Program-made: the position numbers and the translations under genes
The notes under the pieces: model-generated
What the model was told of the DNA's origin: nothing
Databases searched by the model: none
The model's input: only the letters and a program-made list of their open reading frames with translations
NCBI RefSeq assembly: GCF_000283515.1
Contig: NC_015976.1
Location: 2,326,501 to 2,390,500, forward strand
Reading direction: 5' to 3'
DNA: 64,000 nucleotides
Source of the DNA: Sphingobium sp. SYK-6
GTDB lineage: Bacteria > Pseudomonadota > Alphaproteobacteria > Sphingomonadales > Sphingomonadaceae
In this document: positions 1 to 64,000 of the stretch, piece after piece
Numbering within the stretch: the stretch's first letter is position 1
How the letters are laid out: each line of letters starts with the position of its first letter

Positions 1-707
1 CCGCGCGTGATGGGATAGATGATCGTGGGGTCGGCCTGGAGCATCATGCCCGTGCGCAGCCGGTTCTCGTAGACCCCGGCGACCAGCGGCCGCTCGGCGG
101 GAATCGAGGTTTCCTTCTCGACGATGCTGGCAAGCGTGATGGCTTCGGCGGGCGTCCTCACCACGATGTCGGGCGCGCGCGTCTTCCATCTCTCGTCGAG
201 AAACCGGCTCATCGCGTCCTGCATCCGGGCAAGCACCGCGCCGCGCGATTCGCCTTTCTGGTAGGCATAGCTGTCCGGCATCACCGAGCCTTCCTCGGGC
301 ACGGAAATGTCACCGGTCAGTTCCTCATTGGCCATGAGCCGCTCGTGCACCAGGATGGACGGCATGCCTTCCGGGATCGTCACGAGATAATTGATCGTCT
401 TGCCGCTCTGCAGGATCTCCAGCACCAGTGCGTTGCTGGCGCCCCGCGGCACCTCATATTCGCCGGCCTTGATGACGCCCGCCGCGCCGAGAACCCGCGC
501 GCGCAGGAGGAAGCTGTCCGCCGAAGCGATGACGCCCTGTTCCTCCAGCCGGGTCGCCATGGAGCGCAGCGTGGCGCCTTCCGGCACCACGACCACGGCA
601 TCCTTCTCGAGCGGACCTTCGCTGGTCCAGCCATGCACGAAATTGAAGGCGAGCGCGGCCAGGATCAGGGCTGCCAGGACAAAGACGAGACAGCCGATCC
701 GCCGCAT
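1..707 (-). CDS. mltG: Endolytic peptidoglycan transglycosylase MltG (partial, cut by window edge)
   Basis: About 235 N-terminal codons are visible; the C-terminus lies beyond position 1. The protein opens with a short basic stretch and one membrane segment (about residues 5-24), then a periplasmic LysM-like region and a YceG/MltG domain. The family motif EKET, holding the catalytic Glu, is present in ASIVEKETSIPAERP. MltG cleaves nascent glycan strands in the periplasm and sets glycan length. The ATG lies 4 bp past the fabF stop, so it is the last visible gene of the fab operon, as in many bacteria. Identification is firm. Confidence 0.93.
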   Translation of the reverse strand, partial: MRRIGCLVFVLAALILAALAFNFVHGWTSEGPLEKDAVVVVPEGATLRSMATRLEEQGVIASADSFLLRARVLGAAGVIKAGEYEVPRGASNALVLEILQSGKTINYLVTIPEGMPSILVHERLMANEELTGDISVPEEGSVMPDSYAYQKGESRGAVLARMQDAMSRFLDERWKTRAPDIVVRTPAEAITLASIVEKETSIPAERPLVAGVYENRLRTGMMLQADPTIIYPITR

Positions 708-710
708 GAC

Positions 711-1970
711 TCAGATCGCCTTCAGTACCAGGCTGGCATTGGTCCCGCCGAAGCCGAAGCTGTTGTTGAGCACGGCGCGCACCTTGCGCTGCTTAGCGAC
801 GTGCGGGACGAGGTCCACGCCCGCGCAGCTGTCGCTGGGATTGTCCAGGTTGAGCGTCGGCGGCACGATCTGGTCGCGCATGGCGAGCAGGCAGAAGATC
901 GTTTCCACCGCGCCCGCGCCGCCCAGAAGATGGCCGATCGCGGATTTGGTGGAGGACATCGACATGCTCTCGATCGCGCTGCCGAACAGCCGGCGTACCG
1001 CGCCCAGCTCCAGCTCGTCGCCGAGCGGGGTGGAAGTGCCATGGGCATTCACATAGTCGATGTCCGCCAGCGAGAGGCCGGACTTGCGGATCGCCATTTC
1101 CATCGAGCGATAAGCGCCCGCGCCCTCGGGATGCGGCGCCGTGACATGATAGGCATCGCCCGAGAGGCCATAGCCCAGAACCTCGCCATAGATTTTCGCG
1201 CCGCGCGCCTTGGCCCGCTCATATTCCTCGAGGACGACCACGCCCGCGCCTTCGCCCATGACGAAGCCGTCGCGGTCCTTGTCATAGGGGCGGCTGCCGC
1301 GCGTCGGATCGTCGCGGAAACCGGTGGAAAGCGCGCGCGCCTGCCCGAATCCGGCAATGCCGATCGGGCAGATCGCGCTTTCGGCGCCACCGGCCAGCAT
1401 CACGTCGGCATCGTCCATCGCGATCATCCGCGCGGCGTCGCCGATCGAGTGGACGCCGGTCGCGCAGGCCGTGACGACCGCGTGATTCGGGCCCATCAGG
1501 CCATATTTGATGCCGACCTGGCCGGAGATCAGGTTGATGAGGCGCCCGTGCACGAAGTGCGGCGACACGCGCTTGGGGCCCTTGTGCTCCAGCACCAGCG
1601 ACTCGCTCTCGATGCCCGGCAGGCCGCCGATGCCCGATCCGATCGAGCAGCCGGCTCGCAGGCGCTCCTCCTCGCTCATGTCGGTGAGCCCGGCATCTTC
1701 CAGCGCCTGGCTGGCGGCATCGATGCCGAAGACGATGAAGGGATCGACCTGCCGCTGGACCTTGTGATCCACGCGCTTGTTGGCATCGAAGCCATATTCG
1801 TGGTCGGCAGGCTTCACTTCGCAGGCGTAATTGGTGTGGAAGTCGGTCGCGTCGAAGCGCGTGATCGTTGCCGCGCCTGATCGCGCGGCGATGATGTTGG
1901 CCCAGCTTGTTTCCACGTCCCCGCCCAATGGCGAGACCATGCCCAACCCGGTTACGACGACACGACGCAT
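711..1970 (-). CDS. fabF: Beta-ketoacyl-ACP synthase II (KAS II)
   Basis: A 419-residue thiolase-fold condensing enzyme that elongates acyl-ACP with malonyl-ACP in the cytoplasm. The nucleophile Cys lies at about residue 169 in VVTACATGVHS. The catalytic His residues lie in NAHGTSTPLGD and SAIGHLLGGAGA, and the C-terminal NNSFGFGGTN motif is intact. Length is normal for the family. It follows acpP in the operon after 149 bp and precedes mltG by 3 bp. Confidence 0.97.
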   Translation of the reverse strand: MRRVVVTGLGMVSPLGGDVETSWANIIAARSGAATITRFDATDFHTNYACEVKPADHEYGFDANKRVDHKVQRQVDPFIVFGIDAASQALEDAGLTDMSEEERLRAGCSIGSGIGGLPGIESESLVLEHKGPKRVSPHFVHGRLINLISGQVGIKYGLMGPNHAVVTACATGVHSIGDAARMIAMDDADVMLAGGAESAICPIGIAGFGQARALSTGFRDDPTRGSRPYDKDRDGFVMGEGAGVVVLEEYERAKARGAKIYGEVLGYGLSGDAYHVTAPHPEGAGAYRSMEMAIRKSGLSLADIDYVNAHGTSTPLGDELELGAVRRLFGSAIESMSMSSTKSAIGHLLGGAGAVETIFCLLAMRDQIVPPTLNLDNPSDSCAGVDLVPHVAKQRKVRAVLNNSFGFGGTNASLVLKAI

Positions 1971-2119
1971 ATCACTCTCCCGTTTCGATGAGCCGGCCGC
2001 TCCCGCGCCTCGCGGCCGATAAATGAAGACGGCCCTCCTCTGGCGAGCGAGCCCGCGACCGGAGAGCCGTCCAAATCTTCAGGCCGCCCGCGCATGACAC
2101 GGGCGCAGCGCCGAGGCGC

Positions 2120-2353
2120 TTACTGCTTGCCTTCGATGAAATCGATCGCGTCCTTGACGGTGGCGATCTTCTCGGCCGCATCGTCGGGGATCTCGACGCC
2201 GAATTCTTCCTCGAAAGCCATGACGAGCTCGACGATGTCCAGGCTGTCCGCGCCGAGATCGTCGATGAAGCTCGCGTCCTCGGTCACCTTGTCCGCCTCG
2301 ACGCCGAGATGCTCGACGACGATCTTCTTCACGCGATCCGCGGTCTCACTCAT
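2120..2353 (-). CDS. acpP: Acyl carrier protein
   Basis: A 77-residue acidic four-helix protein that carries growing acyl chains on a phosphopantetheine arm. The attachment Ser is residue 37 in [12 protein letters not shown]. Length and sequence are typical of the housekeeping ACP. It lies between the fabG side and fabF, the usual order. Confidence 0.97.
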
Positions 2354-2449
2354 GAGTGGTCCTTTACTATGGTTTGATCTCTATATCGAAAGATGCCCTA
2401 GTGCGAAGGGCAGGACGTGACAAGAGGCTAGCAGCCTCCCGACAGTTCC

Positions 2450-3004
2450 TCATTGCGTCTCGAAGTCGGCAGTGAAAACGGCGGCATTGGCCCGCGCGGC
2501 GGCATATTCGCCGATCATGCGGGGAATGTCGCCGCTCAGCTGGTCCTCGCGCACCGCCTTGTCGTTGAGCAGCTGGTAGACCAGCGCTTCGCCGCTGTCG
2601 TCGCTCACCTCGCCATTGGCGACTCCGCGCCGGGCCTCGGGCGCGAGCTGCGCGAGGAAGGCCTCGGTGGAACCACGCAGCGTCTCCATGTCCACCCCGA
2701 GCGGCACGAACTCGGCCGCCAGCCCGCGCGTCAATATCTCGCCGAACATCACGCGCAGCGCACTTTCCGTGGCGGCCTGCGACCAGCCGGCGGATTCGGC
2801 GCAATGGAAGAAGCCTTCTCCCGCCCGCTCGATCAGCGCCGCGCCCATGTCGCCTTCCCGGCGATAGGTCGCGAAGACGGCGGCGCTCAGCGGTTCATCG
2901 ATCAGGGCGGTGGCGCAAGCGAGGTTGTCGGCCGCCCGCGCCGGCTGCCCGATGGCCAGCAGCAAGGCGCCGCACAGGCCGGCGACCAGTCCATGTCTCG
3001 TCAT
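2450..3004 (-). CDS. Secreted hypothetical protein in the fab operon
   Basis: This 184-residue protein starts with a clear signal peptide (TRHGLVAGLCGALLLAIG then PARAADN). The ATG at 3004 is chosen because it places the signal peptide at the N-terminus; an in-frame ATG at 3028 is possible. The mature part is soluble, mostly helical, with two Cys (ACATAL and FHCAES) that could pair. No family is recognised. It sits between fabG and acpP on the same strand, an unusual position for a periplasmic protein. Confidence 0.75.
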   Translation of the reverse strand: MTRHGLVAGLCGALLLAIGQPARAADNLACATALIDEPLSAAVFATYRREGDMGAALIERAGEGFFHCAESAGWSQAATESALRVMFGEILTRGLAAEFVPLGVDMETLRGSTEAFLAQLAPEARRGVANGEVSDDSGEALVYQLLNDKAVREDQLSGDIPRMIGEYAAARANAAVFTADFETQ

Positions 3005-3057
3005 CGCGCTTCCCCCACTCGCGCGCATCGCGATCCGCCAGCCGGATCGCGCCTGCG

Positions 3058-3804
3058 TCAGATCATCGCCATGCCGCCATTCACGTGCAGCGTCTGGCCC
3101 GTGACATAGCCTGCCTCGCGACTCGCAAGATAGACCACCGCGGCGGCAATGTCCGCGCCTTCGCCCAGGGCCCCGGCCGGGATGCGCGCGAGGATCGCGC
3201 CCTTCTGCGCATCGTTCAGGGCGTCGGTCATTGCCGAGCGGATGAAGCCGGGCGCCACGCAGTTCACGGTGATGCCCCGGCTCGCCAGCTCCTGCGCCAG
3301 GCTCTTGCTCATGCCGATGAGGCCGGCCTTGGACGCGGCGTAATTGGCCTGCCCCGGATTGCCGGTGACGCCCACCACGCTGGTCACGGAGATGACGCGG
3401 CCGAAGCGCGCCTTCATCATCGGGCGGGCAGCGGCGCGGATGAGACGGAAGGCCGCTTCCAGGTTGATCCGCTGCACGGTCTCCCATTCCTCGTCCTTCA
3501 TGCGCATGACGAGATTATCGCGCGTCACGCCGGCATTGTTGACGAGGATGTCGAGTTTGCCGCCCAGCGCCTCGATGGCGGCGGGCACGAGCGCTTCCAC
3601 GGCGGCGCTGTCGCCCAGGTCGCAGGGCACGCACACATGGTCCCCGCCCAGCTCGGCGGCAAAGGCCTCCAGCTTGGCGATATTGCTGCCCGAGAGCGCG
3701 AGCCGCGCGCCTTGCGCCGCCAGCCCCCGCGCGATTTCGGAGCCGATGCCGCCGCTCGCGCCGGTCACCAGCGCCGTCATTCCCGTCAGATCGAACATCG
3801 TCAT
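3058..3804 (-). CDS. fabG: 3-oxoacyl-ACP reductase
   Basis: A 248-residue short-chain dehydrogenase that reduces beta-ketoacyl-ACP with NADPH. The cofactor motif TGASGGIG is at residues 14-21, NNAG at about 89-92, the catalytic Ser at about 142, and YAASK (Tyr155, Lys159) follows. The start at 3804 overlaps the upstream methyltransferase stop as ATGA, pointing to translational coupling; a second ATG two codons later is possible. Confidence 0.95.
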   Translation of the reverse strand: MTMFDLTGMTALVTGASGGIGSEIARGLAAQGARLALSGSNIAKLEAFAAELGGDHVCVPCDLGDSAAVEALVPAAIEALGGKLDILVNNAGVTRDNLVMRMKDEEWETVQRINLEAAFRLIRAAARPMMKARFGRVISVTSVVGVTGNPGQANYAASKAGLIGMSKSLAQELASRGITVNCVAPGFIRSAMTDALNDAQKGAILARIPAGALGEGADIAAAVVYLASREAGYVTGQTLHVNGGMAMI

Positions 3805-4406
3805 TCTCCCGCCGGCTTGCGCGCCACGATCTGGACGACGGCGCTCAGCCCATGATGATAAAGGCCTTCATTGACCTCGCGATGGATTTCCCGGGCCAGC
3901 ACGAAGTCCAGCCCGGCCAGTTCTTCCCGGAGCGTGGCGAGATCGGCCAGCATCTCCTTCACGTCCGGCCCGCCCCTGCCGGGCATGTCGATCTGCTCGG
4001 GCGTATAGGCTTCGAGCAGGAACGTGCCGCCCGGCTTCAGCGCCTTCACCACGCGGGCATGGACGTCCCGGCGCAGCGCCGCGGGCAGATGGCCGAAGAT
4101 CGAGACGATATTGTCCCAGCGCGCCTCGCCCAGGTCCCATGTGGACAGATCGCCGGTTTCCGTGGCCAGCGCGACGCCCTGCCGCGCGGCGAGGTCGCGT
4201 GCGCGCGCCATGCCCACGGGGGACTGGTCCATCGCCGTCACCGCGAAGCCCTGGCCCGCCAGCCACACCGCGTTGCGCCCCTGCCCTTCGGCGATGCACA
4301 GGCAATTGCCCGGCGTCAGCGCGACGGCCTGTTCGGCCAGAAAGTCGTTCGGCCCGTCGCCATAGGCCAGGTCGGCCTGCCCGAAGCGCTCGTCCCAGGA
4401 TTGCAT
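3801..4406 (-). CDS. Class I SAM-dependent methyltransferase (TehB-like)
   Basis: A 201-residue Rossmann-fold methyltransferase. The SAM-binding motif I reads CIAEGQGRNAVWLA, and post-motif residues GTFLLEAYTPEQ fit the TehB/thiopurine-methyltransferase-like group. The ATG at 4406 follows fabD closely, and its stop overlaps the fabG start, so it is part of the fab transcript. The substrate cannot be told from sequence. An insertion of this kind between fabD and fabG departs from the textbook order. Confidence 0.85.
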   Translation of the reverse strand: MQSWDERFGQADLAYGDGPNDFLAEQAVALTPGNCLCIAEGQGRNAVWLAGQGFAVTAMDQSPVGMARARDLAARQGVALATETGDLSTWDLGEARWDNIVSIFGHLPAALRRDVHARVVKALKPGGTFLLEAYTPEQIDMPGRGGPDVKEMLADLATLREELAGLDFVLAREIHREVNEGLYHHGLSAVVQIVARKPAGE

Positions 4407-4420
4407 GCCGCGTTCCTTTC

Positions 4421-5356
4421 TCAGATCCGGCCGACCAGCGCCTCGATGTCGTCCATCGTCACCACGCTGGTCGCGTCCGCCTCGGGCGCGATGCGCTTGA
4501 CCATGGGCGTGAGCACCTTGCCGCCCAGCTCCACGAATTCGGTGATGCCTGCCGCCCACATCGCGGCAATGCTCTCGCGCCAGCGGACCCGGCCCGTCAC
4601 CTGCTCGACCAGCAGCTGGCGGATCGTCGCCGCATCGGTGACCGGCGCGGCCGTCACATTGGCGTAGACCGGCAGGAAGGCGCCGGGGGACTGCGTACTC
4701 TCCAGCGCCCGCGCCATCGCGTCGGCGGCCGGCTGCATCAGCGGGCAATGGAACGGCGCGGAGACCGGCAGCAGCACGCCGCGCTTGATGCCATGGTCCT
4801 TCACCATGGCGATCGCGCGCTCGATCGCGCCCCGGTGTCCGGAAATCACGACTTGCCCCGGGTCATTGTCGTTGGCCACGGTGCAGACCTCGCCCTCGGC
4901 CGCGGCGGCCGCCAGGGCCTCGGCCTTGTCGATGTCGGCGCCGAGCAGCGCCGCCATCGCGCCTTCGCCCACCGGCACGGCCGCCTGCATGGCCTGCCCG
5001 CGCGTCTTGAGCAGCCGCGCCGTCGTCGCCAGGTCGAACGCGCCCACGGCGCACAGCGCGCTATACTCGCCAAGGCTGTGACCGGCCACGGCCTCGGCCT
5101 TCTCCGCAAGGGCAATGCCGCCCTCGACTTCGAGCACGCGCAGCGTCGCCAGCGCATTGGCCATGATCGCGGGCTGGGCATTCTCGGTGAGCGTCAGCTC
5201 GCCTTCCGGGCCTTCCGTCATCAGCCGGAAGAGATGCTGGCCCAGGGCCTCGTCCACTTCCTCGAAGACCTGCCGCGCAACCGGCGAGGCCGCCGCAAGG
5301 GCACTGCCCATGCCGACTGCCTGACTGCCCTGTCCCGGAAAGATGAATGCACGCAC
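4421..5356 (-). CDS. fabD: Malonyl-CoA:ACP transacylase
   Basis: A 311-residue enzyme that loads malonyl groups onto ACP. The N-terminal FPGQGSQ motif and the nucleophile elbow GHSLGEYSA (Ser94) are present, as is the later HCPLM motif with the catalytic His. Length matches the family. It is the first gene of the leftward fab operon, with its promoter presumably in the 186 bp before the CLC gene. Confidence 0.96.
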   Translation of the reverse strand: MRAFIFPGQGSQAVGMGSALAAASPVARQVFEEVDEALGQHLFRLMTEGPEGELTLTENAQPAIMANALATLRVLEVEGGIALAEKAEAVAGHSLGEYSALCAVGAFDLATTARLLKTRGQAMQAAVPVGEGAMAALLGADIDKAEALAAAAAEGEVCTVANDNDPGQVVISGHRGAIERAIAMVKDHGIKRGVLLPVSAPFHCPLMQPAADAMARALESTQSPGAFLPVYANVTAAPVTDAATIRQLLVEQVTGRVRWRESIAAMWAAGITEFVELGGKVLTPMVKRIAPEADATSVVTMDDIEALVGRI

Positions 5357-5542
5357 GGCCTGAATTCCCCGCTTGTTCTAAAGCTCTGCGCCCTAGTCGC
5401 GGGGGGCGTCCCTAGCAAGACCCGTTGCGGGCCCCTGCCGCCCGGATGGGCCGAAGCCCATGAGGGACGTCCGCCCTCATCCCCCGATCATCGGGATATT
5501 CCCATTGTATCGCCTTTGCCCAGTCCATAGGGAAGTCCGGAC

Positions 5543-6817
5543 ATGGTCAAGCCTCAGCTCCCGCCGGCCCTTCGCCGCATGGACGCGCGCGTGCTGCGCG
5601 GACGCATCGGCGCGATCGGGGGCGCCCTGCTGCTCAGTGTCGTCGCGGTGCTCTTCGCCAAGCTGGGTGAGGCCGCGCAGCATCTCTTCGTGGGCGTCGC
5701 CGATGCCTTTCCCTATGCACCGCTCATCGTCACGCCTGCCCTCTTCGTGGCCGTCACCTACATGACGCGGCAATGGTGCCCGGAAGCGCGTGGATCGGGC
5801 ATTCCGCAGACCATGGCCGCCGCCCGGATGCCGGACCGGCCGGAAGCCCGGGCCCTGCTCTCCCTGCGCACCGCCTGCTTCAAGCTCTTCGGCACGCTCG
5901 GCATGCTGCTCGCCGGCGGCTCGGTTGGCCGCGAGGGGCCGACGGTGCAGATCAGCGCGGCGATCATGGCGGCAGTGCAGCGCTGGCTGCGCGTCCCGGT
6001 GTCTGCCGGAATCATCATCGCCGGCGGTGCGGCGGGCGTGGCGGCCGCGTTCAATACACCGCTCGCCGGCGTCGCCTTCGCCATCGAGGAGCTTGCCGCC
6101 GCGTTCGAGCAGAAGATCGCCATCGTGGTGATGGCTGCCGTGATGATGGCCGGCATCACCAGCCTCTGGCTGGCCGGCGACTACATCTATTTCGGCGCCA
6201 TGAACCAGTCGATGCCGATCTCGTCGATGCTGCTGCTCACCCCGGTGGCCGGTCTCGCGGGCGGCGTGGCGGGCGGCCTGTTCTCGCGGGCACTGATCGC
6301 CATCGCCTGGTCGCGCAGTCCGCTCACGCGGGCCATGCGGGCAAGGCCGCTGCTCGTCGCGGGGGTCTGCGGCGTGGTCGTGGCGATCACCGGAATCCTC
6401 ACCGCCGGCATCAGCTGGGGGACAGGCTATGAGACGACGCGCGCACTCCTGTCCGGCGAGGAGGTTTCCTGGACCTTCGGCCCCGCCAAGCTCGTCGCCA
6501 CGCTGGCGACAGCCGTCAGCGGCGCCCCGGGCGGCATTTTCGCGCCGTCCCTCTCGGTGGGTGCGGGCTTCGGCCAGCTCCTGGGTTTCATCTTCCCCGA
6601 TCAGCCGCACGGCGCGGTCGTCCTGCTCGGCATGATCGGCTATTTCGCCGGCGTCGTCCGCGCGCCGCTCACCGCTTCGATCATCATGATGGAGATGACG
6701 GCGGATCGCACGATGATCCTGCCCCTCTTCGCCACGGCCATCTTTGCCAACTGGGTCAGTTCGCAGATCTGCCGGCCCAAGCTCTACCACGCGCTGTCAC
6801 GCCAGTTCCAGCGCTAG
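5543..6817 (+). CDS. CLC-family chloride channel or H+/Cl- antiporter
   Basis: A 424-residue polytopic membrane protein with the three ion-binding loops of the CLC family: GSGIP (84-88), GREGP (129-133) and GGIFAPS (about 330). The gating Glu is present (Glu131), so both antiporter and channel modes remain possible. There is no C-terminal CBS pair. It stands alone, divergent from fabD. Confidence 0.92.
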   Translation: MVKPQLPPALRRMDARVLRGRIGAIGGALLLSVVAVLFAKLGEAAQHLFVGVADAFPYAPLIVTPALFVAVTYMTRQWCPEARGSGIPQTMAAARMPDRPEARALLSLRTACFKLFGTLGMLLAGGSVGREGPTVQISAAIMAAVQRWLRVPVSAGIIIAGGAAGVAAAFNTPLAGVAFAIEELAAAFEQKIAIVVMAAVMMAGITSLWLAGDYIYFGAMNQSMPISSMLLLTPVAGLAGGVAGGLFSRALIAIAWSRSPLTRAMRARPLLVAGVCGVVVAITGILTAGISWGTGYETTRALLSGEEVSWTFGPAKLVATLATAVSGAPGGIFAPSLSVGAGFGQLLGFIFPDQPHGAVVLLGMIGYFAGVVRAPLTASIIMMEMTADRTMILPLFATAIFANWVSSQICRPKLYHALSRQFQR

Positions 6818-6863
6818 CGATTCCCGGCTTTTCCGGAGATTGCGCTCTTGCCTTGAGCGGCAT

Positions 6864-6898
6864 TTTCCGTCATAGGCCGCCGCTTCGCGGGACGGAAA
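6864..6898 (+). promoter_or_regulatory. Stem-loop in rpsF leader, candidate S6:S18 autoregulatory site
   Basis: An 8-bp perfect outer stem (TTTCCGTC with GACGGAAA) encloses a smaller CCGC/GCGG hairpin, 100 bp ahead of rpsF. S6-S18 complexes bind leader hairpins of such operons in many bacteria. Assignment rests on position and fold only. Confidence 0.4.
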
Positions 6899-6997
6899 GG
6901 CTTTCGTCGCGCGATTTCTTTGTTTGAGACGACAGCCGGAGGGGTGGTTCGCATGGGGCGGCCATCAGCGATCGGCCAACACAGGATGCATAGAACC

Positions 6998-7423
6998 ATG
7001 CCATATTATGAGCATGTCTTCCTTGCGCGTCAGGATCTGGCTCAGGCCCAGGTCGATGCGCTTGCGGAAAATGCCGCCAAGATCATCGAAGCCCAGGACG
7101 GCAAGGTGACCAAGGTGGAGAGCTGGGGTCTTCGGAACCTCGCCTACAAGATCGCCAAGAACCGCAAGGCTCACTATGTGATGCTCAACATCGACGCGCC
7201 GGCTGGCGTCGTCGCCGAGCTGGAACGTCAGACGCAGATCAACGAAGACGTGATCCGCTTCATGACCGTCCGCGTCGAGGAGCTCGAGGGTGGCCCTTCG
7301 GTGATGATGCGCAAGAACGAGCGCGAGCGTGAGCGCGGTGGCCGTGGCGGCCGCGGCGGACGTGATCGCGACGAGGGCGGCAGCAGCAACAGCTCCGCCA
7401 GCAACAGCAACGACGGCGAATAA
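6998..7423 (+). CDS. rpsF: 30S ribosomal protein S6
   Basis: A 141-residue protein starting [13 protein letters not shown], the standard S6 N-terminus, so the ATG at 6998 is preferred over upstream in-frame starts. The S6 fold ends near residue 100. A tail of [13 protein letters not shown] followed by [10 protein letters not shown] makes it longer than E. coli S6. It is the first gene of rpsF-rpsR-rplI. Confidence 0.97.
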
Positions 7424-7436
7424 GGAGACCTGACCA

Positions 7437-7661
7437 ATGGCACGCCCGTTTTTCCGCCGTCGCAAGACCTGCCCCTTCGCCGCCAAGGATGCGCCGAAGA
7501 TCGATTATAAGGACGTTCGCCTGCTTCAGGGCTTCGTCTCCGAGCGTGGCAAGATCGTCCCCTCGCGCATCACTGCCGTTTCGGCGAAGAAGCAGCGCGA
7601 GCTTTCCCAGGCGATCAAGCGCGCCCGTCATCTGGGCCTGCTGCCCTACATCGTGAAGTAA
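7437..7661 (+). CDS. rpsR: 30S ribosomal protein S18
   Basis: This 74-residue basic protein contains the S18 signature [19 protein letters not shown]. It binds S6 on the small-subunit platform. The ATG follows a GGAG site 13 bp after rpsF. Confidence 0.97.
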
Positions 7662-7674
7662 GGAGGGCGGACCC

Positions 7675-8277
7675 ATGGAAATCATCCTGCTCGAGCGTAT
7701 CGAGAAGCTGGGCGCGATCGGCGACATCGTGACCGTCAAGGACGGCTACGCGCGCAACTATCTGCTGCCCAACAAGAAGGCGCTGCGCTCCAACAACGCC
7801 AACAAGAAGGTGTTCGAGGCCAACCGCGCCAAGATCGAGGCCGACAACGCAGCCCGTCGTGACGACGCTGCCAAGGCGGCCGAGAAGGTCGATGGCGTTC
7901 AGGTCGTCCTGATCCGTCAGTCGTCGAACAGCGGCCAGCTTTACGGCTCCGTGTCGGTTCGTGACATCGTCGAGGCGCTGCACGAGGCGGGTCACACCGT
8001 CGTCAGCAAGGCGATGATCGTGCTGGAACGCCCGATCAAGACGCTTGGCCTGTTCGACGTGCGCGTCTCCCTGCACCCGGAAGTTGCCGTGACCGTGCAG
8101 GTCAACGTTGCTCGCTCGCCCGAGGAAGCCGACCTGCAGAAGGACGGCGTCGACGTCATGGCCTCCATGTTCGAAAAGGACGAGGCCGGCTTCACCGAGG
8201 ATTACGATCCCAATGCGGAGCCCGGCGAGATCGCGACCGAGACCGCCGAGGAAGAGACGACCTCCGACGCCGAATAA
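7675..8277 (+). CDS. rplI: 50S ribosomal protein L9
   Basis: A 200-residue L9 with the N-terminal rRNA-binding signature GAIGDIVTVKDGYARNYLLP, a connecting helix and a C-terminal domain. It has an acidic tail of about 50 residues rich in Glu and Thr, longer than the E. coli protein and common in sphingomonads. It is the last gene of the operon, followed by a terminator. Confidence 0.97.
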   Translation: MEIILLERIEKLGAIGDIVTVKDGYARNYLLPNKKALRSNNANKKVFEANRAKIEADNAARRDDAAKAAEKVDGVQVVLIRQSSNSGQLYGSVSVRDIVEALHEAGHTVVSKAMIVLERPIKTLGLFDVRVSLHPEVAVTVQVNVARSPEEADLQKDGVDVMASMFEKDEAGFTEDYDPNAEPGEIATETAEEETTSDAE

Positions 8278-8300
8278 TCCCGGCATCGCGAGAACCGGAC

Positions 8301-8335
8301 AAAGGCCGCCCGATCCGTTCGGGCGGCCTTTTTCG
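8301..8335 (+). terminator. Rho-independent terminator of rpsF-rpsR-rplI
   Basis: The hairpin AAAGGCCGCCCGA/TCGGGCGGCCTTTTT has a perfect GC-rich stem and runs into a T tract, 24 bp after the rplI stop. Confidence 0.9.
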
Positions 8336-8368
8336 TGGGACTCGCCCCGGTGCTGCTGCACGGACATG

Positions 8369-8404
8369 AAAAAGCCCCGGCCGCCATCGCGGTCGGGGCT
8401 TTTC
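8369..8404 (-). terminator. Bidirectional terminator after the PEP-CTERM gene
   Basis: A stem of AAAAGCCCCG against CGGGGCTTTT, with A and T tracts on both sides, lies between the convergent rplI and PEP-CTERM genes. It serves the leftward gene and backs up the rplI terminator. Confidence 0.85.
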
Positions 8405-8441
8405 GTCCGGTCCGGCTTCACGCCGGAGCCGCTTGCCGACG

Positions 8442-9002
8442 TCAGGAGAAGGAGACGGCCCTGCGCTGCGCGGCGCTGCGACGCATCAGCGCGCCACCGA
8501 TCGCGAAGCCGCCGATCATCATCGCCCAGCTCGCGGGTTCGGGAATCGCGCCCGGGTCGGACGGAGTCGGGGCCGGCGCCTGCGCCTGCTTCACCTGGAC
8601 ATAGCCGCCGAACCAGTCGCTCCAGCAGTCATTGCACGTATAATCACCCACGAACTGCAGCGACACGGCGCCCGCATTGGCATAGCCGGTTGCCGTCAGC
8701 GCGGGCGAGTAACCGACCGAGAAATCGCTGAGGATGGATACGCCGTTCAGCAGAATGTCCGTGAAGCGGAACTTGGGCGATCCCTGCATGACGATGTCGA
8801 TCTTGCTGTAGTCGGGGATGTCGAAGGTCAGCAGCTGGTCGAAATGGTCGCGGCTGGTCACCTGCACGCCCCAGTAATCGATCCCCTCCCAAGCGCTCGA
8901 CGGATTGGTGATCGGGTCCGTGATGAAGGAGGTGGTTGCGGCGGCGGGTGCCGCTCCCATCGCGAGTGCCATGGCACCGGCGAGGGCATTGATGGTCTTC
9001 AT
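8442..9002 (-). CDS. PEP-CTERM sorting protein (PEPxxWA type)
   Basis: A 186-residue exported protein. It has a signal peptide (MKTINALAGAMALAMG, cleavage near AAA-TTS), a beta-rich body with CNDC, a Pro-rich linker, and a C-terminal anchor PEPASWAMMIGGFAIGGA followed by MRRS. This is the exosortase sorting signal, so the protein is predicted to be processed and released or anchored in the outer layers. The start at 9002 gives the best signal peptide. Its body function is unknown. Confidence 0.88.
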   Translation of the reverse strand: MKTINALAGAMALAMGAAPAAATTSFITDPITNPSSAWEGIDYWGVQVTSRDHFDQLLTFDIPDYSKIDIVMQGSPKFRFTDILLNGVSILSDFSVGYSPALTATGYANAGAVSLQFVGDYTCNDCWSDWFGGYVQVKQAQAPAPTPSDPGAIPEPASWAMMIGGFAIGGALMRRSAAQRRAVSFS

Positions 9003-9339
9003 GGTCTGTCTCTGTTCTTCCCTGCAAGGCGCACCCCACGCCTGATCGGCCTGCGCCTGCCGACTGGCCGCGCATTCCGTCAGGGGCCGGAGCTGCCTTG
9101 CTGTCCCGCGCTCCATGCTCGCGGAGCGCTGTATGAAACTGTGAACCTCGCAAGGCGCATCTTGCGCGCGCCTCGGTCGGAGCGCGGATCGCCGCGCCAT
9201 GAGGGGGCCTGTCTCTCCCCGAGTCCCCCCATTCCACATCGAGCGGGCCGCAGGTGACAGCAAGAACATTACTGGCTGGTGAATGAGTGCCCTTCAGGGC
9301 CTGTCCTCGTCCCGATCCTGCACGCCCGGCCCGGCGGGC
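9003..9339. other. Intergenic stretch, PEP-CTERM leader and SDR 3' flank
   Basis: No convincing gene was seen in these 337 bases. The promoter of the leftward PEP-CTERM gene must lie here. A GC-rich hairpin near 9326-9343 may end the folE-SDR transcript, but it lacks a T tract. Confidence 0.4.
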
Positions 9340-10095
9340 TTATCCCAGATGCATGAAGTCGCGCGGATAGCTGCGCATGTGTGCGCCGGCATCGACATGG
9401 ATGGTCTGCCCCGTCACCGCGCGCGCGCCGGCGAGGTAAAGCACAGCCTGCGCCACGTCCTCGGGCTCGGGCAGGCCGTGGAGCGGCATCGCCTCCCCCA
9501 GGAAGGCCAGCTGCTCGGCGCCATAATCCTCGGTCGCCAGCGTCAGCCCCGGCGCCACGGCATTGACGCGCACCCGCGGCGCCAGTTCGCGCGCGGCGAT
9601 GCGGGTGAAGCCGGCTAGCGCATATTTGCTCACCGTATAAGCGAGCTGGTCGCCATGCGGTTGCGCCAGGCGCTGGTCGAGCAGGTTGACGATGCAGGCG
9701 TCTGCTTCCGCGGGACGCTCGGCCCGCGCGAAGGTGCGCGTGAGCAGGATCGGCGCGCTCGCATTCACCGCGAAATGGTCCGCCAGTTCATCGCCGGTCA
9801 CGCTGTCGAGCCGGTCCTGCCCGAACAGCGACGCGCTGTTCACAAGGAGGTCCGGCGCCCGGCCGAAATGGGCCGCGACGGCCGGCACCAGCGTCTCGGC
9901 GCTGCCCGGTTCCAGGAAATCGGCGACGAATCCCGCCCAGGGCACGCCTGTCTCCGCGAGGCAATCGGCCAGGAAGGGATGCGGCTCGGCGTCATGACGG
10001 CCATGGATGGCGAGCGCATAGCCCGCCCGGGCAAGCCCCATCGCGATCCGCGCGCCCAGCCGACGATGGCCGCCGGTGACGAGCGCGAGCGGCAT
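9340..10095 (-). CDS. FolM/PTR1-like pteridine reductase (SDR family)
   Basis: A 251-residue short-chain reductase. Its cofactor motif is TGGHRRLG, which fits the TGxxxRxG pattern of pteridine reductases (PTR1, FolM) rather than the usual TGxxxGxG. NSAS and the catalytic YTVSK follow. It lies directly downstream of folE: a GTG at 10110 would overlap the folE stop, but the ATG at 10095 fits the fold better. Known relatives reduce dihydromonapterin or dihydrobiopterin. A general SDR role cannot be excluded. Confidence 0.75.
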   Translation of the reverse strand: MPLALVTGGHRRLGARIAMGLARAGYALAIHGRHDAEPHPFLADCLAETGVPWAGFVADFLEPGSAETLVPAVAAHFGRAPDLLVNSASLFGQDRLDSVTGDELADHFAVNASAPILLTRTFARAERPAEADACIVNLLDQRLAQPHGDQLAYTVSKYALAGFTRIAARELAPRVRVNAVAPGLTLATEDYGAEQLAFLGEAMPLHGLPEPEDVAQAVLYLAGARAVTGQTIHVDAGAHMRSYPRDFMHLG

Positions 10096-10106
10096 GGCGG
10101 CGGCGC

Positions 10107-10715
10107 TCACTGCACGCCCATGAGGCGCAGCACTTCCTCCCGGCTCTTTTCGTCGCGCTTGAACACGCCCATCATGCGGCTGGTGCGCATCACCGTGCCG
10201 TGGGTGCGCACTCCGCGCCCGGTCATGCAGCCATGCGTCGCCTCGATGACGACCGCGACGCCATGCGGCTTGAGATGCTCCCAGATGCAATCTGCCACTT
10301 GCGCGGTCAGCCGCTCCTGCACCTGCAGCCGGCGGGCGAAGGCCTCCAGCACGCGCGCGAGCTTGGAGATGCCGACCACATAATCGCGCGGCAGATAGGC
10401 GATGTGCGCCTTGCCGATGATCGGCGCCATGTGATGCTCGCAATGCGACTGGAACGGGATGTCCTTGAGCATGACGATCTCGTCATAGCCGCCCACCTCG
10501 TGGAAGATGCGCGAGAGATGATAGGCCGGGTCCTCGGCATAGCCCTCGCAATATTCCTTCCAGGCGCGCGCCACGCGCTTGGGCGTCTCGAGCAGACCCT
10601 CGCGATCGGGGTCGTCGCCGGCCCAGCGGATCAGCGTGCGGATCGCGTCCTTCACGTCGGCAGGCACGTCGGGCTTGCCGGGGCGGATATCGGTTTCGAC
10701 TTGCTGGCTGGCCAA
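10107..10715 (-). CDS. folE: GTP cyclohydrolase I
   Basis: A 202-residue enzyme converting GTP to dihydroneopterin triphosphate, the entry step of pterin and folate synthesis. Zinc ligands appear in HCEHHMAPIIGKAHIAYLP and in THGCMTGRGV. A TTG start at 10715 is chosen because GAGGGG lies about 6 bases ahead and the conserved region begins soon after; no ATG is nearby in frame. It forms a leftward pair with the FolM-like reductase. Confidence 0.93.
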   Translation of the reverse strand: MASQQVETDIRPGKPDVPADVKDAIRTLIRWAGDDPDREGLLETPKRVARAWKEYCEGYAEDPAYHLSRIFHEVGGYDEIVMLKDIPFQSHCEHHMAPIIGKAHIAYLPRDYVVGISKLARVLEAFARRLQVQERLTAQVADCIWEHLKPHGVAVVIEATHGCMTGRGVRTHGTVMRTSRMMGVFKRDEKSREEVLRLMGVQ

Positions 10716-11112
10716 ACGGAGCCCCCTCGCTGCACATGGGACATACGGAGCGCATGCCGGTTGATCTGATGCCGGGCACATAGGTTCCCGCGCGCCGCGA
10801 TTCAACTCCCGCGATGCAGGGCAGCGCCTTCCGAGTCGCGGGCCGCGCTGCCCGGCAGGCAGGTCCCCATGCGCGCAGAACGGCCTTCGCGCCCCGAAAA
10901 TTCGCTCGCCTCCTAACTCACATACCGACCTTCCGTTTACGTTAGGGTAAGGCTGGGAAATTGCCGATTCCGGCCCGTTTCCGCTGGCCCGGCACTGCCG
11001 ATTTTTCGCCGTTCCTCGCGCGCTTCCCTTGCGAAAGGCAGGCGGGATGCCGCATATTGCCGCCAGACCTTCGCGCCCGCCGCGCCAACAGCCGATCCAC
11101 AGGAGAGCGACC
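10716..11112. promoter_or_regulatory. Divergent promoter region between folE and the beta-oxidation operon
   Basis: This 397-base gap between divergent genes must hold both promoters. Within it 10936-10951 (TTTACGTTAGGGTAAG) is an imperfect inverted repeat resembling operators of fatty- or branched-acid catabolism regulators, but that link is only suggestive. No open frame in the gap looks coding. Confidence 0.4.
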
Positions 11113-12321
11113 ATGGAAGCCTTCATCTACGACGCGGTGCGCACGCCCCGGGGGCGTGGCAAGCCGGACGGGTCGCTTCACGAGATCACGCCTGTCCAGC
11201 TTGCCGTGCAGGCGCTCCAGGCGATCCGCGATCGCAACGGCATCGATACCGCCGATCTTGACGACGTCATTCTGGGCTGCGTCGCGCCGGTCGGCGAGCA
11301 AGGCACGGACATCGCGCGCATGGCGGTGCTCACGGCCGGCTTCGCGGACACGGTGCCGGGCGTACAGATCAACCGCTTCTGCGCGTCCGGGCTGGAGGCG
11401 ACGAACATGGCCATCGCCAAGGTGGCGAGCGGCGAGGCGGAGCTGGCGATCGGCGGCGGCGTCGAATCCATGAGCCGCGTGCCGATGGGCGCGGATGGCG
11501 GCGCCTGGGCGTCCGATCCCGCCGTGGCCTATGCCACTTACTTCGCGCCGCAGGGCATCGGCGCGGATGTCATCGCCACCAAGTTCGGCATCTCGCGGGA
11601 TGATTGCGATGCCTATGCGGTCGAGAGCCAGCGGCGCGCCAAGGCGGCGTGGGACGAGGGCCGGTTCGCCCGGTCGATCATCCCGGTGCGCGACGTCATC
11701 GGCCAGGTCGTTCTGGATCGCGACGAGCATATGCGGCCGGAGACGACGATGCAGAGCCTCGCCGCGCTCAAGCCCAGCTTCGTGGCAATGGGCGAGGAGA
11801 TGCCCGGCTTCGATACCATTGCCCTGCTCCGCTATCCCGAACTGGAGCGCGTCAATCATGTCCACCATGCCGGCAACAGCTCGGGCATCGTGGATGGCGC
11901 GGCGGCCGTGCTGGTCGGCAGCCGGGCCATGGGCGAGAAATATGGCCTCCCCCCCCGCGCGCGGATGAAGGCGATGGGCTCCATCGGCTCGGAACCGATG
12001 ATCATGCTCACAGGGCCGGAAAGTATCGCAGACAAGCTCTTGAAAAAGGCCGGGATGACGACCGGGGACATCGATCTCTGGGAGCTCAACGAGGCCTTCG
12101 CCAGCGTGGTGCTGCGCTACATGCAGGCGCTGGATCTCGATCCGTCGCAAATCAACGTGAACGGCGGCGCGATCGCCATGGGCCATCCCTTGGGCGCGAC
12201 CGGCGCCATGGTGCTCGGCACCGCGCTCGATGAGCTGGAACGCTCGGGCAAGGGCACGGCGCTGGTCAATCTGTGCGTCGGCGCCGGCATGGGCACCGGC
12301 ATCATCATCGAGCGGATCTGA
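11113..12321 (+). CDS. Acetyl-CoA C-acyltransferase (thiolase)
   Basis: A 402-residue thiolase that cleaves 3-ketoacyl-CoA in beta-oxidation. The acyl-accepting Cys lies in NRFCASGLEATNMA, the His in NGGAIAMGHPLGATGA, and the second Cys in LCVGAGMGTG. The ATG at 11113, with AGGAGAG upstream, gives the standard N-terminus MEAFIYDAVRTPRG. It is 15 bp ahead of the FadJ-like gene and pairs with it as a FadI/FadA-type subunit. Confidence 0.93.
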   Translation: MEAFIYDAVRTPRGRGKPDGSLHEITPVQLAVQALQAIRDRNGIDTADLDDVILGCVAPVGEQGTDIARMAVLTAGFADTVPGVQINRFCASGLEATNMAIAKVASGEAELAIGGGVESMSRVPMGADGGAWASDPAVAYATYFAPQGIGADVIATKFGISRDDCDAYAVESQRRAKAAWDEGRFARSIIPVRDVIGQVVLDRDEHMRPETTMQSLAALKPSFVAMGEEMPGFDTIALLRYPELERVNHVHHAGNSSGIVDGAAAVLVGSRAMGEKYGLPPRARMKAMGSIGSEPMIMLTGPESIADKLLKKAGMTTGDIDLWELNEAFASVVLRYMQALDLDPSQINVNGGAIAMGHPLGATGAMVLGTALDELERSGKGTALVNLCVGAGMGTGIIIERI

Positions 12322-12336
12322 GAGGAGCGAAACATC

Positions 12337-14532
12337 ATGGCCACTACCCTCTCCCTGGAGGTCGACGGCGACGGCATCGCGCTGGTCACGATCGACGTGC
12401 CCGGCCAGTCGATGAATGTCATCACGCCGGATTTCTTCGACGATCTTGCCGGCGCGATCACGCGCATCGCCGAGGACGAGGCCGTCAAGGGCGCCGTCAT
12501 CAGCTCCGGAAAGGCCAGCGGCTTCATGGCCGGCATGGACCTCAAATATCTCGGCAAGATGCTTCAGGATGCCCAATCGGACGGCGGCGCAGGTGATGAC
12601 GCGAACATGGGCCAGCTCTTCGAGAGCGTGTTCCGCCTCAATGCGCTGCTGCGTCGGCTGGAGACCTGCGGCAAGCCGGTCGCCGCCGCTATCGAGGGCA
12701 CCTGCATGGGCGGCGGCCTGGAACTGGCGCTGGCTTGCCATCGCCGGGTTCTGACCAGCGATCCACGCGTGACGATCGGCCTCCCGGAAATCCTGGTCGG
12801 CCTCTTCCCCGGCGGCGGCGGCTCGCAGCGCCTGCCGCGTCTCGTCGGCATCCAGGGCGCCCTCATGTACATGCTGCAGGGCAAGAGCTGGCGCCCGGCC
12901 GAGGCGCTCGGCATGAAAGTGGTCGACGAGCTGGCCGAGCCCGGCAAGGCCATCGAGGCGGCCCGGGCATGGGTGAAGGCCAATCCTGGCGCGCATACCC
13001 AGCCCTGGGACGTGAAGGGCTTCAAGGTCCCGGGCGGATCGGGCCAGTTCAATCCCGGCTTCATCCAGACGATGATGGCCGCGACCGTGATGACCACCAA
13101 GACCACGCAGCGGAACATGAACGCGCCGCACGCGCTGCTCTCGGCGGTCTATGAGGGCATCCAGCTTCCCATGGACAAGGCGATCCGGGTGGAAAGCAAA
13201 TATTTCGCCAAGGTGGTGGCCGATCCGCAGGCCGGCAACATGGTGCGCACGCTGTTCGTCTCCAAGCAGGCGGCCGAGCGCGGCGCTCGTCGCCCGGCCG
13301 GTGTCGAGAAGGCGCCGACGAAGAAGCTCGCCATGCTCGGCGCGGGCATGATGGGCGCGGGCATCGCGAATGTCGCCGCGCAGGCGGGGATCGAGGTCGT
13401 GCTGCTGGACCGCGATCAGGCGGCCGCGGACAAGGGCAAGGCCCATGCGCAGGCGCAGATGCAGAAGCGTCTCGGCCGGGGCATGACGCCCGAGAAGATG
13501 GAAGCGGCGCTCGCCCGCATCACGCCGGTCACGGATGCCGCGGCGCTCAAGGGCTGCGATTTCGTCATCGAGGCGGTGTTCGAGGATCCGGCGATCAAGG
13601 CGGAGATCACGCAGCGCGTGGAAGCCGTGCTGGGCCCGGACATGATCTTCGGCTCCAATACTTCAACCCTGCCGATAACATCGCTGGCCAAGGCATGGAC
13701 AAAACCGGAGAATTTCATCGGCGTCCACTTCTTCTCCCCGGTCGAGAAGATGCCGTTGGTGGAAATCATCATGGGCAAGCAGACCGGCGATGCGGCGCTC
13801 GCCAAGGCGCTCGATTTCGTCGCGCAGATCCGCAAGACGCCCATCGTGGTGAATGACTCGCGCGGCTTCTACACGTCCCGCTGCTTCGGCACTTATGTGC
13901 AGGAAGGCACGCAGATGCTGGCGGAAGGGATCAATCCCGCGCTGATCGAGAATGTCGGCCGGCAGCTCGGCATGCCGGTGGGGCCGCTCGCGGTCTCGGA
14001 CGAAGTGTCCATCGAGCTGGGCCACAAGGTGACCGTGGCGACGAAGGCCGCGCTGGGCGATGCCTATGTGCCGAGCCTTGCCGACGATGTGGCCGCGCAC
14101 ATGGTCGCGCTGGGGCGGCTCGGCCGCAAGAACGGCAAGGGCTATTATGACTATCCGGCCGATGGCGGCCGCAAGTCGCTCTGGCCGGGCCTTGCCGCTG
14201 AATATCCCCTCGCCCTCATGCAGCCCTCTCCACAGGCGGTGCGCGAGCGCCTGCTCTATCGCCAGCTCGTCGAGTGCGCGCGCTGCTTTGCCGAGGGCGT
14301 GCTGGTGACGCCGCAGGATGGCGACATCGGCGCCATTTTCGGCTGGGGCTTCGCGCCTTATACCGGCGGGCCATTCAGCGCGATCGACACGATTAGCCCG
14401 GCGAAGGTCGTCGAGGTGCTGGACCGGCTGACAGCGGCCCATGGCGAGCGCTTCGCCCCGCCGGCCCAGTTGCGCGAGATGGCGACGAGCGGCGCCACTT
14501 ATTATGGCAAGGCGGGCGCTAGGGCGGCTTGA
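12337..14532 (+). CDS. Multifunctional enoyl-CoA hydratase / 3-hydroxyacyl-CoA dehydrogenase
   Basis: A 731-residue FadB/FadJ-type enzyme. Residues 1-190 form the crotonase domain (CMGGGLELALACH and GLPEILVGLFPGGGG). The NAD-binding motif GAGMMGAGIANVAAQAG is near 335. HFFSPVEKMPLVEII carries the dehydrogenase His, and a C-terminal repeat domain follows. It catalyses hydration and oxidation steps of beta-oxidation in complex with the thiolase just upstream. Length is normal. Confidence 0.94.
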   Translation: MATTLSLEVDGDGIALVTIDVPGQSMNVITPDFFDDLAGAITRIAEDEAVKGAVISSGKASGFMAGMDLKYLGKMLQDAQSDGGAGDDANMGQLFESVFRLNALLRRLETCGKPVAAAIEGTCMGGGLELALACHRRVLTSDPRVTIGLPEILVGLFPGGGGSQRLPRLVGIQGALMYMLQGKSWRPAEALGMKVVDELAEPGKAIEAARAWVKANPGAHTQPWDVKGFKVPGGSGQFNPGFIQTMMAATVMTTKTTQRNMNAPHALLSAVYEGIQLPMDKAIRVESKYFAKVVADPQAGNMVRTLFVSKQAAERGARRPAGVEKAPTKKLAMLGAGMMGAGIANVAAQAGIEVVLLDRDQAAADKGKAHAQAQMQKRLGRGMTPEKMEAALARITPVTDAAALKGCDFVIEAVFEDPAIKAEITQRVEAVLGPDMIFGSNTSTLPITSLAKAWTKPENFIGVHFFSPVEKMPLVEIIMGKQTGDAALAKALDFVAQIRKTPIVVNDSRGFYTSRCFGTYVQEGTQMLAEGINPALIENVGRQLGMPVGPLAVSDEVSIELGHKVTVATKAALGDAYVPSLADDVAAHMVALGRLGRKNGKGYYDYPADGGRKSLWPGLAAEYPLALMQPSPQAVRERLLYRQLVECARCFAEGVLVTPQDGDIGAIFGWGFAPYTGGPFSAIDTISPAKVVEVLDRLTAAHGERFAPPAQLREMATSGATYYGKAGARAA

Positions 14533-14634
14533 TCCGCCCCGCCACGCCTGCCGCATCACCCGGACGAAGGACCGTGGCGACGATGGCGTCCATAGGCCCT
14601 ATGCCGCGGCGGGTCCGCTCGCTATAGGCCGGCC

Positions 14635-15780
14635 ATGCTTGCGAGCGACCTGCGAATTGCCCTGTTCAGCGGCAACTATAATTATGTCCGGGACGGCGCC
14701 AATCAGGCGCTCAACCGCCTGATGGGAACGGCGATGGCGGCGGGTGCCGCCGTGCGCGTCTATTCCCCCACCATCGAGACGCCGGCTTTCCAGCCCACGG
14801 GCGATCTCGTGTCGGTGCCGAGCTGGTCCATGCCCGGCGGCCGCGGGGAATATCGCCTGGCGCGCGGATTGCCCCATGCGGTCAGGGCCGATCTGGAGGC
14901 GTATCGCCCCAACATCGTCCATGTCTCCGCGCCGGACATTCTGGGCCACCGCGCCGTCTCCTGGGCGCGCGCGCAGGGCATTGCCACCATCGCGTCGCTG
15001 CACACCCGGTTCGAGACCTATCCGCGCTATTACCATCTCGGCTTCACCGAACCGCTGCTCGTCTGGGCCCAGAAGCGCTTCTACAACCGCGTCGATCAGG
15101 TGATGGTGCCCAGCCAGAGCATGGTGACGCTGCTGCGCGAATGGGGCGTGTCGAGCCCCATCGGCGTCTGGTCGCGCGGCATCAATCACGCGCGGTTCAA
15201 TCCCGGCCGGCGGGACGAGGCGTGGCGCCGCGCGCTCGGCATCGCGGAGCATGAAGTGGCGGTCGGCTTTCTCGGCCGGCTGGTGCTCGAGAAGGGGCTG
15301 GGCGTGTTTGCCGATGTCGTCGCGGCGCTCAAGGCGCGTGGCGTGCCGCACAAGGTGCTGGTCATCGGCGATGGCCCCGCGCGCGACTGGTTCGCGCGCC
15401 GCGTGCCCGAGGCGGCCTTCACCGGCTTCCAGGCCGGGGACGATCTGGGCCGCGCCGTGGCTGGCATGGACATTTTCTTCATGCCGTCCGTCACCGAAAC
15501 GTTCGGCAATGTGACGACCGAGGCGATGGCCGCCGGCGTGCCCGTGGTCGCTGCCCGCGCGACCGGATCGGTCGATCTGGTGGTGGATGGCGTCACCGGC
15601 TTCCTCGTTCCGCCGCAGGATGTCAGTGCCTATGCAGATGCCATCCAGCGCCTCATCGAGGACCCCGCCCTGCGGCGCGCGGCCGGCCTCGCCAGCCATG
15701 AGCGCGTGCGCGGCTACGAATGGGAAGAAGTCAACGCCGACATGCTCAAGGCCTATGAGGCACTCGCGCACAAGGCCTGA
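14635..15780 (+). CDS. Family 4 glycosyltransferase
   Basis: A 381-residue GT-B enzyme. The N-terminal half has HTRFETYPRYY, a signature seen in SqdX and MgtA-like lipid glycosyltransferases. The C-terminal half has GFLGRLVLEKGLGVF and the donor-binding ETFGNVTTEAMAAGVPVVA. It probably transfers a nucleotide-activated sugar to a lipid acceptor at the inner membrane; the acceptor is not certain. It stands alone, 100 bp after the beta-oxidation pair. Confidence 0.85.
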   Translation: MLASDLRIALFSGNYNYVRDGANQALNRLMGTAMAAGAAVRVYSPTIETPAFQPTGDLVSVPSWSMPGGRGEYRLARGLPHAVRADLEAYRPNIVHVSAPDILGHRAVSWARAQGIATIASLHTRFETYPRYYHLGFTEPLLVWAQKRFYNRVDQVMVPSQSMVTLLREWGVSSPIGVWSRGINHARFNPGRRDEAWRRALGIAEHEVAVGFLGRLVLEKGLGVFADVVAALKARGVPHKVLVIGDGPARDWFARRVPEAAFTGFQAGDDLGRAVAGMDIFFMPSVTETFGNVTTEAMAAGVPVVAARATGSVDLVVDGVTGFLVPPQDVSAYADAIQRLIEDPALRRAAGLASHERVRGYEWEEVNADMLKAYEALAHKA

Positions 15781-15822
15781 AGTGTCGCTTCTTCAGCCCT
15801 AGGGCTGATCGACATTGTCCTA

Positions 15823-15978
15823 GCGGCGTGGACAAATTCCGAGGCCCTGGCGGCGTCCCATATCTCGTCATGAACGACGTCATCCCGGACTCGATCCGGG
15901 ATCCCGCTGCTTGAAGGTCGCCGGGGCCCAGCTGGCTTGAGAAACCGGAAGAAGCGGGATCCCGGATCAAGTCCGGGA
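15823..15978. repeat. Dispersed intergenic repeat, copy 1
   Basis: Bases 15823-15949 match 20135-20260 closely, including GCGGCGTGGACAAATTC, a long identical block around GTCATGAACGACGTCATCCC, and GAGAAACCGGA at the end. This copy also has an inverted arm: 15883-15908 pairs with 15953-15978 with one mismatch in 26. It lies between the convergent glycosyltransferase and mscS genes. The rest of 15781-16096 shows no gene. Confidence 0.85.
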
Positions 15979-16096
15979 GGACAAAGGAAAAATAGCTGGA
16001 AAGCGCGCTTCTGGCTCCCTCGAAGTCCGCCAATTTGATCATGACTTGGATGAAGAATTGACTTCAACCATATGCGATTATTGCCATTAGTTATCA

Positions 16097-17287
16097 TTAA
16101 ACAGCAGCCCCCTCGCCCGTCGATGTGGCCGGGATCGACCCTGCCCCGCCGGTCCCGCCACCCGTGTCGGAACTGCCGAGGTCCGGGCCGCCGCGATCAG
16201 GGCCGCCTCGGGCCGGGCTTCCCTCGCCCGCGCCGCCGACCATGGCCACGCGCCCGCGATACTGCACCAGCGCGTCGGGCATCGTGTCCCGGATGAAGGC
16301 AAGCAGCCCTTCGCGCACGTCGCAGCGCAGGTCGAAGGCCTTGGAGGCGTCCGCCGCCGTCATCAGCGCCCGCACTTCCATCGCCTCGGGCTTGGTATCG
16401 GTCACCTGCATGTTCCAGAAGCGCCCGTCCCACAGTGGATGCGCGTTGATGATCTCGCCCACTTTCTCCCGCAGCCGGGAAATGTCGGTCGCCGGATCGA
16501 GATACCAGAAGACGCTGCCGAGCAACTGGCTGGTCTGCCGGGTCCAGTTCTGGAAACTGTCCTCGAGGAACTTGGAGACCGGCACGACGAGCCGGCGCTC
16601 GTCCCACACCTTCACCACCACATAGGTCAGGCGGATTTCCTCGATGCGCCCCCATTCGCCCTCGATGATGACGACGTCGTCGATCCGGATCGGCTCGGTA
16701 AAGGCCATCTGAATGCCGGCGATGAGGTTCTTGAGCGCGGGCTGCGCGGCGGCGCCGACAGCCAGACCGGCAAGACCCGCCGAGGCGATCAGCGTCACCC
16801 CGATGCTCCGCACGCTGGGAATGCTCATCAGCATCATGCAGAAGGTGACGAGCAGCACGATGAATATCGCGATCCGGTACAGGATGCCCGAGCGGGTGCG
16901 CCGCCGTCGTGCGCGCAGATTATCCGCAACGTCGATATCGGCGCGGGCCTGGATGATGTCGAACACCACGCCCAGCACGGCGATCGCCAGCCAGCCGATC
17001 AGCGCCGGGACAAGCAGGCCGGAGAGACGGGTCCAGAGCCGCAGTCCCCCTTCGTCGAGCGCGAGGGCCGGCTGCACCAGCGACAGCGCGATCGCAACGA
17101 ACAGCCAGCGGCTCGGCTGGCGGAGGCGCAGGAGCAGATTGTCGTCGATGCTCGACACGCTGCGCGCGGACGCCCTGCGCACGATCTGCACCGCAAGCCA
17201 GTGAAGGGCCAGCGCCACGATGATCGCCGCGCCTGCCACGATCAGGCTCGCCAGCCAGCCGGGCAGCCCGGCCATCGCTCGGTCCAT
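16097..17287 (-). CDS. MscS-family mechanosensitive channel
   Basis: This 396-residue inner-membrane protein has four predicted membrane segments (about 10-30, 58-78, 88-108, 133-152). The pore-lining helix ASAGLAGLAVGAAAQPALKN follows, then the MscS beta domain (IRIDDVVIIEGEWGRIEEI). A Gly/Pro-rich tail of about 50 residues is not conserved. It likely releases solutes on osmotic downshock. Confidence 0.9.
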   Translation of the reverse strand: MDRAMAGLPGWLASLIVAGAAIIVALALHWLAVQIVRRASARSVSSIDDNLLLRLRQPSRWLFVAIALSLVQPALALDEGGLRLWTRLSGLLVPALIGWLAIAVLGVVFDIIQARADIDVADNLRARRRRTRSGILYRIAIFIVLLVTFCMMLMSIPSVRSIGVTLIASAGLAGLAVGAAAQPALKNLIAGIQMAFTEPIRIDDVVIIEGEWGRIEEIRLTYVVVKVWDERRLVVPVSKFLEDSFQNWTRQTSQLLGSVFWYLDPATDISRLREKVGEIINAHPLWDGRFWNMQVTDTKPEAMEVRALMTAADASKAFDLRCDVREGLLAFIRDTMPDALVQYRGRVAMVGGAGEGSPARGGPDRGGPDLGSSDTGGGTGGAGSIPATSTGEGAAV

Positions 17288-17470
17288 AATGTCTCTCCGC
17301 TGATGATGCTGTCCCGTGGCAACGGCGCAGCAAGGCGGAGAGTTCCCGGGCCGGGGTCGATCGGGGAGCCGCGCGGGTCACACAGGCAGGAGAGGTCGCC
17401 CTTCCCCGCGCCAGTTCAACCCCGGTTCAACAGTGTCTGTTGGGTGGGAAAGCCCGTTCGGACCGTCCTC

Positions 17471-17782
17471 TCAGGCCCAGTCGAACGTGAGCGGGGCCTC
17501 GCGGAACGCGAAACGGTCGAGATGCCGCGCAACGACGCCTTTCATCGCGTCGAGATGCTCGGGGCTGCTCGCATCGATCGTCACGTCAAGCGTCTCGTCT
17601 CGTGCATCCATGGTGACGAGGGCGTCACTGGCCCAGGTGGCGCCGCGCGCATCGCGGGGGAAAGTGATGGTGCCATGCTCGGGGGTGAATTCCACCGCGA
17701 GATTATGGGCCCAGTGCTTGCAGAGCTGCTGGAGATAGCGGCTGCCGTTGCGGGTCGGCACGCGGGCAATGGCCTTGGTCAT
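17471..17782 (-). CDS. DUF2218 domain protein
   Basis: A 103-residue soluble protein resembling DUF2218 across its length (AIARVPTRNGSRYLQQLCKHWAHN at the start). Members are small and of unknown function, often beside iron or siderophore genes. Nothing nearby points to a role here. Confidence 0.75.
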   Translation of the reverse strand: MTKAIARVPTRNGSRYLQQLCKHWAHNLAVEFTPEHGTITFPRDARGATWASDALVTMDARDETLDVTIDASSPEHLDAMKGVVARHLDRFAFREAPLTFDWA

Positions 17783-17804
17783 GCTTCTGTCATCCTGATG
17801 GTCC

Positions 17805-17850
17805 GAGGCGTGGACGCCGCTTCAAAGGGGAGAAGCGGCGTCCACGCCTC
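17805..17850. repeat. Perfect 19-bp inverted repeat (hairpin)
   Basis: GAGGCGTGGACGCCGCTTC at 17805-17823 is exactly complementary to 17832-17850, with an 8-base loop. It lies between padR (ends 17898) and the DUF2218 gene, both leftward, and could end the padR message. There is no T tract on either side. Confidence 0.7.
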
Positions 17851-17897
17851 ACATTGGGTTTGCACGCGGCCGGCGCAAGGCCAGCCGCGCGGGGGCT

Positions 17898-18608
17898 TCA
17901 CAGCCGTTCGATCTTGCGCGCGGCTTCGTCGAGAATGGCGGCGATGTCATGCGGCAGCTCGTCGCTGCCCGCGCCGCGTCCCATGCGGGCATGCAGCACG
18001 GCCTTGAGATTGCCTATGGCACGCCGCACCGGCCCGTGGTCGGCGCGCTCGCGCATCTCGCGCAGGCCTTCGAGCCGTGCCATCAGCGCGTCCACTTCCT
18101 CGGCATGTTCGGCCAGATGAGCCTCGCCGGCCGGCGTGATCGCATAGAGCTTGCGCGCCCCCTCGCTCTCGCCCTCGCCGATCAGTTCCATGTCCGCGAG
18201 CAATGTGAGCGTCGGGTAGACGACGCCGGGGCTCGGGGCATAAGCGCCGCCCGTCAGTTCCTCGATCGCGCGGATGAGGTCGTACCCATGGCGCGGCCCC
18301 TCCCCGATCAGCTTGAGCAGCACGAGGCGCAGTTCCCCGCCATCGAACATGCGACCGCGTCCCCGGCCACCGGGGCCACGCCGCTCTGCGGGGTCCCATT
18401 CGGCACCGAACGGCCCCGGACCCAGGCCATGTCGGCCGCGCATGGCATTGCGAATGGTCGAATTGACGAAGCTGCCGATGGCCTCTCCGAAATCGTCCCC
18501 GAACCCGTTCCCGAAGCCGCGTCGGCCCCGCCCATGCCCGCGCGATCCCTGCCGCCCGTCGCATGCTCCCGGGCCTGCGGGCCCGCCTGATCTTCCATGC
18601 CTCATCAT
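17898..18608 (-). CDS. PadR-family transcriptional regulator
   Basis: This 236-residue protein has a long Gly/Arg-rich N-terminal part (1-95), then a PadR winged helix (LRLVLLKLIGEGPRHGYDLI, SPGVVYPTLTLL, RKLYAITPAGEAHL), then a C-terminal helix for dimer formation. PadR proteins usually repress themselves and neighbours. A palindrome 28 bp upstream of its start is a likely operator. It is divergent from rarA. Confidence 0.88.
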   Translation of the reverse strand: MMRHGRSGGPAGPGACDGRQGSRGHGRGRRGFGNGFGDDFGEAIGSFVNSTIRNAMRGRHGLGPGPFGAEWDPAERRGPGGRGRGRMFDGGELRLVLLKLIGEGPRHGYDLIRAIEELTGGAYAPSPGVVYPTLTLLADMELIGEGESEGARKLYAITPAGEAHLAEHAEEVDALMARLEGLREMRERADHGPVRRAIGNLKAVLHARMGRGAGSDELPHDIAAILDEAARKIERL

Positions 18609-18635
18609 GTCGTCCTTGAGTCGTTGTGATAGCTA

Positions 18636-18649
18636 TAAGATATATCTTA
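18636..18649. promoter_or_regulatory. Palindrome TAAGATATATCTTA, likely PadR operator
   Basis: A perfect 14-bp AT-rich palindrome stands out in a GC-rich background within the padR-rarA divergent region, next to the padR start. PadR-type repressors commonly bind AT-rich palindromes of this kind in their own promoters. Confidence 0.6.
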
Positions 18650-18774
18650 GATCGCTCTTGGCAACCCCCAATCTGCCTTTCGTGGACATCTCGGGGTCGC
18701 GCCGCACTGGCGCGGCGGAAATCTTGCCGGCCCATGCCTGTGCAACCGGCCTCCGTCCGCCCTATATAGGCGCC

Positions 18775-20097
18775 ATGTCCGATCTCTTCGGCGGCGCTCC
18801 CGCCGCGACCAGCCCTCAGGCGCCGCCGCGTGACGCGCCCCTTGCCGATCGCCTCCGTCCCCGCTCGCTTGCCGAGGTGGTGGGCCAGGATCATCTCACC
18901 GGTCCGGAAGGCACGATCGGGCGCATGGTGGCAGCCGGGCGGCTGTCCTCGATGATCCTCTGGGGTCCGCCCGGCACCGGCAAGACGACGCTCGCCCGGC
19001 TGCTCGCCGATGCGGTCGCCATGCGCTTCGCCCCCATATCGGCCGTGTTCTCAGGCGTCGCGGATCTCAAGGCGGCGTTCGCGGCAGCGCGCGATGCGGC
19101 CCGCGCCGGCCAGCGCACCTTGCTCTTCGTGGACGAGATCCACCGCTTCAATCGCGCCCAGCAGGACGGGTTTCTCCCTTATGTGGAGGACGGGACAGTC
19201 ACTCTGGTCGGCGCCACCACCGAGAATCCCAGCTTCGCGCTGAATGCCGCTTTGCTCTCGCGCGCGCAGGTCCTCATCCTGCGTCGTCTGGATGAAGCGG
19301 CACTGGCCGAACTGCTTGTCCGCGCCGAAGCGCTGGCGGGCGTCCCCTTGCCGCTCACGGATGATGCCCGCGCCGCGCTCATCGCCTCCGCGGACGGAGA
19401 CGGACGCTTCCTGCTCAATCAGGTCGAGACGCTGCAAGGCATATCGATTGCCGAACCGCTCGATCCGGCGGGCCTCGCCGCCCTGCTCCATCGCCGCATG
19501 CCCGTCTACGACAAGGATCGCGAGGGGCACTACAACCTGATTTCCGCGCTTCACAAGGCACTGCGCGGCTCGGACCCGCAAGCGGCGCTCTATTATCTCG
19601 CCCGCATGCTGGTGGCAGGGGAGCAGCCGCTCTACGTCCTGCGCCGCCTCGTGCGTTTCGCCAGCGAGGATGTGGGCCTGGCCGACCCGCAGGCGCTCGT
19701 CCAGTGCCTCGCCGCCAAGGATGCCTACGAGTTTCTGGGGTCACCGGAGGGGGAACTCGCCATCGTGCAGGCCTGTCTTTATCTGGCCACGGCGCCCAAG
19801 TCGAACGCGGCCTACAAGGCTCAGAAAGCGGCGTGGCAAGCGGCCAAGGAGACCGGCTCGCTCATGCCGCCCGCCAACATCCTCAATGCGCCCACGAAGC
19901 TGATGAAGGAGATCGGCTACGGCAAGGGCTACAGCTACGATCATGATACGGACGAAGGCTTCTCGGGCGACAATTACTGGCCCGGGGAAATGACTCCGCA
20001 GACCTTTTACGCCCCGGTCGATCGCGGCTTCGAGCACAAGATCCGCGAGCGGCTGGCTTATTGGGAAGGCCTGCGGGAACAGCGCGCAGGCGTCTGA
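18775..20097 (+). CDS. rarA: Replication-associated recombination protein RarA (MgsA)
   Basis: A 440-residue AAA+ ATPase acting at stalled replication forks. Walker A is GPPGTGKTT, Walker B LLFVDEIHRFN, and sensor 1 GATTENPSFALN. The C-terminal tetramerisation part has DREGHYNLISALHKALRGSD and YGKGYSYDHD. The ATG at 18775 gives the usual start MSDLFGG. Confidence 0.95.
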   Translation: MSDLFGGAPAATSPQAPPRDAPLADRLRPRSLAEVVGQDHLTGPEGTIGRMVAAGRLSSMILWGPPGTGKTTLARLLADAVAMRFAPISAVFSGVADLKAAFAAARDAARAGQRTLLFVDEIHRFNRAQQDGFLPYVEDGTVTLVGATTENPSFALNAALLSRAQVLILRRLDEAALAELLVRAEALAGVPLPLTDDARAALIASADGDGRFLLNQVETLQGISIAEPLDPAGLAALLHRRMPVYDKDREGHYNLISALHKALRGSDPQAALYYLARMLVAGEQPLYVLRRLVRFASEDVGLADPQALVQCLAAKDAYEFLGSPEGELAIVQACLYLATAPKSNAAYKAQKAAWQAAKETGSLMPPANILNAPTKLMKEIGYGKGYSYDHDTDEGFSGDNYWPGEMTPQTFYAPVDRGFEHKIRERLAYWEGLREQRAGV

Positions 20098-20134
20098 CGC
20101 GGAGGAGCCCGGCCGCGACTCCCCCCAACTCAAG

Positions 20135-20260
20135 GCGGCGTGGACAAATTCGAGGGCCATGGCAGGCACCATATCCCGTCATGAACGACGTCATCCCGGA
20201 CTCGATCCGGGATCCCGCTGCCTTGACTCTCGCCGGGTCCAGCCGGCCTGAGAAACCGGA
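20135..20260. repeat. Dispersed intergenic repeat, copy 2
   Basis: This copy matches 15823-15949 in order and orientation but lacks the second inverted arm. It begins 38 bp after the rarA stop and precedes the PDZ-M48 gene. Bases 20261-20390 show no gene. Confidence 0.85.
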
Positions 20261-20390
20261 ACCCGAGCACCGGATACCCGCGAAACCCCCATTTGCCCGC
20301 CGCCAGCGCTGACTGGCGAGCACCCCTAAGCAAATATCAATCATTCCGCCCCACCACTGACGCATCGTGTGGCTCAGGTGGGAATAGAAA

Positions 20391-21392
20391 ATGGCGGTCT
20401 CTCTTGGATGTTTGCGCGCATCCGTCTCTGCTTGTCTGCTGATTGGCCTCGCGGCCGCCCCGGCTTTCTCCGCCTCCCCCGCGCCGCAGGTGGATGTGGC
20501 CCGGGATCAGGATCTCCGGCTGGAAACCATCGGCTATCGGCTCGCCATCGCAAATGGCAGTCGCTGTGACAGCCAGCAGATGCTGACCGGCCTCCTGTTC
20601 CACGATATCGGCGCTTATGAGCTGAAGGATCGCCCCGCCATCAGCCGGGTCTATGGATTGGGCAAGGGCTTCGGAATCCGCGGCGTGGTGCCGGAGAGCC
20701 TCGCGGAACAGGCGGGCCTGCGTACCGGCGATGAAATCACCGCCGTGAACGGCGTCGATCTGGACGCCTTCTCCCCCGAGCTGATCCGCAGGACCGGCTC
20801 CTACGATCGAACCGAAGCCTTCATCGCCTATCTCGACGCGGCGTTGCGGCAGGGCCCCGCCCTGCTATCCGTCCGCCGTGGCGATGCCGTGACATCGTTG
20901 CGCCTCGCAGGCGCGCCGGGCTGCGGCGGGCGCTTCGCTGTCCAGGCGCGATCCGATCTCAATGCCTGGTCGGACGGCCGCTACGTCGCTGTCACCACCC
21001 GGATGATGGACTTCGCCGCCGACGATCAGGAACTGGCTTTCGTCGTCGCGCACGAGATGGCGCACAACATCCTGAAGCACGCGGAACAAAGCAACGGCGT
21101 CACGCGTCTGCTCGCGCAATTTGCCGTGGGCGCCGGCAAGATCAAGAAGTCCGAGCTGGCCGCTGACGAGCTGGGCGTGGAGCTCTTCGCCCGGGCGGGC
21201 TATGATCTCAGCGCCCCGGAGCGCATCCTGCGCCGTGCCGCCAAAAGCCTCTGGTGGAACATTGCCTTCACTCATCCGGGTACGACGCGCCGGGTGGAGC
21301 AGATCAACGCGACCATCGCGAGATTGCCTCAGGCCGATGCCCCTCCGGCCCGCCTGCTGACGGCGGCACAGGCCACCACGCCCTCGCCCTGA
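20391..21392 (+). CDS. Periplasmic M48-type metalloprotease with PDZ domain
   Basis: A 333-residue protein with a signal peptide (about 1-27), a PDZ-like region (about 85-175, VVPESLAEQAGLRTGDEITAVNG), and an M48 catalytic region. The zinc site HEMAH is at 221-225, and the third ligand is probably the Glu of ELAADE near 255. It probably degrades envelope proteins. The order PDZ then protease differs from BepA-type proteins, which carry TPRs. Confidence 0.82.
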   Translation: MAVSLGCLRASVSACLLIGLAAAPAFSASPAPQVDVARDQDLRLETIGYRLAIANGSRCDSQQMLTGLLFHDIGAYELKDRPAISRVYGLGKGFGIRGVVPESLAEQAGLRTGDEITAVNGVDLDAFSPELIRRTGSYDRTEAFIAYLDAALRQGPALLSVRRGDAVTSLRLAGAPGCGGRFAVQARSDLNAWSDGRYVAVTTRMMDFAADDQELAFVVAHEMAHNILKHAEQSNGVTRLLAQFAVGAGKIKKSELAADELGVELFARAGYDLSAPERILRRAAKSLWWNIAFTHPGTTRRVEQINATIARLPQADAPPARLLTAAQATTPSP

Positions 21393-21455
21393 TCCGGGCG
21401 GGAGCCGCACACGCCCCGCAAGATCCCCACGCCGCCGAGGCGCAGACGCGCCGAT

Positions 21456-21486
21456 GCGCCGGCTGTACTGTAGAGACAGCCGGCGC
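21456..21486. terminator. Hairpin between convergent genes
   Basis: GCGCCGGCTGT and ACAGCCGGCGC form a perfect 11-bp stem with a 9-base loop. It lies between the M48 gene and the leftward gene ending at 21527. The T tract is poor, so termination is inferred from position. Confidence 0.55.
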
Positions 21487-21526
21487 CCCTGCACCCCTCA
21501 TTGTCGTCCTCTGGCCGCGCTTGGCG

Positions 21527-21832
21527 TCAGGGGCTGGCCGGTTCGTCGTCGCTCAGCACGCCGACCCCGACCGCAAGGCCGACCAGGCCCGAAGCGGCCA
21601 GAAAGCCGTTGATATTCCGCACCCTCGGACGAGCCGGCGGCGGAACATTGGTGCCCGGTGCCGGAGGCGGATTACCGGCTTCGGGTGGCGGAACATTCTC
21701 CTGCCCATCCGGCTGCGCGGAGACCATTGCCAGGAGCGGCAGCTTCGCATTCGCCGCTTCTGCATGGACCGGGGCGGTCACTGAGAGGGCAAGCGCCCCC
21801 ATCAGCAGCCCCGATGTCAGTTTCGTCAACAT
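21527..21832 (-). CDS. Small secreted Pro-rich protein with C-terminal hydrophobic segment
   Basis: A 101-residue protein with a signal peptide (cleavage near VHA-EAA), a Pro-rich middle with repeated VPPP, and a hydrophobic stretch FLAASGLVGLAVGVGVL near the end followed by acidic residues. It may span or tether to the envelope. No family is recognised. Confidence 0.6.
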   Translation of the reverse strand: MLTKLTSGLLMGALALSVTAPVHAEAANAKLPLLAMVSAQPDGQENVPPPEAGNPPPAPGTNVPPPARPRVRNINGFLAASGLVGLAVGVGVLSDDEPASP

Positions 21833-22004
21833 AGCCTGTTCACTCCATATGTTTGCGCGATAGCTAATGCGTCTTCCTTAATGGACAGGTAGCGGTCTCC
21901 TGGACCCCATCCTGTTCGGCTTTCAGTCCCTTGCGCCCCGAGGACCCGCGCGTTTTCGCGGCAGTCCCCACGTTCTGTGGTGGCCCTTGCTCCCGGGGCC
22001 AGCT

Positions 22005-23234
22005 TCATGGCCCCGTCCTTTCGAGAGACAGGGCCGAAATTTCGAAGCGGACAGGCTTCTGGCCATCCGGCGTCGAGACGACGAGCCGCCAGAATTGCAG
22101 TCCGCAATCCGGCGGAATTGTCAGGGGGAGTGGCTCAGCGCTTGCGCCATTCGCCGGCGGCACGGCCTGTTGCCAGACCGGCGGGGCATTGCCGGGGGCG
22201 CAACGCAGCACCCACTCGACACGGGGGCTCTGCTCCAGCAGCCCGACGTCCAGACTCTGGCGCATCGCATAGGCACCCGGCGGCAGCTGGGTGATGCGAT
22301 CGACAAGCGTGACAAGACGCCCCGGCGCGACCTCCACGCCAAGCCTGCCGTCCTCGATCAGCCGGGCCTGCGCGATCTCGCTGCTGTGAAGCGAGAAAGT
22401 GAGCGGCGCAAAATCCGGGTCCGTGGTCGCCTGCGTCAGCGCGAAGCTCTCCAGGGCCCGGCGATCGAGGCGGCCACTTGCCACTGCGAGTGCCCTGGCC
22501 TGTTCATAATCCCCGGAACGGATCAGCGGGCGCAGCAGGGCCGGGAGAAGATCGCGCTGATCTCCCGCAAGGGGAATGCCGCTTTCCAGGACGAGCGCGA
22601 CGACCGCCGACTTGTCCTGCGATTGCTGAATGGCGGTGGCCAGGAAATGCCGGAACCACGGCCGCGCGGAATAACGCAGGAGCAGCCGGCGAAACGCGGG
22701 CTGATGCAGCGGCAAGGCCAGCGCCGGAAACACCTCCCTTCCCATACCGGGATTGACGGTCAGCAGGATGTCGAGATGCCCGAGCGCCGCGACATCGTCG
22801 CCCCGCGAGGTCGCGAGCGCCATCAGCGCCAGCTGCGTTTCCTGGTCGCGGCGGGATATGCGCTCGGCGAGCCGCAGCTTGCCCTCGAAGCTCGGGTCGC
22901 CCGTCGCATTGGCAGCCAGCCCGAGCTGCCGCATCGCGGCGGCGTTCAGGGCCCCGTCCCGCAAGACGGCCCGCGCGTCCCGGACGATCTTCTCGGTCGC
23001 CGCAACGTCCAGTGCGCCGGGCTCGAAGAAATAGCGGTCTGACAATTCGAGGCCGATCCGGGGATCGGACTGGAGGAAGCTCGGCGCCAAGCCGGGCGAT
23101 GTGGCCAGCCAGTAAGCGAGCGACGCGTCCCGCCATGCCTGTCCGGCGAGCAGGCAGGCGAGCACCGCCAGCAGAAGCAGGGCCGGCGTCCGCCAGCCCC
23201 TGCGCCGTTCCAGAGGCAGCCCGCGCGCCCTCAC
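22005..23234 (-). CDS. Membrane-anchored helical protein of the exopolysaccharide operon
   Basis: A 409-residue protein with one N-terminal membrane segment (about 17-33) and a periplasmic part of helical repeats resembling TPR units (about 60-270), then a beta-rich C-terminal region. Its GTG start overlaps the BY-kinase stop (GTGA), so the two are coupled. No family is named; a scaffold role in polymer assembly is only an inference from position. Confidence 0.7.
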   Translation of the reverse strand: MRARGLPLERRRGWRTPALLLLAVLACLLAGQAWRDASLAYWLATSPGLAPSFLQSDPRIGLELSDRYFFEPGALDVAATEKIVRDARAVLRDGALNAAAMRQLGLAANATGDPSFEGKLRLAERISRRDQETQLALMALATSRGDDVAALGHLDILLTVNPGMGREVFPALALPLHQPAFRRLLLRYSARPWFRHFLATAIQQSQDKSAVVALVLESGIPLAGDQRDLLPALLRPLIRSGDYEQARALAVASGRLDRRALESFALTQATTDPDFAPLTFSLHSSEIAQARLIEDGRLGVEVAPGRLVTLVDRITQLPPGAYAMRQSLDVGLLEQSPRVEWVLRCAPGNAPPVWQQAVPPANGASAEPLPLTIPPDCGLQFWRLVVSTPDGQKPVRFEISALSLERTGP

Positions 23235-25456
23235 CCGTCCTCGCCTGAAGCCGGGGCGTTTTTCCGGCCATATCCGTATCGATAGCCATAAGCATAGCCA
23301 TAGGCGCCGCTGTGGGCCGCGACCTTGGTGACCGTTGCGCCGAATATCTGGTTGCCGGTCTCACGCAGCCTGCGCAGCGCCGCCCGAATGGCGCGTCTCG
23401 GCGTCTTCTCCGCCTCCACGACGAACACCACGCCTTCGGCCGTCCGCCCGATCAGGAGCGCATCCGCAAGGCCCAGGACGGGCGGCGCATCGATGACGAC
23501 ATGGTCGAAATCCTTGAGGAAGACCTGCAGCAGCTCGGCCAGCCGCGTGCTGCTGAGCAGCTCCGGCGGGCTCGGCGGCAGCGGACCGCTCGTCAGCAGA
23601 TAAAGGCCTTTTCTGCCCGTCTCCTGAATCATCGCGGCAATGTCGTCCTCGCCCGCCAGCAGGTTCGAGAGACCGACCTCGTTGGGCATGTTCAGGATCC
23701 TGTGCAGGGATGGCATGCGCAGGTCCGCGTCCACCAGCAGCACATTCTTGCCGGTGCGGCCGATGAGATCGGCCAGCGCGAAGGCTGTCGTCGACTTGCC
23801 TTCCCCCGACCGCGCGCTGCTGAGCGCCACCGTCCTTGGAAGGCCATGGGTCGTGGCGAAGGCAAGCGTGGAGCGGACACTGAAGTAGGACTCGAACAGC
23901 TGCGAGCGCGGATCGCTGAGTTCGGCGACGGGATCTTCCTTCACCAGCGGCACGCTTCCCAGCAGCGGCACCGAAAGAAGCTCGGAGACATCCTCTGGCC
24001 GGCGGATGCCCTCGTCGATCTGCTCCAGTCCGATCACGGCAGCGACCGACAGGCTGAGCCCGGCCAGCAGTGCCAGCGCCAGATTGAAAGTCATGTTGGG
24101 CGCCGATGGCCGGGTGGGAACGCTGGCCTCATCGACCACGGAGATGTTGTTCACGCCGACCGCGCCGGCGACCCCGACCTCCTTGTAGCGCTGGAGCAGC
24201 GCGTCGTAGAGCTGACGGTTGGTGTCGGCATCCCGCTGATAGATGTTGTACTGGATCGCGTCGTGCCGCTGCGCATCGAGCACGGCCTTGAGAGCGCCGA
24301 CCTTCTGCTCGAGGTCCCGCTCGCGACGCACGGCTTCCTGATAATCCTGCTGCCGGCTTTTCGCGACGCGCCCGGTTTCCTGGGAGATCGCGGCATCGAG
24401 CGCGATGATCTGCTCCTGCACGGCCCTCGCCGCCGGATATTCCGGCTCGAACGTGACCATGAGCTGGCTATGCTGCGCCGCCAGTTCCGCGCGCCGGGCC
24501 CGCATCTGGGTGATGGCGGGATTTGTCAGCACCTCGACGCTGTTTGCGGCGCTTCCGCCCGCGATGCGGCTCTGCGCGACGATCCGGTCGGCCTGGGCGC
24601 GTTGCAGCGCTTCGTTCAGGGCTTCGAGATTGGCCGATGCAAGCGTGCGCGAGGTCGGGGTTCTGGTGCCCCCATCCGTGCCCTCGTCCAGCGGAATGAT
24701 GTTCTTGCCGGAGGCGTAGGCGACCGCATCCCGCTCGGACTGCTCCAGCCTGGCCTTCAGCATCTCCAGACGGCCTTCGAGGAAATGGCGCGCATCCGCG
24801 GTCGAGGAGAACTGGCGGTCCATCGTGGAACCGATGAATTCCTCGACCCAGGTGTTCGCGAGCAGGGCGGACATCTCGGGGGATCGACTGGTGTATATGA
24901 TGTCCACGAGCCGGGAGTTCCTGACCGGCTGCACGTCGACATGCTGGAGCAGGATCGACATCACCAGCCGCTCGCGCGCCGAGGAGCCGCCACTTTCCCG
25001 GCCGGTGCGATCGACTTTCTGGAGCTGCTCGGCGCTGACGCCATGCGCGCGGAAGAAATCGTCCGACTTGGCAAGGTTCAGCCGGCGGGCCACTCTCTTC
25101 GCGAGGGATTCCGCCTTCAGAAGCGAATATTGCGTCGCGTAGAATTCAAGATCGCGCCCGGCCTGCTCGGATTCCACGCCCTCGACATTGGTGACGTTCT
25201 TCTGCTCGCGGCTGATCTCGATGCCGGTCCGCGCGGTGTAGAGTGGCGCCATGAGCAGCGTGACGGCAAGGCCGGCCAGCAGGCAGGCGCCAAAGATCGC
25301 GGCGATCACCAGGCGCCACCGCACGGCGGTATGCCAGTAATTGAGGAGGACGGGAACGAAGGAGGAGCGATCCTCGTCCGCTTCTGGTCCGGGGCCGGCT
25401 GCCAGCGAAAGCACCGGTTGAGAAGGACCTCGGATTGGCTTCTGGAATGAAGTCAT
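23231..25456 (-). CDS. Polysaccharide co-polymerase with BY-kinase domain (Wzz/Wzc, GumC/ExoP type)
   Basis: A 741-residue inner-membrane protein. A Wzz domain lies between two membrane segments (about 50 and 460), with long coiled-coil periplasmic arms. The cytoplasmic tyrosine kinase has Walker A SARSGEGKSTT, Walker A' LLVDADLR and Walker B HVVIDAPP. The tail has seven Tyr in about 15 residues (GAYGYAYGYRYGYG), the autophosphorylated cluster. It sets chain length and export with Wza. Confidence 0.93.
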   Translation of the reverse strand: MTSFQKPIRGPSQPVLSLAAGPGPEADEDRSSFVPVLLNYWHTAVRWRLVIAAIFGACLLAGLAVTLLMAPLYTARTGIEISREQKNVTNVEGVESEQAGRDLEFYATQYSLLKAESLAKRVARRLNLAKSDDFFRAHGVSAEQLQKVDRTGRESGGSSARERLVMSILLQHVDVQPVRNSRLVDIIYTSRSPEMSALLANTWVEEFIGSTMDRQFSSTADARHFLEGRLEMLKARLEQSERDAVAYASGKNIIPLDEGTDGGTRTPTSRTLASANLEALNEALQRAQADRIVAQSRIAGGSAANSVEVLTNPAITQMRARRAELAAQHSQLMVTFEPEYPAARAVQEQIIALDAAISQETGRVAKSRQQDYQEAVRRERDLEQKVGALKAVLDAQRHDAIQYNIYQRDADTNRQLYDALLQRYKEVGVAGAVGVNNISVVDEASVPTRPSAPNMTFNLALALLAGLSLSVAAVIGLEQIDEGIRRPEDVSELLSVPLLGSVPLVKEDPVAELSDPRSQLFESYFSVRSTLAFATTHGLPRTVALSSARSGEGKSTTAFALADLIGRTGKNVLLVDADLRMPSLHRILNMPNEVGLSNLLAGEDDIAAMIQETGRKGLYLLTSGPLPPSPPELLSSTRLAELLQVFLKDFDHVVIDAPPVLGLADALLIGRTAEGVVFVVEAEKTPRRAIRAALRRLRETGNQIFGATVTKVAAHSGAYGYAYGYRYGYGRKNAPASGEDG

Positions 25457-25477
25457 GGCGGTTCTGCTATCCTGCGC

Positions 25478-26236
25478 TTATCGGGTCAAACGATCGATGG
25501 CGATCACCGTGGGGGTGATCAAAGCCGGCGAGATCGCCAACAGGTCCTTGAAAAGTCTGCGAGCCCTGGATTCCCCCACCATGACGATGTCGCTCGCATA
25601 GACCTGGGGGTCCGGATAGGCGCCGTGCCGGATCGCATCGAGATTGTAGAGCGCCGCATAACGCTGGCCACGGACCGTCCGGAAAACGACCACATCGTCC
25701 AGCCGGGAGAACTCCCCGGTCCCTTCCGCCTTCGCGATCGCGCCCATGAGGGTGAGACGGCCGACCACCGGATAGAGCCCCGGCTTGTTGACTTCCCCTT
25801 CCACGGTGATGACCTGGCTCAGGGTTTCCTTGAGATTGACGGTCACCTGGGGTTCGCGGACATGAGCGCGCCTCAGCCGGGTGGCCAGTTCGCCTTCCAC
25901 TTCCGCGGGAGTCAGTCCGCTGACGTCCACGATCCCCGCCAGCGGGAAGGATATCCGTCCGCTCGCATCCACCTGCACCGCTCTGTTGGAGAGTTCCTGG
26001 ATGCCGAAGACATCGATGGTGAGGCTGTCGAACGCTCCCACATAATAAGGTACCTGGTTCGAGCTGACGTCCTCCCGGTCCGGCCTGGGCAGTTCGGTGC
26101 CGGGGAGTACGGCGAGTTGCGGATCGCCGCCCAGGTGCCGCGGCCCGCTGGAGCAGGCGGCAAGCGCCGCCGCGCAGAGTGCTGCAAGTCCGACCCGGCC
26201 GGCAGTGCCGCCATATCTGTCGATTGCCAATGTCAT
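25478..26236 (-). CDS. Polysaccharide export outer-membrane lipoprotein (Wza type)
   Basis: This 252-residue lipoprotein has a lipobox CAAALAACSSG. A Poly_export domain (PYYVGAFDSLTIDVFG) and an SLBB domain (VITVEGEVNKPGLYPVVG) follow. The ATG at 26236 has GGGAG at a good distance and gives a short signal; an ATG at 26254 is in frame. It would form the outer-membrane exit channel with the Wzz/BY-kinase encoded next. Confidence 0.92.
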   Translation of the reverse strand: MTLAIDRYGGTAGRVGLAALCAAALAACSSGPRHLGGDPQLAVLPGTELPRPDREDVSSNQVPYYVGAFDSLTIDVFGIQELSNRAVQVDASGRISFPLAGIVDVSGLTPAEVEGELATRLRRAHVREPQVTVNLKETLSQVITVEGEVNKPGLYPVVGRLTLMGAIAKAEGTGEFSRLDDVVVFRTVRGQRYAALYNLDAIRHGAYPDPQVYASDIVMVGESRARRLFKDLLAISPALITPTVIAIDRLTR

Positions 26237-26257
26237 TCCGGGCATCTCCCACATGAT

Positions 26258-27799
26258 TTAATGATCCCACCTTTGAATGCGTGCCTCCCCGCCCGGCCAT
26301 GGCCGTGAAGCTCTTCCGGGGAGGGAATTCGTGCCAGAGAAGAGCCAGACAAATGCCACGCTCAACAGGCAGCTCATCGACGGCGTTCTCAACGGATAGT
26401 CCGTGATCGACGCGACGAAGAGAATGAGGATGATGACGAGCGCCAGCCCTTCCAAAGAAGATCGCCGGCCCATGGCTTTGCTGGACACGCTGTTCTTCAG
26501 GCGCAGGACCAGCGCTGTGGCGGCAATGGCCAGGAGCAGCATGGCCGGCACACCGCCCGTCAGGACCAGTTCGAGCCAGTCGTTGTGGGCGTGGTTCATG
26601 TAGGACGAGGTGAGCAGCCGATAGGGTTCGTGGACCTGATAGACGGCCTCGAAGCTCCCGAGCCCCGTTCCCCACGGCAGATAGAGCCCCAGCATGTCCA
26701 TCATGACCGGCAGGATGCGCACGCGCATCTCGTCGGCGCTTTCCCAGCGCATCAGCCGGTCGAAGGCGAGCGCCCTGTCGAGCAGGATTGCGATGCCGAC
26801 GAGCCCGGCAAGGCAGACCGGCATGAGCCACGACCTCAGAGCAGGGCCATTCGCCCACCCTTGCCGGGGCCGCGATACCGGCTCCCGGGAGCGGTCGCGC
26901 ACGAGGAAGGGAACGGCCAGCAGCGCGATCAGCGCCGTGAACATGCCCGACCTCGAACCGGAAACGAGGATCAGCAGGAGGAGGAGCGTCGCACCGGCCG
27001 CGAGCGCCGCCATGACGACAGGCCGGGGCATGCGGGCTCCCCCGACCGGCGCGCGAGGTGCCTGCCCCGCCGTCCAGACGAACAGGGCGGGAATGAGGCT
27101 GGCCAGGAACACGGCCTGATGATTGCGATTGGCGAACAGCCCCACCGGCGCGCCGTTGTTGGTGATGTCATAGAAATAGAGCGCGCTGCGCGGGTCTCCC
27201 AGCATCTGCAGCATGCCGATCACGGCACTTGCCAGGCCCAGCATCAGGAGAAGCGGCAACAACGCGGCCCGCTGCTTGTCATCGATCTGGATGCCGAGCA
27301 CGAGGACCCCGAGCGGCGCAACCAGCGCCCACAGCGCATTCCAGGTCGCCGCCGGTGCCATGGTCAGCGGCAGCCAGCGATTCCCAAGGCCCGCCTCCCT
27401 GCCGATCTCGACGAGCAGTTCCCGGCCGGTCAGCAATTGCCACAATTGCGGCGGCAGCGGGACCAACTGGAGCAATGGCAGGAGAAGCACCGCAAGCCCC
27501 ATGCCGAGCGGGAACCGGTGCTCCCGCAGCACGGCCGGGCTCAGCCCCGCGATTGCATAAGCGAGCACCAGCACCGAGATCGGCCTCAGGAAGGACAGGC
27601 TGGCGATGTCGGCTCTGGCTCCGCCGCCGAACAGGAAGATGAGAGTCAGCCAGAGCGAAAGGATGATGAACGTCACTTGCTGTCTGCCGGGCGTCCCTGC
27701 CCGGCCGCCGTCCGCCCGAAGGGAGGAGCGAAGACCTTCGGGAAGGTCGCTCGCCCCCGCCGGGCGCTGAGGCACGATCCTATCTCGAGCCGAAACCAC
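26258..27799 (-). CDS. O-antigen ligase/polymerase-like membrane protein (Wzy type)
   Basis: A 513-residue protein with about 10-12 membrane segments. The large periplasmic loop has the Wzy_C region (GTGLGSFEAVYQVHEP and NHAHNDWLELVLTGG), which carries family-typical Arg and His residues. The GTG start overlaps the sugar-transferase end by 20 bp; a later GTG at 27676 is possible. It probably polymerises lipid-linked repeat units. Confidence 0.85.
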   Translation of the reverse strand: MVSARDRIVPQRPAGASDLPEGLRSSLRADGGRAGTPGRQQVTFIILSLWLTLIFLFGGGARADIASLSFLRPISVLVLAYAIAGLSPAVLREHRFPLGMGLAVLLLPLLQLVPLPPQLWQLLTGRELLVEIGREAGLGNRWLPLTMAPAATWNALWALVAPLGVLVLGIQIDDKQRAALLPLLLMLGLASAVIGMLQMLGDPRSALYFYDITNNGAPVGLFANRNHQAVFLASLIPALFVWTAGQAPRAPVGGARMPRPVVMAALAAGATLLLLLILVSGSRSGMFTALIALLAVPFLVRDRSREPVSRPRQGWANGPALRSWLMPVCLAGLVGIAILLDRALAFDRLMRWESADEMRVRILPVMMDMLGLYLPWGTGLGSFEAVYQVHEPYRLLTSSYMNHAHNDWLELVLTGGVPAMLLLAIAATALVLRLKNSVSSKAMGRRSSLEGLALVIILILFVASITDYPLRTPSMSCLLSVAFVWLFSGTNSLPGRASRPWPGGEARIQRWDH

Positions 27800-29093
27800 T
27801 GAAGATCGTCCCGATGGTCTTGATGGAAATCAGAAAGTCGAGCCAGAAGGAGAAATACTTGATGTAGTAGAAGTCATATTCCAGCTTCTCGCGCGCGGCC
27901 TCGACGTCGCCGACATTGCCCTGATGGACAGCCGCCCAGCCCGAGATTCCCGGCCGCACGGCATGCCGATAGTCATAATAAGGAAGATGCTGGCCGTAGC
28001 GCTCGGCAAGGGACACGGCTTCCGGCCGGGGCCCGATCCAGCTCATCTCGCCCTTGAGCACATTGATGATCTGCGGCAGCTCGTCGATGCGCCATTTGCG
28101 CAGCAGCTGGCCGGTCCGGGTCAGTCGCGGGTCTTCCTGCAGCGTGAAGGCCGGCCCATCCTGCCCGCAGCGCATCGTGCGCAACTTGAAGCAGATGAAT
28201 TGCCGGCCGCGATAGCCGACACGAGGCTGGCAGAAGAGCATCGGCCCCGGGCTGTCCAGCTTGACGATCAATCCCGCGATGAGAATGACCGGGATGACGA
28301 GGGGAAGCGCGGCGACGGCGACGACGAAATCCAGCAGTCGCTTGACGCGCAGATATGTGAGCGAAGGCAGCAACGCGCCGAAATTATTGTCGGCGTGGCT
28401 GGTGAAGCGGACACGTCCGGTCAGGCACTCCTCGAAATGGCTGCGGTGATAGACGGGGATGCCCGCTAGGACGAGCTGGGCGATCAGCTGCGCGCTCTCG
28501 ACGTCCCGCGCCTCATGCGGATCCACCACCATGGCCGTCACGGGGCGGGAAATGACCGGCTGTTCGACCGGCTGCCATTCGAAATTCGCTCTGTGACTGT
28601 CGAAAGGGTGAACCGCCGATCCGAGCAGCGCGATCGTGGGACGCACCAGCCGGTGCCGCAGCGCAAGCACGCCGCCATACCAGGTGAGGCTGATGGCGCA
28701 GGACATCCAGAAGAAATAGGTGTCCATCGGGATCCGCGCGGCCATCAGCGCAAGGAAGATCAGGCCGAACGTCGCAAGGAACACCGGCACCAGCAGATGC
28801 CGTGCCGCCACGAGGGGCAGCACACCGAGCTGTCGAACCGAGAGATGAGATGCGACAATAGCCGTCGAAGCGGCAATCACCGATACGTCCGCATAGCCGG
28901 ATGCCGTCGGCCCGACCGCCCCCATCGGTGCCAGCTGCGCCCGCAGAAACGCCGGCAGCGCGACCCCCGCGAGGATCGCCACGCCCAGCACGAACCTGTT
29001 CGAGCAAAGCACCCGCCCGGCCATGCCCGTCCAGCGATCGTAGTCCAATGGCCTGGCCGTTGTCGGCATCGGAACTATTGGCTTGAATTGCAT
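27780..29093 (-). CDS. Polyprenyl-phosphate sugar-1-phosphate transferase (WcaJ/GumD type)
   Basis: A 437-residue protein with four N-terminal membrane segments, a nucleotide-binding-like middle, and a C-terminal bacterial sugar-transferase domain. That domain has a reentrant helix KRLLDFVVAVAALPLVIPVI, then FKLRTMR, KWRIDELPQIINVLKGEMS and GPRPE. It starts repeat-unit synthesis on undecaprenyl phosphate. Which sugar is moved cannot be told. Confidence 0.9.
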   Translation of the reverse strand: MQFKPIVPMPTTARPLDYDRWTGMAGRVLCSNRFVLGVAILAGVALPAFLRAQLAPMGAVGPTASGYADVSVIAASTAIVASHLSVRQLGVLPLVAARHLLVPVFLATFGLIFLALMAARIPMDTYFFWMSCAISLTWYGGVLALRHRLVRPTIALLGSAVHPFDSHRANFEWQPVEQPVISRPVTAMVVDPHEARDVESAQLIAQLVLAGIPVYHRSHFEECLTGRVRFTSHADNNFGALLPSLTYLRVKRLLDFVVAVAALPLVIPVILIAGLIVKLDSPGPMLFCQPRVGYRGRQFICFKLRTMRCGQDGPAFTLQEDPRLTRTGQLLRKWRIDELPQIINVLKGEMSWIGPRPEAVSLAERYGQHLPYYDYRHAVRPGISGWAAVHQGNVGDVEAAREKLEYDFYYIKYFSFWLDFLISIKTIGTIFSGFGSR

Positions 29094-29172
29094 ATATACC
29101 CCACTTCAATATAATTTCGAATGAAACTATAAACCCCGGAAGTCCCCCGACATTCTCTCCTGATTTGTATTT

Positions 29173-29742
29173 TTACTTTGCAGAACAGGACATGATTGAG
29201 CCCTCATTCACTTTGAGAACTCGTTTATGACCCATAATTTCTAGAAGTATCAGGACGCGACCTTTGTCATCCAGCGACTCGACTGAGGCGATCTTCTGGG
29301 CAAAGGGGCCATTGATGAGGCGGACCTGCTGGCCCGGCTCGAAGCTGTCGGCCATCTTCGTGACGACCCCGTCCTCGCATCTGGAGAGGATCTGCTGCAT
29401 GGCGGCTTCAGGCACCGGCCAGGGGCGAGCGCTGTCGATGCCGGCCAGCCGCTTGACCCCACGCGTGCCGTAGATCGATCGCCACGGATGCCGGTCCCGA
29501 TCGAAGCTGACGAAAACATAGCCCGGAAACAGGGGAGCCAGGACGGTCTCGACCCGTCGGCCATGCCGCTTCACTTTTCGGAAACGGGGGCAGAAGCTCT
29601 TGAACTGCTGGCGCTTCAGATTCTGGATCGCGACATGTTCCTGTCGCGGCAGCGTCTCGGCGACATACCATTGCAGGGCATTTTGCCCGCGCGATGCCGC
29701 CATTTCGCTTTCGCCAGAGTCGGGCCTTACATCAGGTTGCAC
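29173..29742 (-). CDS. NusG-paralogue antiterminator (RfaH/LoaP type)
   Basis: A 189-residue protein with an NGN domain (WYVAETLPRQEHVAIQNLKRQ, FPGYVFVSFD) and a C-terminal KOW domain (FEPGQQVRLINGPFAQKIASVE). The GTG at 29742 is chosen because AAGGAG precedes it by 8 bases. RfaH-like proteins let RNA polymerase traverse long polysaccharide operons. As the first gene of the operon it probably promotes expression of the five genes after it. Confidence 0.87.
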   Translation of the reverse strand: MQPDVRPDSGESEMAASRGQNALQWYVAETLPRQEHVAIQNLKRQQFKSFCPRFRKVKRHGRRVETVLAPLFPGYVFVSFDRDRHPWRSIYGTRGVKRLAGIDSARPWPVPEAAMQQILSRCEDGVVTKMADSFEPGQQVRLINGPFAQKIASVESLDDKGRVLILLEIMGHKRVLKVNEGSIMSCSAK

Positions 29743-29817
29743 GCCTCATGCTCCTTACGATTTGTGTTGCTCGCGACGGGGCCGGTCTGTGCACGCCGGC
29801 TAGATGCTGTCTTCGAT

Positions 29818-29852
29818 GGAGAGGTGGGCGCGGGACACGCTCTCACCTCTCC
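29818..29852 (-). terminator. Hairpin after the EAL operon
   Basis: GGAGAGGTG pairs exactly with CACCTCTCC across a 17-base loop, just downstream of the small membrane gene ending at 29857. No T tract follows, so it may be a weak or Rho-assisted end. The antiterminator promoter would lie beyond it. Confidence 0.45.
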
Positions 29853-29856
29853 GCGC

Positions 29857-30078
29857 TCACTCCAGCAGAGCCGCGCAGAGCAGTCCCAGGGCGACCCAAA
29901 GGGACAGGCTCGCAGGGATCCCGATCATCAGGCCCATCAACACGGCCGGATCCCGGGCAACGATCCTGGGCGCGGGCATGACCGCGCTCAGGTCCAGCGT
30001 CGTGGACAGATAGGGGGCCGCCCCCATGTCGCGCGGCAAGGCCGCCGCGCGTGCCCGGGCGAAGAACCGCGGCATCAT
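29857..30078 (-). CDS. Small single-pass membrane protein coupled to the EAL protein
   Basis: A 73-residue protein with a basic start (MMPRFFARARAAALPR) and one C-terminal membrane helix (LMGLMIGIPASLSLWVALGLLCAALLE). Its ATG overlaps the stop of the EAL gene (ATGA), the reason for choosing this start. No family is recognised. Confidence 0.6.
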   Translation of the reverse strand: MMPRFFARARAAALPRDMGAAPYLSTTLDLSAVMPAPRIVARDPAVLMGLMIGIPASLSLWVALGLLCAALLE

Positions 30079-31385
30079 GCGCGCCCTCCGGGCTGGTAGT
30101 TCGGCGACCACGGCCGGAACCGGCCGGTTCCCCGACCAAGCTGGTGCAGCGGCACCACGACGGGCTCATCCTCGTACCGCCAGCGGCGCCACAGGGATGG
30201 AAGCCCCACATGATAGCCTTGCTGCCAGCATGCGTTCAGCGGCGTCGCATAGCGGGACTGCAGGCGCTCGGCGATTTCGCTCTGCTCCTCCGTCTCCACG
30301 CCTTCGACGATGACGATGGGCGCCATATGCGCGGCGAGGCCGAGGATATGTTCCAGCATCGCTTCCCCGTGGGCGCTGAGGGTGACCCGCCGGAGGAAGA
30401 AGGCATCGATCTTGATGATGTCCGGGCTGAGCGCCATCGCATTGCGGATGGACGAATGGCCGACGCCGAAATCATCGAGCGCGACCCGGCAACCCAGGCG
30501 GCGCAGGCGGGCAACGAATGCGTGCGCTTCACCCGCAAGAGCCGCCGTCTCGGTGATCTCGACCACCAGCCGGCCGGCGACATCGGGCGCAGCGCGCAGC
30601 CGGTCGAACATCGAGGACCACCAGCCGTCGATCCGGGCGCTCTGCGCCGAGATATTGATGCCGAGCCTGGCGCCGGGGAAATTCTCCATCTCGTCAAGGG
30701 CAAGGCCCATGACATGCCGATCGAACGCCCGGACGAGGCCCAGCCGCTCGAGGGCGGGAAAGAAATCGCCCGGTGACCGGGCTTCGCCTGTCGCGGCGGT
30801 GAGCCGCGCCAGCGCTTCGTGATAAAGCACTTCGCCCTGCGACTGCATCGAGAGGACCGGCTGCCAGCTCAGGTCCACCCGGCCGTCCGCCATCGCGGCC
30901 AGCACCTCCACGGCGACAGCCATGTCGCGGCGGTAGGCTTCCGCCCAGGCCTCGTCGTCGCATGCGGGCTCTCCCGCTGGCAGAACGGGCGAGGAGGCCA
31001 GGCTGTTGGCCTCCGGAAACACCGGACATGAAACCGCGAGATGGAAGCAGCGCCCGCCAACCTCGACAGGACTGGAAGAGAGATCAGCGATGAGCGCTTC
31101 CAGGCGCCTCGCGGCTTCATGTACGGATTTTTGCCCGAACGAGATCGCAATCAGGTCAGGGCGATGCGCACGTGGGAAGCGCATGCCCTGCCCCGACTGG
31201 CCGACGATCATGTCGATCATGGCCGCAGCGGCCCTGATCCCTGCACACCCAAACGCCGACTCAATGTGGGAGAAATTGTCGATGCGTATGGTTACCTCAA
31301 CCGCGCCATTCTCGTGGGACAGAGTGGCGAGCTGCCTTGTGCTGGAATCTGCGCCGACCAGGTCGGCATTGAGCACTGCGGTCAT
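30075..31385 (-). CDS. EAL-domain c-di-GMP phosphodiesterase
   Basis: A 436-residue protein. Residues about 1-145 are degenerate GGDEF-like and lack a clear active site. The EAL domain has YHEALARL, NISAQS, EITETAAL, DDFGVGHSS, KIDAFFLRR and EGVETEEQ, so the metal and catalytic residues appear intact. It should hydrolyse c-di-GMP in the cytoplasm. GGAGGTG precedes the ATG. Its position beside the exopolysaccharide operon suggests control of polymer output. Confidence 0.9.
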   Translation of the reverse strand: MTAVLNADLVGADSSTRQLATLSHENGAVEVTIRIDNFSHIESAFGCAGIRAAAAMIDMIVGQSGQGMRFPRAHRPDLIAISFGQKSVHEAARRLEALIADLSSSPVEVGGRCFHLAVSCPVFPEANSLASSPVLPAGEPACDDEAWAEAYRRDMAVAVEVLAAMADGRVDLSWQPVLSMQSQGEVLYHEALARLTAATGEARSPGDFFPALERLGLVRAFDRHVMGLALDEMENFPGARLGINISAQSARIDGWWSSMFDRLRAAPDVAGRLVVEITETAALAGEAHAFVARLRRLGCRVALDDFGVGHSSIRNAMALSPDIIKIDAFFLRRVTLSAHGEAMLEHILGLAAHMAPIVIVEGVETEEQSEIAERLQSRYATPLNACWQQGYHVGLPSLWRRWRYEDEPVVVPLHQLGRGTGRFRPWSPNYQPGGRA

Positions 31386-31431
31386 TGGTCACCTCCGTTG
31401 CCGGACGAACCCCTCGTTCGGGCTGAGACGG

Positions 31432-31450
31432 AATAGACAATTGTGTAACA
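31432..31450 (+). repeat. 19-bp inverted repeat, left copy
   Basis: AATAGACAATTGTGTAACA lies just downstream of the recombinase stop and 46 bp upstream of the EAL start. It is the exact reverse complement of 32289-32307. Confidence 0.9.
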
Positions 31451-31451
31451 A

Positions 31452-32336
31452 CTAGCAAGCCGGTATCGTGGTTAACTGTGTCATTAGTCTTTTAACCCAC
31501 CGCAAAGCCGAGATTTTTCTGAAGGGAAATCCGGGCGTCCCGTTTTCGGCGTCTTGCTGCAGTGCGGCATCGGGCGCGTTCCATTCCATCGATTCGTCCT
31601 CCGTTTCTTCCTCGGGCGGCATGTCTGAACCCTGCTCCTCGTGCAGCCAGATTCGGGACGCGATCTCCCGCTCTTCCGGTCCCATCGCCGCCGCATAGAT
31701 CGCGGTCGTCTTCATGTCGGCATGGCCGAGCCAGCGCTGCACCAGATGAAGCGGGACGCTCGACTGGACCGCGCGCACGCCGAAACCGTGGCGCAGCCCC
31801 TTCGGCGTGGCCCAGAGCCCGATGATATTCGCCGCTTCCATCACTTCCTTGATCCGGCGGTACGCAGTCATTCGCGACCATGGCCACAAGCGATCATCCG
31901 GAGAAAACTCAGTTTTTTCAATCCATTGAGATAGTGCCTCCAACAAATTGGCCGGGAGCGGGATCGCGCGATAGATGCCCGTGCGACGCTTCTTGAGGCT
32001 CTCCACGATCGCGAGCTTGGCTTCGAAGTCCAGGCTCTTGGGCGTGATGCTGAGCGCCTCCGAAATCCGGCAGCCGGTCGCGGCGATGAACCAGCAGAAC
32101 AAATGAACGGGTAACGGCCTTCGCTGCGCAGAGGCCAGGAAGCGATGCGTCTCCGCCCGCGTGAGGTACTTGCGATGTCCGTCCCGCCCGAATGCGGAGA
32201 GGGGCGGGTGCGTGGACCGCCTCTGCTTCTGGGCCCGCGGGGAACGGTCGTTCACCGACCTTTGCGCGGAAAAGCGCCGCCGGGGGGCTGTTACACAATT
32301 GTCTATTTTGTCACTATTTTTTACATTATTTTTCAT
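31452..32336 (-). CDS. Tyrosine recombinase without N-terminal core-binding domain (copy A)
   Basis: The catalytic domain begins near KYLTRAETHRF and spans the rest. Visible residues are Arg in ATGCRISEAL, Lys in SLKKRRTG, Arg in KGLRHGFGVR, His in LGHADMKTTAIYA and the Tyr of AIYA. The usual His two residues before the second Arg is Lys. There is no separate SAM-like DNA-binding domain. The start is uncertain: TTG 32369, ATG 32336 or GTG 32255; with the last, the inverted repeat would exactly bracket the gene. It is clearly homologous to copy B at 32862. Confidence 0.85.
   Translation of the reverse strand: MKNNVKNSDKIDNCVTAPRRRFSAQRSVNDRSPRAQKQRRSTHPPLSAFGRDGHRKYLTRAETHRFLASAQRRPLPVHLFCWFIAATGCRISEALSITPKSLDFEAKLAIVESLKKRRTGIYRAIPLPANLLEALSQWIEKTEFSPDDRLWPWSRMTAYRRIKEVMEAANIIGLWATPKGLRHGFGVRAVQSSVPLHLVQRWLGHADMKTTAIYAAAMGPEEREIASRIWLHEEQGSDMPPEEETEDESMEWNAPDAALQQDAENGTPGFPFRKISALRWVKRLMTQLTTIPAC
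32289..32307 (-). repeat. 19-bp inverted repeat, right copy
   Basis: This is the exact reverse complement of 31432-31450. It falls inside the first codons of the recombinase if ATG 32336 is used, or just upstream if GTG 32255 is used. An AT-rich region starts directly outside it. Confidence 0.9.
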
Positions 32337-32369
32337 AGCGTTACCCGTTTTTTGAGTTGGAGCCTTCAA

Positions 32370-32861
32370 GGCACCCCTGCTGTTCTTGCGGCGCTCTTGT
32401 CTTCAAGTCGCGCCGATATTGCCTAGGGACTTATTGCCTAGGCATTTCTTATATGACTCCCCTCGCCCCCCGAACGCCTCAAGTCAATTGTTGGTTAACC
32501 CGGCACGCCAGGAAGAGCGTTTCGTTCGATCATTCGAGCCTGAAAGCAACCCCGCTGACGCTACGGCTTCCTGAAAGTTCATCGAAAATTAATCGACATG
32601 ATCGCGATTACGATCCCGGAACCAAACAATTTGCAGTTCCCGCATAAGATATGACTAATATTTTATTAATATAGGATCATTTTTCGAATCCATCGGTAGA
32701 ATCTAATCCATTGCTATGGCAAACATCTCGTATGCAGTTAATATTATTTAACTCAGTTATAAGCTTACTGGTATATTTTATATTAAATTAACTAATATTT
32801 ATCGGTAGTTAATTAATGAGGAAGAATTTATCTTTGAACTGAATGGGGACGTGAGGACAAA
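32370..32861. promoter_or_regulatory. AT-rich region between divergent recombinases
   Basis: This 492-base stretch becomes strongly AT-rich after about 32580, unlike its surroundings. It holds 11-bp direct repeats TATTGCCTAGG at 32417 and 32432, and a degenerate CAATTGT-TTAAC element at 32482-32499 resembling the inverted repeat. Promoters for both recombinases are expected here. No coding frame is convincing. Confidence 0.6.
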
Positions 32862-33662
32862 ATGCCGATAGATCTTTCCAACTATGACGTGGAAGGAAAG
32901 AGGAAATATCTCACACGTGCAGAGACGAGCAAATTTATATCCGCAGCAAAAGATGAAGATGTTTCCGTATATTTCTTCTGCTGGTTCATTGCCACGACAG
33001 GTTGTCGTGTGTCGGAAGCGTTGATGATCACGAGGAGAAGCATTGATTTCGAAGCAGGGCTCGTCATCATCGAAAGTCTGAAAAAGCGTCGCACCGGAGT
33101 CTTCCGGGCTGTCCCCCTGCCTTCGGCATTCCTGCAGAAACTTTCGAAATGGTTCGAGACCAAGGCGATCGAGCCGCAAAGCCGCTTGTGGCCATGGTCC
33201 CGCATGACGGCCTATCGGCGAGTGAAGACCGTCATGGACCGGGCCGGGGTCGAGGGTCCCTGGGCCACGCCGAAAGGCCTGAGGCATGCCTTCGGCGTCC
33301 GGGCTGTCCAGTCGGGCGTTCCTCTGCACATCGTTCAGCGCTGGCTCGGCCATGCGGACATGAAGACCACGGCGATCTATGCCGGCGCCGTCGGCCCGGA
33401 GGAACGGGATCTCTGTTCCCGGGTCTGGCTGGATCAGGAAAAGCCTCGCCGCTCCTCGAGATCACCGTCCCTGCCCGCAGCAAGCCATCCTCATGAGGAT
33501 ATGGATCCCTCCGTCATGGGCCGTTCTCTTCGGCTGCATGAAACCCCTGCTCCCCTCGAGGATCACGGGAGCGCCAGACATGCATCGTCAAGATCGGGGC
33601 TCGAGGCCTGCGTCGACAAGGTCATCCACCTCGCCAGCCGGGTCTATGCCTATATGTCCTAA
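32862..33662 (+). CDS. Tyrosine recombinase without N-terminal core-binding domain (copy B)
   Basis: A 266-residue homologue of copy A, sharing KYLTRAET, ATTGCRVSEAL, ESLKKRRTG, RLWPWSRMTAYRR, ATPKGLRH and LGHADMKTTAIYA. It also has Lys in place of the box-II His. The catalytic domain starts about 15 residues from the N-terminus, and a 90-residue Ser/Pro-rich tail follows. GTGAGG precedes the ATG. It faces away from copy A. Confidence 0.87.
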   Translation: MPIDLSNYDVEGKRKYLTRAETSKFISAAKDEDVSVYFFCWFIATTGCRVSEALMITRRSIDFEAGLVIIESLKKRRTGVFRAVPLPSAFLQKLSKWFETKAIEPQSRLWPWSRMTAYRRVKTVMDRAGVEGPWATPKGLRHAFGVRAVQSGVPLHIVQRWLGHADMKTTAIYAGAVGPEERDLCSRVWLDQEKPRRSSRSPSLPAASHPHEDMDPSVMGRSLRLHETPAPLEDHGSARHASSRSGLEACVDKVIHLASRVYAYMS

Positions 33663-33890
33663 TGTGTCCGGTTTCTCCCGGCCAGAGGGTGCCGACGAGG
33701 CCGGATTCATGGGTTGATTCGGGCTTCCCGAGGCGCGGCTGAAAAATGTCCTGCCGCCGCCCGCACCACCAAGGCCCGGCATCCCGGCCGGGCGATTGCC
33801 CAACATTTCACTGCGCAGCCTGCGCCGAAAAGCTGCCTTGCCGCCCCGGGTCGGGATCGGCGAGAAGAGCCGGAACCGGCGGAGAGGCAT

Positions 33891-35453
33891 GTGCGCAGCA
33901 TCGATTATTTCGACAAGATGGTCCGGCTCGATCCGGAAAGAACGATCCTGATCGACGGCGACAGCCGCATCACTTACGGCGAGATGCACCGCCTCACTCA
34001 CCGCCTCGCCCGCGCCATGCATGAGGCCGGCCTTGGTCATCAGGAGCCGGTCGCGATCATGTCGCCCAATCATGGATCGATCCTGACGACCCAGCTCGGC
34101 CTGTGGCGCGCCGGCGCGGTCTGGATCCCGGTCAACACGCGCAATGCGCTCGATGCGAACATCGCTTATCTGGCCTATGTCCGGGCCGGCTGGCTCTTCT
34201 ACCATTCGAGCCTCGCGGAGGATGCCCGCCGGGCGCGGGCGCAGGTGCCGACCATCCGCAAGCTGATCTGCCTCGACCGGCCGGACGGCGACGTGCCGTC
34301 CCTCGCCGATTTCCTGGCGCCGGACGACGGCATCGATGCGCCCGATCTCGGCGATCCGACGGGCAATGGCGATGAACTCACCGCCATCATCGCCACCGGG
34401 GGCACCACGGGCCCCGCCAAGGGCGTCCGCGTCATGAACCGCAGCTGGGGCACGCTGATGGAGACCATCGGCAATCTGATGCCGGCTGACGATCCCGTCT
34501 GCCTCGCCACGGCGCCGCTCACCCATGCCGCCGGCCCGGTGGCCATGGCCGCCGTCGCCATGGGCGCGACGATCTCCGTCCTGCCGACCTTCGATGCCGC
34601 AGCAGTCATGCAGGCAATCGAGCGCGATCGCGTCACGCACATGTTCCTGCCGCCGACCGCGCTCTATACGATGATGGCTCATCCCCGCGTGCGGGATCAT
34701 GATTATTCGAGCCTGCGCTATTTCCTGCTCGCCGGCTCGCCTGTCTCACCGGACAAGCTGCGGCAGGCGGTGGAGATTTTCGGCCCCTGCATGTGCCAGA
34801 GCTACGGCCAGACCGAGTGCCACATGATCGCCACCTGGCTCCCGCCCGAGATCGTGGCCGCCGCCGCGCGAGGCGAGCATCCCGAGCGCCTGGCGAGCTG
34901 CGGGCGCGCCTCATATTCCGTCCGCGTGGAACTGATGGACGATGACGGCAACATCCTCCCGCCCGGCGCGGTGGGCGAGATCGTGGCGCGCGGCGGCATT
35001 GTCGGCGGCGGCTATTTCGAGATGCCCGAGGCGACTGCCGAAGCGGCCGCGCATGGCTGGCATCACACCGGCGATGTCGGCCGCCGCGACGAGCACGGCT
35101 TCTATTATATCGTCGACCGGAAGAAGGACATGGTCGTGACCGGCGGCTTCAACGTCTATCCGGCCGAGGTCGAGGCAGCGATCATGGAACTGGAGCCGGT
35201 CGCGGAAGCCGCCGTCATCGGCGTGCCGGACGAGAAATGGGGCGAAGCCGTCACGGCGCTCGTCGTCCTGCTGCCGGGTACCGCTCTGGCCGAGGATGCG
35301 GTCCGGGCGCATTGCAAGGCCCGGCTCGGCAGCGTGAAGGCGCCCAAGACGGTGCTGTTCCGCGAGAGCCTCGCGCGCACGCCCGCCGGCAAGATGGACA
35401 AGAAGGCCATGCGCGAGGAATTCTGGGGAAGCGCCGCACGCAACGTCAATTGA
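33891..35453 (+). CDS. Acyl-CoA synthetase (AMP-forming)
   Basis: A 520-residue ANL-superfamily enzyme that activates a carboxylic acid as acyl-AMP and then acyl-CoA. Motifs are IIATGGTTGPAKGV, SYGQTECHM, GWHHTGDVG, GGFNVYPAEVEA and the C-terminal Lys in TPAGKMDKKAM. GTG 33891 is chosen because GGAGAGG precedes it and the conserved region starts at once; a longer frame reaches 33714. The substrate is unknown. A 228-base gap from copy B shows nothing else. Confidence 0.87.
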   Translation: MRSIDYFDKMVRLDPERTILIDGDSRITYGEMHRLTHRLARAMHEAGLGHQEPVAIMSPNHGSILTTQLGLWRAGAVWIPVNTRNALDANIAYLAYVRAGWLFYHSSLAEDARRARAQVPTIRKLICLDRPDGDVPSLADFLAPDDGIDAPDLGDPTGNGDELTAIIATGGTTGPAKGVRVMNRSWGTLMETIGNLMPADDPVCLATAPLTHAAGPVAMAAVAMGATISVLPTFDAAAVMQAIERDRVTHMFLPPTALYTMMAHPRVRDHDYSSLRYFLLAGSPVSPDKLRQAVEIFGPCMCQSYGQTECHMIATWLPPEIVAAAARGEHPERLASCGRASYSVRVELMDDDGNILPPGAVGEIVARGGIVGGGYFEMPEATAEAAAHGWHHTGDVGRRDEHGFYYIVDRKKDMVVTGGFNVYPAEVEAAIMELEPVAEAAVIGVPDEKWGEAVTALVVLLPGTALAEDAVRAHCKARLGSVKAPKTVLFRESLARTPAGKMDKKAMREEFWGSAARNVN

Positions 35454-35535
35454 GCCGCTGCCTTCTCCTGTCGCGATCCTTCAAGGCACCGGCGGCGCGC
35501 CGGGCTATGCTGTGCCGACAAGAACAGGAGCTCAC

Positions 35536-35931
35536 ATGCTTTTCAGATACACGATCCTCTACGTCGAGAATGTCGCGGCCTCGATCGATTTCTACGAGCG
35601 GGCTTTCGGTCTCGAGCGGCTGTTCCTGCACGAGAGCGGCGACTATGGCGAAATGTCCACGGGTGACACAAAGCTCGCCTTCTCGTCGGTTTCGCTGATG
35701 CAGTCGCTGGGCAAGGCACCCGGCAAAGCCGATCCTTCGGCGCCGGTGTTCGAGATCGCTTTCGAAACGCAGGATGTCCCTGCCGCCCTCGAACGCGCGC
35801 TCGCAGCCGGCGCCGCGCTCCGGCAAGCGGCAAGGGTCGAGCCATGGGGCCAGACCACATCCTATGTGAGCGATCCCGACGGCTATCTCGTGGAGATCTG
35901 CTCGCCCGTCCAGTTGCCGAGCCCCGGCTGA
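35536..35931 (+). CDS. VOC-superfamily (glyoxalase-like) protein
   Basis: A 131-residue protein with two beta-alpha-beta-beta-beta modules: FRYTILYVENVAASIDFYERAFG at the start and WGQTTSYVSDPDGYLVEI at the end, where a metal-ligand Glu would lie. AGGAG precedes the ATG. Substrate and activity are unknown; antibiotic-binding and dioxygenase relatives share this fold. Confidence 0.78.
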   Translation: MLFRYTILYVENVAASIDFYERAFGLERLFLHESGDYGEMSTGDTKLAFSSVSLMQSLGKAPGKADPSAPVFEIAFETQDVPAALERALAAGAALRQAARVEPWGQTTSYVSDPDGYLVEICSPVQLPSPG

Positions 35932-36545
35932 CGGAGAAGATGCAGATGATCGCCTTCGCTGCGCAGCCGCGCGGGCGTCGATCCGAACCACCGTACGAAT
36001 TCTCGCGTCATGTGCGCCTGATCGGCGAACGCGCATTCATGGGCGATGGCGGCCAGCGAAGCCTCGCTCGACATCATGTCCACGGCGCTCCGCGCCCGGC
36101 CAAGGAGGCGCCAGTAATCCGGCTGCGGCAGGCCCGCTCGCCGGAAATGCCGCTGCATCGAGCGGATGCTCACGCCAAGTCCGCGCGACACGGCCTGCAG
36201 GGTCGATCCCGGCTGGGCGAGGGCCTGCACCGCTTCGGCCATTTCGTCGGCGCCGGCGAAGTCATGGGCGAGGATCTGCGTCGCTTGGCGCGGATCGGCA
36301 GCGATTGCGTCCATCGCCTCCCGCCCCGGCACCACCCCCGGCCGTAGCCGATAACCGGTTATCCCGATGCCGCCAGACAAGCGCACCCGGCGCGGCCCGA
36401 CATCGAAATCCGTCAGGGCAACGCGGATGCTCTCGTCCGGCCTGTGCACGATGAGAACGTCTCGGCATCCGTCGGGAAACACGGGGGCCTCTTCTGCCTG
36501 GAGGACCTGATGGGCCCATATCGTGTAGTTGGCCTTGCTCGGCAT
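35883..36545 (-). CDS. AraC-family transcriptional regulator
   Basis: A 220-residue protein with a C-terminal double HTH (STLQAVSRGLGVSIRSMQRHFRRAG and SLAAIAHECAFADQAHMTREFVRWFGSTP) and a short N-terminal sensing part. Its end overlaps the VOC gene end by 49 bp on the opposite strand. It may control the VOC gene or the serine hydrolase that diverges from it. Confidence 0.88.
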   Translation of the reverse strand: MPSKANYTIWAHQVLQAEEAPVFPDGCRDVLIVHRPDESIRVALTDFDVGPRRVRLSGGIGITGYRLRPGVVPGREAMDAIAADPRQATQILAHDFAGADEMAEAVQALAQPGSTLQAVSRGLGVSIRSMQRHFRRAGLPQPDYWRLLGRARSAVDMMSSEASLAAIAHECAFADQAHMTREFVRWFGSTPARLRSEGDHLHLLRQPGLGNWTGEQISTR

Positions 36546-36650
36546 ACCGCCTTTCTATCAACGCGACTGGATCAGGGCCAGCAGGGCCCCGCCCTTCAGC
36601 CCATGACCATCGCCTTTCCGACTGCCCCCATTCCGGCTACATGCCGACGC

Positions 36651-38027
36651 ATGACACGATCCGCTCTGCGCCTTCCGCTTCTTGCCGCGGCTCTGGCCTC
36701 GCCTGCGCTCGCACAGCCGCAGCCAGCTCCAACGCTCCATGACCGCGCCATCGCGGCCGGCTACAAGGCGGCCATGCTCTGCAGCGCCATCTTCAATGGC
36801 GGGCGCAGCGAGGCACAGGTCGAGACCGTCGAACTGCATGGCATCTATCCGCAATATGCCGCCATCGTCCCTACGCTCACGGCCGAGGTCGATCGGGCCA
36901 GCGCCACGGTGAGCGTCGCTTTCGACGATACCCTGCCCGCCCGCCGCGCCGTCTGGCACGCCGGCACCGGCTGCACCAACATGCCGATCGGCGCGCCGGC
37001 TTCGCCCGATGCAGAGCGTCATGCGGTGCCTCCGGGGCCCGCCCCCGCTGATCCGCGCCCATGGCCGCTGGGGGACGCATTGCCCCGGGTCGCCATGCCG
37101 CAGCTCGCGCCGGTGGCAGCCGCGTTCGAGAGCGACATGTACGGGGCAGGCATCGTCACCACCGGCGTCATCGTCCTCAAGGGCAATCAGATGATCGCGG
37201 AGCGCTATGCCGAAGGCTTCGGGCCATTAACGGCGCAGCGCACATGGTCGGTCGCCAAGAGCATCACCGGGACGCTGGTAGGCATCGCCGCGGCGCAGGG
37301 CCTGGTGGACGTGGCCAAGCCGGCGGATATTCCCGAGTGGCAGGATGGGCTGGCGCCGGACCCACGCCGCCGAATCACGCTCGACCAGCTCCTGCGCATG
37401 GCATCGGGCCTCTACAGCAGCACCGCCGGCAACAGGACCGACGCCGTCTATTTCGGCGGAACGGCCGTCACCGAAGAGACGGTCGGCCTGCCGCTCGAAG
37501 CGGCCCCGGGTACGCGCTTCCGTTATGCGAACAACGACATCATGCTCGCCATGCGCGCCTTGCGCGCCACGCTGGGCGAGGAACGCTACCGGACTTTCCC
37601 GGCGACAGCCTTGTTCGAGCCGCTCGGCATGCACCACAGCGTCGCCGAGACCGACTGGCGAGGCAATTTCATCTCCTCCAGCCAGATGTGGACCAGCGCG
37701 CGCGATCTGGCGCGCTTCGGACTCCTGTATCTCGATGATGGCGTCTGGAACGGCCGGCGCCTGCTGCCGCAGGGCTGGGTGTCCTATGTCACGATGCCGG
37801 CCGGCCCGCAGCCCGAGGGTGCGTTCGGTTATGGCGCGACCTTCTGGCTGCTCAACAACTCGCCCGGCGTCCCGGCCGACACCTATGCGGCCTTCGGAAA
37901 TCGCGGGCAATATGTCGTGATCGTGCCGAGCCGCCGCATCGTGATCGTTCGCCGGGGCGAGGACCCGGCCGGCGCGCCTTTCGATGTCGCCCGTTTCACC
38001 GCCGATGTGCTCGCCGCGGTCCGGTAA
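36651..38027 (+). CDS. Secreted serine hydrolase of the beta-lactamase/esterase class C fold
   Basis: A 458-residue exported protein with a signal peptide (TRSALRLPLLAAALASPALAQ). The active-site SxxK is in TWSVAKSITG, and a YxN-type motif appears as YANND. The ATG at 36651 is chosen for the signal peptide. Members include esterases, DD-peptidases and oligomer hydrolases; the substrate is open. It is divergent from the AraC gene. Confidence 0.83.
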   Translation: MTRSALRLPLLAAALASPALAQPQPAPTLHDRAIAAGYKAAMLCSAIFNGGRSEAQVETVELHGIYPQYAAIVPTLTAEVDRASATVSVAFDDTLPARRAVWHAGTGCTNMPIGAPASPDAERHAVPPGPAPADPRPWPLGDALPRVAMPQLAPVAAAFESDMYGAGIVTTGVIVLKGNQMIAERYAEGFGPLTAQRTWSVAKSITGTLVGIAAAQGLVDVAKPADIPEWQDGLAPDPRRRITLDQLLRMASGLYSSTAGNRTDAVYFGGTAVTEETVGLPLEAAPGTRFRYANNDIMLAMRALRATLGEERYRTFPATALFEPLGMHHSVAETDWRGNFISSSQMWTSARDLARFGLLYLDDGVWNGRRLLPQGWVSYVTMPAGPQPEGAFGYGATFWLLNNSPGVPADTYAAFGNRGQYVVIVPSRRIVIVRRGEDPAGAPFDVARFTADVLAAVR

Positions 38028-38048
38028 GGCACGACACCGGAAGGCCCG

Positions 38049-38918
38049 GTGAGCCGCTTCACCCATTTCGCCGCGATCGACTGGTCGGGCGCGGTCGGTC
38101 CACGCCAGCGCGGCATCGCCGTGGCGATGTGCGCGGCCGGCACGGACGCCCCCGGGCTGGTCCGCCCGGGCCATGTCTGGTCGCGGCAGGAAGTGCTCGA
38201 CTGGATGATCGGGGAGATGCCGCCCGGCACGCTGGTCGGGCTGGACCTGGGGCCATCGCTGCCGTTCATGGATCGGGGTGCCTTCTTCCCGCAATGGGCG
38301 GACAGTCCGGCCGATGCCCGTGCGCTCTGGGCGCTGGTCGACCGCATCTGCGCGGATGATCTCCATCTTTCGGCAGCCAGTTTCGTCGATCACCCCGATG
38401 CCTGCCGCCATTTCCGCCGCCATGGCGGGCGCGAAGGCGATCTGTTCGGCGGGGGACGCGGGAGGCTGCGCGTCACCGAGATTGCCCAGCAGGCTCAGGG
38501 CCTCAATCCGTACAGCAATCTCAATCTGGTGGGTGCCGCCCAGGTGGGGAAATCGAGCCTCACCGGCATGCGCCTGCTCCATCGCGCGCAGGAGCACCTG
38601 CCGGTCTGGCCGTTCGATCCCGATCCGGGCGCGGGCAGCCTCATCGTCGAGATTTATACCAGCCTCGCCGCGCTGGCCGCAGGCAAGCGCAAGGGCCAGA
38701 CCAAGATCCTGGACCCCGGCGAACTGGACATCCGCCTCGCCCGCTTCGCCAGCGCACCCCATTTGCCCCTCCCCGGCCGCTATACCGATCATGCGACCGA
38801 CGCGCTGCTCACCGCTGCCTGGCTGCGCCATGTCCATGCGCAGCCGGCCCTATGGGCCCCGGCGGGCCTCACGCACGAGATCGCGCGCACCGAGGGCTGG
38901 ACGTTCGGGGTTTTCTGA
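38049..38918 (+). CDS. Hypothetical protein, RNase-H-fold-like
   Basis: A 289-residue protein with a GTG start, 21 bp after the hydrolase. AAIDWSGA near the N-terminus, LVGLDLGPS, an EIYTS strand and DHATDALLTAAWLR give acidic residues at strand ends, as in RNase-H-like (DUF429-type) nucleases. That link is from motif reading alone. No partner is evident. Confidence 0.6.
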   Translation: MSRFTHFAAIDWSGAVGPRQRGIAVAMCAAGTDAPGLVRPGHVWSRQEVLDWMIGEMPPGTLVGLDLGPSLPFMDRGAFFPQWADSPADARALWALVDRICADDLHLSAASFVDHPDACRHFRRHGGREGDLFGGGRGRLRVTEIAQQAQGLNPYSNLNLVGAAQVGKSSLTGMRLLHRAQEHLPVWPFDPDPGAGSLIVEIYTSLAALAAGKRKGQTKILDPGELDIRLARFASAPHLPLPGRYTDHATDALLTAAWLRHVHAQPALWAPAGLTHEIARTEGWTFGVF

Positions 38919-39103
38919 GCCGTTGGCGCCTTCGGCGCCACGTCGGAACGCGCCCCATCGACCAGCCCGGGCTGTCTTTCACATTGACCCCAACCCGGCT
39001 GCCCCCTAGAGCCCCTTCGGTTTCGATAATCGGAACCAGCGCTTCATGGCCCTGTTCGGCTGCATTTTCTCCCTCGGGAGAAGAGCCCGGGGCAAGGCCA
39101 ATT

Positions 39104-39143
39104 GCCGGATTAGCACAGTGGTAGTGCAGCGGTTTTGTAAACC
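39104..39143 (+). tRNA. tRNA-Thr(TGT), 5' half only, at the prophage left end
   Basis: GCCGGAT acceptor strand, GCAC/GTGC D stem, and GCGGT-TTTGTAA-ACC anticodon arm (TGT at 39136-39138) read as a normal tRNA-Thr. After ACC the match ends: no TpsiC arm or 3' acceptor follows. The integrase gene starts its 3' end 67 bp further, so the break in the anticodon arm is the likely attL. Confidence 0.75.
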
Positions 39144-39209
39144 TGTTCTGGCTCACTTGCTCAGTCCTTACTTTGTCGCAGATTTCTAGGTCTTTCGCTA
39201 GCATTTTCT

Positions 39210-40274
39210 TTACTCAGACCGCTGCACTTGTGCCGGATTTTGTGCCACCCCGTGCATGGCGGCCAATTTCTCGTCTGGCTTCAGGTGCTTCAGGTATCCC
39301 TCGGTCGTCTGCACGCTCGAGTGCCCCAGGACGTGTTGCAGATCGTACAGGCTCCCGCGTCGCTCGCGCAGGTAGCGGACGGCGAAAAGGTGCCGCAGAT
39401 CGTGGAAGCGAAAGCGCCTGAAGTCCTTGCCCTCCTGTGCCGCTTTTCGTGCCACCCTGCCCGTCTTCGCGTAGAACTGGCTGGCGATGTTCTGGAAGCG
39501 CTCGCCGTTGGCGCGCCAGAAGCACCACGAGTGCTTGAAGTGGCGAGGCTGGCGATCCAAAATCTCGAGCGCTCGAGCGGACAATGGCACCTCTCGAGGC
39601 TCGCCATTCTTTGTGGCCTCGAGCGTCGCCGACATGCGCTTGCGATCTATCCGGTCGTGCTCGAGACTGGCGACCTCTTCCTCGCGCATGCCGGTCTCGA
39701 GCGAAAATTCCGCCATATCCATGAAGCGCCCGGCGATGGCGAACACCAACGCCATGCTTTCCTCTCGAGGGAGGATGATCGGCGTCCGGTCTTCCTTGAA
39801 TCTCGAGCGGTCAATCATCTTGGCCGGATTCTCCTCGAGCCAATCCAGATCGACACAATGGGCTAGCACGCTCGAGATAGCTGTCAGGTCGCGCCGCACT
39901 GTCGCGTTGCTGACACCCTGCTTCTGCCTATCAGCGACGATCTTCTTGAGGAGTTTGACGTCGATCTGGTGAACGTCCTTGTCGTCGAGCCAGGGGCGGA
40001 GCTGGATAAAGCTGACCAGATATCGATTGAAGGTAGTGAGTTTGATGCCGAGTGCTCGAGGCCCCTTCTGGCTCCAGGATATCACGGCGTCCGGCCACGC
40101 TGTCGGGCCGCCCTCGCCGAAATAGACCTGCGCTGCGATCTTCTCTTTCAGCGCCTTCAGGTTTCGCTCCGCCTTGGCTTCAGAGCGAGTTCGTAGGCTT
40201 TCGCGGTATTCGACGCCCTTGATCTTGAAACGCGCCCAGTAGATGCCGTTCCGCGTGTAGAGACCTTTGGGCAT
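39210..40274 (-). CDS. int: Prophage tyrosine integrase
   Basis: A 354-residue integrase with an N-terminal arm-type domain (GIYWARFKIKGVEYRESL), a SAM-like core-binding domain, and a complete catalytic domain: Arg in TGMREEEV, HDLRH, LGHSSVQTTEGYL with the Tyr. It points toward the broken tRNA-Thr, the usual int-att arrangement. It would integrate and, with a directionality factor, excise the prophage. Confidence 0.93.
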   Translation of the reverse strand: MPKGLYTRNGIYWARFKIKGVEYRESLRTRSEAKAERNLKALKEKIAAQVYFGEGGPTAWPDAVISWSQKGPRALGIKLTTFNRYLVSFIQLRPWLDDKDVHQIDVKLLKKIVADRQKQGVSNATVRRDLTAISSVLAHCVDLDWLEENPAKMIDRSRFKEDRTPIILPREESMALVFAIAGRFMDMAEFSLETGMREEEVASLEHDRIDRKRMSATLEATKNGEPREVPLSARALEILDRQPRHFKHSWCFWRANGERFQNIASQFYAKTGRVARKAAQEGKDFRRFRFHDLRHLFAVRYLRERRGSLYDLQHVLGHSSVQTTEGYLKHLKPDEKLAAMHGVAQNPAQVQRSE

Positions 40275-40456
40275 GGCTGCGCTCCCAGCTTACGCAATGC
40301 GATGATATCGAAAGTCCAGCGGCCGAACATGAGCCGCGCGCCGGGTATAAGGCCAGCAGCGGCCTTCTCTTGCAAGGTCCGAATGGCGAGACCAGTGATG
40401 CGCGCCGCTTCAGCTACGCGCACGCGCTCAGCCTCGAGACGCGCCGCCGCCGTCAC
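40157..40456 (-). CDS. HTH protein, candidate excisionase
   Basis: A 99-residue protein with a MerR/AlpA-like helix-turn-helix (RVAEAARITGLAIRTLQEKAAAG, then RWTFDIIALRKL), the fold of many excisionases. Its GTG overlaps the upstream stop, and its last 39 codons overlap the integrase start in another frame. It is placed right before int, where xis normally sits. Confidence 0.6.
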   Translation of the reverse strand: MTAAARLEAERVRVAEAARITGLAIRTLQEKAAAGLIPGARLMFGRWTFDIIALRKLGAQPCPKVSTRGTASTGRVSRSRASNTAKAYELALKPRRSET

Positions 40457-40662
40457 CCCCGCTGCTCCTCTGGCGGGATGGGGAGAGGCATCCAGTGGGT
40501 GGGCTCGAACCTAAGCGGCCCTTCAGTCCCGTCAGCGTTGACGCCTCGCCAATTGCCGTCCTTGCCGCGATACCCGTGCCGCCCCTGCCCATGCGAATAA
40601 TAGGGGTGATGCAGCCAGACCGCGAGCATGTCGGGCAATGTCTCTATCGGTTGCCAGCCCAT
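40453..40662 (-). CDS. DUF551-type phage protein
   Basis: A 69-residue protein with the DUF551 pattern: WQPIETLPD at the start and PTHWMPLPIPP at the end. Such proteins are common in phage early regions; their role is unknown. It overlaps the start of the HTH gene (GTGA). Confidence 0.75.
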   Translation of the reverse strand: MGWQPIETLPDMLAVWLHHPYYSHGQGRHGYRGKDGNWRGVNADGTEGPLRFEPTHWMPLPIPPEEQRG

Positions 40663-40665
40663 CCC

Positions 40666-41295
40666 CTACCCCTCCTGCTCGATGGCTGGGGCGGAGGGAA
40701 CGCGGATTTTGCGCTTCACATCGCCGAACCAAGATTGCGTGCGCTGAGCCTTGTTGAATGCTTCCACGGCAGCATAGAAAGCGTCAACACCGTCCATGTC
40801 GTCGACGCTTGCATCCTCGTGCATGTCATCAAGCAGGTTTTCGAGAACGCTGTCCGCATCAATGCGGGGATAGCTGATTATGCATGGACTGACCCATTCA
40901 AGGCCATCATCCTGCGCTTCCGCCATCTCAGTATAATAGGTATCGCCATCGAAGGCGCAGTAGGGCCCGCCATCGTCGGGCACTTCGATCGCGGCTTCCA
41001 ACTTGCGCTGGTATCGGCAGGTGTCGCACACGGTCCAGCTCTTATGGCACTCCGCGCCACAATGCTGGCAGTTGTTGTGCGTCTTGCAGTTGTAGCAGTC
41101 CGCAGCCGCCTCGCGAGCCGCAGCGTGCTTGCGCTCTTCGGTCGCGAGATAGATTTCAGGTGAGTGGACCGATCCGCACTTGGCGCACACGTATAGGCGC
41201 GCCTTCTGCTCGGGGTCGTCTGCGAACACGAGGATACGCGGCTCGTTGTCCGCCATCCCCTCCACGGTCAGCGGGCGGGTCATGGGGTCAGTCAT
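40666..41295 (-). CDS. Cys-rich zinc-ribbon-like phage protein
   Basis: A 209-residue protein with Cys pairs (CAKCGS, CYNC, CQHCGAEC, CDTC) that suggest one or two zinc sites at about 45-105, then an acidic C-terminal half. AGGGAGG lies 8 bases before the ATG at 41295, which decides the start. Function unknown. Confidence 0.65.
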   Translation of the reverse strand: MTDPMTRPLTVEGMADNEPRILVFADDPEQKARLYVCAKCGSVHSPEIYLATEERKHAAAREAAADCYNCKTHNNCQHCGAECHKSWTVCDTCRYQRKLEAAIEVPDDGGPYCAFDGDTYYTEMAEAQDDGLEWVSPCIISYPRIDADSVLENLLDDMHEDASVDDMDGVDAFYAAVEAFNKAQRTQSWFGDVKRKIRVPSAPAIEQEG

Positions 41296-41947
41296 TGCGG
41301 GCCTCCCTTGCAGCATGTTCAAGGCGAGCTACAGCAAGCAAGGTCGGCTTCAACTCTGGAGAAGCTTCATCGAATGCCAGCTTGCGATTATAGCGATTTC
41401 CCCCAGCCAAGCGCGGAAGCAGCGCCCTGGGAATTAGCTCCCAATTCGTCGGCGAGGTATTCGTTTTGTCGCCATCCAGGCACTTCAGGCAATGGCCATC
41501 CGGGATCGCGCCGTGTCGCTTCTCCCATAACCAGACGTGCTTGAGCACATAGCGCCTTTCGTAGCCGGTGTGAGGGTTGCGCTGGTCAACGCTGATGTAG
41601 ACATATCCGTCTTTCGGATCGATCCGCTCGTGTCCCAAAAAGTTCGTGTTGTGCGGCCGACCACCCTTTTTGAACTGCGTCTTGCGGGAATTTGGATGGC
41701 GCCCGCCTTTGCCTTCCGCGCATGGCAAGCCCTTATTGTGAGGAGCCTGACCTTTAACGAAGCAACCAGTGCGCCCCGTCAGCCAACCATGACGCTTGCA
41801 AAGCGCGTTGAAGTTGCTGAGCGACACGTCATCGCGCCCGAACCTCTGGCAAAATGCGGCGTGAGCTTCGGAGCGAGGCCATGTTCGCACCGATTGAATG
41901 AACGCGAGTTCCTTGTCGGTGTAGCTGATCGATAGCCCCTTAGGCAT
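41288..41947 (-). CDS. Phage HNH endonuclease
   Basis: A 219-residue protein with an HNH motif region (YVLKHVWLWEKRHGAIPDGHCLKCLDGDKTNTSPTNWELI broken here as YVLKHVWLWEK and KTNTSPTNWELI). An N-terminal HTH-like segment SDVSLSNFN-type may bind DNA. Free-standing HNH enzymes in phages are often homing nucleases. The stop overlaps the next gene. Confidence 0.78.
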   Translation of the reverse strand: MPKGLSISYTDKELAFIQSVRTWPRSEAHAAFCQRFGRDDVSLSNFNALCKRHGWLTGRTGCFVKGQAPHNKGLPCAEGKGGRHPNSRKTQFKKGGRPHNTNFLGHERIDPKDGYVYISVDQRNPHTGYERRYVLKHVWLWEKRHGAIPDGHCLKCLDGDKTNTSPTNWELIPRALLPRLAGGNRYNRKLAFDEASPELKPTLLAVARLEHAAREARND

Positions 41948-42179
41948 CCTTCGTTCCGATCATTGGCAGCATGGGCTTGAACCGGTCGCCATGATTGGCG
42001 AGGACGGTGACAGCCTTGAGTTGCAAATCTGCCGTCCGCACGATCTGGTCGGCGATTGAGACGATAGCGTCAGCGCGAGTGACTTCAGCCTCGATCTGCT
42101 CAGAGGACAGCCCTTCTTCCGAGAGGCGCTCAAGCTGGGCGAACAGGTGATCGTTCAGATCGGTCAGCTTGTTCTTCAT
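41940..42179 (-). CDS. Small helical phage protein
   Basis: A 79-residue, all-helical protein (NKLTDLNDHLFAQLERL, EEGLSSEQIEAEVTRADAI). ATG 42179 is the first start giving this conserved-looking helix. Its tail overlaps the HNH gene start by 8 bases. Function unknown; similar short proteins occur in Mu-like and lambdoid early regions. Confidence 0.65.
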   Translation of the reverse strand: MKNKLTDLNDHLFAQLERLSEEGLSSEQIEAEVTRADAIVSIADQIVRTADLQLKAVTVLANHGDRFKPMLPMIGTKDA

Positions 42180-42258
42180 CCCTAAATTCCCTGCCTCGCG
42201 CTTTTCGTCCCTTCCAGACGCTGGCTGCGGAGGCCTTTGGTGCCAGTACCGGTTGATG

Positions 42259-42681
42259 TCAGGCGGCGTGTTTCCGCCGGGCAAGGTCCGCATCCCACTG
42301 CGCGAGGATGATCTCGCGGGCCTGCGCGGCGGGAATGTGCTTGTTGACCATGAGCCGGATATATTCGTCGCGCAGGTGCGGCGGACACCAGCTCAGCTTC
42401 CGGGCACGGAAAGTGCGAACGCGCTTGGCGATAGCCTCGGGCGTGACATTGAGGCGCTCCTCATTCACGCGGGCGATCACAGCCATCTGGCGCGCACGCT
42501 CGGCGGCAACATAGTCCGGGTTCTGGCGGTTTCTGGCCAGCGTCGCAGCGTTGGATCGGGCCTTCCTCGCGCGGAAGTGAGGATCGCGCCAGAGAGCCTG
42601 CGTGTTGCAGGGGCGGCACATTCCGGACTTGTTCCGGAGCCCCAGCACCTTCCCGCAGCCCTTCGTTGCGCAAATCTTCAC
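42259..42681 (-). CDS. Zinc-finger-like basic phage protein
   Basis: A 140-residue basic protein with an N-terminal CATKGCGK...CRPCN zinc-site pattern and a helical C-terminal part. Its GTG at 42681 overlaps the stop of the gene before it. Likely nucleic-acid binding; function unknown. Confidence 0.65.
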   Translation of the reverse strand: MKICATKGCGKVLGLRNKSGMCRPCNTQALWRDPHFRARKARSNAATLARNRQNPDYVAAERARQMAVIARVNEERLNVTPEAIAKRVRTFRARKLSWCPPHLRDEYIRLMVNKHIPAAQAREIILAQWDADLARRKHAA

Positions 42682-42812
42682 TTCCGCGGCTCCCGGTCAC
42701 GGCGATCCGCCCAAAACTCGCCCTCCCTCTCGCGCTTGTAGGCGACCATCTGAGCGACCAGCACGGGGTCCTGCCGCAGCGTGAAGCGGCCGATCTGGCG
42801 GGTGAGGATCAT
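42678..42812 (-). CDS. Very small phage protein (44 residues)
   Basis: ATG at 42812 overlaps the previous stop as ATGA, and its own stop overlaps the next GTG, so it fits exactly between two coupled genes. The product reads MILTRQIGRFTLRQDP, then a basic helix ending REPRK. No family is known. Confidence 0.5.
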   Translation of the reverse strand: MILTRQIGRFTLRQDPVLVAQMVAYKREREGEFWADRRDREPRK

Positions 42813-43048
42813 GACGCTGCTGCCCGCGCCTTGGCCTCGGCGGACTTCCTCGCGTTCGCCGCAGTCAGGTTCGCGATGGCCTTGGCCTTCTTGGCGCGGA
42901 AGACGGCGAGTTCGGCCTGGGCTTCGTCCCGCTCCTTTACCAGCTTGGCGATAAGCACCTCTCGACCGCGCGCGATCGAGGTCATTGTCTCGATCTGCGC
43001 CTCAAGAGCGGCGACGGTCTTGGCGTGATGCTTCTTGGTGACGAACAT
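42809..43048 (-). CDS. Coiled-coil phage protein
   Basis: A 79-residue, Ala/Lys/Glu-rich helix from end to end (KTVAALEAQIETMTSIA, AELAVFRAKKAKAIA). GGGAG precedes ATG 43048, which fixes the start. Function unknown. Confidence 0.6.
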   Translation of the reverse strand: MFVTKKHHAKTVAALEAQIETMTSIARGREVLIAKLVKERDEAQAELAVFRAKKAKAIANLTAANARKSAEAKARAAAS

Positions 43049-43065
43049 TGGGTGTCTCCCTTCGG

Positions 43066-43743
43066 TCAAAATTCGGGCGGCGCTTCCTCGGCGCCACTGA
43101 TGGCCTCGCCCATGTCGGTTTCGCCGCGCTTCTCCTGAAGCTCGGAAAACCGGCGATCATAGGCCGCACTGATCTGGCTGCGCAGCTCCGGGTGGTTCTC
43201 TGCCAGTCTGGCCAGCGTCTTTTCGGCCTTGTGCCGCAGCTCGTGCAGCGCCGCGTCGTCCATGGCGGTTTCGACAAGGCCGATGTGCGTCGCCGTCCAG
43301 TCTGCTGCTGCTGCTGCGGGATCGCGCTTCTGCTGCTCCGGTTCGGCTTTGAGGGGCAGGATTTTGATACCTGCCTTCTTGCCCTTCGTCTTCATGACGA
43401 CGACGACCGTTTCCTTGTCGATATGACTCATGTGGCTGATGCGGATGCCGCCGACATCAAGGCCGCCGAACGTCACCTTGTCGTCGCGATAAATCCGCAT
43501 CGAACGCCCCACATAGTCGGCGGCATAGCGCCCCCAGACAGCAAGCAGGACGCGGCGCATGGTTTTGCAGGGCTTGAAAGGTTTCCCGTTGTCGCCCTCG
43601 TAGAAGATCGACACCGGCTGATCGCCGTCGTTGCCGGTCACCCGCGTGACAGTGATCGTGCGGGGTGCGCCGATCAGATCGTCGGCGTTCAATTGGTCCG
43701 ACTTCGCCTCGACGAAGCGGGACATGTCTACCATGTCGTTCAT
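43066..43743 (-). CDS. Recombination-associated phage protein
   Basis: A 225-residue protein: a beta-rich N-terminal half (ITVTRVTGNDGDQPVSIFYEG, SMRIYRDDKVTFGG) and a helical C-terminal half. It overlaps the exonuclease stop by ATGA. Phage exonucleases are usually paired with an annealing or DNA-binding partner, and this gene sits in that place; no annealase family is recognised. Confidence 0.65.
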   Translation of the reverse strand: MNDMVDMSRFVEAKSDQLNADDLIGAPRTITVTRVTGNDGDQPVSIFYEGDNGKPFKPCKTMRRVLLAVWGRYAADYVGRSMRIYRDDKVTFGGLDVGGIRISHMSHIDKETVVVVMKTKGKKAGIKILPLKAEPEQQKRDPAAAAADWTATHIGLVETAMDDAALHELRHKAEKTLARLAENHPELRSQISAAYDRRFSELQEKRGETDMGEAISGAEEAPPEF

Positions 43744-44522
43744 ATCACGATTTCCTCTTCTTCACGCCGCTCCGTCGCCACGAGCCTGGCATTGCTGGCC
43801 AGCGCCTCGTGGTAGAGCTTCAATTTCTCGGAAAGCCGGCGCTCAAACTCACCGGCCGCGTTGACGATCGCGTCCTGAATGACGGGATCGGGATAGACCC
43901 GGATCGCAGGCATATGCAGGCCGCCGCAGTAGGATAGAAAATCGATCCACTCCCATTCCGCGACCAGCAATCCGGTCTGGCACTGGATCACATAATCGTC
44001 GGGGATCGTGCCCTGAAGGACGTGCTCGACCAGCGTCTGGATCTGATACTTCTGGCGCCGTGACTTGCCCTCAATGCCGGCTTTCTTCCCGACGATCTTG
44101 CCGTCCGGGCTGTAACCGAGCGTGAAGCCCCAGCGGTTGTTCGTAATGAAGCCGATTTCCTCGACCGGCTCGTAGTGCTCGGCATATGCTGCGCGCGCGA
44201 GGATTTCGTCTTCCTGCCCACGCAGCATATCATCACTGACATAGTGCGGCTCGACATAGCCGGTGATGCGCTGGGCAAGCAGTTCGTAGAGGTGCGCCGT
44301 CGCCTTGTCGTTCTGCGCAGACTTGAGCGTCTTGGCGGTGATGACGTGCTTCATCTCGCTCGCAGTCAGAAGCCCGCAGCGCGCCTGTAGCCACTGCTCT
44401 GAGCCTTGTTCGAACTGGTTGTGGATGGTGATGTGACCGGTGCGCGGCTTGGCCTTGGGCTCGTCGCGCGGTGCCTCGAAAAGCTCCGGTTCGCGATAGT
44501 CTGGGGCGAAGGGGTTATCCAT
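43740..44522 (-). CDS. YqaJ-type phage exonuclease
   Basis: A 260-residue PD-(D/E)XK nuclease of the lambda-exonuclease/YqaJ group. QGSEQWLQARCGLLTASE begins the domain, with the catalytic LGYSPDGKIVGKKAGIEGKS and CQTGLLVAEWEW after it. It would resect double-stranded ends for phage recombination. Confidence 0.88.
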   Translation of the reverse strand: MDNPFAPDYREPELFEAPRDEPKAKPRTGHITIHNQFEQGSEQWLQARCGLLTASEMKHVITAKTLKSAQNDKATAHLYELLAQRITGYVEPHYVSDDMLRGQEDEILARAAYAEHYEPVEEIGFITNNRWGFTLGYSPDGKIVGKKAGIEGKSRRQKYQIQTLVEHVLQGTIPDDYVIQCQTGLLVAEWEWIDFLSYCGGLHMPAIRVYPDPVIQDAIVNAAGEFERRLSEKLKLYHEALASNARLVATERREEEEIVI

Positions 44523-44525
44523 GGC

Positions 44526-45617
44526 TCAAAACCTCAGCGAAACGTTGGGGACTTCGCCGCTGCGGATCAGCAGCACGATCTTCTTGGCGACCTCCTCATC
44601 CACGCCACAGGTCATGATTGCCTCCTTGGCGGCCTTCATGACGGCGGTGCGGTGGGCCTTGTCGGCGTCGCGTTTGGCCTGCTCGGCTTGCTCGGCGGCG
44701 ATGCGGTCGCGTTCTGCCTGTGCAGCACGCTCCACTTCATCCGCGCGCGCTCGCTCGGCAGCCAGTGCTTCCTCATGCTCGCGCTGGATACGCTGGCGCT
44801 CGGCCTCAGCAGCAGCTTCAGCTTCACGCTGGGCACGTTCAGCAGCCTCGCGCTCAAGGCGCGCAATGCGCTCGGCCTCGGCCTTCTCGGCCGCGATACG
44901 GCGCTCTTCGGCGACACGGGTAGCTTCGGCCTGGGCAGCAACCCGCTCCTGCTCAGCAATGCGCTCAGCCTCGACCCGGTCACGCTCTTCCTTTTCAGCG
45001 CGCAGCTTCTCCAGCTCGGCGCGCTCTTCTGCCTCCCGCTTCAACCGGGCCAATGCCTCTTTGAGCACGGAGACAGTCTGATCCTTCGCCGCCTGCGCTT
45101 CCGCTGCCAGATCGCCGAACACCTCGGGATCAATCACGATGCCCCAGATGTCGGTGCCGCGCTCCTGCACGCTTTCAACCGTGTCGACGATGGTGACGTT
45201 CGCGGCGGCACGGATGCGCGCGATGGTATCGCGGCAGTTGGACAGGCGCTCATTCTCAGCCTGCTCCCAATCGGTCAGGGGCTGGCGGACCTCGGTGGCA
45301 AGCGCTTCAAGCCGCTGCTCGATGATCTTTCCGGCCGCGTTGGCCTGCGCGGTCATGTCACGCCATTCCTTGGTCAGCGCGAGCCGCGACTTGTCGATCG
45401 CTGCCTTCTGCGACCGGACATTGGCGGCGAACTTGCGCAGCGCTTCCCGGCCCTTGTTCGTGGTCACATCGGCATCAACCGGCGCGTCCGCTTTGAGCTT
45501 CTCATAGAAGACATCGAACTTTTCGGTGTCGAGCAACACGATGCCGGGGTTTTTCTGTACCGCGACGACAATGGCCGTCGAATCCTGGGCAGCGTCAAGC
45601 AGGGGCGCGGTGGCCAT
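44526..45617 (-). CDS. Long coiled-coil phage protein upstream of the exonuclease
   Basis: A 363-residue protein whose middle (about 180-310) is an almost unbroken charged coiled coil rich in Glu, Ala and Arg. The N-terminal 120 residues are a separate alpha/beta part (GIVLLDTEKFDVFYEKLKAD). ATG 45617 follows a GGAAA site and is chosen over longer frames. DUF1351-type phage proteins share this layout. It may assist the exonuclease. Confidence 0.7.
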   Translation of the reverse strand: MATAPLLDAAQDSTAIVVAVQKNPGIVLLDTEKFDVFYEKLKADAPVDADVTTNKGREALRKFAANVRSQKAAIDKSRLALTKEWRDMTAQANAAGKIIEQRLEALATEVRQPLTDWEQAENERLSNCRDTIARIRAAANVTIVDTVESVQERGTDIWGIVIDPEVFGDLAAEAQAAKDQTVSVLKEALARLKREAEERAELEKLRAEKEERDRVEAERIAEQERVAAQAEATRVAEERRIAAEKAEAERIARLEREAAERAQREAEAAAEAERQRIQREHEEALAAERARADEVERAAQAERDRIAAEQAEQAKRDADKAHRTAVMKAAKEAIMTCGVDEEVAKKIVLLIRSGEVPNVSLRF

Positions 45618-45646
45618 GTCGGTTTCCTTTCGGTTGAGAGAAGTCA

Positions 45647-45808
45647 TCACCCCATCCACCACAGGCTGGCCGCGCACACCCCGGCGCACAGGCCGAGCAC
45701 GCACCCGGTGTAGAGGCCGCAGACGAACTGCCGCCAGATCGCCTCGCAGGCGTCCTCATCGGTGAGCTGGTGCAGCTCGGCGGGGGGAAGGTGGGTGTAT
45801 TCACGCAT
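45647..45808 (-). CDS. Small membrane protein (53 residues)
   Basis: ATG 45808 overlaps the previous gene by 8 bases. The product starts MREYTHLPPAELHQL and ends in a Cys-rich hydrophobic helix (VCGLYTGCVLGLCAGVCAA then SLWWMG). One membrane pass is predicted. It is missed by size-limited gene calls. Confidence 0.5.
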   Translation of the reverse strand: MREYTHLPPAELHQLTDEDACEAIWRQFVCGLYTGCVLGLCAGVCAASLWWMG

Positions 45809-46100
45809 CTCGACCTCCAATGTCCCCGGCGCTCAGCACGCGGGTGATTTCGTCCTCGGGAAGGTTGGCGTCGCGCAGGACTTGCTCGTCACGCTCGCGG
45901 CGATCAGGGCGGCCGGCGTCGAAAGCCCGGCTCCATCGATCATATTCCTCGCGGCGATCAGCAGCGTCGTGCGGATCACGCCAGCGTCGCGCCAGCTCAT
46001 CCAGATTGATCGGCTCGCGTGTGGTGGCGAACCGGCCCTGTGCGTCGCGGGCTTGCTGCGCTGCTTCCGCAAGGGCGGTGTAGTGTGCGAGGGCGGTCAT
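45801..46100 (-). CDS. Small charged phage protein
   Basis: A 99-residue helical protein rich in Arg and Asp (DRREEYDRWSRAFDAGRPDRRERDE). ATG 46100 overlaps the previous stop (ATGA); a start at 46118 is also in frame. Function unknown. Confidence 0.6.
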   Translation of the reverse strand: MTALAHYTALAEAAQQARDAQGRFATTREPINLDELARRWRDPHDAADRREEYDRWSRAFDAGRPDRRERDEQVLRDANLPEDEITRVLSAGDIGGRDA

Positions 46101-46282
46101 GCGTTCTTGAGCAGCCATCTGGCAAGCTCCTCCACATCGCTCGCCGGAACGTGGATTTCGGCCTCAAATTCTGCATCAGCGTCACCAAACGGGGCCGACC
46201 AGACCTCGATATTCGCTCCACCGCTACTGGTCAGACCGACACGGGTGCGGTCGCTGCCAATGAGATGCATACGATATGCCAT
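46097..46282 (-). CDS. Small phage protein
   Basis: A 61-residue alpha/beta protein ending in a helix (DVEELARWLLKNA). The start is ATG 46282 or GTG 46285, both overlapping the upstream stop. Function unknown. Confidence 0.6.
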   Translation of the reverse strand: MAYRMHLIGSDRTRVGLTSSGGANIEVWSAPFGDADAEFEAEIHVPASDVEELARWLLKNA

Positions 46283-46620
46283 CACGCACCCCCAACCGGC
46301 TGAGAGGGGGGGCGGGCTGCGAGACGAGCGCGAACACTATCGCGATGACTGCACCGCTCTGTGCTCATGCACTCGTATGGCCCCGGCTCTATTCCAAGCC
46401 TGCAACCATGAACGCAGCCATATTCTTCGAAGCGCTCGGCCTCGTAATCGTCGATCTCGTCCATGGCGGCTTCAAGGCTGGCGACAGAACCATAGCGGTT
46501 GTCGCAGGCATCATCGGCGCCATCGAAATCGTCGTGCCAGTAATGCCAGTCCATCGTGCGCACCGGGATCGGCGGCGGGTCGTACTGGATGTGCCAGTCA
46601 CCGTAGCGGATAGCGCTCAC
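46282..46620 (-). CDS. Acidic phage protein with Cys/His cluster
   Basis: A 112-residue acidic protein, rich in Trp, Tyr and Asp at the start (DWHIQYDPPPIPVRTMDWHYW). A CVHGCRLG...CMSTERCSH cluster near residue 70 could bind zinc. Function unknown. Confidence 0.6.
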   Translation of the reverse strand: MSAIRYGDWHIQYDPPPIPVRTMDWHYWHDDFDGADDACDNRYGSVASLEAAMDEIDDYEAERFEEYGCVHGCRLGIEPGPYECMSTERCSHRDSVRARLAARPPSQPVGGA

Positions 46621-46919
46621 TTCGCCTCTCCCTGACCAGAGAGGGAGGCGGCTTTGAGGGCGGCCATATCAGCCACAATCGCGCGCACATTGTCATTGTC
46701 GCGGAGCCAGCCTTGGCTGGTGAGTTCGCCGACGCGATAATCCAACAAGCGGTCGATAAGGTGCATCGCCCGGCCATTCAGAGCCTCGATGCGCTCGATG
46801 TGGGCGGCATAGAAATCGTGAGCGCGGCCCAATTCGGCGCGAAGATAGTCCTGCCACCAGTTAACGTCACCACCGCCGAAATCGTTCAGCAGCCCAGCGT
46901 CATAAGCATCAATCGTCAT
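46617..46919 (-). CDS. Helical phage protein
   Basis: This 100-residue protein is predicted to be mostly helical (WWQDYLRAELGRAHDFYAAH and so on). Its stop overlaps the next start, consistent with a coupled operon. Function unknown. Confidence 0.6.
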   Translation of the reverse strand: MTIDAYDAGLLNDFGGGDVNWWQDYLRAELGRAHDFYAAHIERIEALNGRAMHLIDRLLDYRVGELTSQGWLRDNDNVRAIVADMAALKAASLSGQGEAK

Positions 46920-47104
46920 GAGGCCCTCCGGTCGCGGAGAAGGCCGGCAAGGAACTCGTCGGCCTTGTTGATTTCAGTGAGAAGCGCTGCAACCTCAGGG
47001 ATCTTGTCCTCGGCAATCGAGTGATCGCGGACGACATCGGAAACGAGATCGTAGGCGTCGGCTAGGCGCGGGTCGGCCCAGAGCGTGTAGTGACGGGCAC
47101 TCAT
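46916..47104 (-). CDS. Small helical phage protein
   Basis: A 62-residue helical protein (LADAYDLVSDVVRDHSI, VAALLTEINKADEFLAGLL). It overlaps both neighbours by 4 bases. Function unknown. Confidence 0.55.
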   Translation of the reverse strand: MSARHYTLWADPRLADAYDLVSDVVRDHSIAEDKIPEVAALLTEINKADEFLAGLLRDRRAS

Positions 47105-47352
47105 CCCCTCACTCCCCTCGTCAGTCCAAGAGCGGCAGCGCCAAGGCCGTGCTCGTGCGTGCGCCAGTCGAGATATTCCCGTCCGGCGTGTGTAAGTTCG
47201 TCGATCGCGGCTTCAGCCTGTGCGAACGTGTCGTCGAGTTCGGTGTCACCAAACACAGGACGGCTGTTCAACTCGGCGAACACAGCATCGAGCATGTCGA
47301 GCAGGTCGTGGGTCCGGACCTCGCTCAGGGGGTGGAGGGCGGTGGGGATCAT
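47101..47352 (-). CDS. Small phage protein
   Basis: An 83-residue protein, helical (HDLLDMLDAVFAELNSRP, FAQAEAAIDELTHAG). ATG 47352 overlaps the stop of the repeat protein, which decides the start. Function unknown. Confidence 0.6.
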   Translation of the reverse strand: MIPTALHPLSEVRTHDLLDMLDAVFAELNSRPVFGDTELDDTFAQAEAAIDELTHAGREYLDWRTHEHGLGAAALGLTRGVRG

Positions 47353-48590
47353 GCGGCCACCAGCTTTCCAGCCTTGCAGACGTACCAAGTGTCGGGGGCG
47401 ATCCCATCGACACCGGCGATGCCGGCGGCTACCGAGATAATGTTGAGGTCTTGGTCGCGTTCAATAGCGAACAGTGCGTTGCCAGACGCGCCGCGCACCT
47501 TGCCCTCGTAAGAGGACATGGCAGCGCCTCGGGTGCCGGTGGCGGACGCAGCGCCTTGGTAGCCGGTGGCGGACGCAGCGCCTAGGTCGCCGGTGGCGGA
47601 CGCAGCGCCTCGGGTGCCGGTGGCGGACGCAGCGCCTAGGTCGCCGGTGGCGGACGCAGCGCCCTGGTAGCCGGTGGCGGACGCAGCGCCTTGGTAGCCG
47701 GTGGCGGACGCAGCGCCTCGGGGGCCGGTGGCGGACGCAGCGCCTCGGGGGCCGGTGGCGGACGCAGCGCCTAGGTCGCCGGTGGCGGACGCAGCGCCTC
47801 GGGGGCCGGTGGCGGACGCAGCGCCTCGGGTGCCGGTGGCGGACGCAGCGCCTAGGTCGCCGGTGGCGGACGCAGCGCCTAGGTCGCCGGTGGCGGACGC
47901 AGCGCCTCGGGTGCCGGTGGCGGACGCAGCGCCTAGGTCGCCGGTGGCGGACGCAGCGCCCTGGTAGCCGGTGGCGGACGCAGCGCCTTGGTAGCCGGTG
48001 GCGGACGCAGCGCCTCGGGGGCCGGTGGCGGACGCAGCGCCTCGGGTGCCGGTGGCGGACGCAGCGCCTAGGTAGCCGGTGGCGGACGCAGCGCCTTGGT
48101 AGCCGGTGGCGGACGCAGCGCCTCGGGGGCCGGTGGCGGACGCAGCGCCTCGGGTGCCGGTGGCGGACGCAGCGCCTAGGTCGCCGGTGGCGGACGCAGC
48201 GCCTTGGGGGCCGGTGGCGGACGCACCCTCTTTCTGCGTGCAGCGGTCGAAGACATATTTCACCGCGCGGGAAATCAAGTCATGAAGGCTTACCTCGACG
48301 CCGATGGTGATCTTGGCCGACGCGATCTTGATCTGATCGTCGGAGTGCATTTCTCCGGACTGGATGACCTCGCAGTAGCGAGACGTGGCCGGAGGGTAAT
48401 AATTGAAGACCGAGAGTGGGTGAGCATCGGCGTCACAGGCGTGGAAGCCGCCTTCGCAGGCACGGACGGATCCATCATGCTCGAAGGTCTTGCCGATCTC
48501 GAACTGATATCCCCGGCAGGAGAGATTGCTGTCGAAGCCCTTGATCGACTTCTTCTCGACAACCGCCGTCTTCGTCGGCTTCTTCGCCAT
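47349..48590 (-). CDS. Prophage repeat protein with N-terminal DUF7666-like domain
   Basis: A 413-residue protein. Residues 10-100 (KGFDSNLSCRGYQFEIGKT, GGFHACDADAHPLSVFNYYPP) resemble the DUF7666 phage domain. Residues 121-354 are 26 tandem nine-residue units GAASATGxx, where xx is mostly TR, PR, DL or YQ. A 59-residue cap follows. Such Gly/Ala/Ser-rich periodic units suit a beta-solenoid rod. GGAAGG is 8 bases before ATG 48590. It is the first gene after the leftward early promoter. Confidence 0.85.
   Translation of the reverse strand: MAKKPTKTAVVEKKSIKGFDSNLSCRGYQFEIGKTFEHDGSVRACEGGFHACDADAHPLSVFNYYPPATSRYCEVIQSGEMHSDDQIKIASAKITIGVEVSLHDLISRAVKYVFDRCTQKEGASATGPQGAASATGDLGAASATGTRGAASATGPRGAASATGYQGAASATGYLGAASATGTRGAASATGPRGAASATGYQGAASATGYQGAASATGDLGAASATGTRGAASATGDLGAASATGDLGAASATGTRGAASATGPRGAASATGDLGAASATGPRGAASATGPRGAASATGYQGAASATGYQGAASATGDLGAASATGTRGAASATGDLGAASATGYQGAASATGTRGAAMSSYEGKVRGASGNALFAIERDQDLNIISVAAGIAGVDGIAPDTWYVCKAGKLVAA
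47529..48230 (-). repeat. Coding tandem array, 26 units of 27 bp
   Basis: Exactly 702 bp with no unit shorter or longer than 27 bp. All units share GGTGGCGGACGCAGCGCC-type sequence and differ in about six bases. A rare CAG codon occurs twice, 297 bp (11 units) apart, inside a matching block of six units (PR-YQ-YQ-DL-TR-DL), so whole blocks have been duplicated. Confidence 0.95.
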
Positions 48591-48631
48591 CGTCATTTCC
48601 TTCCATCACGCCGGTAGGGGCGATGGAGGGA

Positions 48632-48674
48632 TATATACCGTTTCGGTATTTGCGCGTCAATACCGTTTCGGTAT
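48632..48674 (-). promoter_or_regulatory. Leftward early promoter (PL-like) with two operators
   Basis: On the minus strand TTGACG (48660-48655) and TATATA (48637-48632) are 17 bases apart, close to ideal sigma-70. Two exact copies of ATACCGTTTCGGTAT lie at 48635-48649 (over the spacer and -10) and 48660-48674 (over the -35). It reads into the repeat protein and early arm. Confidence 0.88.
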
Positions 48675-48691
48675 ATTTTTAAAGCGCACGC

Positions 48692-48718
48692 AAAAAGGCC
48701 CGCCTGGCGGGGCGGGCT
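48692..48718 (-). terminator. Terminator after the FkbM gene
   Basis: On the minus strand GCCCGCC and GGCGGGC form a stem followed by CTTTTTG. It ends leftward transcription from the repressor/FkbM side just before the PL-like promoter, insulating the two units. Confidence 0.85.
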
Positions 48719-48758
48719 AAGGAGATTGGTGTAGGCCGATCGCGCTAGCGTCGGCCCA

Positions 48759-49655
48759 CTATATGAAGTTCAACAGGTCGCCGGCTGCCTTGGCGTTGAT
48801 TGCCAAGATATCGGTTTGCAGGTAGATGATACCCGCATCTTTGAAACGCCTGATCGTCTCGTCGGAGAGCTGGCCGTTTTCGTCAACGGGATCGGCGTGA
48901 ACGTCGAAATAGCCCAGGCAAAAGAATGGGACACCCTTGGTCGGCAGGTTCATGTGGCTGATTTTGAGGCCCAATTGCTCCAAAAGCTCCAGAGCTAGCC
49001 AACTGGTTTCCGGCGCAAACCCGAACTGAAGCCGATCAAAACAGCAGATGAAGCCTTTGTCGCGCAGATATCCGACCGTGCCCTCTCGGGCTAAAAGCTG
49101 ATTTTCGGCATATATCAGCTTAACGCCCCGAATGGTGTTTCCCAATCCTTCAAGGGCGCTCATCTCCCCGCCCTGCAAGTCAAGTTTCACGAAGTCATAT
49201 TGAGGTTCCGCGTCGAGGCGAACGACCTCAACCTCCACCGTGTCGGCGTAGTGAGCGCCAAGCATGCCGTCATACGACGTGCCGGGCGGCCAATCGGGGT
49301 TGGCGCTATTGCCCATGCGCGTTGGAACTGAAAAGCTTGCACGGCCACTGAAATTAGAGACGGCGAACGGGCGCACGTTCAAATTTGGGTGGTCCGCACA
49401 TACGCGCTCAAGAACCACCACGTTCTCTGGCAGAGGCTCAAAGCATTCTACGCTCGCCGAGTGCCTGTTTTCAGGCTCCAGATGCGCATCCAAAAGCGCG
49501 CCATATTGCGTTGAGACTTTACCGACGCCAGCCCCGCAGTCTGCGAACCGGGAAAAGCCAGCCTGATATTTCTTTATCGCGATCGGCAACAGGTCGTCGA
49601 GTATGCCTTCACGCTTTCCAGCCATCATGCGTGCGTATAGCGGCTCCGTCAGCAT
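48759..49655 (-). CDS. FkbM-family methyltransferase
   Basis: A 298-residue SAM-dependent enzyme: FADCGAGVGKVST binds SAM, and VRLDAEPQYDFVKLDLQGGEMSALEG is the FkbM signature. These usually O-methylate sugars. It lies behind the repressor gene, same strand, with its own terminator, and its base composition is lower in GC than its neighbours. That is the classic place for a gene expressed in the lysogen. Confidence 0.87.
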   Translation of the reverse strand: MLTEPLYARMMAGKREGILDDLLPIAIKKYQAGFSRFADCGAGVGKVSTQYGALLDAHLEPENRHSASVECFEPLPENVVVLERVCADHPNLNVRPFAVSNFSGRASFSVPTRMGNSANPDWPPGTSYDGMLGAHYADTVEVEVVRLDAEPQYDFVKLDLQGGEMSALEGLGNTIRGVKLIYAENQLLAREGTVGYLRDKGFICCFDRLQFGFAPETSWLALELLEQLGLKISHMNLPTKGVPFFCLGYFDVHADPVDENGQLSDETIRRFKDAGIIYLQTDILAINAKAAGDLLNFI

Positions 49656-49763
49656 CCACCTCTCCCATTGATATTGCAGGCCAAGCGCAAAGGCTCCTTA
49701 ACGCGCTTGCAAAATAGGATTCTTCCTATGAGAACATATTGAGAACATCGACTCGGAGGCGAC

Positions 49764-50054
49764 ATGCCAAAAGAAATCAGGATGGGAGAGCCGGCCTGCC
49801 CCGAACAATGCCCGGACTGCACGCTGCGCTGCGCCGCGATTGTCCATTCTATGGCCGGGCTTCGCCGCCAGCATGAAGAGGCACTTCGACGATATTCTCT
49901 TCATCGGATGCGCGCTGACCTTGAAGAGATAAATGAGCTTGGAAAGTGCTTGGAAAGCTCCGCGCGAGCATTCGCGCGCGCTCGCCCTCATCGCCGGCGG
50001 TCGCAGTCTGCTCCAGGAGCGTTTGAAACATACGTGTCAGCACGCTTGCAGTAG
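49764..50054 (+). CDS. Possible small Cys-rich protein (overlaps repressor end)
   Basis: A 96-codon frame with GGAGG before the ATG. The first 28 codons lie outside the repressor gene and encode CPEQCPDCTLRCAA; the rest runs antisense to the repressor tail. Two TGAGAACAT direct repeats, 11 bp apart (49729, 49740), lie just upstream. It may be real or a chance frame. Confidence 0.35.
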   Translation: MPKEIRMGEPACPEQCPDCTLRCAAIVHSMAGLRRQHEEALRRYSLHRMRADLEEINELGKCLESSARAFARARPHRRRSQSAPGAFETYVSARLQ

Positions 50055-50301
50055 GAAGCTGGACCGGGAGACTTACAAACGCGCCCTGTTCTGGGGCGCC
50101 CAAGCCTCTTTCCAGAAAAAGTTCTGCCTCCGGGACGGATAGCGCCTCGGCGAGTTTTAGCCGAAGCTTCCCGCGCGGCTCGCGCCCACCAGTCTCCCAG
50201 CGGCTCACCGTTTCCTGTGCGACGCCAACCCGCTCGGCAAGTTCGTCTTGCTGCCAGCCCCTCTCCTTTCGGAGCCGTATCAGATTCGTTCTGAATGCCA
50301 T
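49849..50301 (-). CDS. Prophage XRE-family repressor (CI-like)
   Basis: A 150-residue protein with an N-terminal XRE HTH (LIRLRKERGWQQDELAERVGV then AQETVSRWETGGREP) and a C-terminal part without the Ser/Lys of LexA-type self-cleavage. ATG 50301 is preferred; a minus-strand TATACC box ends 5 bases before it, implying a leaderless message. It should bind the ATACCG-TTT-CGGTAT operators. Confidence 0.85.
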   Translation of the reverse strand: MAFRTNLIRLRKERGWQQDELAERVGVAQETVSRWETGGREPRGKLRLKLAEALSVPEAELFLERGLGAPEQGAFVSLPVQLPTASVLTRMFQTLLEQTATAGDEGERARMLARSFPSTFQAHLSLQGQRASDEENIVEVPLHAGGEARP

Positions 50302-50387
50302 GCCGGTATAATGGTCCACCGGCTGCAACAAATGAATGACCGAAGCGGTATATTGGCTATTGCGGTCAAATACCGTTTTGGTATATG
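50295..50387. promoter_or_regulatory. Rightward operator region with three sites and PR-like promoter
   Basis: Three sites match ATACCG-nnn-CGGTAT: 50370-50384 (one mismatch), 50337-50351 (half degenerate) and 50295-50309 (degenerate, over the repressor start). A rightward TTGCGG-16-TATATG promoter spans 50360-50387, with the first site in its spacer. The layout parallels lambda OR. Confidence 0.75.
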
Positions 50388-50395
50388 AATGGCTC

Positions 50396-50644
50396 ATGAG
50401 CACCTATCAGAGCCTCATTAGGGCATTCGTTGACGACGAAGCCAATTCGCAACTGGCGCTCGCAGCGGAGATCGGCAAGAGCCAAGCCGCTGTAAATCGG
50501 TACGCCAACGGCTTGCGCTTTCCGGATGCCGAAACCGCCAGGGCCATTGAGCGCGCCACAGGCGGGCAAGTTCCATTCTCGGCATGGCAGCAAGAAGCTG
50601 CTGCGCGGATTGGAATCGAGCCCCCCCAGGACCGCGCGGCATAG
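50396..50644 (+). CDS. Cro-like HTH protein
   Basis: An 82-residue protein with one HTH (LALAAEIGKSQAAVNRYANGLR, PDAETARAIERATGG), similar to YdaS/Cro types. ATG 50396 lies 8 bases past the -10, so the message is probably leaderless. It is divergent from the repressor. Confidence 0.82.
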   Translation: MSTYQSLIRAFVDDEANSQLALAAEIGKSQAAVNRYANGLRFPDAETARAIERATGGQVPFSAWQQEAAARIGIEPPQDRAA

Positions 50645-50646
50645 AT

Positions 50647-51186
50647 ATGGCGAGGACACCTCTCTCTCGCGGCCTGTTCGCCATCATTGACGATGAAGAT
50701 GAACATCTCGTCGCCGGGATTAAATGGCACGCCCACCCTGTCGAGCGTTCGACAGGGGGATTTTACGCGGTCAATGGCCGCGGTGGCGCAAAGCCGACTT
50801 TGGCAGGGCGCCGCTACATGCATCGACTGATCTTGGGCGCTTCGGCTTCTCAGTTGGTTGATCACGTCAATGGCGACGGCCTCGATAACCGGCGCGCAAA
50901 TCTGCGGATCGCAACGCGGCGGCAGAATAATATCAATCGGCAAACCACCAATCGCTGGGGATTTAGGGGGATAGAGCGCACGGCATCGGGAAGGTGGCGG
51001 TCGCTGATAAGAGTTGATGGCCGAAGAATTGCAGGGCCGCTGCAGGACAATGCCATCGACGCGGCGCTGATCTATGACGCCATGGCAAGCCTTCATTTTG
51101 GCGAATTCGCCGTCTTGAACTTTCCTAAGCACAAAGAAGCGACCGCGCCTCAAGCCCCCGCCTCCCGGAATGGAGGGCGGCTGTGA
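50647..51186 (+). CDS. HNH endonuclease with AP2-like domain
   Basis: A 179-residue protein: HNH region YMHRLILG...VDHVNGDGLDNRRANLRIATRRQNNINR (shown in parts) and an AP2-like DNA-binding part near the end (GFRGIERTASGRWRSLIRVDG). This pair is typical of phage homing endonucleases. It sits in the first rightward operon right after cro. Confidence 0.83.
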   Translation: MARTPLSRGLFAIIDDEDEHLVAGIKWHAHPVERSTGGFYAVNGRGGAKPTLAGRRYMHRLILGASASQLVDHVNGDGLDNRRANLRIATRRQNNINRQTTNRWGFRGIERTASGRWRSLIRVDGRRIAGPLQDNAIDAALIYDAMASLHFGEFAVLNFPKHKEATAPQAPASRNGGRL

Positions 51187-51338
51187 GCGCATGGTTCGGC
51201 ACGGCCTTCCTTGTGCTGGCCTTTTGCGCGTACCTCGCTGCGTGTGCTGCGTCTGGCGTAGCCCCCACGATCGACGGCATTTTGCTTGTTCTGGCGATCA
51301 TGATTTACCTGCGCCTTTGGCAGATGGAGCGCGACTAA
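51183..51338 (+). CDS. Small two-pass membrane protein
   Basis: GTG 51183 overlaps the HNH stop. The 51-residue product has two hydrophobic helices (WFGTAFLVLAFCAYLAACAA, IDGILLVLAIMIYLRLW) and a short tail QMERD. Function unknown; superinfection or membrane roles are possible. Confidence 0.55.
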   Translation: MSAWFGTAFLVLAFCAYLAACAASGVAPTIDGILLVLAIMIYLRLWQMERD

Positions 51339-51686
51339 ATGCCCGCCTCCTGCCCCAAATGCGGCCTGCGCACTGCCAGCCCGAATCTTTGCGAATGCTT
51401 GCCCTCTGACGCCGCGCGCTTTCAGCGCCCCTCTCCCGGCGTCAGCGTCCCGGCCATGCCTCCCTCCAACGTCCATGGTCGGGACATCTTTTCCACCCTT
51501 GGCGCGCCGTCCTTCCACCGCGCCAAGCTGCTCCCCGGCCGGGATAATCCCACGCCGGCCGGGGAGCAGTCCGTCGCAGCGCAGGGGGCACAGGCGCGCG
51601 ACGATCTCAGCAACAAGTTCACCGATGGGTTTGGCGTCGTTCATGCGCCCTCTATCACACACAGCGAGGCACGACATCATGCGTGA
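51339..51686 (+). CDS. Small protein with N-terminal zinc-ribbon motif
   Basis: A 115-residue frame beginning directly after the previous TAA. PKCGLRTASPNLCECLPSD suggests a zinc site; the rest is low in structure. Its end overlaps the next start by 8 bases. Moderately certain as a gene. Confidence 0.5.
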   Translation: MPASCPKCGLRTASPNLCECLPSDAARFQRPSPGVSVPAMPPSNVHGRDIFSTLGAPSFHRAKLLPGRDNPTPAGEQSVAAQGAQARDDLSNKFTDGFGVVHAPSITHSEARHHA

Positions 51687-52101
51687 TACTGCCGACATCA
51701 TGCGCGAACGCCAACGCGCTATCCGCCGCGAGATCGATCGCCGGGGCATCGCCCTCAAGGCTATCGAGTTCGACGCGGGCATCTCCAACTCGACGCTGCT
51801 GTCCTACTTCCCCGGTGGCGATGCGCAGCCGGCGGTGATCCCCATGTCGGCGGTGTTCCGGCTGATCGAGGGCAAGGCGCTGCCGCTGGATCTCATCTCT
51901 ATGCTGCTGCCAGTGGGGTTCCTGCTGGTGCGGGTGCCGGAAGAGGTCGACTTCGACGAGATCGACGCGCACTGTCGCGCCTTCGTCAAGACGAAAGCCG
52001 AGACGCATCGCGAGGACAGTCCGGACAGGCGCGACATTGCCCCGTGCGAGCGCGACACCCTCAATGGACAGGTCGCGCGCCTGCGGGCGGTGGTGGGATG
52101 A
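51679..52101 (+). CDS. Putative phage HTH regulator (CII-position)
   Basis: A 140-residue protein with a predicted HTH (RRGIALKAIEFDAGISNSTLLSYFPGG) and a helical C-terminal part. It lies a few genes after cro, the usual place of CII-type activators, but no CII homology is claimed. Confidence 0.6.
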   Translation: MRDTADIMRERQRAIRREIDRRGIALKAIEFDAGISNSTLLSYFPGGDAQPAVIPMSAVFRLIEGKALPLDLISMLLPVGFLLVRVPEEVDFDEIDAHCRAFVKTKAETHREDSPDRRDIAPCERDTLNGQVARLRAVVG

Positions 52102-52286
52102 ACCATCTCGGCAAGCGGAGCCTCAAAAGGCTCATCGATGATCTTCACGCTCAGGCTCGTGAGGCGGCGGGGCTGACGAGCGGCAGCGAATGCTATGAAT
52201 GCGGCGCCTCGGGCAGCGATGTCGCGCGCCTTCTTGAGGATGCCGCGGACACTTTGGAGGCGGCGTCGCGCCATGACCAAGGCTGA
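52098..52286 (+). CDS. Small phage protein
   Basis: A 62-residue helical protein with CYECGAS near the middle. ATG 52098 overlaps the previous stop (ATGA). Function unknown. Confidence 0.6.
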   Translation: MNHLGKRSLKRLIDDLHAQAREAAGLTSGSECYECGASGSDVARLLEDAADTLEAASRHDQG

Positions 52287-52440
52287 GAAAATCCTTCAGG
52301 CAAAGCTCAACGCTCTGGTCGCCCATCTGGACGCCACGTCCGGCCCGATGAACGCTGCCAGCCTCTCCCGGTCATACGGCGTGGACGAGGCCCGCGTCAC
52401 TGAAATTCTCAAGCGCAGAGGAAGGTATCAGCATGGATAG
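52273..52440 (+). CDS. Small HTH-like phage protein
   Basis: A 55-residue protein (LNALVAHLDATSGPMN then SLSRSYGVDEARVTEILKRRG) that looks like a single winged-helix unit. Overlaps both neighbours. Function unknown. Confidence 0.55.
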   Translation: MTKAEKILQAKLNALVAHLDATSGPMNAASLSRSYGVDEARVTEILKRRGRYQHG

Positions 52441-52729
52441 CCCGCCTTATCTGTTCGACCAGTACGCCAAGCGCCACGGCCTGAGCTTCGAGATGGCCAA
52501 GCGCGCCCTCCTGATGCGGTCCTACGCCGACCAGGGCAAGAAGATCAAAGAGGCGGCGTCTCTTGTCGGCATCAGCCTCAATAGTGCAAAAACCGTTGCG
52601 CGACGCATGCTGATCGATTTCGCTGACTGGCGGCCATATGCCCGTCTGGAGGCAAAGGGGCTGGACCGACCGCAGCCCGGCGAGCGCAATATCGCACAGC
52701 CGGCGAATGAGCTGCCGTTGTTCTCATGA
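52433..52729 (+). CDS. HTH-containing phage protein
   Basis: A 98-residue protein with an HTH-like KIKEAASLVGISLNSAKTVARRM. Its stop overlaps the next ATG. Probably DNA binding; target unknown. Confidence 0.6.
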   Translation: MDSPPYLFDQYAKRHGLSFEMAKRALLMRSYADQGKKIKEAASLVGISLNSAKTVARRMLIDFADWRPYARLEAKGLDRPQPGERNIAQPANELPLFS

Positions 52730-52899
52730 AACTCCTCCCCCTCTTCTCCCGCAAGCCAGACCCTCGTGAGCAAGCCATGCGCGATCTGGAGCGCATCGTC
52801 CGCGAGACGAGAGAGCGCAACCGAGGATGGGCATATCGCCGCCGCGACCAGCTCGCAGGCGAGCGCAGGAAGCGCTTCGAGGAGGCTATGGGGATATGA
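52726..52899 (+). CDS. Small basic phage protein
   Basis: ATG 52726 and TGA 52899 both overlap neighbours by 4 bases. The 57-residue product starts MKLLPLFSRKPDPREQ and is a single basic helix. Function unknown. Confidence 0.55.
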   Translation: MKLLPLFSRKPDPREQAMRDLERIVRETRERNRGWAYRRRDQLAGERRKRFEEAMGI

Positions 52900-53105
52900 G
52901 CCTTGACCGCATCATTGATGCCCGCCTGCGCGCCCATGAACGCAACGCCAAGCAACAGGCCGGTATCGAAGCACTCCTTGCCCGCAACGAGACGATCCGC
53001 CGGCTCAAGAGACAGGGCGTCCCCGATGAGGATATCGCGCGGCGCTACGGGATCGGCATCACGACCGTGGGGAAGATCAGTGTCGGCAACACGGGGCGGC
53101 GATGA
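52896..53105 (+). CDS. Small HTH phage protein
   Basis: A 69-residue protein with RQGVPDEDIARRYGIGITTVGKI, a Hin/resolvase-like HTH, in its C-terminal half. Its ATG overlaps the previous TGA. Function unknown. Confidence 0.6.
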   Translation: MSLDRIIDARLRAHERNAKQQAGIEALLARNETIRRLKRQGVPDEDIARRYGIGITTVGKISVGNTGRR

Positions 53106-53286
53106 TGGCTGGATACCCTGGACCGGCGAGCGAGGCTTTCACGGCGATGCGCCGCTACGCGTCCGTTTCCGCAACGGCGACGTCAGCAAGCAGGTCCTTC
53201 CCGCGGGCAAGTGGCGCGGACGCTGGGGCCATCCTTTTCCGCGCGATTGGGATTTCGACATCGTCGCTGTGCGTCGGGAGGGGTGA
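53080..53286 (+). CDS. Small beta-rich phage protein
   Basis: A 68-residue product with WIPWTGERGFHGDAPLRVRF then RNGDVSKQVLPAG and DWDFDIVAVR, a pattern seen in many phage genes of unknown role. GTG 53080 after GGGGAAG is chosen because no ATG exists in frame; it overlaps the previous gene by 26 bases. Confidence 0.55.
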   Translation: MSATRGGDDGWIPWTGERGFHGDAPLRVRFRNGDVSKQVLPAGKWRGRWGHPFPRDWDFDIVAVRREG

Positions 53287-53289
53287 GTG

Positions 53290-53496
53290 ATGCGAAACCG
53301 ACGCCAGAGCGCCAATATCGACCAGACGATGATATCGGCGCGCGATGCCGAGATCCAGCTTCTGCATCTTCTGACCGGCGCGCGGACCATCGCGCATTTC
53401 ACGGTCGAAGACCTCTCCCGCATGTATCGCGTGCGCCCGGGCAAGATCGCCCAGATGCTCGCGACGGAGCAGGAACGCAGGAGCCGCCTCCTGTGA
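53290..53496 (+). CDS. Small HTH phage protein
   Basis: A 68-residue protein with FTVEDLSRMYRVRPGKIAQML, an HTH-like unit. ATG 53290 has GGAGG upstream. Its stop overlaps the nuclease GTG. Function unknown. Confidence 0.55.
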   Translation: MRNRRQSANIDQTMISARDAEIQLLHLLTGARTIAHFTVEDLSRMYRVRPGKIAQMLATEQERRSRLL

Positions 53497-53939
53497 ACGA
53501 TATGGCGCACCTGGATTCGCTCACATCGGGCGATCTGCATGAGGAGCCCATTTTCCTCGTGCGCGGGCCTACGGCAATCCCGAAATCGCCGGAGATCGTT
53601 CGGCAGCAGCAGTTCCGCAATCTCATGCGTGCAGCCGCGCCGTCTGTGATGGTTTTCGCCAATGCCAATGCCGGCAAACGCAACCCGTTGCTTGCCCGCA
53701 AGGAAGGCATTCGCGGCGGCGTTTTCGACATGACGGTGGCGTGGTCAGAGCGTTGCATCGCCTTCGTGGAGATGAAGGGCTTCGACAAGCGCGGCCATGC
53801 TGGCGAGCTTCAGCAAAATCAAATCGATTGGGGCAACTCCATGCATCGGCTCGGCTTCCCTGTCGCCTGCTTCTTCGACCCCGTCGAGGCCATCGACTGG
53901 CTGCGCGAGGTCGGCTGTCCAATCAGAAATATGAGGTGA
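53493..53939 (+). CDS. VRR-NUC domain nuclease
   Basis: A 148-residue PD-(D/E)XK enzyme: RKEGIRGGVFDMTVAW and AFVEMKGFDKRGHAGELQQNQ give the D...ExK core. GTG 53493 overlaps the previous stop; ATG 53502 is an alternative. VRR-NUC proteins are found in phage replication or recombination modules and may act on Holliday junctions. Confidence 0.83.
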   Translation: MNDMAHLDSLTSGDLHEEPIFLVRGPTAIPKSPEIVRQQQFRNLMRAAAPSVMVFANANAGKRNPLLARKEGIRGGVFDMTVAWSERCIAFVEMKGFDKRGHAGELQQNQIDWGNSMHRLGFPVACFFDPVEAIDWLREVGCPIRNMR

Positions 53940-53942
53940 GCA

Positions 53943-54197
53943 ATGTCTGAGATCGGCCACAACATTAACGCTACCGATGACCGTCTTCGCCTGCTGATCG
54001 AGCGCATCGAGCGCCTGGAGGAGGAAAAGAAAGGCATCGGAGACGATATCCGCGACGTTTACGCGGAGGCCAAGGGCACCGGATACAATCCCAAGATCAT
54101 GCGGGAGGTTATCAAGCTCCGTCGCATGGACCCCGATGCCCGCAGTGAGCGCGAGGCGGAGCTGGAAGCCTATATGGCTGCGCTCGGGATGGCCTGA
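53943..54197 (+). CDS. GapR/DUF2312 family DNA-binding protein
   Basis: This 84-residue protein matches the DUF2312/GapR pattern throughout ([49 protein letters not shown]). Host GapR encircles overtwisted DNA ahead of replication forks. Here it lies directly before the phage primase, which suits a replication role. Confidence 0.85.
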
Positions 54198-54198
54198 C

Positions 54199-55077
54199 AT
54201 GGCGGTCCACGAAGTCATCTCTGATTTTCTCGACTTCATGGCGAGCGAGGGCGTGGCGCCTACTGATAGCGCCGCGTTCATCAGCGAGATCACGTGCGGC
54301 AACGTCATCCGTTTCGATTGCGTCGGTGAGCGCCGGGGCAGCAAGAACGGGTGGGCGAAGCTCTATCTCGACGCGCGCCCGGCCGGTGCGTTTGGCAACT
54401 GGAAGATGGGCATCAACAGGCGCTGGTCGAGCGGGACAGCCAATGAGCTGAGCCCCGCAGAACGGCGCGCCCTGCGTGAAGAGTGGGATCGCAACAAGGC
54501 GCGCCGTGAAGCCTTGCGCATCGAGGCTCAGCAAGGCGCTGCCCGCGATGCCGCCCATATCTGGAGCACCGCCGACCGAGCGAGCCCGGAGCACCCTTAT
54601 GCGGCCCGCAAGAGACTGAATGTCGCCCCCCTGCGGCAGCACGGCAGCGAATTGCTGGTCCCGATGTATGACGACGAAGGCGCGATATGGAACATTCAGC
54701 GCATCTTCGAGGACGGCAAGAAGCTGTTCATGAAAGAGGCACGGATCGACGGGCTGTTCGCGATTATTGGCGACTTCACTGGTGCGAAAGAGGCCGTGAT
54801 AGGCGAGGGCTATGCGACGCTTGATAGCGTCAACCAGGCTTCCGGCCTGCCGTGCATCGTGGCCTTCAACACATCGAACCTTCCAAAGGTGGCGCGCCTG
54901 TGGGCCGCGCATCGGCCGGACATGGATTTTATCGTGTTCGCAGATGATGACGCTGCGACGCGTGAGAAGATGCTGGCGCAGCATGGGGTCGACAAGAACC
55001 CCGGCATCGATGCGGCCGAGGCTGTCGCGAACGAGATCGGCGCGCGTGTCGCCTATCCCACGGGGAGGGTGGCTTGA
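54199..55077 (+). CDS. Toprim-domain primase-like protein
   Basis: A 292-residue protein. An N-terminal part (GERRGSKNGWAKLYLDARPAG) may hold a primase zinc-less fold. The Toprim domain has EAVIGEGYATLDSVNQASG (Glu) and DFIVFADDDAATREKM (acidic triad). It would prime phage DNA with the helicase encoded next. Confidence 0.82.
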   Translation: MAVHEVISDFLDFMASEGVAPTDSAAFISEITCGNVIRFDCVGERRGSKNGWAKLYLDARPAGAFGNWKMGINRRWSSGTANELSPAERRALREEWDRNKARREALRIEAQQGAARDAAHIWSTADRASPEHPYAARKRLNVAPLRQHGSELLVPMYDDEGAIWNIQRIFEDGKKLFMKEARIDGLFAIIGDFTGAKEAVIGEGYATLDSVNQASGLPCIVAFNTSNLPKVARLWAAHRPDMDFIVFADDDAATREKMLAQHGVDKNPGIDAAEAVANEIGARVAYPTGRVA

Positions 55078-56399
55078 GCGTGGCTGAAAATCGTGATGCC
55101 AATGACGACTTCGTGCAGCATGGGCCAGAGGCGATACGCAAAGCGATCGCTGGCGCGCGCGCGCCCTTCGCGCCCTTCGCGCCATATGACGAGCCGGATA
55201 ATGATGACGGCCCATTGCCTGGCATCGCGTATCCCAGCGAGTGGCAGGGACTGAGGCCGCCCAATCGAGACTTCGTCATACCTGGCTGGATCGTGCGCGG
55301 CTCATGCGGGCTGTTGAGCGGGCAGGAGGGCGTCGGGAAGTCTCTGATCGCGCAGCAGATGGCGACATGCGCTGCGGTCGGCCGCAAGTTCCTCGGTCTC
55401 GATATCCAGCACACCAAGGTCATCTATATCACCTGCGAAGACCCGACTGACGAGCTTTGGCGCCGACAGGAAGACATCAACAAGTCGCTCGGCATCGACA
55501 TGACTGATCTCGAAGGGGCCATGCTGCTGGTGTCTCTAAAGGGAGAGCTAGGCAATGAGCTTGGCACCTTCGATCCGCAGGGCCGCCTATCCCTGACTGC
55601 CAGATATCGTCAGATTGAACGCCTTGCCCTCGACTTCGGGGCGGGCCTTCTCTTTCTCGATAATGCCGCGCACCTGTTCACCGGTAACGAGAATGCGCGC
55701 CATGAGGTGGCTGTGTTTCTCGGCATCCTGGAGCGCCTGTCGGAGGCCATGAAGGGCGCTGTCATCCTTCTCGCGCATCCGAACAAGCAGCATGCCCAAG
55801 GCAACAAGCAGGGCAACGAATATAGCGGCTCAACGGGTTGGAGTGCGCATGTCCGAAACCGATTGTTCCTCGATTGGGCGGACAAGTCCGACACAGGCGA
55901 TGTGCTCGGTGATGACGGCCGAGTCCTGCGCAAGTCCAAGGCGAACTATGGAAAGAAAGGAGAGGAAATATATTTCCGCTGGCACGAATGGGCTTTTGTC
56001 CGCGACGAGGAGCTGCCCGCAGAGGAACGCGCGGCTGTTCGCGTCGAGAGTGCTGCCGGGTTCGAGAATGATTGCTTCATCGCATGCCTGCGTCAGCGCA
56101 TGAAGGAACAGCGCGCCGTGTCGGAACTGCCGGCATCGCGCACCTATGCCCCCAAGGTCTTCGCAGACATGCCGGAAGCGCGTGGCCTGACGAAGGAGCA
56201 ACTGGCGGGGGCCATGGATCGCCTGTTCCGCATCAACGCAATCGAGCGCGGCTTTCTCTGGGTCATCAAGGGCGAAGGGAAGACGGCGCATGGCATCCGC
56301 GAGGTTGGCCGGAGCAACCGTCAACAGGTGGCAAGGGGGTCCGATGACCTCTCCGATGACCTTCCGATGACCTCTGGCGATAAATCGGGGGAAAACTGA
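55074..56399 (+). CDS. RepA-like replicative helicase/ATPase
   Basis: A 441-residue RecA-fold ATPase: Walker A SGQEGVGKSLIAQQMAT, KVIYITCEDP, Walker B LLFLDNAAHLF and GAVILLAHPNKQ. A winged C-terminal part follows. The TTG at 55074 overlaps the primase stop and has GGGGAGGG upstream. The last 20 codons run into the iteron array. Confidence 0.87.
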   Translation: MSVAENRDANDDFVQHGPEAIRKAIAGARAPFAPFAPYDEPDNDDGPLPGIAYPSEWQGLRPPNRDFVIPGWIVRGSCGLLSGQEGVGKSLIAQQMATCAAVGRKFLGLDIQHTKVIYITCEDPTDELWRRQEDINKSLGIDMTDLEGAMLLVSLKGELGNELGTFDPQGRLSLTARYRQIERLALDFGAGLLFLDNAAHLFTGNENARHEVAVFLGILERLSEAMKGAVILLAHPNKQHAQGNKQGNEYSGSTGWSAHVRNRLFLDWADKSDTGDVLGDDGRVLRKSKANYGKKGEEIYFRWHEWAFVRDEELPAEERAAVRVESAAGFENDCFIACLRQRMKEQRAVSELPASRTYAPKVFADMPEARGLTKEQLAGAMDRLFRINAIERGFLWVIKGEGKTAHGIREVGRSNRQQVARGSDDLSDDLPMTSGDKSGEN

Positions 56400-56503
56400 A
56401 AATGCTTATTTTTCAAACCGATGACCTTCCGATGACCTTTTCGGAAAATACCCCGATGACCTCCGATGACCTTCCGATGACGTCCGATGACGTCTCCGAT
56501 GAC
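56341..56503. repeat. Iteron-like array, candidate prophage replication origin
   Basis: Ten copies of CCGATGAC begin at 56341, 56353, 56364, 56418, 56429, 56453, 56463, 56474, 56484 and 56496. Seven of the nine gaps are 10-12 bp, one helical turn. An AT-rich stretch (56379-56417) splits the array, as an unwinding element would. A 7-bp hairpin of C5/G5 lies at 56509-56525. It starts in the helicase end. Confidence 0.75.
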
Positions 56504-56731
56504 GTCCCTACCCCCTACGGGGGTATTCCGGGACAGGACGTCCCCGGATACCCCGAGGGGGTGACGGCCGGCCCTTGGCATGATGACACCCACCACTGGC
56601 ACTGCCCCTGTGGCTGGCACACCCAGGTCAGGGCCGACGCCTTCAGCACCATCAACCCGGCACCAGCCACCCTCCCCTGCCCGGCGTGCAAGGGTGAGGC
56701 GAAGAGGAGACCCGCCCATGACGAAGCTTGA
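56402..56731 (+). CDS. Small protein spanning the iteron array
   Basis: A 109-codon frame whose first 35 codons are made of the iterons (DLPMTSDD-type repeats). The second half has HWHCPCGWHTQV...LPCPACKG, a plausible zinc site. The coding value of the first part may be secondary to the origin. Confidence 0.5.
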   Translation: MLIFQTDDLPMTFSENTPMTSDDLPMTSDDVSDDVPTPYGGIPGQDVPGYPEGVTAGPWHDDTHHWHCPCGWHTQVRADAFSTINPAPATLPCPACKGEAKRRPAHDEA

Positions 56732-57008
56732 TCCCGAGACGGTACGCAACGGCGAGCAAGCAGCCGAGCAGGAGCGGCGCATCGCTGAGATGGAACGCAG
56801 GATCGAGCAGCTGGAGCGCCAGATGTTCCCGAACTTGTATCCGAGGCAACCATTCATGCCGAGCATCCCGCCGGGCTGGCAGCCGGAATATCAGTGCTCG
56901 GTGTGCAAAATGAAGTTCAGCGGCGCGATGGGCTATGTCTGTCCGCGCGGCAATTGCCCATCGCGAGTGACTGCCCTCGCCAACCACAAGGGCAGCGGCG
57001 GTGAGTAG
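56718..57008 (+). CDS. Zinc-ribbon phage protein
   Basis: A 96-residue protein with an N-terminal coiled coil (QAAEQERRIAEMERRIEQLE) and a C-terminal CSVCKMKFSGAMGYVCPRGNC zinc ribbon. ATG 56718 gives the coiled coil intact. Function unknown. Confidence 0.65.
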   Translation: MTKLDPETVRNGEQAAEQERRIAEMERRIEQLERQMFPNLYPRQPFMPSIPPGWQPEYQCSVCKMKFSGAMGYVCPRGNCPSRVTALANHKGSGGE

Positions 57009-57063
57009 GGCTGCTGCGCTGCCTTGCAGCGATCGGTGTCTATCATATGATCCGGGGGCGCCC

Positions 57064-57291
57064 ATGACCCCCGATCGATCAGACGATCTCACCACGGCCT
57101 ATCTCGCCGGGTTCGAGCGGGGGCGCGATGCCGAGAAGGCTGCGATCGTGGCGTGGCTGATTCAGCAGCCGTCGATTGTCGCTCTCGGCAACTCTCCCAA
57201 ACACGTGGTGCCGAACCGACCGGCAAAGCTCGCCGCTGCCATCGAACGCAGCGCCCACCACACGGGCCGGAAAACGGAAAATAGGGGGTAG
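57064..57291 (+). CDS. Small phage protein
   Basis: A 75-residue protein (TTAYLAGFERGRDAEKAAIV then AWLIQQPS). A longer frame from GTG 57001 is possible. Function unknown. Confidence 0.5.
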   Translation: MTPDRSDDLTTAYLAGFERGRDAEKAAIVAWLIQQPSIVALGNSPKHVVPNRPAKLAAAIERSAHHTGRKTENRG

Positions 57292-57294
57292 CGC

Positions 57295-57552
57295 TTGAAA
57301 GAGTTCCGTCGTCCGATGCCGGACACGTTCGCGGCCAGCTTTATCGAGCATGGCCATGACCGGGTGCTGGAGGAAATCCACCGGGCATCGTGGAAGACGG
57401 TTATGCGCTGGATACACGATCTGCCAGACGAGATCATCGAAGCCCGCGAGGAGCACCTGCGGCGCACCAAATGGCCCAACGGCAGACCGGGCCCGAAACG
57501 ACGGAGATATGTGATGGGACAGACGTTGACGAGTAAGAGGAGGGGGGCGTGA
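57295..57552 (+). CDS. Small phage protein before terminase
   Basis: An 85-residue basic protein starting at TTG 57295; its end overlaps the terminase small gene (GTGA). DEIIEAREEHLRRTKWPNG is helical. Function unknown. Confidence 0.55.
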   Translation: MKEFRRPMPDTFAASFIEHGHDRVLEEIHRASWKTVMRWIHDLPDEIIEAREEHLRRTKWPNGRPGPKRRRYVMGQTLTSKRRGA

Positions 57553-57944
57553 CCAATCCAGTCGGACGCCCCTCGAAGTTCAAGCAGGCCTATTGCGCCG
57601 AGGTCGTGAACCACATGGCAGAGGGCGCGAGCCTGACTTCGTTCGCTGCCGAGATCGGCGTTGCGCGTGCAACACTGAACGTCTGGATGGAGGAACACCC
57701 GGAATTTTTGGATGCCGTTGGGAGGGCGAAGGCCAAATGCGCGGCCTGGTGGGAACTTCAGGGCCGGAAAATTGCCGTCAATGGTGGCGGTCCGGGGGCA
57801 TCGACGCTTGCCATCTTCGGCATGAAAAACATGGGCGGCGATGACTGGCAGGAAAAATCATCTGTCGACCTGAGCAATCCGGACGGCAGTATGCGACCGA
57901 CTGTCGTCAAGATCGTGGCGGCCGATGTCCGAAGCGACGATTGA
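57549..57944 (+). CDS. Terminase small subunit
   Basis: A 131-residue protein with an N-terminal HTH (LTSFAAEIGVARATLNVWMEE), the DNA-recognition part of small terminases. The C-terminal part likely forms the ring. It overlaps the large subunit by 20 bp, as usual. Confidence 0.82.
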   Translation: MTNPVGRPSKFKQAYCAEVVNHMAEGASLTSFAAEIGVARATLNVWMEEHPEFLDAVGRAKAKCAAWWELQGRKIAVNGGGPGASTLAIFGMKNMGGDDWQEKSSVDLSNPDGSMRPTVVKIVAADVRSDD

Positions 57945-59148
57945 GTTACCGCCAAAGCTTGTGCCCGTCTTCGGCCCCGCGCGCGGCTCGTTCCAGTACC
58001 GGAACCTGCATGGCGGGCGCGGCTCAGGCAAGTCGTTCAATGCGGCAAAAATGGCGGCGGTATGGGGCTATGCAGAGCCCCTGCGCATCCTCTGCACCCG
58101 CGAGTTTCAGGTCAGCATTTCCGAGAGCTTCCATGCTGAGTTGAAGGCTGCGATTGCGTCAGAGCCATGGCTTGAGGCGCATTACGACGTTGGCGTCGAT
58201 TACCTGAAGGGCGCGAATGGGACGCAGTTCATATTTCGAGGGCTGAGGCGCAACGTGCAGTCGGTCAAGTCGCTCGCCAAGATTGACCTGACAATCGTTG
58301 AGGAGGCCGAGGATGTGCCGGAAACGTCATGGCTGGCGCTGGAGGCGACGGTGTTCCGGCAGCCTAAGTCGGAACTGTGGGCGCTGTGGAACCCACGGCA
58401 GGAGGGAAGCCCGGTCGACAATCGCTTTCGGAAGAGCCCGCCCGCCAACGCGATCACGGTCGAGGTCAACCATTTCGACAATCCGTTTTTTCCACCCGGC
58501 CTAGAAACCCTCCGGAGACGTGAGCAGGAGCGCCTTGATCCGGCGACCTATCATCATGTCTGGGAGGGCGGATATCTCGTCAATTCCGACGCTCAGGTGC
58601 TCGCCGGTAAGTGGCGGGTCGCCGAGTTCGAACCGGCGGACACATGGGATGGGCCATATCAGGGTGGCGACTTCGGCTATGCGCAGGACCCTACCGCTGC
58701 GGTGCGGTGCTACATCCACGGCGACACGCTTTATGTGAGCCACGAGGCGGGCGGGCGCGCGATCGAACTGGATCACATTGGCGCGAAAGTGTGCGAGGCC
58801 ATTCCGGATTTCGCGCGCCATGTCTCTCGATGGGATAGCGCATCGCCTGGCTCGATCAGCATCATCACCCGCAGCGGCGTCCCGTTAGCCAAGCCAGCGC
58901 CCAAATGGCAGGGGTCCGTCGACGATGGCATTCGGTTCCTCCGATCGTTCCGGGAGATCGTCATTCACCCCCGCTGCAAGGCAACGATCAACGAGGCCCG
59001 GTTGTACAGCTACAAGGTCGACCGGCTCACTGGCGACATCCTTCCCGTGCTGGTAGATGCGAACAACCACTACATCGACGCAATCCGCTATGCCGTATCC
59101 CCAATGATCAAGGGCAAGCGCTTCAACATGGCCAAGCTCCTCGACTGA
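57925..59148 (+). CDS. Terminase large subunit
   Basis: A 407-residue PBSX-type packaging motor. ATPase: Walker A HGGRGSGKSFNAA and Walker B LTIVEEAEDVPE. Nuclease: GGDFGYAQDPTA carries the first Asp, and VDANNHYIDAIRY a late one. It cuts and pumps phage DNA into the head with the portal encoded next. Confidence 0.93.
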   Translation: MSEATIELPPKLVPVFGPARGSFQYRNLHGGRGSGKSFNAAKMAAVWGYAEPLRILCTREFQVSISESFHAELKAAIASEPWLEAHYDVGVDYLKGANGTQFIFRGLRRNVQSVKSLAKIDLTIVEEAEDVPETSWLALEATVFRQPKSELWALWNPRQEGSPVDNRFRKSPPANAITVEVNHFDNPFFPPGLETLRRREQERLDPATYHHVWEGGYLVNSDAQVLAGKWRVAEFEPADTWDGPYQGGDFGYAQDPTAAVRCYIHGDTLYVSHEAGGRAIELDHIGAKVCEAIPDFARHVSRWDSASPGSISIITRSGVPLAKPAPKWQGSVDDGIRFLRSFREIVIHPRCKATINEARLYSYKVDRLTGDILPVLVDANNHYIDAIRYAVSPMIKGKRFNMAKLLD

Positions 59149-59194
59149 CCGACGACGGTAATCCCCGGCGCTACCCCGCCCTACCCTCATCGCC

Positions 59195-60652
59195 ATGTCT
59201 GGTGGCCGCATTCGATCAGTTCGCCTGAAGGACGGGCTCGGCGCTGCCTTTGCCTCGCTCGGGGCGATGAACATGCCGCCCTATATGGCTGGCGCCGGTC
59301 TGCTCCCGGGCTTCTTCACGCACCAGCTCGCTATCGCGGCCTACATGGCGTCGGGCATGATGCGCAAGGTCATCACGATCCCGGCCGAGGACCGCGTTCG
59401 CGAGTGGCGCGACTGGCAGGCGGAAAAGGACCAGATCGCGGCGATTGAGGCCGAGGAAGAGCGTCTTGGCCTGCAAGGCAAGGTGCTGGAAGCGGAAACC
59501 CTGCGCGGCATTGGTGGCGGTGCTCTCGTCATCATCACGGCCGGCGACCATTCGACCCCACTGACGCCCGAGATGATCCGCGAGGGTGGCATCATCGCGA
59601 TCAACGTCGTCTCGCGCTGGCAGATCAGCGGCAGGGACTGGATCAAAGACCTCGCCAGCCCGGAATATGGCCAGCCCCGCATGTGGGAGATGGACAACGG
59701 GGCCGCGACGCGGGCGAACATCCATCCGAGCCGCGTCATCTGCTTCCGTGGCGCGCGCCTGCCCGCCGGTGCCGCAATCAGCGATGAGGATGCTTTTTGG
59801 GGCGATAGCAGGCTCCTGCGCGTCTACACCGAGGTTTCCCGCTCCGATGAGGTGCAGGCGTGGTTCGCGGCGCTCGTGCGCAAGGCCAAGCTGCTGCGGT
59901 TTGGGGTGTCCAATCTTACCGATTACGATCAGGACGAACTGAACAAGCGCATCGCCCTCATCGCGCAGGGTGAGAACGCGCTGAACGCCACGCTTTACAG
60001 CTTGCCCACCAAGGATGGCGTCGGGGAATCTGGCGGCGAAAAGATCGATGACTTTCAGGTCACATGGGCCGGCATCCCGGCCATGATGGACGCCTTCGAC
60101 CAGCGCGTCGCCGCCGTGTCGGACATTCCGTTCACCCGTCTGACCGGGCGCTCGCCTGCTGGTATGAACGCGACCGGTGCATATGATGACCTGAACTGGG
60201 TCAAGGCCGTCACCACAGGGCAGAAACTCGAAACAGGGCCATGCCTCAAGCAGCTTGATCCCTTCCTGCTGGCATCCGCTGGCGTTTCTGGCGAGGACAT
60301 CTGGTGGCAGTTCGCGCCGCTTTCGACGCCGAGCGAGAAAGAGGCGGCCGACACCTTCGCCGTCATGATGGGCGCGATCGAAAAGGTGCAGGCGACCGGC
60401 GCGGTGCCTGATGAGGCCTTCGCCAAGAGCTTCCAGAACTGGCTTGTCGAGAACGGTTACCTGCCCGGCATCGATGTGGCGTTGGAAGATATCCCGGAAG
60501 ACGAACGTTATGGCGTCGCACCGGATGATGACGGCTCGGATCCAAGTGCAATCCAAGCGAGAGGAGGTGATCCTGACCTATCTGCCGAGCGTGGCGGCTC
60601 AGGAAGTGGGGCCGCCCGCCGTGCTGCGAATGACAAAAAGGGCGAGGAATGA
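59195..60652 (+). CDS. Phage portal protein (DUF1073 type)
   Basis: A 485-residue protein resembling the DUF1073 portal group (IAAYMASGMMRKVITIPAED, RVREWRDW, TRLTGRSPAGMNATGAYD). It would form the dodecameric head entry. Some DUF1073 proteins carry an Acb1 anti-CBASS domain; no such domain is visible here. Confidence 0.88.
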   Translation: MSGGRIRSVRLKDGLGAAFASLGAMNMPPYMAGAGLLPGFFTHQLAIAAYMASGMMRKVITIPAEDRVREWRDWQAEKDQIAAIEAEEERLGLQGKVLEAETLRGIGGGALVIITAGDHSTPLTPEMIREGGIIAINVVSRWQISGRDWIKDLASPEYGQPRMWEMDNGAATRANIHPSRVICFRGARLPAGAAISDEDAFWGDSRLLRVYTEVSRSDEVQAWFAALVRKAKLLRFGVSNLTDYDQDELNKRIALIAQGENALNATLYSLPTKDGVGESGGEKIDDFQVTWAGIPAMMDAFDQRVAAVSDIPFTRLTGRSPAGMNATGAYDDLNWVKAVTTGQKLETGPCLKQLDPFLLASAGVSGEDIWWQFAPLSTPSEKEAADTFAVMMGAIEKVQATGAVPDEAFAKSFQNWLVENGYLPGIDVALEDIPEDERYGVAPDDDGSDPSAIQARGGDPDLSAERGGSGSGAARRAANDKKGEE

Positions 60653-60840
60653 GCGTCGACATCATCGAGCGTGGCGAACTGCCCGAGAAAAAGCGCTATG
60701 AACTCCGCTGCCTCCATTGCCGCACGAAATTCTCCTTCCTGCGCGAAGACGCTCAATATTGGTCGAGCGTCCGCAATGAGGAAGGCCTGAAGATCGCCTG
60801 CCCGGTCTGCCGTCGGGATTGCTACACTGACGGTGTTTGA
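60649..60840 (+). CDS. Small zinc-ribbon protein (Com-like)
   Basis: A 63-residue protein with CLHCRTKFSF and CPVCRRDCY, a four-Cys zinc site like Mu Com. Its ATG overlaps the portal stop. Com activates translation of a DNA-modifying gene, but no mom-like gene is in view. Confidence 0.7.
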   Translation: MSVDIIERGELPEKKRYELRCLHCRTKFSFLREDAQYWSSVRNEEGLKIACPVCRRDCYTDGV

Positions 60841-60843
60841 GCC

Positions 60844-61680
60844 GTGCGTTACAACCTCGCCCAGCTAGCCCGCCAGCAACGGAACACCCGCCGCCAATCC
60901 ATCGCCCTGCGCGAGATCGTCATGCCCGGCGTGCTGGCCACGGACCTCTACCGTTCCGTCTACAAGCCGGTTATCGACACATGGACCGCCGCCCTCCCCC
61001 GCATTGAGGCGGTCTATGCGCGGACGCTTGCGGAGATGGTCACCGACAGCCCGGCCGATGTGCGCGCGGAGATCGACGGGGCCAGCGCGGCGGTGCAACG
61101 GCTGCTGTTGATCCTGACGCCGAACATTCGGGACTGGGCTTTGCGTGTGGAGCGATCCCAGAGGCAGAAGTGGGCTGGCGCGGTGCTCAGTGCCACCGAT
61201 GTCGCGATTGATTCTCTCATGGGGCCGGAAGACGTGCGCGGCACGCTTGAATCATTCATCGAACGCAATGTGGCGCTGGTGCGCGATGTCAGCGCGCAGG
61301 CTCAGGCTCGCATCTCGGATGCAGTGTTTCGGGGGCTCAGTGAACGGCGTCCTGCCCGTAACGTGGCAAAGGATCTGCGCGACGCGGTGAGTCTGTCCCG
61401 TAAGCGGTCACTCAACGTCGCCAGCGATCAACTGTCGAAGATCAGCGGTTCGCTCGCGGAGGAGCGCCAGAGGCAGGCGGGAATTGAGCAAGTCATCTGG
61501 AGATCGAGCCGCAAGCTCCATCCGCGCAAGCACCATGCCGCGCGCGACGGCAAGCGTTACTATCTGGAGACGAAGCGGGCGGTGGACGGCAGCGAGACAG
61601 TCGCGCCCGGCGATTGGGTCTCACAGCCGCCGTTTTGCGGGTGCAGAACGCAGGCCTGGATTGACTTGATGGGCGATTGA
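60844..61680 (+). CDS. Minor head protein (SPP1 gp7/Mu F type)
   Basis: A 278-residue protein with the head-morphogenesis C-terminal pattern: RSLNVASDQLSKISGSL, HAARDGKRYYLETKR, QPPFCGCRTQAWI. It starts with GTG 60844. It joins the portal and DNA during head assembly. Confidence 0.85.
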   Translation: MRYNLAQLARQQRNTRRQSIALREIVMPGVLATDLYRSVYKPVIDTWTAALPRIEAVYARTLAEMVTDSPADVRAEIDGASAAVQRLLLILTPNIRDWALRVERSQRQKWAGAVLSATDVAIDSLMGPEDVRGTLESFIERNVALVRDVSAQAQARISDAVFRGLSERRPARNVAKDLRDAVSLSRKRSLNVASDQLSKISGSLAEERQRQAGIEQVIWRSSRKLHPRKHHAARDGKRYYLETKRAVDGSETVAPGDWVSQPPFCGCRTQAWIDLMGD

Positions 61681-61774
61681 GCTTGGCGGGGAATCAGTAA
61701 AATGCTAAGAAATTCGGGCCGGTAACGCTGCGTCAACAGCGCCCGGCCCTGACCCTATGATGAGGCGACATCAC

Positions 61775-62326
61775 ATGGCTAACCGATCCGATATCACGCC
61801 CGAGTTGTGCCGCCAACTGCTCCGCTATGAGCCGGAGACGGGGAAGCTGTTTTGGCGCAAGAGGGGCATGGAATGGTTCTCTGACCGACGTTCCTATTCA
61901 ACTTGGAACGCGAAGTATGCAGGCAGGGAAGCGTTCTTGGTTCGCACAGAGGACGGATATTTGAAGGGGCTTCTCCTCCGCTCATCATTCCGCGCATCAA
62001 GAGTAGTGTGGGCCATTGTGCATGGCGTCTGGCCCAAGGGCGAAATTGACCACATCAACGGGGTGAAGGACGATAATCGGGTCGCGAACCTTCGCGATGT
62101 GCCGCGATCCGTTAACGCACGGAATCGTGGCATGCGCCGCAACAATCGCAGTGGGATAACGGGAGTGAAGCTCGACCTGAATTCGCTGCGCTGGCACGCC
62201 ACCATTCGCGGAAATGGCAAAAACCTGTTTCTCGGCTCGTTCGAGAACAGGGTAGATGCGATCGCTGCAAGAAAGGCTGCTGAGGTCGAGTTTGGATACT
62301 CCGAAGGCCATGGGCTTCAACGCTGA
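61775..62326 (+). CDS. HNH endonuclease with AP2-like domain
   Basis: A 183-residue homologue in kind of the gene at 50647: GEIDHINGVKDDNRVANLRD then an AP2-like GITGVKLDLNSLRWHATI. ATG 61775 has GAGG upstream. It interrupts the head genes between the minor head protein and the protease, the typical site of a homing nuclease. Confidence 0.82.
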   Translation: MANRSDITPELCRQLLRYEPETGKLFWRKRGMEWFSDRRSYSTWNAKYAGREAFLVRTEDGYLKGLLLRSSFRASRVVWAIVHGVWPKGEIDHINGVKDDNRVANLRDVPRSVNARNRGMRRNNRSGITGVKLDLNSLRWHATIRGNGKNLFLGSFENRVDAIAARKAAEVEFGYSEGHGLQR

Positions 62327-62367
62327 CGACGGTAAACCCATGCGCATGCCCCGCTTAGTTTCGGGGC

Positions 62368-63495
62368 ATGGTCCAACTATGCGACACCCTTGATGCGTCG
62401 AACGGCGTCCGGATTTGCCGGGATGGTTCGCTCGTGGCTGAGGTGTTCGCAGCAAGAACCGGCCTTCAGGATTATCTAGGCCAAGAGGTCGATCCTGATA
62501 ACAAGCACGGCTTGCGCGACAAGGCCGTCGCGAAGGTCTACCGCCCCGAGAGCGAAGTTTTCAAGCTGGACAGCCTCGCCTCTTATTCGGCGGCGCCAGT
62601 GACAATCGACCATCCCCCGGTCGCGGTCACCGCCGACAACTGGCGTGAGTATGGTCGCGGCGAGATCCACGGCGACATTGTTCCGGACGGCCAAAAGGTC
62701 CGCGTGCCGATCATCGTCCGCGATGCGCAGGCCGTGAAGGCTGCCACCACCACGCACAAGCAGATTTCCATGGGGTATTCGACGGAACTCGTCTTCCCCA
62801 CTGACGGCAAGCACCCGGACGGCACCGCCTGCGACGCCTACCAGACCAACATTCGGATCAACCACATCGCTTTTGTTCCTGCCGCTCGGGGCGGGCCGGA
62901 ACTTCGCGTGATTGATGAGCGCCCCAACTCCCAGGAGAAACCGACAATGAAGATCAGGATCGGCGACGCCGAAGTCGATGCGACGAACGGCGAGGCCGTT
63001 CGGATCGCAAATGATGCGCGTGAGGCGCAGTTCAAGGATGTTCAGGCCCGCGCGATCGAAGCAGAGGCCAAGGTGGTCGCTGCCGACGCCGCCGCTGTCG
63101 CAAAGGATGCCGAGATCGCATCCCTCAAGCAGCAGCTCGCCGACGCGAAGCTGACCCCGGCCCAGATGCGCGAGGCCGGCAAGGCCTATGCGCTGATCGT
63201 CGACAAGGCGAAGGCATCGGGCGTGACCGTGACCGACGCCATGGATGAGGCCGCCATCATGAAGGCGGTCGTCGACAAGGCGATGCCGGGCAACACCTAC
63301 ACCGATGAGCACGTCAAGATCGCGTTCGAAACGCTGACCAAGGACGTGAAGCCGACGCAGGGCGCGACCGTTCAGCCGCTCGGGGCACCGGTCGTTCTTG
63401 GGGATGCCGCAGCCGAATTCGCCGACGCCCAGCGCAAGCTCAGCGACCAGCGCCGCAATGCCTGGAAGACGCCCGCTTTCGGCGCGGCGGCGTAA
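62368..63495 (+). CDS. Head maturation protease/scaffold fusion (DUF2213 type)
   Basis: A 375-residue protein. The first 190 residues are the DUF2213 protease domain (TIDHPPVAVT, QISMGYSTE, IRINHIAFVP). The rest, from MKIRIGDAE, is a coiled-coil scaffold part. An internal start at 62947 would make the scaffold alone. Confidence 0.82.
   Translation: MVQLCDTLDASNGVRICRDGSLVAEVFAARTGLQDYLGQEVDPDNKHGLRDKAVAKVYRPESEVFKLDSLASYSAAPVTIDHPPVAVTADNWREYGRGEIHGDIVPDGQKVRVPIIVRDAQAVKAATTTHKQISMGYSTELVFPTDGKHPDGTACDAYQTNIRINHIAFVPAARGGPELRVIDERPNSQEKPTMKIRIGDAEVDATNGEAVRIANDAREAQFKDVQARAIEAEAKVVAADAAAVAKDAEIASLKQQLADAKLTPAQMREAGKAYALIVDKAKASGVTVTDAMDEAAIMKAVVDKAMPGNTYTDEHVKIAFETLTKDVKPTQGATVQPLGAPVVLGDAAAEFADAQRKLSDQRRNAWKTPAFGAAA
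62947..63495 (+). CDS. Nested scaffold protein (internal start)
   Basis: In the same frame as the protease fusion, ATG 62947 follows AGGAGAAACCGAC, a good ribosome site. The 182-residue product is the coiled-coil scaffold part only. This mirrors lambda C/Nu3; expression is inferred. Confidence 0.5.
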   Translation: MKIRIGDAEVDATNGEAVRIANDAREAQFKDVQARAIEAEAKVVAADAAAVAKDAEIASLKQQLADAKLTPAQMREAGKAYALIVDKAKASGVTVTDAMDEAAIMKAVVDKAMPGNTYTDEHVKIAFETLTKDVKPTQGATVQPLGAPVVLGDAAAEFADAQRKLSDQRRNAWKTPAFGAAA

Positions 63496-63507
63496 GGAGA
63501 CATCGAC

Positions 63508-63966
63508 ATGGCTATTACGGTTCAGAGCACCTACGCCACCGATTACGCCAAGGGCTATCCGGGCATGATCGCGAACGGCGAGACGAGCAATCGCATCTCG
63601 CGCACCGTCGAGGATAGCGCCGGCATCGCGTTCGGCAAGGCCGTCTTTCGCGGGTCCGGCGACCACGGCGTGACCGCCACCCCGGCAGCAAACACCTTCA
63701 TGGGCGTGACCATCGCTGATCGCGCCATCGTCCCGACGACGGTCAGCGGCGCCGTGGACACCTACCCGCAATATTCGACCGCCGGCATCCTTTTCGAGGG
63801 CTGCATCTACGTGATCGTTGGCGAGGACGTGACGGATGGCGCGGCGGCTTACGTCACCAGTGCCGGCGCATTCGTCGACACGTCTTCGAGCAACACCGCC
63901 ATTCCGGCGGTCTTCGATGAAACTGTTGCGAGCGGCGGCGTCTGCCGTCTGCGCATCGTCCGCTAA
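63508..63966 (+). CDS. Capsid decoration/cement-like protein
   Basis: A 152-residue beta-rich protein (SRTVEDSAGIAFGKAVFRGS, GVTIADRAIVPTT, YVIVGEDVTDGAAAYV), resembling phage head-stabilising proteins that lie between protease and capsid. AGGAG precedes the ATG. Confidence 0.78.
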   Translation: MAITVQSTYATDYAKGYPGMIANGETSNRISRTVEDSAGIAFGKAVFRGSGDHGVTATPAANTFMGVTIADRAIVPTTVSGAVDTYPQYSTAGILFEGCIYVIVGEDVTDGAAAYVTSAGAFVDTSSSNTAIPAVFDETVASGGVCRLRIVR

Positions 63967-63980
63967 GGGGGTAAGACACA

Positions 63981-64000
63981 ATGACTGGTCAGATTTTCAC
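63981..64000 (+). CDS. Start of probable major capsid gene (cut by window edge)
   Basis: ATG with AAGGGGG upstream, 14 bp after the decoration gene; only MTGQIF is visible. Capsid is expected from gene order only. Confidence 0.45.

Follow-up and report, generated by a model that had tools for sequence, protein, structure and literature searches.

According to PMC5903667, the Hin recombinase gene lies inside the segment that Hin inverts, and in Bacteroides one recombinase, Mpi, serves many loci. In Clostridioides difficile, DNA inversion takes place ahead of the c-di-GMP phosphodiesterase genes pdcB and pdcC, as described in PMC9286219; the inverted segment there is the upstream region, and it is inverted in part by RecV, which is encoded elsewhere (PMC5903667). 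Integrase and recombinase families were enriched near invertons in a gut survey (PMC11892184), and a read-based survey gave zero inversions in its 4 alphaproteobacterial samples (PMC5903667), so that such switches may be under-recorded there. Our literature search, which included sphingomonads and alphaproteobacteria, returned no paper on the switch presented below, which Chanin 2024 or Milman 2023 may nevertheless mention.

A recombinase gene between inverted repeats

We analyzed a 64-kb stretch of DNA from Sphingobium sp. SYK-6, here called the window. A preliminary description had reported a tyrosine recombinase gene, recombinase A, with a perfect 19-bp inverted repeat on either side, had judged a chance match of that length negligible and had counted 46 bp from the repeat to the start codon of the neighboring EAL gene. 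All three points were confirmed: AATAGACAATTGTGTAACA lies at 31432-31450 (+) and its exact inverted copy at 32289-32307, the 46 bp run from 31386 to 31431, and with up to 3 mismatches allowed these two copies were the only matches in the 64 kb, with none in 100 shuffles. In the whole genome (4.35 Mb), the 15-bp inner part of the repeat had two exact matches, both of them the window copies, no match at 1-2 mismatches, and 11 matches at 3 mismatches, of which two are the window copies on the other strand and two bracket another recombinase. The repeat is partly palindromic, and our site search scores it on both strands. It can be extended to 24 nt at 92%, and it forms the inner part of two 27-bp sites that were defined from relatives (Table 1). 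The segment is thus flanked by short inverted repeats, as an inverton is.

Recombinase A has 294 amino acids and reads leftwards. Its best start codon lies outside the bracketed segment, with the first base 29 bp past the right repeat, and its stop codon (31452-31454) falls one base inside the left repeat; the recombinase lacks the internal start found in many relatives. The invertase gene lies inside the segment, as in a Hin-type system, but the enzyme belongs to the tyrosine and not to the serine recombinases. We take R90, K115, R182, H205 and Y214, which were invariant in 12 recombinases, to be the catalytic R, K, R, H/W and Y of tyrosine recombinases, and K179 to occupy the place of the H of the HxxR motif. 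The protein consists of the catalytic domain without an N-terminal core-binding domain. The NCBIfam invertase models NF007370 and NF007371, presumably those of FimB and FimE, aligned with it from model residue 3-9 of about 200, and its scores (31.5 against a cut-off of 221 and 29.3 against 222 bits) place it outside these families.

Leftwards from recombinase A, and in the same reading direction, follow the EAL gene, an RfaH/UpxY-like NusG paralogue and exopolysaccharide genes. The EAL positions E190xLxR194, N244, E279, D304, D305, K325, E361 and Q389, which we assume to be catalytic, were invariant in 13 proteins. On the right, an AT-rich stretch separates A from recombinase B, which reads away from A. 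The surroundings of recombinase B held no match to the 27-bp site above 12 bits, and B was rejected as a self-bracketed cassette, as its best inverted repeat scored 14, which is within the control range. The AT-rich stretch between A and B also contains a direct repeat, TATTGCCTAGG, at 32417-32427 and 32432-32442 with a 15-bp period, a possible operator. Second recombinases on the side of the cassette away from the EAL gene were seen at three loci (L020 8877-9701, L095 10345-10944 and window 32862-33662).

Table 1. Coordinates and supporting observations for the features of the locus, and for more distant recombinases of similar layout
Feature	Position	Strand	Remark
Left recombination site, 27 bp	31424..31450	+	10-bp arm, core TAGACAA at 31434-31440, 10-bp arm
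Right recombination site, 27 bp, inverted	32289..32315	-	core 32299-32305
Invertible segment, 872 bp core edge to core edge	31434..32305	.	homologous segments reversed in relatives
Recombinase A, short catalytic-only tyrosine recombinase	31452..32336	-	PF00589; ORF in frame through right site
External start codon ATG	32334..32336	-	31 nt before core; would open 30-aa stub when inverted
Candidate outward promoter TTGCTA, 17 bp, TATTCC, facing EAL (inferred)	31430..31458	-	
EAL-domain protein, predicted c-di-GMP phosphodiesterase	30075..31385	-	PF00563; adjacency in relatives
RfaH/UpxY-like NusG paralogue, possible downstream output	29173..29742	-	PF02357; best NCBIfam match RfaH, under its cut-off
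Exopolysaccharide genes: sugar transferase, Wzy_C, Poly_export, GNVR/AAA chain-length type protein	23231..29093	-	
Recombinase B, paralogue of A	32862..33662	+	66% identical over 190 aa; possible partner in trans
Distant self-bracketed recombinases	L128 8262-8989, L129 8449-9194, L133 8710-9424, L036 1411-2125, L018 1718-2441		

Orientation of the segment in relatives

A third relative in the genome, recombinase C, lies about 1.1 Mb away, adjoins an EAL gene and is bracketed by an inverted repeat of its own, TAGCCAAAAGTGTAACA, which differs from that of A. This second instance of the layout prompted a comparison across relatives. In four sets of relatives the flanks matched and exactly the segment from site to site was reversed. 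In the first set, G035 and G073 are 98.8-100% identical at the locus. In the draft assembly of G073, one contig joins the right flank to the segment as in G035. On another, the left flank is attached to this end of the segment, giving the inverted form. Each contig stops at the core edge, and a search found no place in G073 with the segment other than these two. The sequenced G073 culture contained both forms, unless the segment is duplicated.

Between G020 and G255, the flanks are colinear on both sides at 93-94%, and segment 4358-5289 matches 10627-9696 in reverse at 78%. Between G069 and G036, the flanks are reversed relative to the segment, with the EAL gene only partly present in G036. 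Between G369 and four sister species, the segment is reversed between exact site boundaries with flanks colinear at 84-89%; the colinearity reaches the sites on both sides in three of the four comparisons, and in L101 on the EAL side only. By these comparisons, the homologous segment is shown to occur in both orientations within the family, and the sites on either side of it behave in the manner of recombination sites. A further contig, that of G034 (L062 13459-14369), ends inside the segment near the expected second site and was perhaps broken by mixed orientations.

When orientation was mapped onto a tree of the recombinases, five changes were required and the two orientations did not cluster, with values as low in 194 of 500 shuffles; the tree is poorly resolved (5 of its 29 inner branches are starred), and among labels without an adjacent EAL gene that of G483 was set by arm type and those of G385 and G491 were assigned by us.

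The inverted orientation was not found in the window's own species, where both available genomes (2/2) carry the same one. This would also be seen if the switch were real in the family and the window locked by a loss of function in recombinase A or its sites. Such a loss would fit two further observations: the EAL gene beside A in the second genome (G198, L092 7694-9002) matches in two frames and looks frameshifted, and A is without the internal start common in relatives. We consider a locked window improbable, since A is an open frame with conserved catalytic residues, its two sites match over 19 bp, and A and the sites are retained in the second genome with 99% protein identity.

Cassettes, their sites and their neighbors

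Searches with recombinase A returned 14 loci on genome contigs and matches in 30 of 198 whole genomes of relatives at E 1e-20, in 13 of 94 from the genus and 13 of 397 from the family at 1e-55, in 11 of 396 from the order at 1e-55 and in 6 of 385 from the class at 1e-50; these tallies overlap and include the window's own genome. An inverted repeat scoring at least 16 surrounded the recombinase at 17 of 44 loci, some of which are one place fetched twice; of 695 control intervals taken from these loci, one scored as high. Not every relative of the recombinase has such repeats: 27 of the 44 loci scored below 16, and four of nine in a later set scored 10 or less. Because 164 of the 695 controls reached a score of 12, a score of 12-13 alone means little, and the four Sphingosinicella cassettes (score 12.5) are supported instead by their core, their arms and the G369 comparison. 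In all, we collected 28 cassettes with paired sites from sphingomonads, namely 25 compiled first, G674 and G682, and G369. This number excludes G073, which is nearly identical to G035 at the locus, G034, where the contig breaks off within the segment, and the other genome of the window's species, in which A and C recur. Some short tyrosine recombinases that are more distant and have no EAL neighbor also lie between inverted repeats, with scores of 15-23 (Table 1), and the self-bracketed layout may be wider than the EAL-linked clade.

After removal of five near-duplicates, 20 non-redundant cassettes gave the site consensus TGtnACannn-TAGnCAA-nnnTGTAnCA. We read each site as an asymmetric 7-bp core between 10-bp arms that are inverted relative to each other. 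When the two sites of one cassette were compared, mismatches were found at 0 of 140 core positions, 18 of 160 positions in the next 8 bases and 81 of 200 in the outer 10 bases. The search pattern behind most cassettes fixed the TA and AA of the core and required 12 of 15 matches, and the clean evidence is therefore confined to the three free core positions; these showed 0 of 60 mismatches within cassettes, with a fraction of 0.36-0.54 differing between cassettes. A core that is the same within a cassette and varies between cassettes is expected if strands are exchanged over it, unlike the operator of a regulator.

This pattern bears directly on the idea that nothing inverts and that an autorepressor, possibly the recombinase, uses the repeats as operators to control the recombinase and EAL promoters. 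One copy does stand just ahead of the EAL gene and the other at the recombinase start, and the partial palindrome would suit an operator. We give this idea almost no weight, however, given the reversed segments in relatives, a core that varies freely among cassettes yet is identical at both ends of each, and sites that always bracket the gene in inverted orientation. The preliminary description had itself named two results that would speak against a self-inverting switch, a single orientation in all relatives, and a repeat that is a conserved transcription-factor site with no relation to the gene. Neither was borne out: its suggested search of relatives did find the inverted form, with reversed segments and both forms in one assembly, and the repeat differs among cassettes while each 7-bp core is shared by both ends. 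The switch it proposed is supported accordingly.

An EAL gene reading away from the segment is adjacent in 24 of the 28 cassettes, the exceptions being G036, in which it is incomplete, and G385, G483 and G491, in which it is non-adjacent. Among the 24, the recombinase reads towards the EAL gene in 7 and away from it in 17. Surface or secretion genes, recognized by Pfam or annotation, were present in 10 of the 17 EAL-side neighborhoods examined, and the remaining 7 held other families or gave no match. These genes were sugar transferase or exopolysaccharide genes (window and RL4), CsgG of curli (G020 and G017), ShlB/FhaC of two-partner secretion (cassette C and G409), a BapA prefix domain (G035/G073), OEP with an ABC transporter (G087) and SCPU pili (G297 and S. 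parapaucimobilis), whereas the genes on the non-EAL side are unrelated. The BapA-type protein of G073 (L059 3542-6200) has a very long Asp-Ala repeat whose length is unlike that of the G035 copy.

The cassettes stand beside many different operons, some of them on plasmids, and one genome holds three copies of the gene. A mobile element would explain this distribution, with the repeats as terminal inverted repeats and the recombinase as a transposase that hops and does not flip DNA in place. That explanation is very unlikely to apply, since most cassettes adjoin the same EAL family, relatives with matching flanks have the segment reversed at the same place, and the inner end sequences past the sites are not in common.

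The proposed switch and known systems

The ends of the segment differ in a feature that may bear on EAL output. On the side of the recombinase 3' end, all 21 EAL cassettes have a TTG exactly 17 bp from the TA at the core edge, and so do the three compiled later; on the 5' side, none of the 21 has it. This spacing is the geometry of a sigma-70 promoter, and the outer arm completes the pair, facing the EAL gene, in the towards-EAL orientation only; the long EAL frame opens 19-54 nt beyond the core. The segment seems to carry an outward promoter for the EAL gene. The -10 sequences are poor, and judged by consensus the candidate promoter is weak. In 12 of 21 cassettes no other pair at the junction scored higher, the towards-EAL junction outscored the other in 17 of 21, and a generic promoter scan of the window does not list the pair, so that the promoter is a putative one. 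Folding of 25 recombinase 3' ends revealed no shared terminator.

At the other end, 13 of 23 EAL cassettes have an outer start codon, 25-37 nt before the core, that shares the reading frame of the recombinase when the segment has the towards-EAL orientation; in the reverse orientation these 13 starts open stubs of 16-41 aa. In the other 10 the outer start is absent or out of frame, and many cassettes have an internal recombinase start. These findings modify the proposal of the preliminary description that inversion would swap the AT-rich flank for the sequence ahead of the EAL gene. Inversion would indeed sever the recombinase from the AT-rich flank, but the flank also supplies the start codon, and the outward promoter apparently lies inside the segment.

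Taken together, phase variation by a short tyrosine recombinase that inverts the DNA holding its own gene is a highly probable account of the locus. In the orientation seen in the window, the ON state, the outer flank would give the recombinase its start codon and presumably its promoter too, and the outward promoter at the recombinase 3' end would drive the EAL gene, and perhaps also the exopolysaccharide genes that follow. In the inverted, OFF state, the recombinase would be without its external start and the EAL gene without a -35 element, so that both would be lowered. Return from OFF to ON could rely on leaky or internally started recombinase, or on a second enzyme, for instance recombinase B. 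As its output, the switch would make individual cells differ in c-di-GMP and in surface structures. We infer the effect of orientation on EAL expression from the sequence.

A more specific proposal, for and against which we see about equal odds, is a portable switch of one gene, that of the recombinase, which itself forms the invertible segment, with a cassette-specific core, a split at the external start, a promoter swung to and from a phosphodiesterase, self-limitation and a place before surface-structure genes. Under this proposal, several switches in one cell could flip independently because the core differs between cassettes, and the toggle would be self-limiting because a flip joins or splits the recombinase and its external start. 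If true, sphingomonads carry a family of self-contained toggles, defined by recombinase, site code and predicted ON and OFF states, through which predicted c-di-GMP breakdown is linked to surface structures. With their differing cores, the cassettes would then offer natural candidates for orthogonal minimal invertases, each made of one gene and two 27-bp sites, and the start codon outside the segment would be a possible self-limiting feedback.

The nearest described systems each share part of this arrangement. The window switch precedes an RfaH/UpxY-like antiterminator and polysaccharide genes, as in the phase-variable polysaccharide loci of Bacteroides (Mpi, UpxY), but recombinase and core are particular to each cassette and the EAL gene comes first. 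With pdcB and pdcC of Clostridioides difficile, it shares inversion ahead of a c-di-GMP phosphodiesterase gene, the phosphodiesterase being predicted here; there the upstream region is inverted, whereas here the segment is the recombinase gene itself. Like the Hin/hix flagellar switch of Salmonella, it places the recombinase gene within its own inverted segment, but Hin is a serine recombinase, and here a tyrosine recombinase has its start codon outside the segment and an EAL neighbor. With FimB and FimE, recombinase A shares a catalytic domain only, of about 200 residues, but it scores far under the cut-offs of those families, and the FimB and FimE genes lie outside the segment inverted. By the criteria applied, the locus resembles Hin in its layout and FimB in the type of enzyme, and belongs to neither group.
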